A DNA stretch of 64,000 bases from Emydura subglobosa (taxonomy: Eukaryota; Chordata; Testudines; Chelidae): assembly GCA_007922225.1 (NCBI GenBank), contig ML680053.1:23162061-23226060 (forward strand), given 5' to 3'. The notes under the pieces were generated by a model. It worked only from the letters and a program-made list of their open reading frames with translations, was not told where the DNA came from and did no database searches. Positions 1 through 64,000 of the stretch are shown here, one piece after another; position 1 is the stretch's first letter, and each line of letters begins with the position of its first letter. A program made the translations under genes and the position numbers.

Positions 1-542
1 CTGAAATTCTATTATACTCCAATTTTAATGAATCATGAATTATTCCTAAAACATGTTAAAAAGCTCTATAAAAGATTGGTTTTACTCTGTCAATAATTTA
101 TATTAGATACTGAAGAGAGTGAGTGTTGAGAGACGTCTAGGAATCAGGTCAGCCTCACCTCTTTAAATTAAGAGGCAAGGCAGACAATGAGTTGAGGTTA
201 GCAACTTCAGTTTGGAATGGCGAGCACTAGAAATGGGGTTAATTGGCATCCCCAAACCAACTTCTTCCAATATGGACAATCATGCAATTTGTGTGGTGGG
301 TGGGAGGGGGGAGAGGGGGCAGGGGTTTATGGGCTGAAAGTCCCTATTAGTGTGCATCCATCTTCAAAGGAAATGAGGGAGCAATAAATTTAACAGGACT
401 CCCAGACTTATTTATCCAATTGCAGTGATGTTAGTCATGACTGACTTTAAAACATACAATAGGCATTTCATAAGAGATCCTGTTTGTCTCCTCAGAGGGG
501 ACAGTTGGGTAAATACCTTTGGAAAGGAGATCTGATTTTATA
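1..542. other. Unassigned noncoding DNA
   Basis: No reading frame with domain-like content and no repeat I can name. A G-rich stretch (roughly 293-326) is the only compositional feature. It could be intron of the plus-strand gene whose exons start at 8534, or intergenic DNA. Confidence 0.5.
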
Positions 543-668
543 GGGCCAGATTTTGCTATCCTTACCCATACTGAGTAGTATCTTATTCCATGAATAATGC
601 CAGTGATTTAAATGGGGCAATTCAAGAAGGTGCTACTCAGTATGACTAAGGATGGCAGAATATGGCCC
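543..668. mobile_element. Palindromic MITE (gggccagat... type)
   Basis: The two ends are imperfect inverted copies: gggccagattttgctatcc at the left and ggatggcagaatatggccc at the right. Inner parts also pair (actgagtagta with tgctactcagt). This whole-element hairpin without coding capacity recurs in this window at 37181-37309 with the same opening, so it is a dispersed non-autonomous element. Confidence 0.6.
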
Positions 669-691
669 ACAGTGAACAAGCTCCCACATTT

Positions 692-819
692 GGGCCACAT
701 TGTGGTACCTTTCTCACTCTGAATAATACTTCACACCTTGAGTAATTCTACTGAAGTCAGTGGGACCACATGCAGAGTGAAGTGTTACTAAATGTCAGTA
801 ATGGTATCATGATCTGGCT
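692..819. mobile_element. Diverged palindromic MITE adjacent to the previous one
   Basis: Starts gggccacattgtggtacc and ends near gatctggc. The centre contains cactctgaataatacttcac and, inverted, gcagagtgaagtgttacta, so it folds back on itself around a gaagtcagtggga core typical of these families. More diverged than the neighbouring copy, and the ends are approximate. Confidence 0.4.
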
Positions 820-1875
820 CTTTAAAATCCGAGGGATCACATCTTGTAACTCTGAGGTGATGACACAAGACAGGTAAAGATGACAGAACATGTATCACTT
901 GTTGGCGGACTAGCTTGACCTGAATTGCCTGACCGAGTTGCTTGACCACGGTTTGAGGACTAAGCCTCAGAAGTCTGACAGCTTTTTCCATTTGGCAGAG
1001 ACCAGTAGATTGTTAAGTAACCTTGTGGTACCTTAGTTTCTGCATACCATGGCAAATAATAAATAATGTGGATTTGGCACAATACAGCACATAGCTAATT
1101 AGCTTTCAGCTGCACATAGATAAAGATGAACAAGGCCAAGAGTTTATACATTTTATGTTAGGAAATGCTTTTTCCCACCAATTGGGATGAATTCCCACCA
1201 TCTCTCCCACTGCCAGATGTTCTTTTGCTCCAATTTATCATGGTGAGAACATGAATATTAGTTATTACTAACATTGAAAGATAGAGAACATCATCTAAGA
1301 TAAGTGAATGAATGGATGTGTAAAAAACCGGTATAAAAAGCCACCACCCAGGCAAAACAGCGCGCTTCACCACCAACTTGATTCCTCAGGAGATTCTGCT
1401 GGCCTGATTGCCTGGTGGGGCTCCTGAAGAAAGCCGTTCCTGTAAACAGCCTGTGGAGTGAATATTGGGTCTAGTGAGTATTGATATGATTGTAGTTAAT
1501 TTTTGGCTCTGTATTGAACTAAATATATCTAAGAAATTCTTGCACATTAACCTTTATTGATCTGCAAATTGGGCATACCATGTCTCACCGGTAACTTCAC
1601 ATTGATCATAAAGTTCCCTGCAACATCTCTAACAGACCCACTCAGAGGGGAGGAAAGGAGAAAGTGCTCTTGAGAGACTTAAGGTAGTTACTTTACTGAG
1701 AGCAAATCTAAGGTGCATCATACCTATCCGGCTTAGCATTTCCAGCATATATAACTAATTACATTATACAAAGGATTTATTTTTACATTTGCATTTCAAA
1801 AAATAAAAATCTGTTACAACTTTAAAAATAATATATTTAAAATATGTCAGATCTCAGATCTTTTCACCTTTCTAC
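820..1875. other. Unassigned noncoding DNA
   Basis: AT-rich sequence with short chance reading frames only. No splice-bounded open segment and no repeat family that I recognise. Confidence 0.5.
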
Positions 1876-1947
1876 GGGCCTGATCAAATGCCCACTGAAG
1901 TCAACAGAAAGACTATGATTGACTTCAGTGGCCTTTGAATCAGGCCC
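1876..1947. mobile_element. Palindromic MITE (gggcctgatc... type)
   Basis: The left end gggcctgatcaaatgccca is an inverted copy of the right end tggcctttgaatcaggccc, with a gaagtcaa / ttgacttc core, giving a 72-bp hairpin. Related copies lie at 34063-34134, 34758-34828 and 63331-63398. Confidence 0.65.
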
Positions 1948-3488
1948 TATGTGCATAAGTCCTTTTTATTAAAATAAGAGTCCATACATGCATGCAAATT
2001 TGGCAGCCAAATGAGATGCTACCATTGTAATGTAATGAATAGTCTCAGAACTATTTCTCTTTGAATCTCATTTTGTGTTATAATTGTATCATACCTTCAC
2101 ACTGCATTTATTTCTGTTATAGGAGTTATTTCCATGGTAACCCTAAATTATACCAACATATATGCATTTTTGAGCTAGTTTTTTCTTAAAGAAGAATGAA
2201 AAAAGAAGAATACCATGGGGAACAGAGCAAGAGAATGCTGCCTATGTAATACATGCATCTAATGACACGTATCGGTGAGCATTGGAGGTTCAGTCCTATT
2301 CAAGTTAATACGAGTACTTTTCCCTTAGGCTATAATCAAAGTGACATAAGATTATGTACCTTTTAGTCTAAATTCGTTCCTGGTATAAGCAGGCACAGTG
2401 TGGCTGAAGTCAGCACTGTTACGGCATAGCTGAATTTGGTTCTCCATGGACACTAAACTGAGCAATCAAAACTGCAAATTTGTTTCTTAAAATAACTGAT
2501 CAAGGAGAAAGTGACAAGGTGTGAAAAGTTGGAGTTCCAAGTACCTTCTGGCTCTCGTCCCTTCAGTGGGGAGAACTGCAGGAAGGGATGCCTTGTACAG
2601 GGAAATGGCCATACAGCTTGAATCCTGGGGATTCATGGGATATGGGCTGTAACCAGGAGAATCAGCTCCTCTACACTGCTACTGTGCTCTCCTCCCACTA
2701 CAAAGTGTCTCCTTCTGTAATAGTATTGCCACTGATGTGTTCCTTCAAGCGGAATAGCTTTCATTTAGAGATCCACATGGGTAGCCACAGGGCCAACCAA
2801 AGATGATGCTATATGAAGAGTGGCTTGTCCCTGGCTACGCTCATTCCCACCCCTGAGCCCCTTCTAGGGTCCCAATGGAGCAGTGTCCTCTAGCACTCCA
2901 GCAAAGGCGCTTCTGTGGGCTTGGGGTAGTGGATGATGGGACAATGCAGTGGAGGTGTTACTGGCTTGGGAAGCATTTCCAGGTATCTCAGCCCCTCAGC
3001 TTGCAGAAATGGAGGGGGCTATCTGGACCTGAATTTTTAAAAATAACTGAAGCGCATTCAAAAGGTCACATTTATTGGTCTTCGACAAGTGGAAAATATT
3101 GACCTTTCTTTCAGTCTGGCTGATGAAAGCAAGTTTTATTTGACTCAATAAAATGACCAAACAAGCAAGTGCTATTGCACATCAAAGCAGGGAAAAAATC
3201 AAATCTTGTACAAGAAATCCTGTGAGCAGAAGAATGAAATACCCTCTTTTAATGCATGTAAGGGGCCAGAGTTAGAGTTACCATGGTAACCTTAATTCTG
3301 ATTTTTCTGTCTTGTATATGATTACAACCTCAGCTTCATCATTGTGTTGAAATTAATGGGAGTTTTGACTTAAATATGAATAGAATTGGCCCATGGAGGG
3401 GGTTTTGTTTGTTTGTGGTGGTTTGGTTTTTTTTGCATATGATGTAATAAAATCTGAGATTGCTTTTTTGAGCATCATTTATACCATT
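1948..3488. other. Unassigned noncoding DNA
   Basis: No coding signature. A half-hairpin fragment with aattaatgggagttttgact near 3350 may be a MITE remnant. The short frames at 2588-2806 and 2875-3102 have no domain content and no splice context. Confidence 0.45.
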
Positions 3489-3490
3489 TA

Positions 3491-4051
3491 CAGGACTAAT
3501 GGGAAGTTTAAGCAAAAGCTCTATCAGCAACAATTTAAGGGAAGAAAAGTTCATAGGAAATATAAGCTACAGTACACTTTGGAACTGTATCCTCACCAAG
3601 ATAAAACTGCATCTGTTACAGTTCATGAAAGATATTCATCCTACAGATTTTTTATGGATGGATTTGAAACAATTTCTCTGCATGCTGTGCTAGCCTAGCA
3701 TTCCTAATTATCTAGGCTTGCTATTCAGACTGATGACATGTATGAAGGGTTCTGTTTTCCATCAAGTCATTCTTCTCACAGCACTGATAGCTTGATAATT
3801 AAGTAGCATTATCTGATCCTGAATACAGATGATTTATAGGAGTTATTTTTAATAAACAATTTAGAATGTATTGAAAACAAAAAGAGTTTGGTAAAAAAGT
3901 ATTTGTCTTTTTATCACATCTGCTTTCTTTCCTTTGCCTTAATCTGAAAAAAAAAAAAGTTCTTCCATTCAGCCCTCCTATTTGCTCGGTTGTTTTTTAT
4001 AATACCAGTATTACTGATAGATCTTTTGCTTAAACCTTCCCATTAGTCCTG
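3491..4051. mobile_element. Tc1/mariner-like non-autonomous element (561 bp)
   Basis: Terminal inverted repeats of about 35 bp: the left end caggactaatgggaagttta is repeated in inverse at the right end, running inward through gcaaaagctctatcag with one gap and a few mismatches. Both ends are flanked by TA (3489-3490 and 4052-4053), the target duplication of Tc1/mariner elements. The TIR also resembles Tc1-type ends in its CAG start and GGAAGTTTA segment. The inside has an open frame of about 64 codons from 3499 but no DDE-transposase motif, so it is probably a MITE. Superfamily assignment is inference. Confidence 0.6.
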
Positions 4052-4053
4052 TA

Positions 4054-6196
4054 ATTTAGGCCTGGTGTCCTAAATGCTACTCCCTTTGTGAAAAGAAATG
4101 AAAGATTCTTAAAATAAATAAACTGAAGGTAACTGGGACTGTGAGAAACTGTCTGAGGTCATATATACTAGTGGCGCATGTTCAATAATCAATTTATCAC
4201 AAAACACATTACATACTTGAAAGCCAGCATTCATTTTCTAGTTAAAGTATTTACCAGGAGCTGTGAATAGGATTATTTAGCTCCTGACAGTCAGGGCCAC
4301 CTTGGCTGTGTTTAGACTCAAGGGCACACTGATAAATAACCATGAAGATCAGACGTAGCATGTTGTCATCCCCAAGTACAGAACTGCTTTACGCAGAATA
4401 AGTGTTACAGTGTGGAACATCTTTTATATGCACTGTAGCATGATAATTTCACATTACCTTAAAGGGTCGTTTCAATTTCTTTCATTATGGGCCAAGTCCT
4501 GGTACCTGGTGCAAAGCTTGAATAAAAGGCTTTGTGCAACAAATCTTAGAGGTTGACAGAATGAATCCTTTATGACCCAGTGTGGCCATGAGCTGTCACA
4601 GTGTTCAGTGAGCTGTGCCTATCAGACCTTCCCCCGCAAGGGGTTTTGGAGCAAAATCACCACCAGCAGATGAGAATACAAAACATTTTAAAATATGTTT
4701 AAATTCAGAAAATTACCATGGGAAATATGTTTCACAAATGAACAAAATGGAGCACATCATTTTACTGAATCAGTTTTCTGGTCTCATAGGCCAAGCACTG
4801 ATTTAATAATGGAGGGTAATAGTCATTCCCCAGCCCAGGCAGAGACCTCACATAGAACCTGACATTAAATCCCACTTAAGATCTCTGAACAGGGATAAAT
4901 TTCACCTTGAAAGTAGGTCACTATTTTAGAATGAAAATGTTTAAGGAAATAGTAGACTTCTAAACTCTACCCTCAGATCTGAGGGAACCAATTCCCTTTT
5001 AACTCAGTGGGAATTGCCCGTATGTATCTAATATCTGAAGCGTTCCCTGCTCAGACCTAATATGCATCCCCAAGCAGTATGTTAGTACCATAATTTTAAA
5101 AATAATTGTATTTAGTTAGTTAGTTAGTTTAGTTTAGTTAATTTTTGAGGAAACCATTGACTGCCACTGGTCCTACTATTTAAATGTGACCTGGGCAATA
5201 ACATTCTACATTATGAGATTTCCTATTATTAGGGCTATTGAAAATAAATGATTAGGCTGTTCAACATCTACATTTGAGGCTCATTATCTAAAACTATGTC
5301 TGGTGCTTTGTACAATTTATTTCAGTAAATAAGTATACCTGAAGTTCCTTTCTTGATAAAAATTAAAATCTCATTCTTCTACTTGGTTTGCATTTGTCGA
5401 TACATTGGATTAATTGAGGTTTTTTTACACTGGAGATCTACCACTCCCTCTCTCAGCCTTCAAAAAGATTTAGTCCTGGGACTGTCTCACCAATTAGACC
5501 ATCAGTCTCATTAAGGTTCTCAAAGGATTGCTTTGTTCTGGGGAACACATTTTGTTTTCCATGGTATTTTGCTCTGTGGTGAAACTATAATATGTAAGTA
5601 TGATGCAGCTATGTTTACTTGATTACATGAAACTGATCATCTTCAAGAAAAATCCAGACATAATTTCACCTCTCTATTACAGATGGGTTATTTGGAAATC
5701 ATGCTGCAGTTAGTATTACAAAATTTGGGATAGATTAAATCAAACAATCTCTTGCTCATTGACATTTTCTCCAATGGCTCCACTAGTCCCAGGGATGTTC
5801 AACTATTTCCCTGAAGGCTAGAATAGCAGGTATTCCTTTACTTCTTGGGCTTTGTGAAGAAGCCATGTTTTATGCTACTTTTTGCAACAGATGTCATTCA
5901 CCCAGGCAGGTCCATAATCCAGCTGCAGAGGTGATTGTTGCAACTGCAGAAGTTACTCTTGGACATTTATTTTTCATGTGAAAGAAGACACGGATTTAAG
6001 GCCCAGTACAAATCCCAGACTAAAGTCAATAAGAGTATTTGCATTGACTTCAATGGGAGATAGATATGCCCTTATTGCCAAATAAGGATTGGTAGTCCAT
6101 TTCCTGAAAAAGTACAATTACTACATATGCCCTGATTAAGTTGGTGACAGCTAAATATAATTGCCAGCATCTCCTTATCTACCTGTGTGAATCTAG
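4054..6196. other. Unassigned noncoding DNA with a TTAG microsatellite
   Basis: Contains a short (ttag)n run at about 5110-5140 and a half-hairpin MITE fragment near 6000-6066 (actaaagtcaataagag / gacttcaatgggag). Otherwise no recognisable element or exon. Confidence 0.45.
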
Positions 6197-6325
6197 GTGT
6201 GATTTAGCAAGCCACTTAATCATATGCTTAACTTTAAGTACGGGAGTAGTCCTATGGACTTCATAACAATACTTACATGCTTAAAATTAGGCATGTGTTG
6301 AAGAGCCTTGCTGAATCTGTGCCCC
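6197..6325. mobile_element. Palindromic MITE (catatgcttaactttaag type)
   Basis: gatttagcaagccacttaat at the left pairs with agagccttgctgaatc at the right, and catatgcttaactttaagt with acttacatgcttaaaatt. The same internal sequence appears at 28978-29096 and 48973-49153, so this is a dispersed family. Confidence 0.6.
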
Positions 6326-6689
6326 AGTTTAGATCTCTGTCAAGCCTCAATGGTCTTTGTGATTCTTCCAGTTGTAACATGACTGGATTATTTACATCAT
6401 GAAATGTTAGGGCAATCTCTGTCCATTTGGTTCGTTCTTTTTTGTTGTCATCCATTGCATGTGACTCCACTGCTGATCTATGCCTAGTGTTTCTGTATTT
6501 GTCTCTCAGCTGTAGACATGTCCTTATGCTTGCAGTAAGTCTTCACACAGGCATTATAGGGTGCAAGTACTTACTATGAATGTGCCCTCCCCCATATGCA
6601 AATAGAATATCTGTTTCTCCTCATATTTTCTTAAATGTTGATGCTGTAATGAAGTTAGCTGTCATGTTTTAGGCTGATGGGGGTACTGT

Positions 6690-7600
6690 TAGTATGTACA
6701 TGCTGTCACTGTGCCTGGCGTGTGTCACAGCTGAAAAAGCCAAATTCTGGACACTGATAAAAAACAAGGCAGTCACCCCCAAACTGTTGGTTATTCTAAC
6801 ATTAGAGTTCACCAAACCAGTAACAAAAATGAGCTTCTGTATCACCACACTGGTTAACAAGAAGCCAAATCAGAGTCCCCTTACACAATCCAGGCCCTAT
6901 CACCACCCAGGCATCTGTTTTTTGTTGAGAGTACTGAAAACCAGATTCATCACGTATAGGGTTCTTCTAATCCCAAAGGATCGGCCACTCCCCAGGTCAA
7001 TATATAGATCAGGTCTTACCCCAAAATCACACTGGTAGCCAGTCCTTTAGTAATTAAAGACTAAAGGTTTATTAATAAAAAGAAAAGAAGAGAGTTATTA
7101 AATGGTTAAAGAAATCATATATGTTACAATTTGATTTCAGAATCTGTGCAGTGATATTATATCTGCTAGTTTGTAATAAGTCTTTCTGGTTCATCCATTA
7201 GATTGGAGGTCATCAGTTCATTGTTCAGAGCTCTCCTTTGTTAGAAATCATGTCCAGAGATGTGGAGCAGGGATGAAGATAAAGACATGATGTCACAGTC
7301 TCCTTTCACACTTTCAGCCCAAATGAATTGAAAGTTACTGGCAAAAGATGGAGTCTTAGATCACATGTCCTTATCACATGTCTGCACATGCCTTGCTGAC
7401 TCATGGCCAGCCATTGCCTCATTGCCCTTTGAAACGTCTCCAGGAGGGACTCACTGGGCGATCTGGTTGTCCTTAGGAGGCCATCAAGCAGCTGGCTAGC
7501 CTTGATGCAAATTTGTTTTCTTGGGGCGGCACCCAAAAAATCAACATGACTGAGATACATCCACATAGCCAATAGTCAAAACTTCATATACAAAGATGAT
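6690..7600 (-). mobile_element. LTR-like segment, probable solo LTR remnant
   Basis: The style is that of an endogenous retroviral LTR read on the minus strand. A reversed AATAAA-type signal sits in ggtttattaataaaa (7065-7079), inside an A/T run followed by a C-rich, unique-looking body without frames. Recognition comes from general resemblance to common turtle LTR sequence. I could not find a second copy in the window or define terminal TG/CA and target duplications, so the boundaries are rough. Confidence 0.35.
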
Positions 7601-8533
7601 ACATTAATTTAAACAGGATAAAAATACTTGGCAGTCTATAACTTTTCCATTGATACCTTGCACAACATACTTTGTACAAGATTTATTGCAACTTTTTAAT
7701 AGTGGTGGCTGAATTAGTGTAACTAGATATCTTTCATTTTATACAGCATCACACATGCATTCATGAGTCTTCCAAGGTTTAAATAAAAATCTCTTCTTCT
7801 ATCAATTGCTCAGGTCTTATTGTCTTGTTATTTATAAGATCATACCACCTAATATTTCTCTTGTAGCCTGTACAGCCTTTCAGTAAAAAAACAGGGAAGA
7901 CAAGAAATGCATTTCTAATGTAAAATAAAAGCAGGAAAAAATAATTGGTGAAGAAAAGGTGAAGGAAACAATTTGTCTGATCATCTTGAAACATTATACA
8001 AAAGAAAGAAGGGCATAGACATTTTCTTCGCATTCCAAGTCACCTTTACTTTTCTACCCTCTAAATTAAGTGATTCTAATGCGTTATCTGAACAGGCTTG
8101 ATTTCTATTAAACCCAAATTGTTGCTCAAACACACATTTTCTAAAATTACCCGTCTTCCACAAGACCTGTCCTCCCAGCCCCATGCCCTAACAACTTGTC
8201 CCCATTCACCTCCTCTAGGCCCTCAATAGCACATGGTACTGCACACTCCTACAGTGAAAGTTTCAGTAATCTTCCACATCATTATGCAATGACTTGATGC
8301 TTGGTTGAGACATTGCTTTAATTTCTCACAATGATCCAATCAACAGAAGCAGTGGGGATTCTATCGATATGCTTTAGCAATTTCTGTGTCCCTGGGTTTT
8401 TGGGTTTTTTTTAGTGTGCCAATTTTGGTATCTAAGCACAAAATCTGCTAATGCCTTATCTGGATAATGGATCTATCTATGGCTTTCCATAAATACTGTG
8501 TAAAAATCCTTAGTTCATATTAATGTTCCACAG
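7601..8533. other. Unassigned DNA upstream of the first visible exon
   Basis: No repeat recognised. Read as intron of the plus-strand gene if exon 8534-8578 is real. The segment just before the exon (8500-8533) is T-rich and ends in cag. Confidence 0.4.
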
Positions 8534-8578
8534 ATTCTTGAAAGCATCACTGTGTTCAAGGAGAATGAACTGAGTGAG
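8534..8578 (+). CDS. Candidate internal exon of an unrecognised gene
   Basis: A 45-base open segment preceded by ...aatgttccacag and followed by gtaagtac, so it has a usable acceptor and a near-consensus donor. Read in phase 0 it encodes 15 residues, ILESITVFKENELSE. The phase at both ends is 0, which fits the phase-0 start of the next candidate exon at 11572. The acceptor's pyrimidine tract is modest and the exon is short, so alone it would be weak. Support comes from the phase agreement with two downstream exons. I do not recognise the protein. Earlier exons would lie left of the window or are not identifiable. Confidence 0.45.
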
Positions 8579-8581
8579 GTA

Positions 8582-9118
8582 AGTACTTTTTTTTTTCTTT
8601 ATCAAACAAGCTCTTGGGAAATTATTTTTTCATTGCTTCAGTTTGGTATTTGATTCAGCAAAATCTATTGAGCCTTTTTATTATCAGGTTCATTTTAACA
8701 AACATTTTGCATTAAGAGTTCTTTACATTTTTTATTGTCTATTTTTATTTATCCATTACAAAGAAAAGGTAACAGTGATTGTTCTGGTTGCATGCACTGC
8801 TGATTGATATGGCCTTGGCAATCTAATATTTTCATTCTACATGTTCTCTAGTTTGGTGGCTGATGTTCTACAAATAAAGAGAGTGTGGGATAGTAATTTA
8901 TGATTTCTAAGTTATTCAATGGGACCAGAGAAATCATTTTCTCATATTTGCTGACTGATCTGTGTTGTCATCACCTAAGTTAGGAGTGATGGTTATTGTA
9001 AGGAGGAGACAGAGAGTGTTCAAAATTGAGTCTAAATAGCAGTAAACTTTATTGATTACATCCTGATAACCTTCTTGGCTGGGCTTCAAAACTCTATGTT
9101 TTGTACATTAAAAACCCT
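8582..9118. other. Intron-like noncoding DNA
   Basis: Lies between the exon candidates at 8534 and 11572. A/T-rich with poly-T runs and no named repeat. Confidence 0.45.
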
Positions 9119-9199
9119 GGGCCAGATTCTCAGCTGATTGGTGTAGCACCAGTGACTTCAGTGGAGCTACACTGATTTACACCAGCCGGGAATCTGGTT
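9119..9199. mobile_element. Palindromic MITE (gggccagattctcagctg type)
   Basis: gggccagattctcagctg at the left pairs with cagccgggaatctggttc at the right, and ttggtgtagcaccagtg with the gctacactgatttacaccag arm. It is an 81-bp near-perfect hairpin around a gacttcagtgga centre. A diverged copy is at 53108-53194. Confidence 0.65.
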
Positions 9200-10949
9200 C
9201 ATAGCCACTTCTACTTCAGTTAGATGGAAAGCAGATGGGGTGATCTCTTCCCATTGTATTTCTAAATGTTGTCTAGTGTGTGGGGATAGATTCAATTGCT
9301 GCAATAAATCATATTGTCTTACTTTATCAGGTTCAGTTTTCATTGCATAGAGTCTCTGAAACTCTCTGCTTGTCACAAGATTAAAAAAAATCTTGTTTCT
9401 TCTGGGAGTGAAGGATGTACAATATTCAAACTAGATTTTTCCCACATATGCAATAAACAATCAGCTTCATCCTGTATGTATGTATGCTTATTCATTGCTA
9501 GATGTTCATGGCAAATTTGTCCATGTATGTACTTATACATATATCCTTTACACAAATGGCAAAATATTCCACCCACACCCAGTCTTCATTTTTTTCTTAT
9601 AATCCAGTGTTTTATATCAGTATTTTAACACAGTATATTCATAAGCTCCAGTTTGGCATTTCTTCTTTGCCTGTAATAGGATTACAGCCCATTTTATCAT
9701 TGTATCCTGTTACTTTTTCTATATTCAATTTATCATATGTCATTTGCACTTGATTAAACCTTTTCCCCATTCAAATACATGCTAGGTCTGTTTGAAAGTT
9801 AATTTTAAATGCATTTCATTTTCATTGCATATACTTCACATTTCTCACATATTTCTCTCGTCACCCATTCTCCTGTATTTCAGCATAAAATGTAGTATTT
9901 GATCATTTCAAGTCCCAGATCTTCCCCACTCCTGAATAGAAGGCTTTCTCTTTTGTTGCACCATTTCACCCTGACCTCACTTACCAGCAAGCAGTAGCAC
10001 CCAACACATAAATCCCTGGGCTTCATGTTCTGCTTATATATTTTGAGAGGGTGCAGAGTAAAAAGAAAAGGGTGAGTTTGGTTTTAAGAAGATATCATTT
10101 GGGTTAGGAGCTAGATAATGACATGGAGGAACATTTGGGGACCAGATAATCAGTGCTATGGAACACTTACAGCTCTGACTGACTTCCACTGGATTCTGTG
10201 GCTCAATATCTCTGAAAATCAGACCCCAGCTACCTCAACAGAAGTGCATGGAGGCAGAAGGGCTTGATGCTTTTGTGGGGATTATTTTGCTGGAATATTT
10301 AGAATGAAGGTGAGCGTGCTTTGCTTCTTACTGATGATGGACAAAGTTCAGTTGTCCATGCTAATTTTTTTTAGATCTAGCCACAGCTTTTGATTACTCT
10401 TGAGTTGTTCTATTCATTCCTTTCACAAGCATCCCCATTATTGGTGTAACTGCTCAGCCACCCTGCATTTTCCAGGGGTTCTGTTCTATCACCCTCTTTT
10501 GTTCAGTAGGCATGGGAGGCCATCTAAGGATAGATCACTGCTGTCCTAGGGACTGCGTATTACTATCTGTTTGGACAGTACCTGAGACATTGTGGTGCCA
10601 CTATCGTCCAAATAATAATTCTGGCATTGACAAAGTCCCATACAGGTTGGAGCCTAGCTACCTTAGACATAAGATCTCTCTTCATTCACCATTATAGCAG
10701 TTGCTGATGTGGTCCCAGTAGAAGCCTCGCTTAGCTTTGAACGCCTGGCATTTGTAGGCAGAAAGTTCTCAGTGGGCGTCCCTCAGCTATAAAGCTCCCC
10801 AGCAGATTTGTTAGTTTTTAGGGCACGGAGCAAAGCTGATCTATTTGTTTGGGTTATTTCTTGAGACAGATTCGTGGGTAAGGATGTTATTTTCATGACA
10901 GTTCTGCTTTTACTCAGTATTGCTAGGATGTAAACATTAAGCAGGAAGA
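9200..10949. other. Intron-like noncoding DNA
   Basis: No confident element. Some pyrimidine-rich sequence around 9560-9730 produces overlapping chance frames on both strands. Confidence 0.45.
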
Positions 10950-11140
10950 GAAATTGCTTGGAGTGATACTGAGGGATAGAACTAGGAATTTTAGGATGGA
11001 ATTAAGCAAAGGAAAAATTAGACTGAACAAGAAGAAAACTTACTTGATAGGGAGAACTATTAGACTGTGGAATGGTCTCCCGCAGAAAATGTTGCTTGAC
11101 CTAGTGTTTCAGTCAGGGAACTAGATTTGACAAAAAGTGA
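10950..11140 (+). mobile_element. CR1/L3-like LINE fragment (3' ORF2 region)
   Basis: The stretch around 10985-11100 (aaattagactgaacaagaag, then gaactattagactgtggaat) matches the conserved nucleotide pattern just upstream of the 3' UTR in CR1/L3 LINEs. Translation gives a broken series resembling EENLLDRENY and EWSPAEN. Short, diverged and without a 3' end. Confidence 0.5.
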
Positions 11141-11571
11141 TTAGAAATATACTTTCTGGCAGTAAACGCCCTGGGGAACGCAATTAACACCCTAACAGAC
11201 CTTTTACAATGCTACAGTTCTGGCAACAGGCATGAAAACAACACAACATGCTGCACAGCAATGGGAGAGGGGAAATTTTGGCCAGTGACAACAGGGCAAA
11301 CTCCGTACTTATGGAGGTTCCTCATGGACTCTTCAGTGTCCACATCACATATCACCTCTGATTTTGAAGAGAGGCTATTCTGTGCTGTTCTACTGCAGTT
11401 CATATACTGCACTGATCACTGTGGGATCTATTACCCCACACATCACATATCATAAAGAAATGGCTGTACCTCTGGAATGTGTAACACTGTAGATTATTAA
11501 AATTGAATTTTTTAAATCCAATGTCCTTCTCACCGCTCATGCTCTTGGTTTGTTTTTTGCCTTTCTTTCAG

Positions 11572-11662
11572 CTTGAGCAATGCAAAGCAATGAAGTCAGA
11601 ATTTGCTTGCGATCAGTTTCACTTTCAGGTCCTTGATGATGCAAAGTTTGGTTACCAAAAAG
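11572..11662 (+). CDS. Candidate internal exon of an unrecognised gene
   Basis: Preceded by a strong polypyrimidine acceptor (tgttttttgcctttctttcag) and followed by AAAAAG|gtagga. The 91 bases are open in phase 0, encode 30 residues beginning LEQCKAMKSEF and ending DDAKFGYQK, and leave one extra base (phase 1). Phase 0 agrees with the end of exon 8534-8578. Phase 1 agrees with 18535-18572, where the joined codon is GAG. The peptide is hydrophilic with two cysteines and no known domain visible to me. An alternative donor inside the exon (CAG|gtcctt at about 11627) is possible. Function unknown. Confidence 0.6.
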
Positions 11663-12041
11663 GTAGGAAACCTACCAAAACGGTGTTTATTTCTTTGAAA
11701 AATGACTTTTCCCATTAGAATTAAAAAATAATAATGAAAACCTTTTTGTCTCAGGGGCTGTAAATGCTTCTTTACACAAAACCTGCATTTTGAGCCAGAT
11801 TTTTGGTGGCAGCTCCTTTTAGGGCCTCATCTGAAAGAAGAGTGATTCCCAAAAGCCAAAGGAAATTGGAGGCTATTTTAGGAGAGCAAAGGTAGGGTAG
11901 AGAAAGTACCCCTTCTCATGGATTTAGCATCTTACATTTGGAAAGAGTGAGTCAGTACTGAATAGCACAGAGAAAAGGTAAAGAGAATCTGTCAGGTAGG
12001 AATGCAAATGGTGATTCAAGAGGAAGTTCAGCGTGGGTTAC

Positions 12042-13132
12042 ACATAGATTCATATAATCACAGAAGATTAGGTTTGGAAGTGACCTCAGGAGGTCATCTA
12101 GTCCAACCCCCTACTCAAAGCAGGCCCAGCCCCCAACTAAATCATCCCAGCTAAGGGCTTTGTCAAGCCAGGCCTTAAAAACCTCCCTAGGTAACCCATT
12201 ACCTCCCCAGGAAACCCATTCCAGTGCTTCACCACCCTCTTAGTGAAAAAGATTTTCTCTAATATCCAACCAAGACCTCCCCCACTGCAACTAGAGACCA
12301 TTGCTCCTTGATCTGTCATCTGACACCAATGAGAACAGTCTAGCTCCAACCTCTTTGGAACCTCCCTTCAGGCTGCTATCAAATCCCTCCTCACTCTTCT
12401 CTTCTGTAGACTAAATCAGAGCAATTCCCTCAGCCTCTCTTCAGAAATCATTGCTCCAGCCCCTATCTTCATTGCCTTTTGTTGGACTCTCTCCAATTTG
12501 TCCATATCCTTTCTGTAAAGGGGGGCCCAAAACTGGACATATCCCAGATGTGGCCTCACCAGTGCCGAATAGAGGGGAATAATCACTCTCCCCAATCTGC
12601 TAGAAATGCTCCTACTAATACAGCCCAATATGCCATTAACCTTCTTGGTAACAAGGGCACACTGTTGAGTCATATCCAGCTTCTTGTCCACTATAACCCC
12701 CAGGTCCTTTTCTGCAGAACTACTGCGTAGCCAGACAGTCCCCAGTCTGTAGCAGTCCATGGGATTCCTCCGTCCTTAGAGCAGGATTCTGCAACTTGTC
12801 CTCGTTGAACCTCATCAGATTTCTTTTGGCCCAATCCTCCAATTTGTCTGAATCCTATTCCTATTCTTCAGCATATCTACCATTCCCCCCAGGTTAGTGT
12901 CATCTGCAAACGTTCTGAGGGTGCAATCTGCCCTGACCTCCAGATCATTAATGAAGATGTTGAACAAAACTGGCCCCAGGACCGACCCCTGGGGCACTCC
13001 ACTTGATACTGGCTGCCAACTAAACATTGAGCCACTGATCACTACCCATTGAGATTAACAATCTAGCTAGCTTTTTATCCACCTTATAATCAGTTCATCC
13101 AACCCATACTTCTTTAACATTCTGGCAAGAAT
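12042..13132 (-). mobile_element. CR1 LINE, 5'-truncated, minus strand
   Basis: The 3' end is at the left (tcatataatcacagaag is the inverse of the CR1 tail). The minus strand encodes the C-terminal half of the CR1 reverse transcriptase: [20 protein letters not shown] followed by the catalytic FADD box (codons at 12899-12910), and downstream [17 protein letters not shown] and ALVRPHLGY. The frame is broken by several stops and shifts, so it is dead. It sits in the intron between exons 11572 and 18535, antisense to the gene. The right edge fades near 13132 within RT sequence. It is the same family as the plus-strand copy at 20191-21262. Confidence 0.9.
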
Positions 13133-13292
13133 ACTGCTGATGCTGATGCTGGAGCATTTTTAAGACAAAGGTAAAGAATACAGAGAGCCTGCAGAATCTT
13201 GGAGCTGAGCTGGCTGCTTTTCTTGTACTGCAAAAAACGGACTTTCAACCCTCTGAATGGGGTGTTTCTGGGGAATGCTGCTCAGCACAGTG

Positions 13293-13387
13293 CAAGAGCT
13301 TGTCCACATGGGGAAATGAGGAAGAATAGCTATTGTGCTTTATTTTACCTCAGTGTGAAATAACTTTCAAGTGTAGATAAGCCCTAA
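13293..13387. mobile_element. Short TIR element (agcttgtccacatgg type)
   Basis: The left end caagagcttgtccacatg is an inverted, diverged copy of the right end caagtgtagataagccct. It is a 95-bp non-coding element resembling hAT-type MITEs whose termini read agggcttgtctacac. Ends are approximate. Confidence 0.5.
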
Positions 13388-14384
13388 CTGGGCAACACTC
13401 AGTAACTTCTTGGTGATACTTGGATCATCCTGGGATCAGAAACGATTCCCAGATGCCCTTGCACATCACAAGTTCCGTAGGCGCTTCAGGGTGTTGTTAT
13501 ATGGCTCACTTCTCACAGGATTTCCCTTCCTCCGCAATGACACCCCACAAGCTTGCTCCTAAGATTCATAGCCCACATTGAACATGCTCTGTTAGGTCTT
13601 TCATGCCCTCACCCCCACTGTATTTTCTGTCACTCCCCCACAGAAAATTTACTACCAGCTCTCTGCAAATATCCTATGTGAACCAGACTCTTCAGCCTTT
13701 TCCCCTCCTGAATCTGCAGGAGGAGCTTTAATAGGAGTGTTTTCTGGATTTAGGTAAGGGGATGATTTAAAGAGTTAAGAAGACACTTTCATTCTTCATT
13801 ATCCTGCAAGACAGCAGAATGATAGGTGATTTCTCAGCCTCTATATAGGTAGGGAGCACACAGTATTCATCTTTCTCAGGCTGCCTGAACATGCTGGGAA
13901 AGCAACTTCAGGTCTGATTTAGAGCTGCTGATTCAGATTCTCCCTGTTACAGCTGCCTGAAGGTTCTGGCCAGGACCCCTTTGCTACCACTAGTTAGTGA
14001 GGAAACTACTGTCTGGTCTGACTCCCTCCAGAAATGCAGGCTGGCTTCTATTAAAGGCACCAGACCCTATGGAGCAGAGGGTCCAATCACAACATGTGTA
14101 TGGGAAATCAAACAGAAGGTGTTTTGGGCCACAAGGAAACGTCCCCACTGTGCTCTACCCTCTCAGGCATCTCTTTAAGGATCTAAGTCTAGAACCCAGG
14201 ACTAAGGGGGCCCTGCCTCGCTGACACCCTCTCATCACCACCAAGGCAGATGGACAAAGTAGCTTGTTAAACCTGGAAGGTCAAGCCCCACAGGAAGGAC
14301 CTGTAGCCACCTGATTGGCTCACACCTGCTACCTAAGTCAGGAAGAGATCCAGGTAAGCTGTCCAAGAAACTGTGCAGTCTTTC
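13388..14384. other. Intron-like noncoding DNA
   Basis: No recognised element. The overlapping frames near 13981-14224 have no domain content. From about 14050 onward the sequence becomes C/T-rich and may belong with the tract at 14385. Confidence 0.4.
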
Positions 14385-14760
14385 TGCTCTTGCCACATTG
14401 GACCCTGCTCCTGCCTGCCTCCTGCAGTCTGTATCCAGCCCTGTTCCTGATCTGCTCCTCACTCCTAGCTCCCATCTTGTTCCTGCTCCATGCCTGATCC
14501 TTACCTCTCTCCAGTTTCTGTCCTTTCACCTTGCTCCTGCCCATTGGCTACCAATCCTGGCTCCGATTCCTACTCAATTCTTAGCTTTGGCATTTGGTAT
14601 CTGATCCCGGCTCTGATCCTCAGCTTTGATTCCTGGTCCTGCTTCTGGCTCTGGCTGTACCCTCTGGCTCTGGTATTTGGCAGTTGACTCTGGCTCTTCC
14701 ATTCCCAACCTAGACACCTGCATATTAGACCTGACTCCTGGTCTGACTCCCTGCGTCCCA
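14385..14760. repeat. C/T-rich degenerate tandem tract
   Basis: Imperfect reiterations of units such as ctcctgcctg, ctgatcc, ctctggctctgg and ttcctggtc. The result is overlapping frames on both strands that look like long ORFs but are compositional artefacts. Similar tracts occur in the untranslated or LTR parts of some reptile LTR retrotransposons. I cannot show that connection here. Confidence 0.5.
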
Positions 14761-15394
14761 GTTCCTAATAATCTCTGAGTCAGGCCCATAAAAATTCTAT
14801 ATAAAACAGAGTCTGGGTTCCCTAAGGGAATGGCTCTGCAAGCTTTGCCCCTGAGTATGGCTGGTTCTCTCCAAGACAGAACTAGGGAGGAGACTAGAGA
14901 GAACAACAAATCACTCACAGTGGCATGAGGGAAGTATTAAACCTCCTTCTCTACGCCAATTTATATTGGCCTCATTGCAGATTGTTGCATGAGCAGTGTC
15001 ATCTACAGGATGCAGGCCCAAACTCAATGCTGAAGATATCTAATTGTACATCCCATCTGTTATACTTTCCCCCTCTAGGAAATCCCTTATTTTTCCCTAA
15101 TAGAAATGGAGCCCAGTAATCCAGTATGCTACACCCTGTTAGCCACACAATGTAGAGAAAAAAATATTGAAAAGCTGCACATTAAATGAGCATGGAATGA
15201 CACAAGGGTCCTGTGGAGAAAATAGCATGGGATTACGTAATTAAAGACAGCATCATAATGCATACACACCAGGGGGCTGAACTGAGGCTACAGAGGCAAT
15301 CTTAAATCTGGCGTTTTCTAACTCTTGAGTTCTTGACTTTTCAACTGTAGTTATTTTCTTTTGCTATAGTTTTGGGGTGTAATTTCTTAGGTTT
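14761..15394. other. Intron-like noncoding DNA
   Basis: Sequence between the C/T-rich tract and the DIRS-like element. No repeat or exon recognised. Confidence 0.45.
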
Positions 15395-17870
15395 TAAAAA
15401 AAGCTAACCAAAAAAGAGACAGTTACTCACTTTGTGCAGTAACTGAGGTTCTTCGAGATGTGTGTCCCTGTGGGCGCTCCACTCCAGTTGTTGGCGCGTC
15501 CTCGCGTCCTTGATCAGAAATTTCACCAGCAGTGCCCATTCAGGTCGTGCATGCGCCCTCCCCATCTCACGGCGCCATTGGCCCCCTTTCAGCGTGCACG
15601 ACACAGGCCCCTCTGTTCCTTCTCTACCGTAGAACTGTAGTGTTTGACTCTGAAGTACAGGGGAAGGAAGGTGGGTAGTGGAGCACCCTCAGCAACACAC
15701 ATCTCGAAGAACCTCAGTTACTGCACAAGGTGAGTAACTGTCTCTTCTTCTTTGAGTAGTGTCCCTGCGGGTGCTCCACTCCTGGTGATTCTCAAGCAGC
15801 ACCCTCAGTTGGAGGAGGGAGCTTCAGAGTTGTTAGTTTGAATAGAAGAGAGTACTAATAGTCCGATTGCTGCTTCATGTCTTGATGCTTGATCGATAGT
15901 GTAGTGTTTTATGAAAGTGTAGGCTGAGGCCCAGGTAGCTGCTTTGCATATTTCACTAATTGCTACATTATGCAAGAAGACTGTGGATGTAGCGATTGAT
16001 CTGGTTGAATGTGTCCTGACTCTTTAGGGTGGAGTAACCCCTGACTGTGTGTAGCATGTGCGGATGTAGGTGGAAATCCGCTTTGAAAGTCTTTGGGTCG
16101 ATATGGCGTTGCCTTTGGAACATTCTGTAATTGATATGAAAAGTTTGGGAGATTTCCTGAAACGTTTTGTTCTTTCTAGGTAAAAACGCAATGGCTCGTC
16201 TGAGGTCCAGCGTATGGAGGGCCGCATCCTGTGCATCAGAGTGTGGTTTTGGGTAAAAGGTAGGGAAATTAATGTTTTGGTTAAGGTGGAATGATGATGT
16301 TACTTTGGGGAGGAACTTCAGATGAAGTTGTAGCATCACCTTATCTTTGTGAAATACTGTATACGGTGGGTGGGCCATAAGTGCTCTGAGTTCACTCACA
16401 CGACAGGCCGATGTGATTGCGACTAGAAATGCTACCCTCATAGACATGTGCATTAATGAACAAGTCGCTAACAGCTCAAATTGTGACTTGATAGTTGGCC
16501 TGAGGACCAAGTTGAGGTCCCAAGGTATTATGGGGGGATGAAGTCACGAAGTGTTGGACAATCGGATGTGCAAAAGTCGTGGTATCATCTATAAGATCAT
16601 GGAAGGTGGAGAGAGCTGCTAGGTGTACTTTAATTGCACTAATCGCTAATCTGGATTTTTTTATTTCCAGGAGATAGTCTAATATAGCAGAGATTGATGC
16701 TGTTAGTGCGTTGACCTGCTTCTGTTGACACCATAAGGTGAATCTACGCCATTTCTGAAGGTACATTTTTCTTGTGGCACATTTTCTGCTATTCAGTAAA
16801 ATATTCCTTACTGGTTCTGAACACTGTAGTTCAGCTTGTCGGAACCAGTTAGGAATCATGCTGTGAGATGTAAATTTTTCAGGTGTGGATGTATATGGTA
16901 CCGTTGTCTTGGGAGAAGAGATCGTCAACTAGTGGGAGAGCGATTGGTGCGTACATCGACATATGTGTGAGGTAAGTGAACTATGGTTGCCTGGGTTATG
17001 CTGGTGCTATCATTATCACCTTTACCTTGTCCTTACAAATTTTGTGTATGGTTTTGGCTATCATGGGAATTGGTGGGAGTACATACAGGAGACCTGTGTT
17101 CCAGTTGATGAGGAATCCGTCCCCCATTGAACGTGTACGTAGATCTGCTCTTGAGCAGAAGTAACGGCATTTGCAATACTTTGTTGTCGCAAATAGATCG
17201 ATTGTGGGGCAGCCCCACTGATGAAAGATATTTTCTAGGACTAGTGATTGTTGCTGAATTTTCTGCTCAGGTTGTCTACAGTGGTATTCTCGGTACCAGG
17301 TAGATATGTTGCTGAAATGTGGAAGTTGTGGGATATGCACCAATTCCATAGTCTCATTGCCTCTGAGCATAGGGAGCTGGATCTTGCGCTGGATTGAGCT
17401 GGATCAGAGCATACACGCGACATTGTCTGTCATTATCTTTATGGTTTTCCCTGATATCAGAGGTAGGAAGTGTATATAGGCATTGTGAACTCCAGTAGGC
17501 TTATGTGTAATTTCGTTTCCTGTGGTGACCATTTGCCTTGAACTGTATGCTCTTGTAGGTGCACTCCCCATCCAATTAGTGATGCATCTGTCATGATCAT
17601 GACTGAAGGTGTTTTGCTTATGAATGGAGTTCCTGTTTGAAGGTTGTTGGGCTGTGTCCACCATTTTAATGATTGTTTGATCTTTTTTGGCATTGCTACC
17701 GTTTTGCATAAAGATTATCTGTGTGGTTTGTAAACTGTTGTGAGCCACATTTGAAGTGGTCTTATGTGCAATCGTGCATTTTGCACTAGAAAAGTGGCAG
17801 CTGCCACATCACCCAACATTTGAAGGCATGTGTTTTCACCTCTCTCCAAACGTAGGCAAGCCCAAGTAAC
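15395..17870 (-). pseudogene. DIRS-type tyrosine-recombinase retrotransposon, 5'-truncated, degenerate
   Basis: Minus-strand order from the right edge: end of the RT/connection region (QMLGDVAAATF then ARLHIRPLQ, 17760-17865); RNase H (MTDASLIGWG around 17580, then MTDNVACML around 17404-17440); a WGCPTIDLFAT segment (about 17190-17220) typical of DIRS pol; then a tyrosine recombinase. The recombinase shows the N-terminal core-binding part (YLQKWRRFTLWC, 16700s), catalytic Arg in TSACRVSEL (codon 16400-16402), an H-S-T-R box (16000-16011) and the nucleophile Tyr in FIKHY (codon 15901-15903). Frames shift several times, including in an A5 run at 16182-16186, and a stop precedes the HSTR box. 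RT catalytic motifs are missing, so the element is 5'-truncated. Its 3' part ends in a large inverted repeat (15416-15744). DIRS elements copy via a circular DNA intermediate and integrate by recombinase rather than by DDE integrase. It is antisense within the intron before exon 18535. Confidence 0.85.
15416..15744. repeat. Inverted repeat, about 72-bp arms, at the DIRS 3' end
   Basis: The arms at 15416-15487 and 15672-15744 are inverse copies. The outer 50 bp (starting gagacagttactcac) differ at only one position, and the inner about 22 bp (gtgggcgctccactcc and its inverse) are more diverged. They are separated by about 185 bp. A direct copy of the inner part (tgtccctgcgggtgctccac) follows at 15760-15780. 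It may be the terminal inverted repeat plus internal complementary region of the DIRS element, or a hairpin MITE inserted next to it. Confidence 0.75.
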
Positions 17871-18534
17871 TGAGTGAAATGCTACAGCCTGTGATATACT
17901 GGAGATCAAATTAGATGATCCAATGGTCCTTTCGAACTTTAAACTCTGTGATGACTCCCTGTTCCATACCTGCTTTGCTCTCACCCTCTCTCCAGCTAGA
18001 GATTTGATTTCCCTCTCCTCACGCAGACAGCTTCTCTCTGCCCAACAGCCATCTCCCAACTGACACAGAGCTTTTACAAGTATCGGAATGGGAAGCCAGA
18101 CTGATAAAACTGACACACTCAACCTAGCCCAGCACAATTTCCTTTGTATAAAGGAAAACAAGCCCACTGAGAAAGGGTAGCAATATGTTGATGTTTTTCT
18201 ACATGTAGATACAGGGACCATTTACACTGTTATCTTCAGTAATATTATACTTGTATGATTTGCTATTGCCAGCAGGTAAAGTCTGTAAACAGCTCATGTA
18301 GTAACTCATCCACAGTCAAAACATATTTTGAGGTGTTGCTCTCCAAAGTGGTGACCGTAGGCCCATAAAGTTACCTTTCCTTATGCAGCATTTTGAAGTG
18401 ACATTTTTCATAGGCAATTCAGTCCATAAGTCAAAGGAGGGAGGCTTCGGTCCTACCTATTGGTGCATAAAGCATTTGTCTGCTGTAACCTGCATGGCAT
18501 GAATGATTTCTTGTTCTCTCTTTCCCTATTTCAG
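17871..18534. other. Intron sequence before the terminal exon
   Basis: Runs from the broken end of the DIRS fragment to the acceptor of exon 18535. It ends in a good polypyrimidine tract (ttgttctctctttccctatt). A long minus-strand frame that continues from the DIRS fragment to 18221 is chance extension beyond the homology. Confidence 0.5.
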
Positions 18535-18572
18535 AGCAGAGACAAAAAGATGATTTGATTCCTTGGAGATAA
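18535..18572 (+). CDS. Candidate terminal exon of the same unrecognised gene
   Basis: Follows ...ttctctctttccctatttcag, the best acceptor in the window. Entered in phase 1 (the last G of exon 11662 plus AG gives Glu) it reads EQRQKDDLIPWR and stops at TAA (18570-18572). Together with the two upstream exons this gives an uninterrupted 57-residue C-terminus. The stop sits shortly after a strong acceptor, as expected for a last exon with its 3' UTR. A variant polyadenylation hexamer lies at 18677. No homologue recognised. The chain of three phase-compatible exons is the main evidence, and transcript support would settle it. Confidence 0.5.
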
Positions 18573-18676
18573 ATATTCCCCGAAACTCGGTAATAACTAG
18601 TAAGCAGAAATGTTTGATTTTTTCATGGGCTTATTGCATCTCATATTTTAAAGCATAACATTTTGTTTTAAGGTGA

Positions 18677-18682
18677 ATTAAA
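18677..18682 (+). promoter_or_regulatory. Possible variant polyadenylation signal (ATTAAA)
   Basis: ATTAAA lies about 105 bases after the candidate stop codon. No canonical AATAAA was noticed close behind the stop. Hexamers of this kind occur by chance in AT-rich DNA, so this is only suggestive. Confidence 0.25.
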
Positions 18683-18689
18683 ACGTGCG

Positions 18690-20000
18690 GTGAAGGGAAA
18701 GAAATGTCTGTTTATAGCCCTGCATCAATCTTCTTTATTTAATGATGATGAATTTCAATTTGACAGGCTTCAAGTCATAGTCTGTTCAGAAAAGAAACAA
18801 CAGAGAGAGCTTGGAGTCTGGCAGTATCATGTATATGGGGGCTAAGAAAAGCAGTATCAGTGCTTTTAAGTATTAATTTATATTGGTTTTGCATTTAGGG
18901 ATTTTTTTCTAAGAACATTTTGACACAAAACCAAGAGCCAGGTTGATGTATTTTGGTGCCTTACAAACAGTGTTTTCAATTGTTGAGTTATTCTATCAAC
19001 GCTCGGCCTGGCTAGTTGCCCGAATGAAAATATCCCTTCCACAGGGTCTCCTGTGTGTGCCTAGTTAAGCAAATTATTTCTAACTAGGAACTACAGTATC
19101 CAGATCAAAAGGGGAATGTTAACTATAAATGACCTTTTGTGGTCAGTTATGCATCTCTTCAGATAGCAGCTTAAGTGCTAAGGTCATTTCTAACATCAAG
19201 CTCAGGCTAATTCAACTTTAGTCACTTTAAACAGTTTAGACAATAAGGGCCAAAACACAAAACACATATTGTTAGGCAGATTTGGTGATGCGGAGCGGAG
19301 GTGGGGGAGACAGGAATCCTTCTCCCAAAACACAGAACTTCTACACAGAGACTACTTCAACTGACAGAGGCCCTTATGTGATCCCCTGAGAGGCAGAGGA
19401 TGCGTGGATCTGACTTGTGCAGCTCTGAATCCTGCAGCCCAGATACATATGCATTCCCCTGCCTTCCTGCAAACTGCCACACTGAGAGCATGTACTGAGG
19501 AGGGCTCTTGTGCAATCTGAGTGTGGTTTTCCTCCATTCACCCCCACCTTGGGCAGCAGAACCACACTGGTTCCCCTGATGTGGAGAAAGGGGTTGGATT
19601 TGTTTTTAAGGATCTGTTCCTGAGAGGTACAGAATGCTTCTCGCATGGTGCTGAGAGCCTTCAACTCCATTTGACTTCAACACTTCGCACAATCTGGCCC
19701 TCAAATATGTTAACGTTTCACTTGAGAAGGAAGAGGCAATTCCCACTACACTTTCACAATCAATGTACCTGGCAAGTTACCAAGATTGGACTCAAGTCAT
19801 TTCATATGAAGGGCAACAGGGAAGGTGGGGTGGAAATGGGCAATGCATGTGAGAGAAGCATTTTCTCCCCCTACCCCTCTGGGAGTTTGAGAGGAAGTTC
19901 CATTACTAATAACCATTCTTTTATCACCTGGGATCACAATGCTTGTCTTCCAGGATAAAACTTGCAGAGAGGAACTAAGGCTTTTACTCACTCTGTTGAC
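18690..20000. other. Unassigned noncoding DNA
   Basis: Could contain 3' UTR of the gene ending at 18572 at its left side. No repeat named. The 145-codon plus-strand frame at 19521-19958 overlaps several antisense frames and shows no domain. Confidence 0.4.
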
Positions 20001-20105
20001 TTTACTGCTGTATCCCTGGGCTATTTCCTATCCTGTTTTCTCTTACTGAGAGTGACTGCAGTTTCTCTCTCTGCAGCCCCCTTCTATTCTCAGCTACTGG
20101 GATTC
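20001..20105 (-). repeat. LTR-like repeat, copy A, first part
   Basis: tgctgtatccctgggctatttcc onward through gagtgactgcag and ctctgcagc to cagctact is a clear direct copy of 27109-27210. Homology stops where about 2 kb of other sequence (including a CR1) has been inserted, and resumes at 22114. Assigned to the minus strand because the other copy has a TATA-like box in that direction. Confidence 0.7.
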
Positions 20106-20190
20106 GTAGCTCCTAGGGCTAGCTTTACTATATTCACAGCCTTCCCTTCATTATATTTAGCTGCTTTATTATATTCAGCAGTAATGCAAG

Positions 20191-21262
20191 GATGAATGGA
20201 CTATAAAATGGATAGAGAGCTGGCTAGATCATCAGGCTCAACGGGTAGTGATCAATGGCTCCATGTCTAGCTGGCAGCTGGTCACAAGCGGAGTGCCCCA
20301 GGGTTTGGTCCTAGGGCCGGTTTTGTTCAACATCTTCATTAATGATCTGGAGAATGGGGTAGATTGCACCCTCAGCAAGTTTGCAGATGACACTAAGCTA
20401 GGGGAAGTGGTAAATACCCTGGAAGGTAGGGATAGGATATAGAGGGACCTAGACAAATTGGAGGATTGGGCCAAAAGAAATCTGATGAGGTTCAAGAAGG
20501 ACAAGTGCAGAGTCCTGCACTTAGGACTGAAGAATCCCATGCACAGCTACAGACTGCGGACCGACGGGCTAGGCAGCAGTTCTGCAGAAAAGGACCTGGG
20601 GGTAACAGTGGATAAGAAGCTGGACATGAGTCAGCAGTGTGCCCTGGTTGCCAAGAAGGCTAATAGCATATTGGGCTGCATTAGTGGGAGCATTGCCAGC
20701 AGATTGAGGGAAGTGATTATTCCCCTCTATTCAACATTGGTGAGGCCGCATTTGGAGTATTGTGTCCAGTTTTGGGCCCCCCACTACACAAAGCATGTGG
20801 ACAAGTTGGAGAGAGTCCAGCGGAGGGCAACAAAAATGATTAGGGGCTGGAGCACAAGACTGAGGGAACTAGGCTTGTTTAGTTTGCAAAAGAGAAGAAT
20901 GGGGGGGCGGAGGGGGGATTTGATAGCAGCCTTTAACTACCTGAAAGGGGGTTACAGAGAGGATGGAGCTAGACTGTTCTCAATGGTAGTAGATGACAGA
21001 ACTAGGAGCAACGGTCTCAAGTTGCAGTGGGGGAGGTCTAGGTTGGACATTAGGAAAAAGTTTTTCACTAGGAGGGTGGTGAAGCACTGGAATGGGTTAC
21101 CTAGGGAGGTGGTGCAATCTCCATCTTTAGAGGTTTTTATGCTGCGGCTTGCCAAAGCCCTGGCTGGGATGATTTAGCTGAGGTTAATCCTGCTTTGAGC
21201 AGGGGGTTGGACTAGATGACCTCCTGAGGTCCCTTCCAACTCTAATATCTATGATTCTGTGA
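20191..21262 (+). pseudogene. CR1 LINE 3' half with one in-frame stop
   Basis: The plus strand reads continuously from 20191 to the ORF2 stop at 21175-21177 (ending ALAGMI), interrupted only by one TAG at 20440-20442. RT motifs in order: [20 protein letters not shown], catalytic FADD (20380-20391), [33 protein letters not shown] and [14 protein letters not shown] 3' UTR of about 85 bases follows and ends in the CR1 terminal repeat tctatgattctgtga. The 5' truncation is typical of CR1. Low decay suggests a younger insertion than most repeats here. It lies inside the split LTR-like copy A, so it, or a larger insert holding it, arrived after that repeat. Confidence 0.93.
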
Positions 21263-22113
21263 AGCTGCAGGCCTGTATCCTGTAAGACATTAGCTTCAGC
21301 AAGCTAGCACAAGTCTTGAGGCCTATGAACTTTCAACAGATAAACAGTCCAACGGAAAACCCCAAATATTGGGGAGGCTGAAAATAGAGTGTATAAGTGC
21401 AATTTCTGACCACAGAAACAACCAATCACAAGAATGTCCTAGAGTCCAACCATAAGGGTGTCATGGCAATGAATTGACATACATAACAGGTACATGAGCT
21501 GCATCCGCAGATACCTAGTCACAAGAGAGCCATGGTAACGAATCGACGTATACGATAATAAGTTGAAATCATTGTTATACTAACCTGTAGGAGAAGGATA
21601 CTTCAGCATTAGTAAGGTGGGGATATACAAATGAGGATAAAGGGGAAATACCGCTCCTGAATAAGCATCAAACATAGTGGTGTCAGTGTATCATATTATA
21701 AATATTGCATCCTGGCCTAGAGGCAGTAGGAGAAGGAGATGTAGTCTTTGGACAGTGACAAAATGATGACCACTGGAAATGAGGGGGAAGGTGACCGTGA
21801 TCCTAAGATGATGGCTAACATTTCAGGTTGTTCTACAAGGGATGGTATAAGCATATGGATGTGCAGATGTACATTCTGTATTACTACTGTAATGAGTTGG
21901 GGTGTCTGTCTGTGCTAAATTTATTAATAAACTATTTGTAAATATAGGAAAAGTTCCTATAGTGTGAGTGTTGTAACTGTGCACATCGGGGTTCCCAACA
22001 ATATAATAATTTGAATAATACTGGGCCTGATCTTGGAACTTGTCAACCCTCAAAGTCATAACTGGGAATTTTAAAATAATAAATATAATCAATATATAAT
22101 CTATAGATCAGGC
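21263..22113. other. Unassigned insert beside CR1
   Basis: About 850 bases between the CR1 3' end and the resumption of the LTR-like copy. Includes a weak internal repetition (gagccatggtaacgaatcga resembling gtgtcatggcaatgaattga, about 55 bases apart, 21460-21550). No coding content. It may belong to the same or another insertion. Confidence 0.4.
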
Positions 22114-22225
22114 AACACAGGCCCCTCCAGTTCATGTCCAGCTGAGCGCCATCTCTAATTAGTTCTTGTTCCCTGGCTCCTCCTTCAGGTGCAGCCTCAG
22201 TGGTTAAGTGGCCTACCTAGCTACA
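22114..22225 (-). repeat. LTR-like repeat, copy A, second part
   Basis: cagctgagcgccatctctaa through ggctcctccttcaggtgcag and cacctag-like ctacctagcta is a direct copy of about 27220-27325. With 20001-20105 it makes one interrupted copy of the sequence that is continuous at 27106-27325. Homology ends near 22225, whereas the other copy continues with ttaaccccttcagg. Confidence 0.7.
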
Positions 22226-22364
22226 TTTGTACAGGCGTAAATACTTGTCCTTTCCAGGTTACTCTGCAGCCAGTCCACAGTCTAATCCAGTAGTCAGTCA
22301 TTTAAAAATAATCTCTAAAATCTAACCTATAAATATTTATTAAATTAAAACCAATATATATATC
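22226..22364. other. AT-rich junction sequence
   Basis: Separates LTR-like copy A from the broken 3' end of the R2-like ORF. Very AT-rich (aaatatttattaaattaaaa). No motif recognised. Confidence 0.4.
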
Positions 22365-24660
22365 TAGTTAAAAGGGGATCCATAGTTATGTTAAATAAAA
22401 CTGGGGATAAAAGGTCTCCCTGTTTCACCCCACTTCTAATTAAAATAGAATCCGTATTATCCTCACCCACACAAATCTTGGTAAAACAAACTGTATACAA
22501 ATCCCTAATTATCTCTATAAAATTCTCACAGATCTTTTTAAACCCTTTAAAATATGGCTGTGCCCCACTGAATCAAAAGCTTTGGTAAGATCAACAAACA
22601 CTACAGCAATTTCATCACCATTTCTTTTGGCTCCTTTAATTAATTTTTCTAACTTAGAGATATTCTCTTCACATCCTGGGGCAGATATAAAACCTTTTTG
22701 CTGAGGCATATTTTAACCACCATAGATAACCTCTTATTATACACTAAAATTTTAGCTCTCACCCATACAAAGCCTATAGTCAGGGGCTTCCAGGAAGATA
22801 TTTTTTTTACCTCCTGGGGATCCTGTACCTTTGGAATTAAAATAGTTCGGTTTTCTTTAAAACATCCAGGGACTTGCTTATTTAAAAACCATGTATTAAA
22901 AATCCTCGTTAAAATGCGGGTTTCTATATTAAAAGATCCCATAGGTCACTAACTTTGACCTTATCTGGGCCAGCGGCACTAGTTTTCCTAATCTCTCTTA
23001 AAGCTTCCCTAATTTCATCTGTCAATATTGGACTATTTAGGACCTCATTATCCGCTGTTTCTTTTACTGATGACCACCCTCTAGTGTTTCCACATCCGAT
23101 ATTATCTAATATATCCTTATAATATAATTCAATTTCTTGTAATGGAATACTGCATTTGGCTTTATAAGGTTCTCCCATTATAATTCTTGCCAATCTTTTC
23201 TTATCTTTCTCAAATAATGTTTGGTAAAACCTAAATTTTGCCTTTTTTGATGGATATTTCTTTTTAAATATTGTTGGATGCCTATCCCCTTTTCTATATC
23301 CTTTACCTCTTTTTACCTGTTTATTATTAGCTCCAATACTAGCTTCCAAATTACCTTCATTTTCTCGAGGAATCATCAACAATTTACATAACTCCTCTAA
23401 CATTCCCCAACGACAGCTGCCATCGTGGATCGAGTCAGCAGTTTTTCTATAAAATCTAAATGATCTAAAATCTGCACACAATGTCTACCCCCACAGGACT
23501 TTAAAACCCTATCAAATAAAACCTGATCTTTCAATGGCTTTATCTTCTCCCGTGGGGGTATATCTTCTAAAATATTCCCTATCCCACCCTCACCTCCTAA
23601 AACTTCCAAATTACTTTCACTCTTTACCTTCTTTTTGGCCAAGTCTCTCCTCTTACCTGATATCTGCTTATTGGTTTTGGTCTTCAATTCTCTTTCTATA
23701 CATTAATTGATATTTCTCATTCCAGCATATTTAGCTTCAAGATGGAATAACATTTCAATTTCATCCTCAGTCCAAACTTGAGAGCGAATAGCTTTTCCCA
23801 CCACTCTAGCTTCTTTTCTTTGTACGTTTCCTACCATGGGATGTCTGTGCCTGGTGTGCTGATTCAGCCCTGATCTTGTATGGAATGCAGACCCACAGAC
23901 CGTGCAGGTGTATTTTCTATCTGAGTTGGCCACCTCCTTGGGCGTGCATCTGGGGTAATGATAAGTGATGTTGTGGTAATGAGAGTGCTTGCCACATTTC
24001 TTGCACACCACTCTAATGGCTGTACTCTTATGTATAACGTTAATATGTTTTGCCCATTTTCCAAAGGTAGATAAAATTTGAGGACATATAGGACAATTAA
24101 AACAATCAACAGGATGCTCTAAATAAAATATTCCCTCTTTATGCAAGCTACTATCCTTCAATCTAGCTACCCTATTAAGTTCTGTATTTAAATCATCCGT
24201 TAAAATATTACCTATTTCTGTAAAATCAGTTTTCACATTTTGAAAAATATTAAAATCACTAGAATCAATAAAATACGGATCATTAAATGAGTTAAAATAT
24301 TTATCATAAAAGCTAGATTTGTCTATTTCTAAGTCACCATATAAAATATTAGTAAAAACCATTGGTAAAAATGTCAAATCTAATACCTGGTTCTCACTAA
24401 AGTAGGCTTGTTCCTCCAGAACATTTTCTCTCTCTCCATCTTGGAGATCTTGTGCATCCATACAAATGGTCCCTCCCTCTTTTATTCTTTCTATAGAGTA
24501 AGGGGAGAGCAACGGTCCAGCTCTATGAATTATTCTCCTAACATATTTTACACTACTGGCCAGGGCATCAAAGCCAATAGCGGGGGCGTTGTTAACCCGG
24601 TTCAGCGCCAATCCAGTATAAAATTCAAATTCATTATTCTCTATAATTAAAAGGTATAAC
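22365..24660 (-). pseudogene. R2-clade-like non-LTR retrotransposon ORF, 3'-truncated and frameshifted
   Basis: Read on the minus strand. The N-terminal part contains three fingers: CPIC...H-x4-H (about 24090-24030), a CCHC-like CKKCGKHSHYHN...C (about 24010-23940), and CTVCGSAFHTRSGLNQH...H (about 23910-23845). A Myb-like WTEDEIEML (about 23780) follows. This CCHH-CCHC-CCHH plus Myb order is that of R2 A-clade proteins, which bind 28S rDNA. Then come KTSAAGPDKVKVSDLW, SWKPLTIGF, QQKGFISAPGCEEN, VDLTKAFDSVGH and GVKQGDLLSPVLFN (22385-22436), the RT motifs of the R2/R8/NeSL group. Sequence ends a few codons later, so YADD, the thumb and the endonuclease are lost. Breaks: an in-frame TAA at 23703-23705 and at least three frameshifts. 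No clear ATG: the open frame runs back to about 24660. Loss of the 3' end is unusual, since LINEs usually lose the 5' end. Confidence 0.82.
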
Positions 24661-24770
24661 CCTTCACAGGGGGAGACTTACCCTTACCAGGGGGAGGCTA
24701 CCCGTTACCAGGGGGGACTAACCAGTGCCTGGGGGAGTATTACCCTTACTGGGGGGGGCAGACATGTTGG
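24660..24770. repeat. G-rich tandem repeat, about 21-bp unit, 4-5 copies
   Basis: Units read cagggggagacttaccctta, cagggggaggctacccgtta, caggggggactaaccagtg and ctgggggagtattaccctta, then a shortened ggggggg copy. The array directly abuts the 5' side of the R2-like ORF and may be its 5' UTR or the edge of the LTR element. Confidence 0.75.
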
Positions 24771-25186
24771 GACTGCCCACCCCATCCGCCCCAAAGCAGG
24801 AGGGGTTCGCCCTTAGCTATCAGTTTTCCACCAGTTACCAACTCTCACCACAAGGAGGTTGCAGTTGGACTTGCCACTCAGAGGCTTTCCTCACGAGGGG
24901 TCCCTGCCAGATTAAAGCCGAGCCCTAACAGGAGAGTGGAAGAAGACTCAGCTATAGGGAGGAGATACCCTTCAGCGCGGCTCTTGCCATCTCACCCGCA
25001 ACGATTATCCTCTCCACCTTACCCTCAGGTTCCTCCAGGAGGGGACTCAATCCCTCCAACTGTCCGGGCTCGACAACTGGACAGGGTCCAGAGACACATG
25101 AATGGCCCTTAACCCCTTCAGGTCTTGTGTGGGATGGACACCCCATTGCATACTCTGCCCCTCAAGCTGGTAAACCTGGGGTGTAT
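24771..25186 (-). other. Internal part of the LTR-like element
   Basis: Lies between the tandem repeat and the coiled-coil part of the gag-like pseudogene. The minus strand has short frames only. It contains cccttaaccccttcaggtct at 25108, a direct copy of part of the right-hand LTR-like sequence (27325-27366), so a third fragment of that sequence is present. Confidence 0.45.
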
Positions 25187-26748
25187 GGATGCTGCCTGCC
25201 CTGCATGTGCCTGATCTGGGCCTGCAAGTCATCCCTTTCCTGTTCCAGGTCACCCACTATGAATAGCAGTCTGCCTTTCTCCTTCATGGTGTCCCAATGT
25301 TTTCTTTACTGCAATTCTAGGTCTCCTGCAGATTCTTGAAAGGCCTGTTCGGCAGCTACTAATTTCTCCTGTAGTACCTTTACTTGCTCCACAGAATCTC
25401 CTAGCTCCCTTTCCCTCAGGGTCTGAATTCCCATCATATCTTGCTTCGCTTCTGTGTTTATTCCTATTTGCACCTGATTCTTCTCAGGCTATGTCTACAC
25501 TACACTTCTCAGGCTATGTGTCTTATCTGGATTGACTGAGCAGTCAGTGAAAACCCGCTCAGTTGATCCAGAAGTCGACGTACTAAAACCACCTTCTCAA
25601 GTGGCGTAGTGCTGCGTCAATGGGAACGCAATTCCCGTTGGCGCAATGCAGTGAAGACGGCGCGCAGAAGAGAAGCATAGAAGTCGACGGGAGTTGACGG
25701 GAGTTACGCAAGTTTTTTGTGTATTTTTCATAACTCCGGTCAACTGCCGCCAAATCTCCGAGGTAAGTGTAGACATAGCCTCATTCCCCACCATTTTATC
25801 ATTCAACTCTGTACTACCCCCTACCGAGTGAGTGGCCTGGCCACCTGTGAGGTCCATGGTCATCACTGCCACATCTACCGTGCTGGTCTCTGGCATACTC
25901 CTGTCACTGGACACTCCCTCCTTTTTTCCTATCCCACCGGGGTCCAGGACTGCCCCTTTGCTACTCCACAGTTTCTTGAGATGGTGGTTCCTTTTTACAT
26001 GTCCGGCCTCTCAGCACCCAAAACTGACCCTCTTCCTTGTCTTGCTAGTAAGCCATGCTTCAGGCTTCTTCCACCTAGCCCCTTCTCCTCTGCTAGCCTT
26101 CTCCTCATAATTCATTTAAAGACATCCTCTCCTTTTGTACCCTTGTTGGCCACAGGCAAAACGCATGCCTCCCTTTCCTGTTCCCTCAACAGATTGGGCT
26201 TTCTTGTTTTCTTGCCTTCCAAGTAAGGCTTCTCGTCCCCATACAGGTAGGCACTCCCTTTTTAGATGTCCCCTCCACCTGCAGGCATAACACACCCTTG
26301 ACCGGACTTCTGGTCTCTTGCCCTAGTACCTCCTTTCCAGTCTCGATCTCTGCAGCCTCTGCTAATTTCTTCCCCATGAGCTTAAATAAATACAGCTGCT
26401 GTTCAGCCAGCTGTGTCAAATAGTTTTGCAGGTATAATTGTGCCTCCCACTATCTTTGCTAGTTCTCCAGCACCTGCCTCGGTGCAGCCTGGACCAGTCC
26501 CTTCTTTTTCTCAGCCCCCTTCCACAGATGCAGCAACTCTGGGGTCCAGCCTGGGAGGGTATAAATACCCTCTGCAAAAAAAGCTTCTGCGCATCGCGGC
26601 TCCATTGTCTCTTTCCCTCCCTTCCCCCCTATGGCTTTTTGCACTGCTCTTGTATCAAGGGTGTCTGCTTTATACAGTCTTTCAATCTGCCACAGTCTCT
26701 TACACTCTCCTTTTATCAGGGGAAACATCATGCCATTTTCTCTACTGA
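25187..26748 (-). pseudogene. Gag-like pseudogene with CCHC knuckle and coiled coil
   Basis: On the minus strand the N-terminal part (26745-26300) includes CKRLWQIERLYKADTLDTR, then LYLQNYLTQLAEQQLYLFK and KKLAEAAEIE, with two stops at about 26447-26456. One frame over sits a zinc knuckle, CYACRWRGHLKREC (26251-26292), which fits CX2CX4HX4C exactly. After about 450 bases and a 298-bp TIR insertion comes a heptad-like coiled coil (EQVKVLQEKLVAAEQAF, then DLEQERDDLQAQI) down to about 25190, with one stop. A retroviral-type CCHC knuckle downstream of an LTR-like repeat with a TATA box suggests the gag of an LTR retrotransposon. The parent family is not recognised, and no protease or pol remains. 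Confidence 0.6.
25485..25782. mobile_element. TIR element (aggctatgtctacac termini), nested
   Basis: The ends are inverted repeats: aggctatgtctacactac at 25486 and gtaagtgtagacatagcct at 25763-25781. The inside is CpG-rich (gtcgacg, ggcgcaatgc, acggcgcgc) and non-coding. A partial direct copy of the left end follows it (ttctcaggctatgtgtc). It interrupts the gag-like pseudogene. The terminal sequence resembles hAT-type MITEs common in reptiles. The target duplication is not clear. Confidence 0.75.
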
Positions 26749-27105
26749 GTTGTCACAGGGTCCTCTAGTCACCACTGAAATGCCTCCTTGTGGCCGTGTC
26801 TGGGGATTAACTCTGCCTCTCCTGTGTTGCTCACTTCATCTCTCTCTGTCTTGCTCTCTCTCAGGACCCGACTGCTGTTGCTTTGTGTCTTTAGCCCTCC
26901 GGCCTGGTCTCTGTGGTTTTCCCCTTCTGGGGAAATCGCATGCATCTAAGCCTCTCCAGACCCACTGTCCCAGGCAGGCTTCTCTTTCACTGCCCCTTAA
27001 TGGTGCCACTCCCCCAGTGGCAGGTAGGGGAACCCAGGCCCGTCTTCTACACTAAGTTCCAGCTCTGGGACCCTACAACAAGCAGTCAAGGCCTTCATGG
27101 TCCTA
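26749..27105. other. Leader region between LTR-like copy B and the gag-like frame
   Basis: C/T-rich on the plus strand. The plus-strand frame of about 205 codons across 26438-27055 is antisense to the gag-like region and rich in Ser/Leu/Pro, so it is not taken as a gene. It probably represents the untranslated leader of the minus-strand element. Confidence 0.4.
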
Positions 27106-27366
27106 AACCTTTCTGCTATATCCCTGGGCTACTTCCTACCTTGCCTCTTCTCACCCTGCGAGTGACTGCGACCTCATTCTCTGCAGCACCCTCCTACTTT
27201 CAGCTACTCGGCTTTATACAGACCCATCCTGTTCCTATCTAGCTGAGCGCCATCTCTAATTAGTCCTTGCTCCCTGGCTCCTCCTCCAGGTGCAGCCTAG
27301 GCAGTCAATTGGCCCACCTAGCTCCCTTAACCCCTTCAGGCCTTGTGTGTGGTGGACACCCATCAC
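27106..27366 (-). repeat. LTR-like repeat, copy B
   Basis: Continuous copy of the sequence found interrupted at 20001-20105 and 22114-22225. It extends further through cccttaaccccttcaggcct to 27366, a part also found at 25108. In the minus direction it lies upstream of the gag-like frame and contains tgtataaagc, so it is best read as the 5' LTR or promoter repeat of that element, copy A being the 3' one. Terminal TG...CA and target duplications were not established. Confidence 0.6.
27211..27220 (-). promoter_or_regulatory. TATA-like box in LTR-like copy B
   Basis: The minus strand reads tgtataaagc. Its position upstream of the gag-like pseudogene in the same direction is what one expects of an LTR promoter. 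The corresponding part of copy A is lost to the 2 kb insertion. Confidence 0.4.
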
Positions 27367-27970
27367 AGCCAGGCACCGTGTAGCCAGCTCTCCAGATTTT
27401 TTCCCAAGCCTCACACGATGTAAGCTGTTTTGCAGTCTACAGCTGCTGCAATCATGAAGTTGCCTGACAATCTCAGCCTTAACTCTCACCCTAGTGGTTG
27501 CAGAGACAGCTTAAAAATGTGAAGTGACTGGACCTAAAGGCTCAAAAGCTAGAAGGCAAACGAAAAAGCCCCAACATTTATTCTCTTTTTTAAAAAAACC
27601 CTCTATATTTTTCAGACAGTCTCATGATTATTGATCATTTGGATTAGCAATCTGGCTCTCTGCTTTTACACAGCCCTCGCTCAGTCACAGAAATCCAGCT
27701 TATGCAAGTCAATAGATAATTCTAGTTATACCAATCGAGATTTTGAGCCCACTCCTTTTAAAGGTTTTCAGAGGAAATCTTTAAGCACTGTTACTCCTGT
27801 CTGGATTGCAATAGCTGATACTGGCCTGTATGCACAAAGGAGAATGAACCACTTTTCTGGAGGTAGCTGAATTTTTCCTAGGTGACAAGACTGAAAGAAA
27901 TGAGAATATGGTAGGAATATTAGACCACCACCCATCTTTTCTTCCTTTCTTGTTCTCCAGGGTGATGGAG
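27367..27970. other. Unassigned noncoding DNA
   Basis: No repeat or exon recognised. May contain the outer end of the LTR-like element near 27370-27500. Confidence 0.4.
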
Positions 27971-28645
27971 TTCATAGAAATCATAGCAATGTGGGACAGG
28001 AAGGGACCTTGAAAAGTCATATGGTTCAGTTCCCCATGCTGAGGCACGACTACGTATTCCTAGACCATCACTGACAGTTTTTCCAACCTGCTCTTAAAAA
28101 TCTCTAGTGATGAAGATTCCACAACCTCCCTTGGAAGCCTATTGCAGTTCTTAACTACCCGTATAGTTAGAAAGATTTTCCTAATCTCTAACCTAAATCT
28201 CCCTTGCTGCAGATTAAGCGTCTTACTTCTTGCCCTATCTTCAGTGGACATGGAGAACAACTCATCATCATCCTCTTCATAACAACCCTTAACGTATTTG
28301 AAGAATGTTATCCATCTCCCTTCACTCTTCTTTTCTCAAGACTGAAGATACCCATTTTTAAAAAATCTATTCCTTTAGTTCAGGTTTTTGAAAACTTTTA
28401 TCATTTGTGTTGCTCTCCTCTGGACTTTCTCCAATTTGTCCACATCTTTTCAAAAGTGTGGCACCCAGAACTGGACACAGTATTCCAGCTGAAGCCTTAC
28501 CAGTGCGAAGTGAAGCAAGACGATTACCTCCCATGTCTTACAACTAACACTCCTGTTAACACATCCCTGAATTTTCACAGCTTTATCGCATTGTAGACTC
28601 ATATTCAATTTGTGATCCAATGTAACCCCTCTCTAATTTGTCAAG
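27971..28645 (-). mobile_element. CR1 LINE, minus strand, old copy
   Basis: The left end tcatagaaatcatagcaatg is the inverted CR1 3' tail. Next come the conserved 3' UTR/ORF2 end pattern (ttggaagcctattgcagttc, cctaatctctaacctaaatc) and, further right, the inverse of the [13 protein letters not shown] region (ctggacacagtattccagct). Minus-strand pieces such as FRLEIRKIFLTIRVVKN remain. Frames are heavily broken. It ends in an (attt)n run at 28651-28670. Confidence 0.85.
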
Positions 28646-28650
28646 GCCAT

Positions 28651-28670
28651 TTTTATTTATTTATTTATTT
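28651..28670. repeat. (ATTT)n microsatellite
   Basis: Five tetranucleotide units at the truncated end of the CR1 copy. Confidence 0.8.
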
Positions 28671-28977
28671 AAAGAAAAATAATGACACACTGAAAATGAA
28701 AAATATACAACTCACTCCTTCGTCCTTGAGATAAAAATGAATTCTGCCTTCCCTTTCTGAAAGCTCCTTTTCAAGGAAATCAGCCCTGCTCCCTAGCAAT
28801 TACCTGGAAAGTAACAGTGACATTTTTCTTCCAACATTTACAATTCTCGATTACTCTGTAATATCTGCAGCATGTGCCCAGATTTGCACATCATCAAGAG
28901 TACAAGAGTCGGTAGCTCATCTATCAAGATGTCACCTGTTTGTGTTTCAGGCATGCAAATCTCATTTTCTGTAATGA

Positions 28978-29096
28978 GGCCCTGATCCTACAAATTCTCA
29001 TGCATGTGCTTAACTTTAAGTATTTGAGCTGTGCCATTGTGACTGTTCAAATGCTTAAAATTAATCCTGTGCATAACTGCTTGCAGGATTGAAGCC
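28978..29096. mobile_element. Palindromic MITE (catgtgcttaactttaag type)
   Basis: ggccctgatcctacaaattc at the left pairs with gcttgcaggattgaagcc at the right. Internally, gtgcttaactttaagtattt pairs with aaatgcttaaaattaat. Same family as 6197-6325. Confidence 0.65.
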
Positions 29097-31040
29097 TAAA
29101 TTATTGAATTTCTGATATGAAATATTGATGCCCCATATATGAACTGTAACGGTTGCTAACTAGATTCTCGGTCTAGGATTAAAATGCTAATATTTAGCTT
29201 GGCTTCTTGAATCCAACGTATTAAAACAAATTGATTCCACATTAGGATCTCTTTCATGCATATTTGAAACTAGATCACAATAGTGAACAGATCTCTTTTA
29301 TATAAGTACTGCCATGCTAAGTACTTTTGCTAAGTACTGCCATGCTCCATATTAACTTCACAAAACACCGTAACACTCATTTCATTCAGGCTGCATGCAT
29401 TACGTTAGAGTTGGAGCGAAAACTTGATCCTGAGATCCACCACCCGTCACATTTGAAGTACAGAAGGGGAGTTCAGATCTGAATTTCCAGCTCCAAATCC
29501 ACCTCTAGTATTTCGGTTCTGAGTCAGATCTAAGGTGGGAAGGATCCTGCTTACTATCTCAGCTGTAGCTGAAGTTTTCTCATGAGATTTCATGAAGGTA
29601 GAAATTGCAATAGAATAGCTGAGCTCTGACAATATTTCCACTATTTGCAGCTGAAATTGCATGACAAGACATAGGTGCTGTTGGCTAAAAAGCCAAAACT
29701 TAGCCTGTATTTGACCCACATCAGAACACTACCCGTCCCTTCAAAACAGTAATATTCCTTATCTCCTCCTTTATTCCCTCATTAACTAACCTCATTTGCT
29801 TCCTAGTCCTTCTGGACCTGCAGTTCACTAATTTTTATAGAGCCAGATTTGGGGAAATGCACATAGTCCTAGTGTAAGCAGGGTCTGTATGAGCTCTCCC
29901 CTGAAATCTAGTGATGAACTGGGAAGGAAGATGTCCTGAACCAACCTTGTTTGCATAGACACACCTACTTTGCCTCGCATGATGGGGTTACTTTGCCCAA
30001 ATGATTGCTTTCGGCTGGTGCTGTATCACAAGGCACATTGTTATGGAGGGGCAGGGGTAATAAAGGGCTGTTATCCTTGTTGAGCGAATCAAGGGCAACA
30101 GAACTGTGGTTGGCATATCCTGAGTGAGGGATTCACCTACAACTAAACTGCCGTCACTGGGCAGGGGACAGTGGGTGCCCAAGCCCAGTGGAGTTGAGGG
30201 AGTTGATAGATATCATTTGAGCTTTCTGCTCTCCACTGTTGTAATAACAAAGCTGATTAAGACTCAATTGAGAGTTTTTTGTTGTACACCATTAGAGCAG
30301 AATTCCCTGATAACCTGGTCTAAGCATTAGCCCTGCTTTAGGACACACTGTCTGCTGAAAGAAACTGCTCAGGCTGCACTAGCTATGAGGCTCCCAAACT
30401 GAAAGCTCTGGTAAGAGGTTGGACTGTTACTCGGGGTTCCTAAACCCAGTAACTTTTACTCTCTGCAAGTTGGCATCAGGACATAAACCAAGGAAAACAC
30501 AATACATCTGCCTGCTATATGGCTGACAAAGACAGGTCCAAACCAAATGCTTTAACTTCAAAGCTTTACTTTATTGGCCTCCAGCAATTTCCATTGGATG
30601 CCTTTGCCTAAGCCTCCACTTATCAGTCTTAAACACATACAATAGGTATTAGAGCACCCCAAAAGCCAGGGTACTTGGTAGTTACCCCCACAAGTCTGAG
30701 GCAGTCTACAGGTGATTCAGTCACAGATATCCGGATGGCCGGTCCTTCCGTCTGTGCCTGGAGATCTTTCAACATGTCCATAAAGTGATCTGCTGACTCA
30801 GACTCGCTACCTCCCTCTTAAACCCCAAAAGTTATAGAGACATGTCAATCAAGAAAAAAGATTACATAGCTGACCAAACAAATCAATCACCAGGCAGAAG
30901 CAGAAGGTTCAGAGACATGTCACAAAAAATATTGTTAATCAAGCAATCTTAGCTGTTAGTCCGATTGCCGAATTTCCCCATAGCTGCAGTTCTATAATAT
31001 ACCCAGATTTCCTGTTTTTCACAGGCACCTGCCAAAGCAT
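29097..31040. other. Unassigned DNA, partly LTR-like
   Basis: The first 1.3 kb shows nothing I can name, apart from a duplicated taagtactgccatgct near 29320-29345. From about 30430 to 31040 the sequence has the look of a retroviral LTR in minus orientation (ctttactttattggcc, a reversed polyadenylation-type signal, in C-rich sequence), without a second copy to prove it. Confidence 0.35.
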
Positions 31041-31044
31041 ATTC

Positions 31045-31063
31045 AGAGAGAGAGAGAGAGAGA
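31045..31063. repeat. (AG)n microsatellite
   Basis: About nine AG units immediately before the LTR-like segment. Confidence 0.85.
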
Positions 31064-31826
31064 AAATGAATAGAACCAGGCTCACTTCAGGTGTTCACTG
31101 TCTATTATCCCCTCTCCCAGTTTGCTTAGTTATGCTAAGTTCCTGCAAAAGCCTGAAAATGGTTAAAAGCAGCAAGCAGGATAATTGGTACTCCATCCCA
31201 ATGACAGTCAGTGGCTTGGACACCTGGCTGGTTGCTAAAATGCCCCTGTACAGGACCTCAAGATATCCCAGAGGGTGCAGAGTGGCCAGTGAAGCAGCTG
31301 ATGCCAGAGTGAGTGCCCAGACAGTGGAGTGAGCAAGGTGCCTTTCTCTCTCCCCGCCCAGGGTGGGAGGTGAACTCCTGAAGCTGCACCTCTGAACTCT
31401 GGGTCTTCACTACCAAGGACAACAACTCCGAGTGGAGTGGGGTGGGGTGTGGTGGAGGGAGAAGAGAGGAGTATGTTAAAGGATCTTTTGTTTGTTTGAT
31501 TTAACCTGAAGCAAAAGACACTGCCCAATTTTCTGGGGTGGGTGTTTTGCTCACGGTTTTATGGTTATGAATCCTGCTTGTGGCATTTTCCCAAGTTAAT
31601 GCCGTGTTACTTTCCTCCTCTTTATTAAGTTTCTTTTCTACGCTCAGACTCTGTTAGTGAGAGAGGAAGTATTGCCTCTAGAGGCACCCAAGTGGTGGTG
31701 CATAATTGTCCAAGGTTAATGGGTGGGCGCTTGAGCTGGCTTTGTGTTGTATTGTTGGAAAGGAACCCCTAGATATTGAACCCTACCCTTCTCACTGCTG
31801 ATTCCATCTGGCAGAAGGATTACAAC
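31064..31826 (+). mobile_element. Endogenous retroviral LTR-like sequence, plus strand
   Basis: The right part (cctctttattaagtttctttt, then ggaaaggaacccctagatattgaaccc and gcagaaggattacaaca) resembles the R-U5 end of LTRs from a gamma-type endogenous retrovirus family common in turtle genomes, whose primer-binding site would follow directly. No primer-binding site or gag is visible after 31826, so it is a solo or truncated LTR. The left boundary is uncertain. Recognition rests on memory of the pattern, not on a second copy here. Confidence 0.45.
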
Positions 31827-33394
31827 AGATTCATGGCTTCATATCTCCATGTTGCCCCCACATTGGCACCAAAAAAGCTGTAGCTGGGCTATAGGGCTGA
31901 GATACAGAATAAGGATTATGTTTTGTCTTTTTAAGCAGAGAACACCAGGAGCTTCACGTGAAGTACGAGAGGTAAGGAATGGAGAGGGAAAGAGGAAAAC
32001 TTGTGCCCCAGTGTAATTTTCACATCTCCTCTAAAAACATGTAAGACTAGCACTCTCATCAACACCATATTAGTATTTGTCCAGGACCGCAGGGGATGGA
32101 ACTTTGTTATCTAACTCTTCTTGATCTCAATTTACCAGAGCTCTTCATTCTTGCACCTCTGCTCTAGCACTCACTCTTTCAGATGACCCTTGTCACATCA
32201 CCACCCTCTCCCTCTTCAAATCTCATTAAAAAAACTATTTAGCTGTGCTTCAGCCTAGTTACCCCAGTCTGTTTCCATTATCTCCAACTATATTGTTTCT
32301 GCCTCATTCTGTGCTGCATGCATGAAAAGTGGCCTATAAGAACAGGCTGCATTGTTAATGTCACAAAAGACTCTGATTCATAATTAACCAATTCATGACA
32401 TGAATGTTAATTAATCCATCTATACACTGAACAACAAGCAGAAAGTTTCACAGGGAAAACAGCATCCTCCAACACAATGAAAACCAAGTACTTTCATATC
32501 AAGCATAATTTAAACCACTGTAGTCGACAGTGATATTTTTTCCTGTAATCTCTTTATTGTTCTCAGATCCCAGCCTGCTTTTAATCTGTTGTTCCTTATC
32601 TCAATAGCTTTTTCAATTTTTTTTTCTGTATAGGATTATTATCTTGGTGTTATCATTTTCAGAGTTACTTGAAATATTTTTATTACCAGTCTGTAGCCAT
32701 ACATACTAGTTCAGACTGAAGGCACCTTCCTATTACAAATTCTATTATGACACCTCCTCCATACAGTTGAACTGAGCTGCCTAAAATTTCACATGCAGGG
32801 TGTTAGCTCAGGGTAGAATTTTTTGTAAAATGTAGGAGAAATCTAACAAGGTATTTTGAAAATATGGAGATTCAAAACTGAGATATTTTTTATTTTTCTA
32901 ATGTTGGACTTGTCATAGCTTCAAAACAGCTTAGATAGGACACTCTAAATTTGTTCCAGTCTGTTGATTTTGTTGATGAGTCATGTCTTAGACTAGTACT
33001 TGGGCAAAGAGGTGGGATTACTTGACACTGGTAGGTTTCCAAAATCATCATATTTGTCCCATGCCTTGTAAAGGAATTATGCATGAAGGATACGTCCCAT
33101 AGGGAGTTCCTGAGATGTGCATGGTCCTGATGCAGGGCTTGATAAGTTTGCATCCACTTTTCCATAAAGAAGGTGATGATGGTATTCCTCTTACTCCCCA
33201 TAAAGAAACCTCCTATCCTAGAGAAGAAATGAGCAAAGGGCTGTCCTACGATGACAAAGACTATTTCCTGAACTAGAGACAAGAGCAAATGATGTTCTGA
33301 GTTTAATTCAACCTCTGTCACTGAATGACCTTAATAATATACTACAAGTACTATTCAGTTATGCCGCCCAACACTCTCATGAGAGAGAAAAAAA
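31827..33394. other. Unassigned noncoding DNA
   Basis: Includes the minus-strand frame at 32890-33321 listed separately and a splice-like micro-exon pattern at 31939-31971 that I do not accept. No named repeat. Confidence 0.4.
32890..33321 (-). other. Open frame of 143 codons, status uncertain
   Basis: Starts MTEVELNSEHHLLLSLVQE and contains FFMGSKRNTIITFFMEKW and RNSLWDVSFMHNSFTRHG. It is the longest unexplained frame in this AT-rich stretch, and its amino-acid mix looks protein-like rather than low-complexity. No domain, partner gene, promoter or splice context is visible. It could be a decayed transposon or processed-gene fragment, or chance. Confidence 0.2.
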
Positions 33395-33720
33395 TGCTCA
33401 GTTTACAGCTGGGATAACTGCAGAACATAGTGGTTAAAGCCACCATTTTCAAAAGCAGCCATCTGATCTCAGGTTCCCCATTTTGGCATGCCCAACTTGA
33501 GACAATATGTGACTTTCACTGGTGCAGCTTCCATTGCCTTTAGTTGCTCAGCACCCATAAAGTTGGACACATAATCTGAGTCACCCAAAGTTATTTAGGC
33601 CAAAATTTGCAAGGTGCCCAAGTGACTTGTGCTAGGTCACACAGCAATGCACTGTCAGAAACAGAATCCTGCACTCTTTGCTACTAAATCAGAGCCTAAT
33701 CTGCTAGACCAATGTCTCAT
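33395..33720 (-). mobile_element. MIR-like SINE (minus), split by a MITE
   Basis: The left piece (tttacagctgggataactgc, then agtggttaaagc) and the right piece (agtgacttgtgctaggtcac, acagcaatgcactgtcagaa) read together as an inverted tRNA-derived core SINE. They are separated by an unrelated segment at 33439-33614. Diverged, with fuzzy ends. Confidence 0.45.
33439..33614. mobile_element. MITE-like insertion within the SINE
   Basis: Ends gccaccattttcaaaagc and ttaggccaaaatttgcaagg are diverged inverted copies. The inside has paired elements such as ttggcatgcccaacttgaga. Resembles the ccaaattttcaaaagtg hairpin family. A partial related sequence is at 51646-51700. Confidence 0.45.
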
Positions 33721-34062
33721 AGGAAAGTCACTTACTATCCTTGTGTCCCATTTTACTTATCTGTCATTTCATCTTGGCTTTTTATATAGGAGATGTACTG
33801 GGAGCTAGGAAAGGGGACCAATTAGATATGGGGCAATTATTATTTTATTAAACTGGAAGGAAGGCATTTTGTTATCTACACATAAGTTTTTGTACTGAAT
33901 CTTTTACATTTCTTTAAGTGTCTAGAATTCTAGTTAAGTCCTATAAACATAACTAAATAACTAAATAAACAATATAAAAGGGGTAATTAAACCTTCTTAC
34001 TTGTATGTGTCTATAGACATTTTAAGCAACGATTCAGGAGTTTGTTCTAGCTGACAACCATA

Positions 34063-34134
34063 TGCTTGATTCAATGCCAATTGAGGTCAATGGAAAGCTA
34101 AGCACTGATTGCAAAGGCCTTTGGATCAGGCCCC
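34063..34134. mobile_element. Palindromic MITE (ggcctgatcc type)
   Basis: gcttgattcaatgccaattg pairs with aggcctttggatcaggcccc, around gaggtcaatggaaag. 72 bp, same family as 1876-1947. Confidence 0.6.
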
Positions 34135-34757
34135 AATTTATCTGTATGGTGTCACACATGGGCTTGTTGTAGTGGCATCCATACCAAAACCCAGTTGCTC
34201 AAAAATGTTTCTTTTATACTTTTGAATGGAGTATAATGAGAATACTGGGATAACCTATTTTTGTTAAAATAAAGTGTTCTGGAAAAGGAGCCGAGATTTC
34301 TCCTCATAGATTTGCTCCTGAAAATAAAACTTAAGACAAGAATGAATAGAATCATTTGGCCTTTGAATGTCCTGAATCTGCTCATAGTTTTTAGTTAGTT
34401 TGTGGATAAATAAAATTTACTGCACAATAAAACATAGGGATTTGCTGTGATATTTCCTGCAGGACAGCCAACTTCCTGTGCCCAGAATTAAAAATTACTT
34501 GGAAAAACTATATTGTGTAGCCTCAGACCAGAAAAAGAAGCTTTGTCTTATTGGGTCAGATCTTCTGGTACAAGCAGTCAACATTAAAAAGGCAATATTT
34601 GGCAGCAGTTTCCCCACAGGGACTTATGAGATACCACTTTAATTTTCCATTCTGAACTGCACCATCTCAGATATTACTGAGTGGTATCTGTTGGAAAATA
34701 AGATTTTTTGTTGGGGAGGGGGGCAACCACCATTTGATTCTTCTTCACAGTTTGCTC

Positions 34758-34828
34758 GGCCTGATCCAAAGGCAATTGAAATTAACAGAAAGACTCTGAA
34801 TGAGTCAGTGGGCTTTGGATCAGTCCCT
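34758..34828. mobile_element. Palindromic MITE (ggcctgatcc type)
   Basis: ggcctgatccaaaggcaatt pairs with cagtgggctttggatcagtcc. 71 bp. A second copy of this family within 700 bases of the previous one. Confidence 0.65.
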
Positions 34829-35829
34829 TTGTTCTCTGAGCTACAGAAGTGTTTCCTGTTTTCACTTCCCTAGTGGAATATGTTCCTAAGTATAGCATGT
34901 TTGTTTCCTTCTACATGTTTTCCTTATCTTGAAGCTGAGGATCCTCAATAAAATCCACTGGGACCTTAAATAAATTTTAGTTCTTATAACCTGCATGAGA
35001 TAACTCTAAGAGAATAAATGTCAGCATTTTCGTGTTTAGTGCCTCTTGTCTCCAAGCTGTGCCGATTTGTTTTTCTTCTCTGTACAAGGTGCCTGTGTAA
35101 CTTAGAGCTGTCTAGATCTGAGACATAAAAATTCTAACAGCCAAGACATTCTATCAGCAGAGTCAAATTAGACAGTGCTTGTAATTTGTCATTGTATTTA
35201 TGATGATGGATTCTCCAACATAATCACATACAGTCTCAAACACCAGTGAGCATATGCAAGCATAATACAAGAATAGAATGAAAAGGGGATTACAGTGCAT
35301 ACCTACCAACCACCGTGGGTTGCAATCTAATACAAAACCAGATAGGAAGCTATCAGTCACCTTGCCCAATATACTTATAGGCTGCACTCATTTCTGCTGT
35401 TTATTGTTTATTTATCTTGTTAAACTCTAGGCTTTTTGGGGCAAGGACTATTCTTTTCTATCATAATCATTGTCATAATCAATCAATCAATCAATAAATA
35501 ATGACAACAATTCATTATTTCTAGTGGGGTTGCAGATAGAGGTCTTAATAAGATGAATGCCCCATAATGTTAGGCTCTGTACACACACATAACAAAAATT
35601 AATTTTACATACACACAGTTAATTTAGCAGAGTGCCTCATTATATTCATAATATGTGCTAGGAAAGAAATAGCATGGGCCTGGCTAGCTAGTTAGCCAGC
35701 CATCCCTCCAGCCAGCCAGCCCTATGAACCTGAATGCTACTTGTTAGTATGACCTTAGAAATTTTTTAATCAGTGCTACAATCTAAGACACCCGTAGACT
35801 GAGAATATAGAATGAACTGATTGAGTGTT
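34829..35829. other. Noncoding DNA with short simple repeats
   Basis: Holds a fragment like the SINE/LINE tail seen at 40494 (aactctaggctttttggggc-aaggactattc, about 35423-35460), an (aatc)n run (35477-35496) and a (cagc)n run (35709-35723). No exon. Confidence 0.45.
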
Positions 35830-36730
35830 AGAGGATTTGAGAAGGTCAAATGCAGTACCAGTCTCTATAAAGTAAAAAGAAAAGGAAATACAGGAACACC
35901 TGGGCCAATAACTCTAACCTTAATCCCAAGTAACATTCTAGAGCAGATAATGAAGAAATTCGTTTGAAGACACAGTGGGCTAAATAGCAGGCAGCATATA
36001 GTAGACCATAGCACACTAAAGTGATATCACTTTTTGATAGGATAACAATTTTGGTGAACAATGGGAACATAGTGGGTATACTGAATCGCAGTTGTAAAAT
36101 TAATAAAGGAATATTCAATGCAGACTTGCACATTGATTTGCATTTGTGTGCACAATTACCCATTTCATTCATGCAATTTATGTGTGATCTATTGCATGTT
36201 TAGCCCATTATATCTTGGCTTCATGAGGCATTTTAATAGGATTTATCTAAAGAGCTGGAACAATGTAGTTTCGGTAAGACTAATAGCATGGGACATGTAG
36301 AATGAGCTACAGGTACCTAGAGCTATTGTTTAGACAGACCACTTGGGGGCCTTATGCGGAAAGTATAAAAACTTTAGGCTAGCAGAAAATAGAGGTCATT
36401 CAGTCATTCATCCTAACCTTGGTATCCCCAAGTCTCTGTGCAGGATGGACCACTGACAAAGTTTGAGTTTTTGGTATTGTATTGAACTTGGAAGAGGTGT
36501 TGCACAGGGTTCACAGGAGTCAACGCTGGGGTTAGTATTATTAAATATCTTCATAAACCACCTATAGAAAAGAGTGGGATGTTCACTGGTTAAATCGTAT
36601 GACTTGATGCTAGGAGGAATGGCTAACACTAAAGGAGATAAAGTTAAAATAGAGGAGTTAGAGAAGTCAGAAAATTGGGATCCATTCTTAATTCCTCTCA
36701 AGAATCTAACACTATGATATCAAGGTACAC
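35830..36730 (+). mobile_element. Ancient CR1/L3-like LINE, plus strand
   Basis: The plus strand shows the inter-motif pattern tctagagcagataatgaaga, then a broken RT: GVAQGSQESTLGLVLLNIFI around 36490-36560 (matches G-V-x-Q-G-S...L-N-I-F-I-N) followed by KSYDLMLGGMANTKGD, where the catalytic FADD has decayed to SYD. Many stops, no 3' tail. Older than the CR1 copies at 12042 and 20191. Confidence 0.65.
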
Positions 36731-37180
36731 AGAGTGATATTGAGTACAACTGTGCAGAAGTTGTTTCTTTTCCAGCTGTCAGACTGCTGTACTACAAGTA
36801 CAGCCAAAAGCTCCTATTTAATGAGCTCTTAGGAGAAAACTGTCAGTATCTATATTTTTGATTGAGACACTTTTTCCACTCTTTATTGGGTGGAATTCAA
36901 CCTTCTGACTCAGTTTGTTATTTGTGGAACTGCAACCATCATGAGATTGTCTTTTCTGGGTTTGATGCCATTACGATGGTTGATGTGATGTCTGTTTTGT
37001 TCAGGACATCCCATCTAACATGATGAACTACCCTAAAGCGACTTTGACCATTCTAGATTTTTTAAAAATTTGCTTTATATTGGATGTGTTGCTTTACTTT
37101 AAATTATTGAACGTATAATAGTAATTTGCATTTCTCTAACACTTTCCTATTGAAGATTCCAGCCACATTTCAAACAAGAA
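36731..37180. other. Unassigned noncoding DNA
   Basis: No repeat or exon recognised. Confidence 0.45.
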
Positions 37181-37309
37181 GGGCCAGATTCTGCTACCTA
37201 TCCTCAGGATGAATAGCACTGTAGTCTGCAAGTAGAGCTGTTCAAATCATTGGACTACTTCCAGAGTAAGGCACTATTCAATCTGAGTAAGGGTGGCCTA
37301 ATTTGTCCC
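37181..37309. mobile_element. Palindromic MITE (gggccagattctgcta type)
   Basis: gggccagattctgctaccta opens the element. atgaatagcactgtagtctg is mirrored by the ggactacttccagag...gcactattcaat arm, and the right end gagtaagggtggcctaattt mirrors the left. Same family as 543-668. Confidence 0.55.
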
Positions 37310-40300
37310 AAGATAAATACATCTAATAACATCTCTCCAAAGTACTATAAATAAAGGATAACTTCATTCACCATTGAAACGCAGATAAATCTGGGTTCAA
37401 CACAGCAGTGGCTTAACAGTGTACTGTGTCATTTCACAACAGTTCAGGACAGAAAGCAAAGAATAATAATATTTGCAATAGAAATTGAAGGGGGCATTTT
37501 ATCTGGCAGAATGTAATTACCTGAGTTGCACTGAAATTTGGCCAGGACCCTGAGGTTAATCTTACAAAAATGCCATGGGCATTTTCACGACAAGTGGGCA
37601 GAATCTGTTTTACACCTCATCCAAAAAGCTTCTCCCCTAGAAGTACCGTGCTCCCTAACGCTATCTGAATCAGAAGGGGAAAATGCCATGTACTAAATCA
37701 CCAACTCTACTTCCAGAAACACCAAACTGGTATATGTGTGTGGATGCACACACTCCCCAATCCTCATATGTGGAGATGACAGTCATGTAATAAACTGCCA
37801 CAGCCAGGCGATAAATGAGCATCTTTGGGCTAGATACTGGCATCCAACACCACATTTAATAGACTGGCATAACAGGGAACCTTCCTCTTGGACTTTACAG
37901 AGGCTTCAGCTCTTCTTCCATCTCACGCTATGCAAAGCTCTGCGTGGGCTAGGATTTTTTTGGTGGTGGTGGAGCGACTAGTTGTTGCTGTTCTTCTTTT
38001 CATGCACCACAGGTTTTCATGTACTTGACCACCTCACCTGCCCTCTACCTACTAATTCGTCTCCTCTGGGATTCATTCTAACATTCAAAGCTTCTGAGCA
38101 ACTTCAAACAGCTGCCACTCTCCCCCTTCAAATCAATCTGCCACAGAAATGTTTTTTTCTTCTCCCAGAGGAGAATTTCCCCTCAAAATAACTCAGTTTA
38201 AGATTCAGAGTGGGCAGGATTCAGAGTGGGCAGCCCAGGGGCAAGAACAGTTTTTCTATACATATGTAACCCCCTTTTTTTTTTCCTGGGTTACTTGGGA
38301 GCAGGCAACACTCACCTGTGTGCACAGGCGCCTAAGGTTGCTGACAACAAAGGAGATCCTGAGTATCCCAGTGATGATGGGTGGGAATCCTCTATCCACC
38401 CCCCTGCTGCAGTCTCTTTACTCCTAAAGGAGTTTAAAATTGGCAGTGCCTCCACCTGGCTAGACCCTGTACACACTCAATAGCATGTCTTGGGAGCTTC
38501 CAGGACTAAACCTATTCTAATGATAATAATAATCTGGGGCATGGGTCTAACTCAAAAATACCAATTATGCAAACTAAACGTCCAATATACTTAAATTAGA
38601 GTTAACATACCTTTACTTAACAAATTAAGGAAATATGGCATAACAAACTGAAATTAAACATCACTACTATTTTAAATCCACGGGGGTAGTTGAATAAATC
38701 AATTAATAAATATAGTATACAGTAATAAAGGAAACTTGTCTAACTGACATTGACACTGCCATTATTTACCCCACCTCTGGAGTGTACACTCCCCTAGAGT
38801 TCAGAGCCCTAACCCATTGCTTGCATGGCCGCACTTGAAGATCTGAAGAAGCAGACAGCATTCTGCTGGTTCAGTGTATCAATTCAGCCCAGGTATCAAG
38901 GTGAAGATTTGGAGTTGGCTCAACCAAATGTCAGCAATCCTGGCCCTGCTTGAAGAGACTATCTCTCTGCCTTTTCTCAGGCCCAGTCAAAGTCTCTCTG
39001 CTGTGCCTCTTCCTTTACAAGCCCTGACCCAAAACAAAAGGGGGGGAGGCACTCAAACCACCTTCACTGCAGGCCCACCTCAGTCAGCTCTAGGCTCAGT
39101 CCCTGCCCTGGCTTGGGCAATGCTATGAACCTCCGAAGCTGGTGGTTCAATCAAAACTCCAGCAGGCTCTCAGCAGCAGCTTCCAGCCTTGGCCGCACTC
39201 CACCCCCAAAAAGAAAATGGAGTCCACATATGGGTTTTTTTCTGAGCTTCCTGAGAGAGGAAGTGTCTCTCTTTTTTCCTTTTTCCCAAGACATCATGAA
39301 AGTTGTAGTCTCTCAGGAGCTTCTCAACTGTAAAACTCCCAATTAAGTTCCGAGGCCCATCAAGTACAAAGTGCCTACACATACATAAAGTCACGCTTTT
39401 AAATTCTGTAATCTGGCAACAACACATCCTTTCACCATTGGAAAAAGGGACATTCCCAAATTCCTAGTGGGGCCAACACTTGCTTTGAGCTTCAGAGGGG
39501 CCTGAAACACCCTGCAAGCCAATATATATGTATACATTGTTAGGTACAAAAGAGCTCTTTTAGGTCATTTTACAGGTTTACCTGGTTCCCTATATGAAGG
39601 ATTCATGGTACCTAAATCACATGGCATTATAGGTGGAGGAATATGAAAAATAATCCCAATAAAACATTAAATACTTCCTAAAACACGTGACATATGCAGA
39701 AATACATGAAGTGGGTCTTTTTTAAATAGGAATGTTTGGTTTTACCACTCATGAGTTATGTGGTCATCCCAAACTCATGCTGCTGCCACCTTTCCACCAC
39801 AACATCATGTAGCGTGTCTCTGAGTATGTATGTACATATCTATCTCCCCATAAAACATATACATACAATTATTGTAACTAACTAACAAACAAACATACAG
39901 AAGAATGCTTTATTGAAGGAATATTTCCTCTTCCTACTAAACACTTCATTTAGATTTTTAAAGATTTCCATTTCATTTCATCTAAGCAAACTCAGTAGGG
40001 ATGGATGAATCTTTAATGATGCATTCCCCCCACTCATCCCTGCAAATGTGCAGATCATTCTATAAAACACTTTTTGTGTATATCAATGCCATTATTTTCT
40101 GGCTTGAAACCTTAAGGATGCTGGTATCATTACCTCAGGTAGTGCAGGGAATATAAAGCTAATGGATATTCCGAAACTCTGCAAAATGTTCTTTTCATGT
40201 GTTTATCTGGAGTGATCCAAAGACAGTGCAGTGTGGATTTCTCTGACGCGCCAAATGCTAAAGCATTTACTCAGCGCTTCTGGAGAGCAGCATACACCAA

Positions 40301-40493
40301 CTCAAGATTCCATGGGCTTGGCCCAAGAGAAGACGAATACCGAACACTGGATTATTATCATCATGATCTACGTTTATATCACCGATTTCAAGGGAATCAA
40401 ATTGAAGAGAGACAGAGCACTTGCATTGAAAAGACAAATATCCAAGAGGTAGTTATGGAAATTAAAATACAGAGGATGGTTTGTGAAAATCAA
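37310..40493. other. Unassigned DNA, possibly with LTR remnants
   Basis: A poly-T block (38270-38284) and A-rich sequence (38520-38740), then C-rich sequence (38930-39210), could be pieces of an LTR element, but I find no paired LTR, primer-binding site or domain. Short simple runs at 39880-39900. No convincing exon. Confidence 0.35.
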
Positions 40494-40617
40494 AGCCAAC
40501 ATCTTTTTGTTCTGTGTTTGTAGAGTACTTAGCATAATGGGGTCCTGGCCCACGATTGGAGCATTTAAGTGCTATGCTAATACAAATAAATAAATAAATA
40601 AATAAAAATAATAAGTG
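40494..40617 (+). mobile_element. SINE/LINE 3' tail, turtle type
   Basis: ttttgttctgtgtttgtaga, cttagcataatggggtcctgg and gatacaaat-like tgctaatacaaataaataaa match the 3' end shared by turtle tRNA-derived SINEs and their partner LINEs, ending in an (aaat)n run (40583-40610). No tRNA-like head upstream, so 5'-truncated. A minus-strand copy is at 54868-55010. Confidence 0.6.
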
Positions 40618-40659
40618 AAATGAACCTGGAAACGAGTAAGACACCGGTATGAAAAGTTT

Positions 40660-42000
40660 TCTGTGCTTAATGCAGCTTAATGCAAGTGTTCTGTACCAGT
40701 TGCAGGTTCTGAGGTGCTCCTAGGTTTAGCCTCAAGCAAGGGGAATTGAAATAATTTAATCTTGAAGTTGCAGACTCTTGGATTATTGTGGTGAGGTTCA
40801 GATCTGAAACAAAAGGCCACAACCACCTAAACAGAACAGAAGAGGCAGCTTTTGGCCACTGACACAATGTGAGATTGCAGAGACAGAACAGGGAGCAAGA
40901 GCACCACTAAACTGTCAAACTTTTGGTCCCAGGGAATGTCCCATAAATAAATGACTAAACCTTTCACCAGCCCGGTAGCATTACTTCTGTCTTGTCTGGA
41001 CTGAGCTTCAGATACTTAGTTTTCCAGTAACTGGCTGAGCTGGGATCTTGGATAAAGTATCTGAATAACAGCGAAACAAGACATAAAATCAAGTGTCCCC
41101 CTCAGACTGATGCACCCCAGTCCAGATTGTCTCACTGTGTCTCACAGGTAGCGTCACATTGAACAAGGTGGGGTGACAAAATGGAGCCTGCAAAATCCCA
41201 CAAATGACATCCCTCAGAGCGAAAAAGCAACTCTCCAAATCCACTCCAGTGGGACCAGTGTGACAGGAAAGTACCCATCTGGGAATATCATTTCCTCCCA
41301 CCCCCATCCAGGGATTGCAATAGAACATAAGCCCGCTGTAAATAGTATCAAAGCCTGCTGGCAGACTGAAAACAATTATCACTGACCTTTGACCACTGTC
41401 CATCAACCTGTGAAAACAGTGACATCTCCAAGTTAAAAGCCAGACTGAAAGGAGAGGGGAAATCATATCATTCCAGCTGACACCAGAGCTGCCTCATCAC
41501 AAACTGCTCAATAATTTTGTCCCGAAAAAGGAAGATCAAAGACAGAGCTATAACTGACAGGATAGCCAGCATGTAACCTAACCACCATTCATTTGAGGGA
41601 ATGTGTCATCTATTCTCCTATAAGACAGTGTCAGCCATCAATGGACCTTGTACTTTTCCCACTTGTTTTATAAGCCTCAGAGTACAAAGCTTCAACCTAC
41701 ACATTTGTAAACTGAATTTCCGCAGTACAGTGAAAGTTACAGACAGTACAGGCTGTTATTTCCCAGAGAAGATGCTGTTTGCCCCTCCCTACACAGAGCT
41801 ACCTCATGATGGCAGCCAATCCATTCCAGAACCAATTGATCTTGTCAATGAAGAGGGACAACTTGTCACAGCACAAAAGGTGTAAATGTCTTTGAGGAAA
41901 AGCAGCCAGGCTGCCAATGAGGAGGAACAGTTATGCCAAGCTTTCTTCAACTTCACCACAGGTGAGGACTTACAATCCTCCCTGTGAGACGTGAGATCCA
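40660..42000 (-). pseudogene. L2-clade LINE reverse transcriptase relic, minus strand
   Basis: Minus-strand order: IALSLIFLFRDKIIEQFV (41500-41575) as the N-terminal RT block; SVIIVFSLPAGFDTIYSG (about 41390-41340), the block with the first catalytic Asp replaced by Ser; PTLFNVTLPV in place of the PQGS-LFN block (about 41170-41140); no intact YADD; then the C-terminal SRLNYFNSPCLRLNLG and LQLVQNTCIKLH (40667-40770), diagnostic of L2. Upstream sequence to about 42000 (for example a frame ending at 41804) may be the linker before RT. Several frameshifts. Inactive. Confidence 0.75.
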
Positions 42001-42604
42001 ATCTGGAATGTAACTTCTGCCCTCAGCACTCTAACTTCTGACCTACAGGCTTCACCTTGTCATAGGTCATCTGCAAAGCAAGGGAGAATACAGCCAGTGT
42101 ATCCTTCTGATGGTCTTAGTGCTCTACCATGAGAAGCATATATGTGAGCTGTGTTCTCCCTTAAGTTCTCTAACCAGTTGGGTCCATCTTTCTCCAGAGG
42201 TGAAGACGAAACTGAGATGAGTTCTTTCAAATTGAAATTTGAGAAATGACTACAACGGTATTAACATAAGTTTATCCCAAATGCCAAGTTCTAGACAGGG
42301 TTCCTAAAAGTTTAAAAGGGTATTAGAGAAATATAAATGTATCATTCACCTCCTTTATTTCAGGCATATTTAAAATTAGCTTGCAGAGATTTCACTGAAC
42401 CAAATCCTGCAGCCTCTGCACAGCCTCAGATAACGGGTTGTGCCCAGGGGATTCTCTGAGGATCAGGATTAGGAAATGGAAATCCTCCTCACCAGCTATT
42501 CTACAGTTTCTGCAGCCAGAATATAATCACAATTCCATGACCCCTTCCCCTCACCTGCACTTGCACTGGGCCTAGGGGTATCCCACAGAACATATTTCCA
42601 TCTT
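42001..42604. other. Unassigned noncoding DNA
   Basis: May include eroded L2 sequence at its left. No other element recognised. Confidence 0.4.
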
Positions 42605-42684
42605 TGGCCCAGATGCACAAAGGTATTTAGACACCTGAAATCAGTGGGAGCTAGACAACTAAATATATAAGAGGATCTAGGCCT
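42605..42684. mobile_element. Palindromic MITE (ggcccagatgcacaaagg type)
   Basis: ggcccagatgcacaaaggta pairs with aagaggatctaggcc at the right. tttagacacctgaaatcagt pairs with gggagctagacaactaaat. An 80-bp hairpin. Confidence 0.6.
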
Positions 42685-43403
42685 TTCTCTATTCTTCAAA
42701 GCCACACACAGCAGACCAGCACTAGGAGGGACAAAGGTCAGGTTTTACCCAGTTAAGTTTAGCATTAATAGCTATATGTTTATACTCATTTAATCATTTC
42801 ATACCACCATATTCTAAAATGTATTCTTTTTTGGTATTATGAAGACAATAACAATAATTAAAAGCTGAAGAGATAATGTAATTTTTAAACTGGAGTCCAG
42901 CTGATGTATAATGTGCATATCTTCTCTGTTTCACACAGTACTGTGAAAATATTTAATTTATAAGTGCAATGTGTAGCAGTGAGATTAGTAAATTACAGCA
43001 TGCATTTTAGAACCATAACAAGGCATAATAAAGCATTTTAGCTGAAATGACTGGTCCATTGCCCTTTAGATTACACAGTTCCTGCCTGTAGACTTTTGCT
43101 GTAGAGGAATTGACTGACAGCAGGGATAAACTGATTACACTGCAGGCAGGCAGGTTTGTTTATTAGTATGGAACTTCCTCTCAGAAGTGACTAGAGTCTG
43201 AGACACTTGAGGATCAAATATATTTGGCAGTAGCAATCATAATATCGTGGCTGAGCAGAGAGGGTGGAGAAAAACTAAAAGTGCTAATACAGTGATGAAT
43301 AGAGAAGAAACCTATCAGATTTTAACATAGTGCTGTTTTGAAATGGGTCATATCACCCAGCATATTTAATCAAGATAAGTTTGAGTCTGGACTGGCCTGT
43401 TAG
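42685..43403. other. Unassigned noncoding DNA
   Basis: AT-rich. No repeat, exon or RNA gene recognised. Confidence 0.45.
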
Positions 43404-43640
43404 GGAAGGAAGGCTGCTATAGTGGGTAGAGCATTGGACTTAGGAGACCAGTTTCAATTCCTGGATCAACTACCAATTTCCTATGTGACTTTGGGAAAGT
43501 CAGTAAATGTACCATGTACATCAGCTCCTATTCTATTTAAAGGGGGATAATACAGCACTTTGTGAGGATAAAATCCATTAGTAGCTGTAAGGTGCTCAAA
43601 TACTTGGATGATAAGGGCCATATAAGTAGATAGACATGAA
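43404..43640 (+). mobile_element. MIR-like core SINE, plus strand
   Basis: The order of parts is that of MIR: a tRNA-like head with A-box-like tagtgggtagagcattgg and B-box-like gtttcaattcc (43450-43460); the core with tgtgactttgggaaagtca; then gggggataatacagcacttt, tgtgaggataaaa and gtaaggtgctcaaatact. About 235 bp, diverged but nearly full length. Confidence 0.7.
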
Positions 43641-44052
43641 AAAATTAGAATTATGCTAAAGTGGTTTGGGCCACAGTGGAACACTCTGCAATGGAGCCTT
43701 TATACACCATTTCTGTACCATATTTATCCAAGTTTCTCTCTTCTAATTGTAGTTAATTTTTCTTTCTCCAAACTACTGTGCAACAGTGTCCAGAAATCAA
43801 AACTGCATCTTATATGCTAAAAAGTAAGCGATCTATTATTATTCCCTTCATCATTAGTTAGTAACCTTCCAGCTGCATATGCATTTCTAGATTTTATGAA
43901 AATATTATAAGCAGCAATATAACTCGCTAAGAACACAAGATTTTATGTTCCTGAAACTATGCTACTTGGGAAGGTCTATTTTTGGATTTATCAATATAAT
44001 GCAAATACATCAATCACAGTATGATTGTACATCCATAGCACTTTTCTTTCAT
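43641..44052. other. Unassigned noncoding DNA
   Basis: AT-rich. Nothing recognised. Confidence 0.45.
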
Positions 44053-44940
44053 TGATAGATTCCAATGCCAGCTGGAACCATTGTGATCATCTAGTCTGAC
44101 CTCTTATATAACACAGACCATAGAACTTCCCCAAAATAAATATCCAATCTTGATTTAAAAATTGTTGGTGATGGAGAATCCACCAGGTCCTTTGATACAT
44201 TGTTCCAATAGTTAATTATTGTCATTGTTAAAATATTATGTCTTATTTCCAGTCTGAATTGGTCTAGCTTCAACTTCCAGCCACCAGATCCTTTTTTTCC
44301 CCATGCAGGTACTTACAGACTAATCAAGTCACCCCTTAGACTTCTCTGGGTTAAGCTAAATAGATTGAGCTTCTTGAATCTGCCACTGTAAAGCAGGTAT
44401 TCTAATAATTCGTGTGTCTCTTCTCTGAATCTTCTCCAATTTATCAGCATCCTTCTTGAATTGTGGGCATGAGAACTGGACACAGTATTCCATCAGTGGT
44501 TACACCAGTGCCACGTACAGAGGTAAAATAAACTCTCAATTATTTCTCCAGATGCCTCTGTTTATGCACCCAAGGATTGCATTAGCCCTTTCGGCCACAG
44601 CATCACACTGGGAGCTCCTGTTCAGCTGATTATCCGCCACAGCCCCCAATCCTTTTTAGAGTCACTGCCTCCCAGGATAGAGTCCCCCATCCTGTAAATG
44701 TGCCTTACGTTTTTTTCCTAGACGTGTACATTTACATTTAGTCAAATTAAAATGACTATCATTTGCTTGCAGTTTACCAGGTTACCAAGTGATCCAGAGC
44801 ATGCTGTATTAAGATCTGTCCTTTTCATTATTTACCTCTCCCCCAGTGTTGTGTCTTCTGCAAACTTTGTCAGTGGTGATCTTATGTTTTCTTCCAGGTC
44901 ATTAATCAAAATATTAAATACATCTGAATACTACAGTAAA
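44053..44940 (-). mobile_element. CR1 LINE, minus strand, old subfamily
   Basis: The left end tagattccaatgccagctgg followed by gatcatctagtctgacctct is the inverted CR1 3' UTR. Rightward come the inverses of the ORF2 C-terminal region (ccaccaggtcctttgatac, ggacacagtattccatcagt) and of the RT catalytic area (gtgttgtgtcttctgcaaac corresponds to FADDT). Multiple stops. A different subfamily from 12042-13132. Confidence 0.85.
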
Positions 44941-46689
44941 ATGATATATAATTTACATAATTAAATCATTCTCTGTGCACTAAGACAACATCTTGATCGA
45001 GTTGTAGAACTATTTCTCTTTGGCTATATATTCAAATTGCTATCACTATAGTAAAATAAGAAGAATACCTCAGTACAATTCCCCTCTATTTTGACCTACT
45101 CACATTTTAATATGCTAGAGCCTTAGAGAGAGGGCCCAAATGTAATTGTGTTTATTCTTCCTGCTGTCACAGTGGCATTAAGGAGGTGAGCAAAAGATGC
45201 TATGTGTGTGCCAGTGTTTCTAGAAAGTTTCCATTAGCTCAGGAGGAGCATGTTCCTGAATCATTCATAATTGCTTACGAGGTCTCCGCACTCTATCAAT
45301 AGTACTGGTCCATGGTCTCACATCACCAGTTCTCTCTTAAAATAATCCATACTGTTCAGAGCTTGATCAAGCACTGGATGTCCTCCATCTATGCTTTAAG
45401 GTCTTCAAAGGCAAATATGAAATACTGTGAATTAGATAATAAAGATAATACCAAATTCCTGTCTAACCCAAGATGGTATCAATTATTTGCTGCCTTTTGA
45501 ACAAACTGGTCCTTCTTATTTACTTGTTTCTGGTAAAGCCTACAATGTTTTCAGAAGCACAAGGGCCAGCAGGATAGCCCACCCTCAGAACCAGGATTTG
45601 TGAGGCAAATGGCTTGTTTCCCTGGAGTACAATGTAGGTTGGAGTCCATGATGGAATTTCACAGGGTGAATGCCCCTTTAAGAAAGCCCCTGCACCCTTT
45701 GGGAAGGAGAAGTATAGCAGAAGAAGGACGGGGTAGTAGGAGGGGACTTGGTGAGTCCCAACTCATCTCCACCCCCTTGCACAGACAGGACTCTGGGGTC
45801 ACATGGCTCCTTACAGGTCCACCCATCTCCCAGCAGTGCCAGAGGCAGCTCCTTTACAGCCTTTACAGATCCTTTACAGCCTCAGCCAGGGTGGCTGCAG
45901 CTGGGGCACAACTTGCACAAAAAGTAGCAAAACGTTACCCTCACCTCCCCTTTGGGGGACAACCAGGCCAGGGCATAGCTAAGGGGGATGCACTGATTGA
46001 GCTCCTGTGGCGCCCCAGCTGGAATTAACCCTGCCCTTCTCCCAGAATAAACCTGGTGAAAGGCCTGCAGTGGAATTGTCACCTGCACACTTTATGATGC
46101 AGAGAGCCTCCCTGGCATAGGGAGATGCAATCTGGACCTCTCAACATCAACTGGAGAGAAGATGGCCCTCTGCATGGTTTTTAAACAGACTATCAATCTC
46201 ACGGTAGTTTCAGATCTCTAACTGCCTTCGGAGATTGTCATGTGGCGCCATATTAAATACTTTAATAAAATCCAGCTATACTGAATCCATTGCATTTCTT
46301 TAGCCAAATTTCCCTCCCTCCTCATTCCACAAGTTGTTTCCCTCAAATTATTGCTGTGCCTAGAATCCAGATGCATTTCTGTGGGCATCAGACACTTAAA
46401 TAAAGTCATTTATTGATCAGTCCCTTGAAGGTTACAGCAAATTAGTTGAAAGGAAATCAATTTCTCAGATTGCCCACAGCAGCCTAAAAAAATCTTGGCT
46501 GCTGTAGATGGCTGAGTTCACAGCATGGACTATAAAAGCGAATTTAAGGGAAAGAAAGACAAGAAGAAACCTTCAGTGAAATATTGAATAATTAGCCTCT
46601 AGCTACAAATTCCCAAGATGTGGTAGATGGGGAAATAATGTGCAACCCTTCAAGGTTTAAGCTAAGCACCTACTTAAGTGTCTGCTTAC
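44941..46689. other. Unassigned DNA with faint repeat remnants
   Basis: 45850-45888 holds three close copies of cctttacag. The segment 46220-46290 (ttaaatactttaataaaatcc) resembles inverted CR1 RT sequence, too faint to list separately. The 142-codon plus frame at 45600-46028 has no domain and lies in C-rich, LTR-like sequence. Confidence 0.35.
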
Positions 46690-47110
46690 AAAACCAAGCT
46701 CTGGATTTTACTTGTCACTTTATCACTGTGGGTCATCCTCCGAGGCACACAAATCTGTCACCTGGCTGTCACCTTTGACTTGGCCCTATTTTTAGACCCA
46801 CACATTCAGGTTATATCTGAATCTTGCTGAATCTTCTGACACAGTCTCTTTAAACTATGTCCTTTTCTCCTTCTGCACACAGCTAATACTTTTGTCCACC
46901 ATTTTGTGTCTTGAAACTGCAAACTTCTCCTCTCTGTCATTGACCATTGCAATCTTTACACCCATCAAGTACATAGGAAATTCTGCTGCTTCTTGGCTTG
47001 AGGTCACTCTGACCACATGATACCCCTCTGACCACATGATACCCCTCTATGAGTCCCTCCATTGGCTTCATCTTTCCTCCTTTCTAATGGGACACGGTAC
47101 GCACACTGGC
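46690..47110 (+). mobile_element. L2-clade LINE fragment, plus strand
   Basis: The plus strand reads, with breaks, CHLAVTFDLALFLDPHIQV (the G-V-x-x-D block after the RT palm), then CNLYTHQVHRKF and HSDHMIPLYESLHWLHL, which corresponds to the LHWLPV block near the L2 C-terminus. Opposite strand to the L2 relic at 40660-42000, so an independent insertion. An internal 19-bp duplication is at 47009-47047. Confidence 0.6.
47009..47047. repeat. Tandem duplication, 19-bp unit, two perfect copies
   Basis: ctgaccacatgatacccct occurs twice in a row within the L2 fragment, evidently a recent slippage or duplication. Confidence 0.9.
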
Positions 47111-47134
47111 TTCTATTGGGACACAGCTGTTAAG

Positions 47135-47215
47135 AAAGGGCCGGAGATTAGATAATCTAGTCTGACCTCCTGCACAACATAGGCCACAAGACTTCCCTGT
47201 ATTAGTTCTATTTCC
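47135..47215 (-). mobile_element. CR1 3' fragment, minus strand
   Basis: gattagataatctagtctga followed by cctcctgcacaacataggcc and agacttccctgtattagttc is the inverted CR1 3' UTR. About 80 bases remain. Confidence 0.65.
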
Positions 47216-48972
47216 AATCCAATAGGTGTGCTAGAACTAGAGCATATCTATCAAACCCTTATATCAAGTGGTTTATATAGACAAGTATAGACTTGTGAAA
47301 TCTGAGCTCTCACTAGGAAGCTTGGTTCAGACATAACTATTGAAAGATTTGGACCCCTTCTCTAAATATGCAATACTATGTTATGTCCTGCATATGATTG
47401 ATTGTCAAGAATTATCGATAGTGTTTGCAACTAGCCACGTAGTGCTTAAACAGAAATTATTAGCATACATGAGCTTTTTCTCAATGAGTGCTCATTTTAT
47501 TGAGTTTCAGCTGTAAGGCAAATTTCTCTAAAAATGAAATGATGTATAAAAGTTATTTAAGGGTAGGAGTCTCAAAAAGCACTTCAGCCTAGCCTAATTC
47601 TGCTCTCAATGGTAAAACTCCCAGTGGCTTCAGCAGAATAGAGGATACACCTCCATCTGAGCTGAGGGGTAATTCTCAGCCCACACAGCCATAGCGCCAC
47701 TAGCTCTGCTTGAGGTAGCACCTAAAAATAGCCATGTAATTGCGACAGTACGGGTGGCAGCTTGGGCTAGATGCACGAGAATATACCCAGAGGGTTGGGT
47801 GGGATGGTACTTAGGGTGGCGAGTATGAGCAGCTTTCTCTGCTGCCATGAACATGTTGCTATTTTATGTACTAGCCTGAGCAGAACTAGTGTGAGTATGT
47901 CTATGCAAACTGGGAACCTCCCAGATCATACACAGATGTACCCTGCATCAGGCCGACCCTGAGTACTTTAGAAAATCTCCCCTAAGTGTTAATGATACGT
48001 TGTGCTATGAAACATTTGTGCATTGTTTATAAAAGAATCTTGTTTTCTGGTTGTTTGCCTTGCCATAGTTTCTAAAGCATGCAGTTCATTATGGATGATT
48101 GATTACAGAGAGTCTCCTCATACATTCAGAGCATTTCATTTTAAATCACATGTTCTGTTCATATTTAAGTAATTACATTTTCTTATCTTGAGATGATTTA
48201 TCATGTTGAAGAAGAATCTGACATCTATATGGATTCACACTATAGCCTTTAGAACTAATTGATAAGATTTTATTAAAATCATGCACAGCTTGCCAATGCA
48301 TCTGTTTATCAAAAGCTAAGCTGTGTGAACATTGCAATAAAAATATTCGCAAGTATTTGTTCAAATAGAAAAAGTAAATTCAATGTGGTCTGTGACTCCT
48401 CTTCATGAACGTTTGTACTCGCAGAGGTTTATCTTTGAGCGTGTTTGTAAAAAAGTTAAGTTTGCAAACGTATATCCCACACAAGAGTACATGCATCCAT
48501 TTTAGGGACTGCCATCCAGTTAGGGTGCAAGAACACTGCCATCTTATCTAGAGGATATCTAACAGAATGAGTAGTACCTTACAAATAGCAAGATACTCAA
48601 AGGAGTTGACACTGTCAATGACGACGGAGGAAGCTAGAGGCTGAAATAAGCCCACATAAGCCTTCATTGAAAAAACTGGAATAATAAAAAACACAGAATT
48701 TGGAATACTTTGGAACAATACAATTTGGAACAAAACTATTTGGAATAATGAACAACAATAAACTCAAAGCTGGTTCACAAATAATTCATCATAAAGGGGG
48801 CAGTGCTAAATTCATCTAATTGTTCACTACAAATAATTCACACATTTCTGTACTAAAGGAAACCAGTGAATTAAATTTGCAATTCTTCTTTGGCCCAAAA
48901 TCCCCTTAATTAAATTATGGGAAAATCAAATAAGAGTCTGAGTCAAAAACGAGTAAAGGGATTGAACACATA
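47216..48972. other. Unassigned noncoding DNA
   Basis: Small half-hairpin near 47585-47640 (actcccagtggcttcagcag). Otherwise AT-rich sequence without recognised elements or exons. Confidence 0.4.
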
Positions 48973-49153
48973 GGCCCTACTTCAGCAAAAGTTTTAAGTG
49001 TGCCTGACTTTAAGTATTAGTCAGTGAATGTAGAGCACACGTCTACTATTGTGAAAAGTGCTAATTAAGCATGAAATATTCTATTGAAGTCAAAAGAATT
49101 ACTCACATGCTTAAAGTTAGGCATGTGCTGATGTATTCTGGTGAAGTAAAGCC
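48973..49153. mobile_element. Long palindromic MITE, diverged
   Basis: ggccctacttcagcaaaag at the left pairs with ctggtgaagtaaagcc at the right. gtgcctgactttaagtatta pairs with actcacatgcttaaagttag. The 181-bp length is longer than its relatives at 6197 and 28978, perhaps through an internal insertion. Confidence 0.5.
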
Positions 49154-49999
49154 ATAAACTCTAAGTCAGGAAAGCACTTAGCCATATGCTTAAGTTTTCT
49201 GTTTAATTCTGTGAGGTTCAAAAGAGAACTGCTATTGTGTTCCTGCGGATCTGTTTGCCCTCTGAAATATTGCCTTCTGATACTTACAAGGACTCTTGGT
49301 CTTCTAATCTAAACCCAAAGAATCATTTTAATACCTAAAAGACAGACTAATTAGAGGCATTTGTGCCTTTTATACGCGTCTTGTATTCTTTTAAAATCAA
49401 GGTTTGGGACTTACCCAATGTCTTTATAACCAAGAGCTTCCCTCCGTCTCATCCACTTACACAATGTCTGCTTCGCAAGTGGGATGACCATGACCTCTGC
49501 CTTCAATGGGTTTGTCATCTCTTTAAACTGGGGGTCTAGTACAGATTTGACATGACTGGTGGAGGGAGACAAAAAATGACTACTAAGCATCACCTGTCAT
49601 CAACGTCCCCTTGTATATTGCATGCTGAGCTAAAGACATGGAGGAAAGTGAAATGTTGGTGAGTCTGCCATGCAGGAGAATAAAAATATATACTGGTAAC
49701 AGAGAACTGCATTGTAGCAGGCAGCAGTTAGTATGGAACACATGTCATGCTGCAGGAACAGAAGATACATTTAACTCCAAGGGCTGGACCTTGTAAATTC
49801 TACATTAAAATGCAGACCATTTCACGATGTGTCTTTCAGCACATTACTGCATAGCAACAAATAAAAAATAAGCTCGCATTTTTTTCCCCTGCAACCTTGC
49901 TGGAGATTTGGTTAATGAAGAGCTTTTATAGCTCTTACTGTCTGCTTGGAATAACCTTGTACATAATTGAAACACATAAGGAAAAGGCTGTATTGTCCA
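49154..49999. other. Unassigned noncoding DNA
   Basis: Nothing recognised. Confidence 0.45.
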
Positions 50000-50085
50000 C
50001 TGGCTAGGGCACAGAATCCAGGCATATGAGCTGGCTTGATAAGTGACCTTGGGCAAGTTATTCATGCCTTACTGAGTAAAGATCC
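50000..50085 (+). mobile_element. MIR-like SINE core fragment
   Basis: cactggctagggcacagaat and the strongly MIR-like aagtgaccttgggcaagtta (50040-50059) are in the right order. The tail is missing. Confidence 0.45.
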
Positions 50086-52629
50086 AGGACCACTTCATAA
50101 AGCAGATGCCGCTGTATCTAAACAGAGCTTTTCTGTGCATATAAATTGCTCATCACATGTTCACTGTACGAGAGAGAAAAATGGACATTGCAACACAATA
50201 AAAACTATACTAATTACAGTGGTACAGTAGCTGTGTCTTAATGATCACATTATAGCTTCAAAAACAAAATCTAGTCTCTTCACTTATTTAATGGTATGTG
50301 CGCATCCTTTTCAAAACAAACAAAAAAAAATCCTAGAGGGTTTTGCACAATAGAGCTACGGCTACCCAGCTTTGCTACTAGAATACTAAACTAAGCACAA
50401 TAGCTAGTTATTTGGCTTCTGGTAAAGAAGCTAGAGTTTGAGGGGGGAAAAATCTGTCCATCCATCTATACTGCCCATCACCATAGTGTGCGAGTGATTC
50501 CTAGGACAAAATCCAAAAGGAACTTCAAGGAGTATTCTGCATTTTGCCCTTCCTCAGAGGAACACATACCCTGGCACAAGGGGTGATTATTGGGTGTAGG
50601 GCCAACTGCGATTAGTGATTCTGGGCTCTGGCACAGCCCAGCACGGGGAGATTGTTGTAAATTAGAGCAGGGCAGTGCAGAAGAGGCCTGAAATCCCATT
50701 TCCTATGAGCGCTGCAGCCTCCGGGCTGTGATTTTTTTAGACAGGAAATTGCCCTGAAGTATTTGTATTTGAAATGCAAGGCAGTCTATCATATTTCTCT
50801 GTGTGTGCTTAACACAATAAATAATCATTTTATCTAAAATGCCCTTAAGTAATTATATTTTTATTGATCTGTATTCCTCAAATTTCAGAGCCAGATTAAC
50901 TCTCGCGTGGGCCCAGGATTATTAGATTTTATGGGGCCCCTTATGGGCCGGCACAGCAGTGCTCCAGGGGCTGGGATGGTCAGGGTAGGTTGGGGAGGGG
51001 CAGCACTGGGGCTGGGGGCTAGCCTCCCCAAACAGGTGGTTCACCAGCTGCCTAGATTTATTTTTGCAGGGTCCCCCTTAGCCCAAGGCTCTGGACTGCA
51101 GTCCCTAAAGCCCCTGCATTAATCTGGCCCTGTCAAATTTCCTGAGAAGAGATGGTGCCATGATGCTCTGGCCTTCATTAAGAGAGAGGGTAGCCATCAG
51201 GCAGGCTCCCACTGATTAAGTGCCGTCTAGTTGATCCGTATTTCGAGCATCACTGTCAACAGTCCTCCTGCTGCACAATCTTACTGTGGCTGAAGCTTCC
51301 CATAAGGATGTAGAATATGCGTCTTGTAGGCTAGGGTCTTGACGCCCCCAAATTAGTCATTGTGAGTCCCTCACATGACTTCTGGACCCCACATGATCCT
51401 GCCTGCATAAATATTGACATTACAGTAAACTTTGAAAGAGCTACTGTCTGGATTTTATCTACACCTGAGACCAGAGATTTTTTTTCTGTAACTATGGATT
51501 TATTTCCATTATTGTCAGAGCTTTTAAAATTTATATCCAGTGCAATCATTGCAGACTCAAGCAGGTGAGGTGATGAGTATCCTCAGCTCCCACATCACAG
51601 TAGGCACTCGATGATTCAGACCATTTGACAAGAAAGCTTGAAATTATGGGCCACAATTTTCAAAGTTAGGCTCCTAAATCTTTATTTAGGGCCTTATAGG
51701 CCAGGCTAGTAACATTGCTTATAATCAAGATTGCTAGACACTTCCCAGAATACAAAGCTAAAGTGGTGACATCATGGACCCACATTTTTTACCACAAACA
51801 TGTATAATAGCACATAAATGAGGCAACCATATTTGTTAATGTATCTATTTAAGTATGCAAATTAGGGTTTAGATTGAGACTTGGACACCATGTCCCTGCA
51901 AGGAAGCAAGTGGGCTACTCAGACCTTGGGTCTATATACGAGTGAGAGGGTGTTGCAGACTCAAGTGCTTCTGCCCCACAGCAGGTGAGTGAGGACTGGG
52001 TTTGGGAGGATAGGGGACGGGCAGAGTCTTGATTCCGCCTCCAAGCTGTGCAGCTGAACAGGAGTGCATCATAACTGCTGCTGGCCTGTGTTAGCAGTAA
52101 AATTATTAACCCTTCACACCTTGGAGTAAGGAGGAACTGGGGAGGAACTGTGACTCAAAATTGTATCTAAGTCACAATGCTCCCCTTGGCTACTCCTAGA
52201 GTGGTGCAACTTATGCCCCACACCTTGCTAAGGTCTGTGCCTAATGGCAGACCCTAGCCCTAAATAACTGTTTATTCCAAAAGCCTGTAATATAGGCAGT
52301 TGCCTACATATACATGCAAATATTCATTTACATATGGAAATGAAAATTCTGTATGTGAGGCAGTGATATCATATTTTGTATTCCGTATTCCAGTTCTCAT
52401 TGAGTAGCTTGACTGTGAAGGTCAACAACTCAGACTCAAGGTTCAACAGAATTTTATTTATTTATAGGCTTTTAAAAAAAGGGTCCTAGTCCCATTTATT
52501 CTCAGCATTTAACGAACATCCATCAGATGCTTGGCTGCCTGAGAGTTGAGTATCTGCCCAGAAATCTGTATCCCATGATCTAGCTGTGCATCAAATTGCT
52601 ATTTGAATAGAAAAACCATAACAGCATAT
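50086..52629. other. Unassigned noncoding DNA
   Basis: Contains a GC-richer patch at 50880-51130 and a partial hairpin-family fragment at 51646-51700 (ccacaattttcaaagttagg). No exon accepted. Confidence 0.4.
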
Positions 52630-52705
52630 GGGGTGAAATCAAAGGGCCCATTGAAATCGGTGACAAACCTCCCACTAGCTTCAGTGGGGCCCCAATTTCT
52701 CCCCT
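52630..52705. mobile_element. Palindromic MITE (ggggtgaaatc type)
   Basis: ggggtgaaatcaaagggccc pairs with ggggccccaatttctcccct, with gacaaacctcccactagctt in the centre. 76 bp. Confidence 0.65.
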
Positions 52706-53107
52706 ACTGCATGGAAGCTTTCCAATGTTTGCCATTTGGAAAACAAAGTGGAGAAAACGTCACAATTTCAAAACAAAAAAACTTCAGGCATTTCCCTCCA
52801 AAATTTAGAAATTAATGGGAACTAGATGTCCAGCTCATATAAGTGAGTTGAACATCTAATTGGAGATCCCACCCAACAACTACGAAGTCTCAGGAATCTC
52901 CACCTCTGGATTTCTCAGCATATCTCACCTTCCATGCATCATCTGTCTTTAAATTGCAAGCTGCTTGGGGAAAGCACTCTCTGAAGCTTTACGTGTTGCC
53001 TGGCACTGAGTTCATTGACATCACTAACCAAATATTTGTTATAATGCTAGATGAAACTGAGGAAAGAGAAACAAACTGAAACAGAAGCAAGGCACTACAA
53101 ATAAGCA

Positions 53108-53194
53108 GCCAGAATCTCAGGTGGTGTAAAATCAATATAGTTGTATAGACTTCAGTGGAGCTATGCCAATGTGCAGCCACTGAGGACCTGGCCC
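53108..53194. mobile_element. Palindromic MITE (gccagaatctcag type)
   Basis: gccagaatctcaggtggtgt pairs with cactgaggacctggccc, around agacttcagtggagctatgc. Same family as 9119-9199. Confidence 0.6.
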
Positions 53195-54867
53195 AAAGTG
53201 TTTCACATTAATAATAGCAATCAGTCATTTCTATAGCCTTATGCTTTGAAAACATAGGACCTTACCTCCGCACACAGCCCTTTTCTGTTAAGAGCAGTAT
53301 GTTAAGTGCTGCACATAAGACCTATTTCCAGTGCACATCAAAAAGTTTTATTGGCCCTACAAAACCCAGGGACAATGCTGTATATTTTAGTGCCATCTAA
53401 ACTGGCACCTTATCGATTAATCATTTATTATATATGACATTTCTCTTTTATAGAGCACTCCTGTAACACATCACAAGACTCATTTCTACAACAAACTGTC
53501 CCACAGCCACCTGCATTGATATGTTCACCCTTTCCACAAATTGCCAAAATTTCCTGCTTGCCACAGCCCCAGCCTTAATCTTTTACCAGTTGATAACACC
53601 GGGAAAAGTGTTCCAGTTTAGGAGAAATAAAAAATTGGTCACTTTAACCAGTGTTTAGCCCTGATTCTTGATTAAAGGTTTGTTCCTACCGCAGCCAAAG
53701 TTTAGATTTGTTTCTGGCACTGAATTCAACATGTTTAATATGTTTAAATATCTGCTATCATCCCATCAATTAATATTATTATTCCACTAGATTGATGGAG
53801 ATCTTCATTGTATGAATAATATTTTAGAAACACACACAGCTGTGTTTATCGTCTCTGCTACACATTGTGACTGAAACGAAAAAGAAATAAAAGTTGACAT
53901 GGAATGAGGCAATTATTATCTCAAGTTGTCTGGCAGTGAGGTTGATCACAACACAAAACGAGCGATAGTTTGATTAGCTTCCCTATTCTGTATGCAACCA
54001 ACTTTCCTTGTCTCTGATCCTGTCCCTTTAAAAATCCTCGTCCTCTTTCCCCCCCGTGATGAATGTGGGGAGCTCAATGAGGATTATTGGCTAGTATCCC
54101 AAAATATGCTTCATGTATTGGACGATATGTTGGCCTGTCAGAGGGGAACAATAAGCTTCATTCCCTCACAGGCAATGCAGTCACAGGACCAGTGACATGA
54201 AGCCATTAAGCCTAGTTGGGTCTAATGCTAAACAGTGGAGCGTCCATCCCAGGGTATTCTCTCCTAAATGGCCTGCCTGGGGAAAAACAGTCTCAGGCAC
54301 AAGGAAGACTTCATACTTTGACCCTGAAACAAAGACTATTAAGCAATATGGTAAGTAGGCCCACAGACACATGGGGGTGGGGGTCTTTTAGAAAAACAAA
54401 GCTTCCCTGAAAAGGGGGGAGCAGGAGACCCTGGGAGACAAACGACTTCCAGGCTGGGTCCCAACCAGGGGCATCATTTAAAAAAAATTCCGGGAGTGGG
54501 GAGCAAAATTTGCTTTCCTAATGACTGCATCCCCAGTTGAGTGAGGGGAGAGAGTGGAAGACATAGTAGAGCATATAGACCTATGAAAAACATGGGGGGC
54601 AAACCAAGGTCTGGGGTGGGGAGGACAACTCTCCCCGTTGCCCCTAGCAACTGGTGCTCTTGGTCCCAAGAGCTCCTGGGCTTCCTAAAAGAATGTAAAT
54701 TGGCTCTGCTTTATGCTGTTCCTGTAGCTGAAGAGGAAAGTCGGCCTAACTAAGTTTGTAGTGAACTGTCAGATTAGATGAGACAGAGGGCAGAGGTGTA
54801 GCTAGCCCTGTAACCCTGACACCTCTTCATTTCTTTTTCTCTCTCCCCTTTTCCTGCTGTCTTTTTT
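53195..54867. other. Unassigned noncoding DNA
   Basis: No repeat named. A donor-like atatggtaagt at about 54350 has no convincing exon before it. Confidence 0.4.
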
Positions 54868-55010
54868 TCTACCATTATTATTTATTATTTGCATTACAGT
54901 AGTGCTCAGAGGCTCCCATCAAGGATCAGGGCTCATTGTACAAGGCACTGTACATACACATCCTAAGAGGCATTCCCTGGCCTGAAGAGCTTACAGACTA
55001 GTGGTTCCCC
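54868..55010 (-). mobile_element. SINE/LINE 3' tail, turtle type, minus strand
   Basis: ttattatttattatttgcat, tagtgctcagaggctcccat, gtacaaggcactgtacatac and cctgaagagcttacagacta form the inverse of the tail described at 40494. No tRNA-like head at its right. Confidence 0.65.
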
Positions 55011-55139
55011 TTCGTCATTCTTCAACTAACTGGAACAATATGTGCTCCTTGAGACAGAGGTTGGGGAGAGTCCTTTGGTAGTCCTGAAGGACTGAGCTGT
55101 GTATAACATCATATTTAAAGTCAGCGTTACTGAACAGAC

Positions 55140-55456
55140 GAGAGCAGCTTGCACCAGCGGGGAGGTGCCCTGTACACATGAACTACTCTTGTGGTGGGCT
55201 GGAACAGGGGCTGCCACAGGAAAGCTAGTGCACTTGAGGAGTAATCCACCAGTTAGCCAGTAGCTCTGCCAACACATGAAAAGCAGCTCTGTAGATATGT
55301 GGACTCTGGTTGGAGTTAGGGCTTTGAATCCCATCCCTCCTCCACGGCTGCACAGCCTGAACCCCAGACATAGTGCAAGCCCACGTCTGTAGGCCCAGGC
55401 TCTGAGACTCACTGCCATGGGTTTTAAAAGGCAGTGTAGACGTACCCTTGCAGGCC
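55140..55456. mobile_element. hAT-type MITE fragment
   Basis: The right end gcagtgtagacgtacccttg is a typical inverted terminus of reptile hAT MITEs (read inward, caagggtacgtctacactgc). ctgaaccccagacatagtgc and tgtaggcccaggctctgaga are internal sequence of such elements. The opposite terminus is not found, so the left limit is a guess. Confidence 0.45.
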
Positions 55457-56879
55457 ATGTATGCATGTGACGCAGGACAGAGGGAATGGAGAAGGTTCAG
55501 AATCATCATGTTTCCACACTCCCACTGAAAAAGCACTGGTTTAAAGGGAGAAGGGGGATTCTTTCTTTGAGATGGATTGTATCTAGCTTGCAGTATCCAT
55601 TTTTGATCTTGAAACATTTTGTGAAATTGATCCTGCTATCTTTGTCTGAATCTAACAATCTCTTTGGCCCTGCTATCATACAGAACATTAAAACTTGCCA
55701 TGCATATTTTCAGGCAGAAATATCGCTTCATGTACCAGAGGGTTGAATCATTGCAACTAAGGAAGAGAAAACAAACCGCGGCAGGAGTAGAAACTTAAGT
55801 GCCTCTTGAGAGCCCTCTTCCTTCCTCAGGCCTCCGCTGAGCCCTAAGGAACCATCAGTGTCATTGCAGAGTTTGAAGGGGTCCAGAGGGAGCCACAGCT
55901 ATGCCATTACTCTGGAATGTTGCTGAACAGTGACAACCGACCAGGACCTGAGCATGCTACCTGTCCAGCTTTCCTAACCCCTGCCAGTCTGGGACCGATA
56001 GGCAAGACTGAGCCTCAGGCTTTGATACTCCACCCTATGCAGCAAATTGACAAATCTGGGAAAAAAAATTACTTTTTGAATGTGGAGCTAGGAAGTAGAA
56101 GAAAAGAAGGAAGAAAAGAAATAAGAAAGGGCTATGTTATGGCTGTAATGTAGTTGGTGGCTGCAAGTAATGAGGGGTTAATGGAGCTAAGCCCCACCCA
56201 TTAGAGGAAATGGGTCAGAATTAATTATTCTGGGCTGTGAAAGTGTATCTAATTTTCTAACTGCCGGCCCCAACTCCACCACTTATCTTGAGCACCAGTA
56301 GACAGTGCATTCCTGGATTGCTTAATCAGGGCCAGCACTTGACAGATCCTGTGCAGTAATGGCACAAGACCAAACTATGGTAGTGTCTGAGAGTCCTCGG
56401 TGTTAATAATGAACCTCCTTTGTGTTACTACAACTTATCCCTGTCTCTAGGGATGCTGCAGTTTATAGCCCCTAATCTAGGGGCAAGGACAGGGGGCAAG
56501 GAGCAAGGAATTTCCGTACTTCAGGGGTTGACCAGAATCCTTATGGGGCACAAAGAACATGCTCCCACCTAGTGCCCTTACATGCCCTTGTCACAGGTGT
56601 ACCCAGTCCCTCTCTCTGGATGGACACCAGTCTGTTCTGATGGGATTCAACCTCTGGATCCCATGTGTTTCTTGGCCCCCTCAGTCTGGGTAGTGACTGG
56701 TCACTGTGCCTGGTTTGGGGGTCTCTCAGGTGCACTCCCAGGTTCAGACCATGTGTCTAGCACCCTTCTTGGTCAGTGGGTCTCTGTAGTCCAGCTGCCA
56801 TGGACCCCCAAACCAGTGCCATTCCCTTTCTGCAACCCCAATTGCTGAGACACATTTTCCCAGCGTCCATCCAGCCGTG
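55457..56879. other. Unassigned noncoding DNA
   Basis: No exon or named repeat. A purine-rich stretch at 56093-56130 (gaagaaaagaaggaag). Confidence 0.4.
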
Positions 56880-57720
56880 GGAACTCTGTTCCTAACTAAA
56901 CTCTGCAGGGACAATGTGGCAGTAAAGCAAGAGCCACAGGCTTAGCAAAGGAATTTTTTTTTAGCTGCAAACATTTTACTCTTAAAAAATGCACCAACCA
57001 ACCAAAACAAAACAACAAAAAAACAAAACCAGGAGAGTTGAAGATCTATGAAAAACAATAAACAATGCTGAACACAAACCCCCGCCCCCCCCCTTGTCTG
57101 ACCTTACCCCTCCTGGGAGTGCTGCCGTCTGGTCAGTGTCCTTATGCTAAGCCGTGTCTCCTGCCTTCACTCTCCCCTGCAAGGTCTGCTTACAAGTAGT
57201 GATGGAATGACACTCTGCTTAGCAAAGCAGCCTCCTTTTATAACAGTCTCTCCCATTTCTACCCATTTGCTTTTGGCTGGGGGAGCTGACAACTTCAGCC
57301 CTCCATTGGCTTCTGTATGGAGAGTCCGTTGCCGCAAGGGATAGTGTTGGTTGTTACGAGTCATTCAAAGTTAATGGCCTTGCTTATACAAACCCGTTGT
57401 TCCAGATGGGAAGACGTTGCTGGCCCTTGATGGCTCTCTCATTAGTCCAACAGTCTATCATGAGCACACAGTGTCTCGAATACACTGATCCTGACAAGGG
57501 TTGTTAGACTGGTTCTGATACCACGTGGACATCTTAACCCAACATGGAGGTTACAGTACAGACAGAAAGTCACAACTAAGGTTGCGCTCACAAGCTGGTG
57601 CTCTTAAAACAAAATGGGGTTGACAGGTTGACCCAATGGACCCATTGGGCATACCCCCAATGTTTTACAGCACCATGGGCTGGTGAGAGTGGGTCCATTG
57701 CTCGGAACTGTATGGGTTTG
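56880..57720 (-). mobile_element. LTR-like segment with TATA box, minus strand
   Basis: On the minus strand gttataaaagg (57233-57244) lies upstream of a C/G-mixed leader, and an A-rich run follows (56990-57060). This layout fits an LTR promoter, but only one copy exists and its ends were not defined. Confidence 0.3.
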
Positions 57721-59056
57721 GAAAAGGGGGGTGCTCCTCCCTCCTCTTTAAGGTTGGTATTGAGGCCATGATGGTGTGTCCTGCCTTTGAGACCTCAGAA
57801 AGGATTCTGGTTTAATGATCCCAAGGTCCTCCCATGGGCTCTGGCCACAGTATAGCCCCTTTGCAATCCCTCAACAGCACCTCTGACCAAATCTAGGACC
57901 AAATGATCAAAAACAAGCATGGCATTATAAGTAGATGGATTTACATATTATGCTTTTCTCCACAAGCATCAAACTATATTATTTAAACAAGCGAGAGTCC
58001 TGTCTTTTGTAACTTATGATAACAACATGCTAGCGGCTAGCTGCTAATATGCCTTTTATCCCCTGTGTCAAAACAATATCACCATCCAATGTCCTTTGGA
58101 AAATCAGTTTGATATAATATATTTTATATCAATTTCAGATCAGTCATGTCAAGCCCAAAAGAAAGACTTCATTCCCCACCAATGAGGAATAAATTGTGAA
58201 CAGGACCAGATTGGATTAGGCACACACAGAACCTAACGGTGAACACTGAGGGGTGAAAGCTGCAGAGCTTATGTGATTAATAGAGTCCTTCACGGTCTGA
58301 AGAATCAATAATAAATTAATGATGTTTGTCAAAGCGAGGCTGAACTGTTCTGTGCAGGAGGAATTGGATGCCTCAAGGGATTGTTAGTGCAATATCGAAC
58401 CTTCAACGTATTGATCACTGGTTAAAAACAGCCCAAGTGGTTGTGGCTGAAAGTCTGTGCCAGCAGACGGCTCTTTAATGGGCTTTGTAAAACAAGCTGG
58501 CTGTCCAATTTTTAGAACAGTTATGTGCCATCAATTTGGTCGGGCTCACTCTGTAGGTGGCTCATTGTGAGGGGAGTCCAAGCCCTGAACAGAACCCAGA
58601 CACTGCCTCAGACTTTGGGGTCTCTAGACACATTTTTGGGGCACAGACTGTCTGCGTGACATGCACCTCAAGAGCTGGAACCCTTTGTTCATTTGCCATG
58701 GCAGTGAAGAAGTTGGATTCAAGTGATGCTAGTGGAACTGGGCCCGAGCCAGTCAGGGGACCTCCACTCTACCCCCCACTTTTTTTTTTAACTGTTTTTC
58801 TTCTATTGTGAGGCCCTAACCTTTTCTGTAACTGCTCCCATCACTGGATCTTGATTGACCCTAACTGCATTCCTGAGCTTCTGCTCATAAGTTTCACCCG
58901 ATATAGCTCTGAATTTCAAAGAGTTATTATGTCCTTTCCTTTGATTTCTTTCAGTTTCACAGAGATATTGGTTAGATCTTTCATCCACTACCAAAGTCAT
59001 TGCAAACCTAGCAATTCATTCATGAAGAGCTTGGTGGGTGAATTCTTACAGTAAAC
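57721..59056. other. Unassigned noncoding DNA
   Basis: Nothing recognised. The short frame at 58557-58811 has no support. Confidence 0.4.
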
Positions 59057-61502
59057 ATGATTTCTGCCATGAATACCAACAAGCACAAGAGTTGGGCTCA
59101 AAAGAAAAAGCTGCAGCAGGCCTGGGGTAGGGTAGGAGAGAGGAATCAGAAAATTTAGGTGGTCTACAAAGCTCCTTGAAACATGTAATGTTCAACCATG
59201 TTCCTGGTTCTGCTGCTTGCACTTTCTTAGCTAGCAAGGACATTGATTTGGTTTTTACAGGTTTATTAGGTGTCAAGTCCTATTCAAGGATGGAAAGTTT
59301 CCTGTTGGTTGTGAGTGCAACCATAATGGATGTGGACACTGAAAGTGGTTCGATTATTGAAAACATGGAGCAGAATTTTGACTTTAACAAGGCAGATCTG
59401 GCTACTTGGCCACAAATGACAGCTTGTGTTCACTGTTTTTTGGTAGAAAACGGTCAATGTTAATTTAGAACATGAGTTTTTTACCAAGCGAATGCAAAGG
59501 AATGCAAGTATTAAAAGCACTATTCTTTGTCAAAACTCCTAATGGGGAGTTATGCCAACAATCTTGAAGTACAGTTTGACTTGTCTCCTTGTTCTGTTTC
59601 ACTTATTTGCTTTTCTAGCCAAATTGTTCATCTTTCATTGTGAACTGTAAAACTTTTTCCACTTTAGCGAGTGAGTATCCCAACACGAATGTTCAGAAGA
59701 ACATGTGGAGGCAATAGCTCACTGAATGGAACTAGCAGAATGGTTGGAAAAGGGTCGCAATTGAAAAAGGTCTGCAAATCTGCTATCAGATGCAGAAGGA
59801 TAGGTGGGGCAACATTTTGCATTATCTCTTGGATATTTTCCCATATTTAGGTGAGACACATTTAGCTTTGACAACAAAATTAGACAATCCTCATAATGGT
59901 AATAGGTTTACTTGAATTGCTTGCAATTCAATGATATAGTGTGTTTCAGGATCACGTGGAAGCTATTAAGGCCAGTAACACAAACCACATTCAAAATGAA
60001 TATGTTGGTAGGATTACAAGAAAAGTACAGCAAACTATTTTCAAAAAGGTTAGGAAAACTAAAAACTTCTCTATCATGTCTGATTGCACTCCAGACCTCT
60101 CCTGAATGGAATGAAATTCTCAGGTATTAAGATATGCTGAGGTTTTGAAAAATGGAGTGAAGGTTGTTGACTGCTTTGTAGATTTCACTGATATCCACAC
60201 CAAAACAGGGAGGGTATTATGTAGGTTACTTTAGAGAAGCCGACAAGATACAGTTTAAATATGGATGACTTTCAGAGACAAAGCTATGATAATGGAGCTA
60301 ACATGGCTGCACCATACAAAGGTTTTCAGAATTGAATTCAGCAGGTAAATCAGTAAGCATCTTTCATCCCATGTGCTGCCCACTCACTATGTCTTATTGA
60401 AGAAGCTGCTTCAATTTTTCCCCAAGTTCTTCCATTTTTTGGAGTTATTCAAAGATTGTACACCCTGTTTTCCATTTCAACTAGTCATTGGGATGTATTG
60501 AAAAAGCGTATTAGCATTACATTAAAATGCCAAAGCATGACAAGATGATCAGCAAGGGTAGATGCAATCTGTCTTGATGCTTTAGAAGAGATCAAGGCTT
60601 CATGAAATCTTATGTCAGAATTTAGGTCAGATGCGAATAGCTTGTAAATGAACATTCCAGATTTTTTTATTATTGTTTGGGCCCAGATGCAGTATACTAG
60701 CTTATCAAAAATTATTGTTGTAAGCAAAAAATTGCAGAGTCCAGATCTTGACAGTCAAATGGCTCGTAGTTTGCTTGGTGACCTCCAAGATGCCTTATTG
60801 GAATTGTAGTCTTCTGGATTAGTTGAATGCAAGGAAGCTGCTGTTTCACAGGCTGAAACATTAGGAATATCCATGTAGTTCAAAGAGTAAGGAGAAAAAG
60901 TAATGCCAGGGGAATTTGCAAAAGAAAAAAGGTCATCAGATTCCAAAACAAGTTTTTGAATGAGAGGTTTTCAGCCTTGCTTCAGACACAGTAGTAACAG
61001 AATTGGATGATATGATGCGTAAGTACGATGGAGTTGTAGAAAGGCTTGTTTTTTGGCAGGTTAAAAACTGGAATGTCTCAGCAGCAAAGACATAAAGAGG
61101 CATGCTCTAAGCTTACCAAGCAGCTACCCTGAAGATTTAAACGTGGAAGACCAGGAGAATGAGTCTGAGCTCTTTGCCAGTTTTTGCAAGCAAATCTTTA
61201 AGGATGAGTCGGAAACGATGGTGTCCATTGATCTCCTTAGTTACAGTCACAAAAAAGGTCTTTAGATGTGAGTTTCCCTAACACAGAAACAACACGGCAT
61301 ATTTTTTTTACTGTCTTCCTGTAACCGTGGCTGCTAATGAAAGGAGTTTCAGCAAGATAAAATAATCAAGGCCTATCTAAGAATATCCACGGGGCAGGAA
61401 AGGTTAAAAGATCTGGCAGTTATTTCTGTAGAGACCTTGGAAGCAAGGCAGATACACTGGAATGAGCTAATTAATGAGATTGCTTCAGAGAAGGTTATGA
61501 AG
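59057..61502 (+). pseudogene. hAT transposase pseudogene, ZMYM1/DUF4371 type
   Basis: Colinear, broken frames over 2.4 kb match hAT-derived proteins of the ZMYM1-like group. Start: ATG at 59057 or 59069, KHKSWAQKKKLQQ, like the basic N-terminus of these proteins. Then FDFNKADLATWPQ (about 59385), like the TTF-type zinc finger segment; RWGNILHYLLDIF (about 59800); IMSDCTPDLS (about 60075) and RQSYDNGANM (60276-60305), the family's most conserved block; a FFG-IQRLYTLFSISTSHWD-like segment (60430-60500); SARVDAICLDAL (about 60550-60585), with a TGA at 60546-60548 where the family has Trp; and the C-terminal dimerisation domain, VTVAANERSFSK (61321-61356) then AYLRISTGQERLKDLAVIS. Numerous stops and frameshifts, no introns. 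Cut-and-paste transposition would have been its role. TIRs were not found. An 11-13 T run follows at 61508. Confidence 0.88.
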
Positions 61503-63330
61503 AAGGCCTTTTTTTTTTTTTGCGCGCGCATGATGGTTGGGAAAGGAGGAGGGGGGCCTGGATTTGAGTCTTCAGACTGGGCCCGGAATGCCCGTGGCAT
61601 GGCATTGCCAATTTCTAGCCCCTAGGCTCAGTGTTGACCCTTCAGACTCCCCTATAGCCTAAATCATACCCTTTCCCAGACCTCCTGCCCAAGACATGAG
61701 CCTTCTGGTTTAGCATTTAACTCTCTCAGGAGGCACATGGCAGCTGTGGCTCATGAAAATACACACAGACCCCTTGCACAGACTAACACCACTGCTCTTT
61801 TATATGTAACATATGAAGCACGAGAGAAGACAGATCATATAGAACACAACAAACATCCTAGCTCACCGTTTCCTTGGGAGACTATCTGAGTTCAGGATTA
61901 TAGGCCGGGTCCCCTTCCTACATGCTGGATGGCTTCTCTTTGCCTTCGCTAGAGGGCTGGAGCATCTCACATCAGCATAAGACTGGCTCCAGCCCCATCC
62001 AAAACCCTGTCACTTGTGCAAAAACTGCAAGAGTTGGCCATACTGACACAGACAGAGGGGCATGTATGATACAACAATTTTCATTGCAACAGTTTCAAAC
62101 CAAAATTGATAAAATGTACTGATGGGTTCCCCAATTTGTCACACTGTGACCACACGTTAGCATTGCATTTGGCATTAATTAGCACCTGGGCAAGCTGCCC
62201 CATGTGACAGTCAGAATGTTTCCCCCCCAGCAAACTGAGTTAATTCTTGAATCACTTAGTGCTCTGGAAACTGGTAAAATACGCCATGTTAGCAATCAGC
62301 TCTCCACAGCACTCTTGTTGGCAGATGGCAGCTTGCTGGCTTCCCAGGAATCCTTTGTGAGGTCCCTAACGAATACATTTTATAGGGAGCCTAGACACCT
62401 AATCTGGGCTGAGGATTCCACTAGGTGGCAGAGCACCCTATGATAGGCATCACAGCATCTTAGTACCGTAGTGGATTTAGCCCTTTGGTGGATAAACACA
62501 GGGTTTCAGCAGACAGATGCTGTTTGTCAATCTGGCTATTTACATATACACTAGAATTCATCACAACACACTCTAGTCAGAGCTCTCTGTCCCAAGTCTA
62601 GCCAAACAAAAAATTTCTGAAAGGGACCTTTGTACTTCCAGCTGATGCAGATATGAGGATGGTCTCATAAGCAGAGGGCTCTGTGCTGAAGGCCATGTCA
62701 TGTCCTTCTCCTCAGCTCTACAGTGAAAGTCAAACAAATCTCATGAAACACCACAATAAATTTCTTGTTTTCTTAGGCTTAAGGAATGTGACTTTGCTAT
62801 CGATGCCACTTCAAACAGAATGTACACAAGTCTAGGGAACATCTCAGAGTGCAGAATACATCGAGGAAACATTAACAGTCATAACAACTCCCACAAGAGC
62901 AGAAGCCAACATTAAAATAGCTATGCTGTGACTGATTAGGTGCCTAGAGTTAATGATTACTAAGTTAAGGCTTTTGCTCATACAGCGAGAGCCCTATTTA
63001 AACAAAATCAACATCTGTACCAGTGGAAGATTATTTTTGTGACAACAATTCTGTGTGTCTGTCAGCAAGAGAAGACCCCTTAACAACTGGCAAATGAGAC
63101 CTTGGCTGAAAGCTCCCTCTTGTAGAAAATAATTTGCCTTTTTATATACACATATATACTATATATATATACCAGAGTGGCCTAGGGTACTGTCCATTGT
63201 GAATTCATTGTTCCTTTTACTCTCTTGAAAACTAATGTGGAAAATTTATCTCCCTCTCAGATATACACATCATAGAATGAACCTACATAGGAAAGAGTAC
63301 ATGGAGAATACCACTCTTGCAACTCTGTTA
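61503..63330. other. Unassigned DNA, LTR-like in part
   Basis: A homopolymer T run and gcgcgcgc (61508-61530) mark the end of the hAT relic. 61640-62470 is C-rich and promoter-like but with no pair. An AT dinucleotide-rich run (tatatacacatatatactat...) spans 63141-63172. Confidence 0.35.
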
Positions 63331-63398
63331 GCCTGATCCAGCTCAAATTGAAGTCAATAGAAAGACTACCATTGCCTTTAGTAGGAGCTGGACCAAAT
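63331..63398. mobile_element. Palindromic MITE (gcctgatccagctc type)
   Basis: gcctgatccagctcaaattg pairs with tagtaggagctggaccaaat, around aagtcaatagaaagactacc. 68 bp, related to 1876-1947. Confidence 0.6.
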
Positions 63399-64000
63399 CT
63401 TCTGTGCAACTGATGTGTGAGAACTATTCTTCCCTCAGACTCTGCTTGTCACTTAGGTGGCAAATGCACAATCAAACATCTGTGAGTATAGCATTCATGC
63501 TGTACAATATCTGAGCTTCTGTGACTCTGTTTACCATTAATAATGACTGACATTTACACAGCATTTTTCCACCCAGAAAGTTCCTAAAGGACTTTCAAAA
63601 TTACAGATCACATAGAAATCCCACCTTCAGCCACTGCAATATACCTGCCTCTAAGTTGAAACTTGGCAACTATTTAACAGTGCATAGTAAAAAAGCACAA
63701 CCTTTCAGGACTGGAAGTGAAGCATACATTATCCAATGCAAACGAGATAAGAAATTTAGGTGAGCAGAATAAAAGTTAACAGAGTTAGAATTTAGCCAGG
63801 ACATGGGGAATATTACCCCTGTTCTTGTGAAAAATGCCACAAGATCGTTAATGACAACACAGTGCCTGCTATCACCATGTTGAGGCACTGGGCTAGTAGT
63901 AATTCCAGGAGAAGTTACTCAGATACTATGGTGATGAGCGCTATAAAAATGCCTGTCAATTAAAGTGCTTAAGATAAGATTCTGTGTGCTTAATCATTAC
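63399..64000. other. Unassigned noncoding DNA
   Basis: tactatggtgatgagcgctataaaaatgcc near 63925-63955 looks like the end of an old interspersed repeat, without enough context to name it. No exon. Confidence 0.4.

What the first reader, a model, noticed from the sequence alone, without database searches (positions are those of the whole stretch)
22365..24660. R2 A-clade-like LINE lying outside 28S rDNA
The three-finger order (CCHH, CCHC, CCHH), a Myb-like motif and R2/R8-type RT blocks are directly visible. R2 elements are known for inserting at one site in 28S rDNA. Here the flanks are an LTR-like element and AT-rich DNA, with no 28S sequence. Either the lineage lost site specificity, or rDNA-derived sequence was moved, or it is a related clade with a different target.
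Basis: partly seen in the sequence, partly recalled or inferred. Interest (0 to 1): 0.75.

Follow-up and report, generated by a model that had tools for sequence, protein, structure and literature searches.

The report
R2-type LINE escaped from ribosomal DNA
The window holds a decayed copy of a jumping element whose relatives (R2) normally insert only into ribosomal RNA genes, but in this reptile-like genome the family has spread, recently and in about two hundred copies, to many unrelated places.

Summary
Window 22223-25105 (minus strand) is one precise insertion of an R2-type LINE with CCHH-CCHC-CCHH fingers, a Myb-like motif and R2-type RT. Its coding part has one in-frame stop, four frame changes and an internal deletion that removes the end of RT and the endonuclease. 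The 'AT-rich flank' is largely its own 3' UTR. It sits in a repeat whose uninterrupted copy lies at 27218-27361. No 28S was found in the window. The own genome (1.93 Gb) holds 213-214 exact matches to the element's 3' end; sampled copies are mostly 97-100% identical, many with an intact 1260-aa ORF. Rfam found no 28S in 40 of 60 sampled loci, while a canonical R2 fragment in the same genome does touch 28S. The protein falls in a supported clade with sequences named turtle, coelacanth and shark, apart from canonical vertebrate R2. The 5' UTR fits an HDV/R2-type ribozyme, and the first 14 nt resemble the 13 nt of 28S just upstream of the R2 site, a likely fossil of rDNA ancestry. I judge it a new variant of a known kind: a non-site-specific R2 (R2NS-like) lineage in a vertebrate. 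Ribozyme activity and current mobility are inferred, not shown.

The parts
22223..25105 (-). whole R2-type insertion (2883 bp), internally deleted and decayed
   Evidence: flanks 22117-22222 and 25106-25143 are contiguous in the second repeat copy 27218-27323/27324-27361; blastn to intact copy L018: 73.9% over 2830 nt and 78.9% over 133 nt
24757..25105 (-). 5' UTR upstream of the tandem repeats
   Evidence: inside the first block aligned to L018
24840..24859 (-). ribozyme core P3-L3-P3'-P1' (ACC-TCCTTGT-GGT-GAGAGTT), decayed form of ACC-TCCTCGT-GGT-GAGAGTC
   Evidence: coordinates counted by hand from the insert position printed there
24657..24756 (-). 21-bp tandem repeats in the 5' UTR (also read through in P0001's N-terminus)
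   Evidence: family D1; P0001 N-terminus VSFPLER repeats
23703..24650 (-). N-terminal coding part: three zinc fingers and Myb-like motif; in-frame TAA at its end
   Evidence: the start is approximate
22363..23702 (-). RT coding part up to GVKQGD..SPVLFN..MDPLLTR, with four frame changes
22348..22369 (-). zone of the internal-deletion junction (loss of the end of RT, thumb, CCHC and endonuclease)
   Evidence: homology to L018 jumps from ref 3948 to 5589 (coordinates converted)
22223..22348 (-). 3' UTR, ending ...GTATTTACGCCTGTACAAATG(T)
   Evidence: 22226-22348 is 78.9% identical to the 3' end of L018
22117..22222 (+). target repeat, left part
   Evidence: aligned to 27218-27323
25106..25143 (+). 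target repeat, right part
   Evidence: aligned to 27324-27361
27218..27361 (+). uninterrupted copy of the target repeat (empty site)

Best explanation
This is a dead, internally deleted member of a dispersed, non-site-specific R2-type LINE family. Shown here: the family's protein has R2-type fingers, Myb-like motif, RT, CCHC and endonuclease; copies are many, near-identical and scattered; 5' ends are variable or truncated while the 3' end is fixed; there are no target-site duplications above control; the 5' UTR fits an HDV/R2-type ribozyme descriptor. Inferred: a transcript, made by read-through or from an own promoter, self-cleaves at the ribozyme. Its 3' UTR is bound by the protein, the endonuclease nicks chromosomal DNA with little sequence demand, and target-primed reverse transcription starts at the 3' end. 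Second-strand priming by chance microhomology gives the ragged 5' ends. The ancestor sat in 28S with a ribozyme cleaving 13 nt upstream; that 28S leader (GACTCTCTTAAGG) stayed on the RNA and became a fixed part of the element (GGCTCTCTTAATGG), so self-processing no longer needed rDNA. Internally deleted copies, including this one, probably arise by template jumping.
For: Own genome: 36 near-full-length copies scored (of 18854 first-look candidates) on 27 contigs; 214 and 213 exact 3'-end words, reversed-pattern control 0. Median identity 99.76% to L018 over 4175 nt in 29 loci, L018 included; 26 of 29 with the full ORF (loci chosen by best score). 17 of 30 loci start within 12 bp of each other at the 5' end, 13 start further in, and the 3' ends agree. 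No TSD: mean 2.07 against 2.03 for mismatched flanks, 28 loci. 0 Rfam hits in 40 of 60 loci, while a canonical R2 piece on contig C810 of the same genome is followed by LSU rRNA at 4.2e-27. Tree: 19-row clade 100/99 with turtle, coelacanth and shark rows, canonical vertebrate R2 21 rows 99/91; window + L018 97, five rows of the window's group 100 (SH-aLRT). Ribozyme descriptor met with P1 GGCTCTC/GAGAGTC, P3 ACC/GGT, L3 TCCTCGT, P4 CTGG/CCAG, P2 CCGC/GCGG; 8 of 1000 shuffles pass. The core CCTCCTCGTGGT is in the Drosophila R2 ribozyme primer of PMC3414825. Leader against 28S: 3 of 200000 shuffles as good. An R2 ribozyme cleaving 13 nt upstream in 28S is on record (jewel wasp, PMC3774820).
Against: Ribozyme activity, expression and mobility are not tested. 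The ribozyme P2 and P4 are only 4 bp; an earlier, looser descriptor gave a different fold that 13 of 300 shuffles also met, and a search on the window copy gave one fold where 28 of 60 shuffles did as well. The 28S leader is 14 nt with one substitution and one insertion; the contiguous 28S 13-mer is partly recalled (GACTCTCTT is, AAGG^TAGC). The branching between this clade and canonical vertebrate R2 is open, and that tree's outgroup was not one side of any branch. The insertion sites of the shark and coelacanth members are unknown; PMC5035012 names a coelacanth R2 (R2-1_LCh) that could belong here and could be in 28S. A weak 3'-flank bias (T at position 3 in 47 of 57, few C at 7-8) means some target preference may remain. 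Copies inside rDNA arrays missing from the assembly would not be seen.
Confidence: 0.87

Rival explanations
1. A rare off-target insertion of an ordinary 28S-specific R2: the family lives in rDNA and this copy is a stray, guided by a short 28S-like word (TTAAGG^(T/G)AGC at the window junction).
For: The empty site reads TTAAGG|GAGC on the element's strand, 9 of 10 with the R2 core; words within 1 mismatch of it occur 5 times in 128 kb of positions. R2Tg off-targets in human cells share 4-5 nt downstream with the donor's 28S homology (PMC12222951). One canonical R2 copy in this genome lies outside recognisable 28S at TAGC (L061).
Against: Over 200 near-identical scattered copies; only 5 of 57 young 3' flanks have TAGC starting in the first 12 nt, about 3 expected by hand. 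The upstream TTAAGG also aligns with the element's own 5' end TTAATGG, i.e. microhomology. No young copy beside 28S in 40 loci.
Confidence: 0.06
2. A Utopia- or NeSL-type element (another RLE clade with one to three fingers and dispersed copies in crocodilians).
For: Utopia families are dispersed in crocodilians and can have one to three N-terminal fingers (PMC4640811).
Against: A Myb-like motif is present, and PMC13188248 files proteins without Myb as Utopia. P0001 scores 772 bits with the R2 protein 9nl2 and 292 with Bombyx R2; no Utopia protein was available to compare. R2-type ribozyme core. No U2 or other Rfam RNA in 40 loci.
Confidence: 0.03
3. A site-specific element with a new dispersed target, for example a common repeat.
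For: Weak bias at 3' flank positions 3-8; the window copy and, judged by eye, L026 and L046 sit in repeats.
Against: 57 distinct flanks without a shared word; the repeat targets seen (the window's repeat; CR1, by eye) are different sequences.
Confidence: 0.08

Closest known systems
R2NS-1_SMed (planarian) and R2NS-1_CSi (liver fluke), PMC5035012
   Same: R2-clade elements with non-specific flanks and some copies over 98% identical to their consensus
   Different: they belong to R2D and R2C; this one has the three-finger architecture and groups with vertebrate sequences; whether they carry a 28S leader was not looked at here
Canonical vertebrate R2 of lineage A (Platysternon, Taeniopygia; PDB 9nl2, 9dou)
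   Same: finger order, Myb, RT, CCHC and RLE; the R2Tg ZnF1 contact residues Gln312 and Arg315 (PMC12222951) are kept, by eye against with numbering
   Different: 35-40% protein identity over the parts aligned, separate clade, insertion not in 28S in the loci tested
Non-site-specific R2-homologous elements of sponges, PMC13188248
   Same: fingers plus Myb, variable non-28S flanks
   Different: sponge hosts; the one row here with a sponge-style name (P0268, Em0007g1082a, species recalled) is a long branch outside this clade
BLAG of the German cockroach, PMC7650587
   Same: R2-related and dispersed
   Different: described as a separate clade close to the R2 superclade
R2 SIDEs of Drosophila, PMC3414825
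   Same: 5' and 3' parts kept with the inside deleted
   Different: the Drosophila R2 SIDE is a 28S-targeted family; here 6 of 30 sampled copies each have their own breakpoints, 3 of them with a complete 5' end

Membership tests
R2 (canonical) | R2-type RT and RLE protein | tested here: met
   P0001 aligns from fingers to RLE with 772 bits to 9nl2; L018 has a complete ORF
R2 (canonical) | N-terminal fingers in CCHH-CCHC-CCHH order (lineage A) and Myb | tested here: met
R2 (canonical) | insertion at AAGG^TAGC in 28S rDNA | tested here: not met
   0 LSU matches in the window and in 40 of 60 loci; positive control L062
R2 (canonical) | HDV-like ribozyme at the 5' end | tested here: inconclusive
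   fold descriptor met in L018, 8 of 1000 shuffles pass; no cleavage assay
Non-site-specific R2 (R2NS) | R2-clade RT | tested here: met
   labelled R8, R9, NeSL, HERO and R4 rows absent, so 'R2 rather than a sister clade' rests on the canonical R2 and Bombyx R2 rows
Non-site-specific R2 (R2NS) | near-identical copies with unrelated flanks | tested here: met
Utopia | no Myb domain; U2 snRNA-linked insertion | tested here: not met
   Myb-like motif present; no U2 match in 40 of 60 loci
NeSL, HERO, R4, R8, R9 | position in the RT tree with labelled members | not tested
   no labelled sequences came up in the searches
SIDE (short internally deleted element) | 5' and 3' ends of an R2 kept, inside deleted | tested here: met
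   window copy and 3 of 30 consecutive copies with complete 5' ends, 3 more also 5'-truncated; whether any such copy re-mobilised is not tested

The most novel reading that the evidence does not exclude
A vertebrate R2 lineage escaped rDNA by turning the 28S leader of its self-cleaved transcript into a permanent part of its own ribozyme. That freed its 5'-end processing from rDNA co-transcription while the protein's target recognition relaxed, and the family became an ordinary genome-wide LINE that is still, or was very recently, active. The shark and coelacanth members may be dispersed too.
Probability: 0.5. Interest if true: 0.78.

Novelty: new variant of a known kind. Interest (0 to 1): 0.64.

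Why it matters
R2 is the textbook site-specific retrotransposon and the base of rDNA gene-insertion tools. A natural relative that inserts at many unrelated places, keeps the R2Tg ZnF1 contact residues and carries what looks like a fossil of the 28S target makes it testable which protein parts set site specificity and how an rDNA element can leave rDNA. It also warns that an annotated turtle protein (a 'PDE3B isoform') can be this kind of LINE.

Tried and rejected
Rejected or weakened readings. (1) My own first idea, that the insertion kept a preference for the 28S core TTAAGG^TAGC, came from the window junction. Young copies do not show it, and the upstream word aligns with the element's own 5' end. 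(2) A first ribozyme descriptor on the window copy and a looser one on L018 gave folds that many shuffles also met; the reported fold comes from the third descriptor, written after I had seen the core sequence, so choice after the fact is involved. (3) The 3' UTR of the window copy does not fold better than shuffles (z 0.23). (4) L059 looked internally deleted but holds a run of N and was dropped from that count. (5) L023 is the same insertion as L022 and was dropped; L008 was also dropped. Four long or uncertain rows (P0268, P0131, P0012, P0123) were dropped from the tree. (6) Scans of viral contigs and genome contigs with P0001, and of viral contigs with alignment A1, found no relative.

Full report
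What is in the window. On the minus strand, an ORF at 24677-23703 carries three zinc fingers in the order CCHH, CCHC, CCHH followed by a Myb-like stretch. It matches the R2 proteins of solved structures (9nl3 3.4e-18; 9dou, R2Tg, 3.5e-18; 9nl2 1.2e-10). The next open piece (23484-22924) matches the same three at the start of RT. Further RT pieces follow in other frames. Against P0001, a 1291-aa protein from painted turtle, five pieces run from window 24803 to 22363 with 46-79% identity and four frame changes; one stop interrupts the coding part at 23703. The match stops just after GVKQGD...MDPLLTR, before the FADD box. The copy is dead.

Borders. The flanks 22117-22222 and 25106-25143 are two parts of one repeat that lies uninterrupted at 27218-27361; they meet exactly at 27323|27324. 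So the insertion is 22223-25105, 2883 bp, without a visible target-site duplication or loss. The flank itself is a repeat present twice in the window.

The family. A protein search with the pieced window protein returned P0001 (56% identity over the whole query) and further vertebrate sequences. Searching the window's own genome (1.93 Gb, 1268 contigs) with P0001 gave 36 near-full-length copies at 61-62% identity on 27 contigs; only 36 of 18854 first-look candidates were scored. Thirty were fetched. They share one 3' end (...GGTATTTACGCCTGTACA); 17 of 30 start within 12 bp of one another at the 5' end and 13 start further in, one of them (L008) with its 5' part inverted. Over 4175 nt, 29 loci (one duplicate dropped) have a median identity of 99.76% to L018 (97.2-100%, L018 included), and 26 of 29 keep the full ORF of at least 1260 aa. 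These loci were the best-scoring ones, so intactness is overstated for the family. An exact 22-base word from the 3' end occurs 214 times genome-wide (102 + 112), its reversed control 0 times (100 places listed). An 18-base word, also present in the window copy, occurs 213 times, control 0. The 5' leader word occurs 40 times, control 0. Thirty more loci, the first ones listed on contigs C1 and C2, match L018 at 96.5-100% in their 3' block; the lowest block seen was the 5' part of L044 at 94.6%. The window insert aligns with L018 in two blocks, 73.9% over 2830 nt and 78.9% over 133 nt, which jump from ref 3948 to 5589. It is an older, internally deleted relative of the young copies.

Where they insert. 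Rfam finds nothing at gathering score in the window, in 20 of the first 30 loci or in 20 of the second 30; the other 20 of the 60 loci were not scanned with Rfam. A positive control was possible. Canonical turtle R2 (P0061) finds three places of old, broken pieces (C21, C8, C810) among its 68 listed matches, the rest being this family at 36-40%; 35 of 16108 candidates were scored, so more may exist. The piece on contig C810 is followed by 28S (LSU 4.2e-27), readable as ...GGGTTATAAAACAAGCAAATGCCTCATCATCTAATTAG. Among 57 distinct 3' flanks of this family I see no shared word. Position 3 is T in 47, positions 4-5 are A-rich (32 and 35), positions 7-8 have 3 and 2 C, and TAGC starts in the first 12 nt in 5 of 57, where about 3 would be expected by hand. 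There are no target-site duplications above a mismatched-pair control (2.07 against 2.03, 28 loci).

Which lineage. In a careful tree of 70 rows (68 of 278 proteins found, plus the window fragment and Bombyx R2) the window joins a clade of 19 rows at 100/99 with rows named Chrysemys, Gopherus, Latimeria, Chiloscyllium and Scyliorhinus, a bacterial MAG row (contamination) and some metagenome rows. Canonical vertebrate R2 (21 rows, with Platysternon, Chrysemys, Caretta, birds and ray-finned fish) is a separate clade at 99/91. A quicker tree of 67 rows with L018 added gives window + L018 97, the five rows of the window's group 100, the 20-row clade 100, canonical 100 (SH-aLRT). How the two clades join is open and 81 in the first tree. 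Six shark members come from different contigs of 0.25 to 11.5 Mb, which hints at dispersal there, but their flanks were not available.

The ribozyme and the 28S fossil. Full-length copies begin (T)GGCTCTCTTAATGGCTTTTCATG.... A descriptor for the HDV fold is met in the 5' UTR of L018: P1 GGCTCTC/GAGAGTC, P3 ACC/GGT around L3 TCCTCGT, P4 CTGG/CCAG, J4/2 GCTGATC, P2 CCGC/GCGG; 8 of 1000 dinucleotide shuffles also pass. The core CCTCCTCGTGGT is the same as in a Drosophila R2 ribozyme primer of PMC3414825 (passages seen), an identity the shuffle test did not use. The P1' strand GAGAGTC is the exact complement of 28S GACTCTC. PMC3774820 (first part of the text and passages seen) reports R2 ribozymes that use 28S as the 5' strand of P1, including one that cleaves 13 nt upstream of the site. 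The first 14 nt of the element align with those 13 nt of 28S with one substitution and one inserted T; 3 of 200000 shuffles do as well. The simplest account is that the ancestor sat in 28S and the leader was kept. The same paper explains ragged 5' ends by microhomology priming, and the window's 5' junction (TTAAGGG in the target, TTAATGG in the element) fits that.

Internal deletions. Six of 30 copies taken in listed order on contigs C1 and C2 join a 5' part to the last 125-330 bp, with different breakpoints and, by eye, a few shared bases at several of the joins; three of the six have a complete 5' end. A seventh candidate contained N and was dropped. The window copy has the same build. This resembles the SIDEs of Drosophila R2 (PMC3414825), but here looks like repeated independent events, probably template jumps.

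What is known. PMC5035012 (passages seen) describes two non-specific R2 families (planarian, liver fluke), states that jawed-vertebrate R2 fall in R2A3 and R2C, and names a coelacanth R2 (R2-1_LCh) whose relation to the Latimeria rows here I could not test. In the passages seen of PMC13188248 non-28S R2 homologs are reported from sponges. PMC7650587 (passages seen) has the cockroach BLAG. PMC4640811 (passages seen) has Utopia, dispersed in crocodilians. PMC12180492 and PMC12222951 (passages seen) give the R2Tg and PlaMe structures and R2Tg off-target sites. In the listings of my paper searches and the passages I read I saw no non-site-specific R2 lineage in vertebrates. Repbase, most subscription papers and preprints were not searched, so an entry may exist there.

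Verdict. The finding is real, and its main reading (an R2-type element outside rDNA with lost specificity) is supported at family level. It is a new variant of a known kind. The dispersal, the protein make-up and the clade are shown. The ribozyme fold and the 28S leader are well-supported readings of sequence. Activity, mechanism steps and the order of events are inferred.

Noticed in passing
P0001, Chrysemys picta bellii: A public protein named cGMP-inhibited phosphodiesterase 3B isoform X1 aligns almost end to end with R2-type retrotransposon proteins, and its N-terminus reads through 21-bp repeats: very likely an annotation error.
   Followed up: partly
L061 (G000:C21:17705500-17706300): A decayed canonical R2 3' end (65% protein identity to Chrysemys R2) is followed by TAGCTCTTTGC and no LSU match, so it shares TAGC with the normal site: a possible natural off-target insertion of canonical R2.
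   Followed up: partly
G000: Only three places with broken canonical R2 pieces are among the scored matches in this assembly; the rDNA lineage may be extinct here, or the rDNA arrays are missing from the assembly.
   Followed up: partly
G000:C1:41588830 and 41588853: Two copies of the 23-bp 5' leader in tandem, reminiscent of the 28S-leader duplications reported at some R2 5' junctions.
   Followed up: no
L057, 3' end: The 3' end word is repeated about 30 bp downstream (GGGTAGGTATTTACGCCTGTACAA), perhaps a slip or a nested start of reverse transcription.
   Followed up: no
L008: The 5' part of this copy is inverted relative to the rest, like twin priming in L1 (comparison recalled).
   Followed up: no
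P0002 (Gallicola MAG) and P0171 (Aeromonas popoffii MAG): Bacterial MAG records carry R2-type retrotransposon proteins that group with vertebrate ones: probably host contamination.
   Followed up: partly
window 25486-25781: A 16-bp perfect inverted repeat (AGGCTATGTCTACACT) bounds about 300 bp beside the R2 element, like a miniature DNA transposon of hAT type (family name recalled).
   Followed up: no
window 20190-21262: A CR1-type LINE 3' part (recognised from memory; RT-like match) lies between parts of the repeat family that holds the R2 element: nested insertions.
   Followed up: partly
L022 and L023 (contigs C36 and C620): The same insertion with the same flanks on a 24.5-Mb and a 61-kb contig: perhaps a duplicate haplotype in the assembly.
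   Followed up: no
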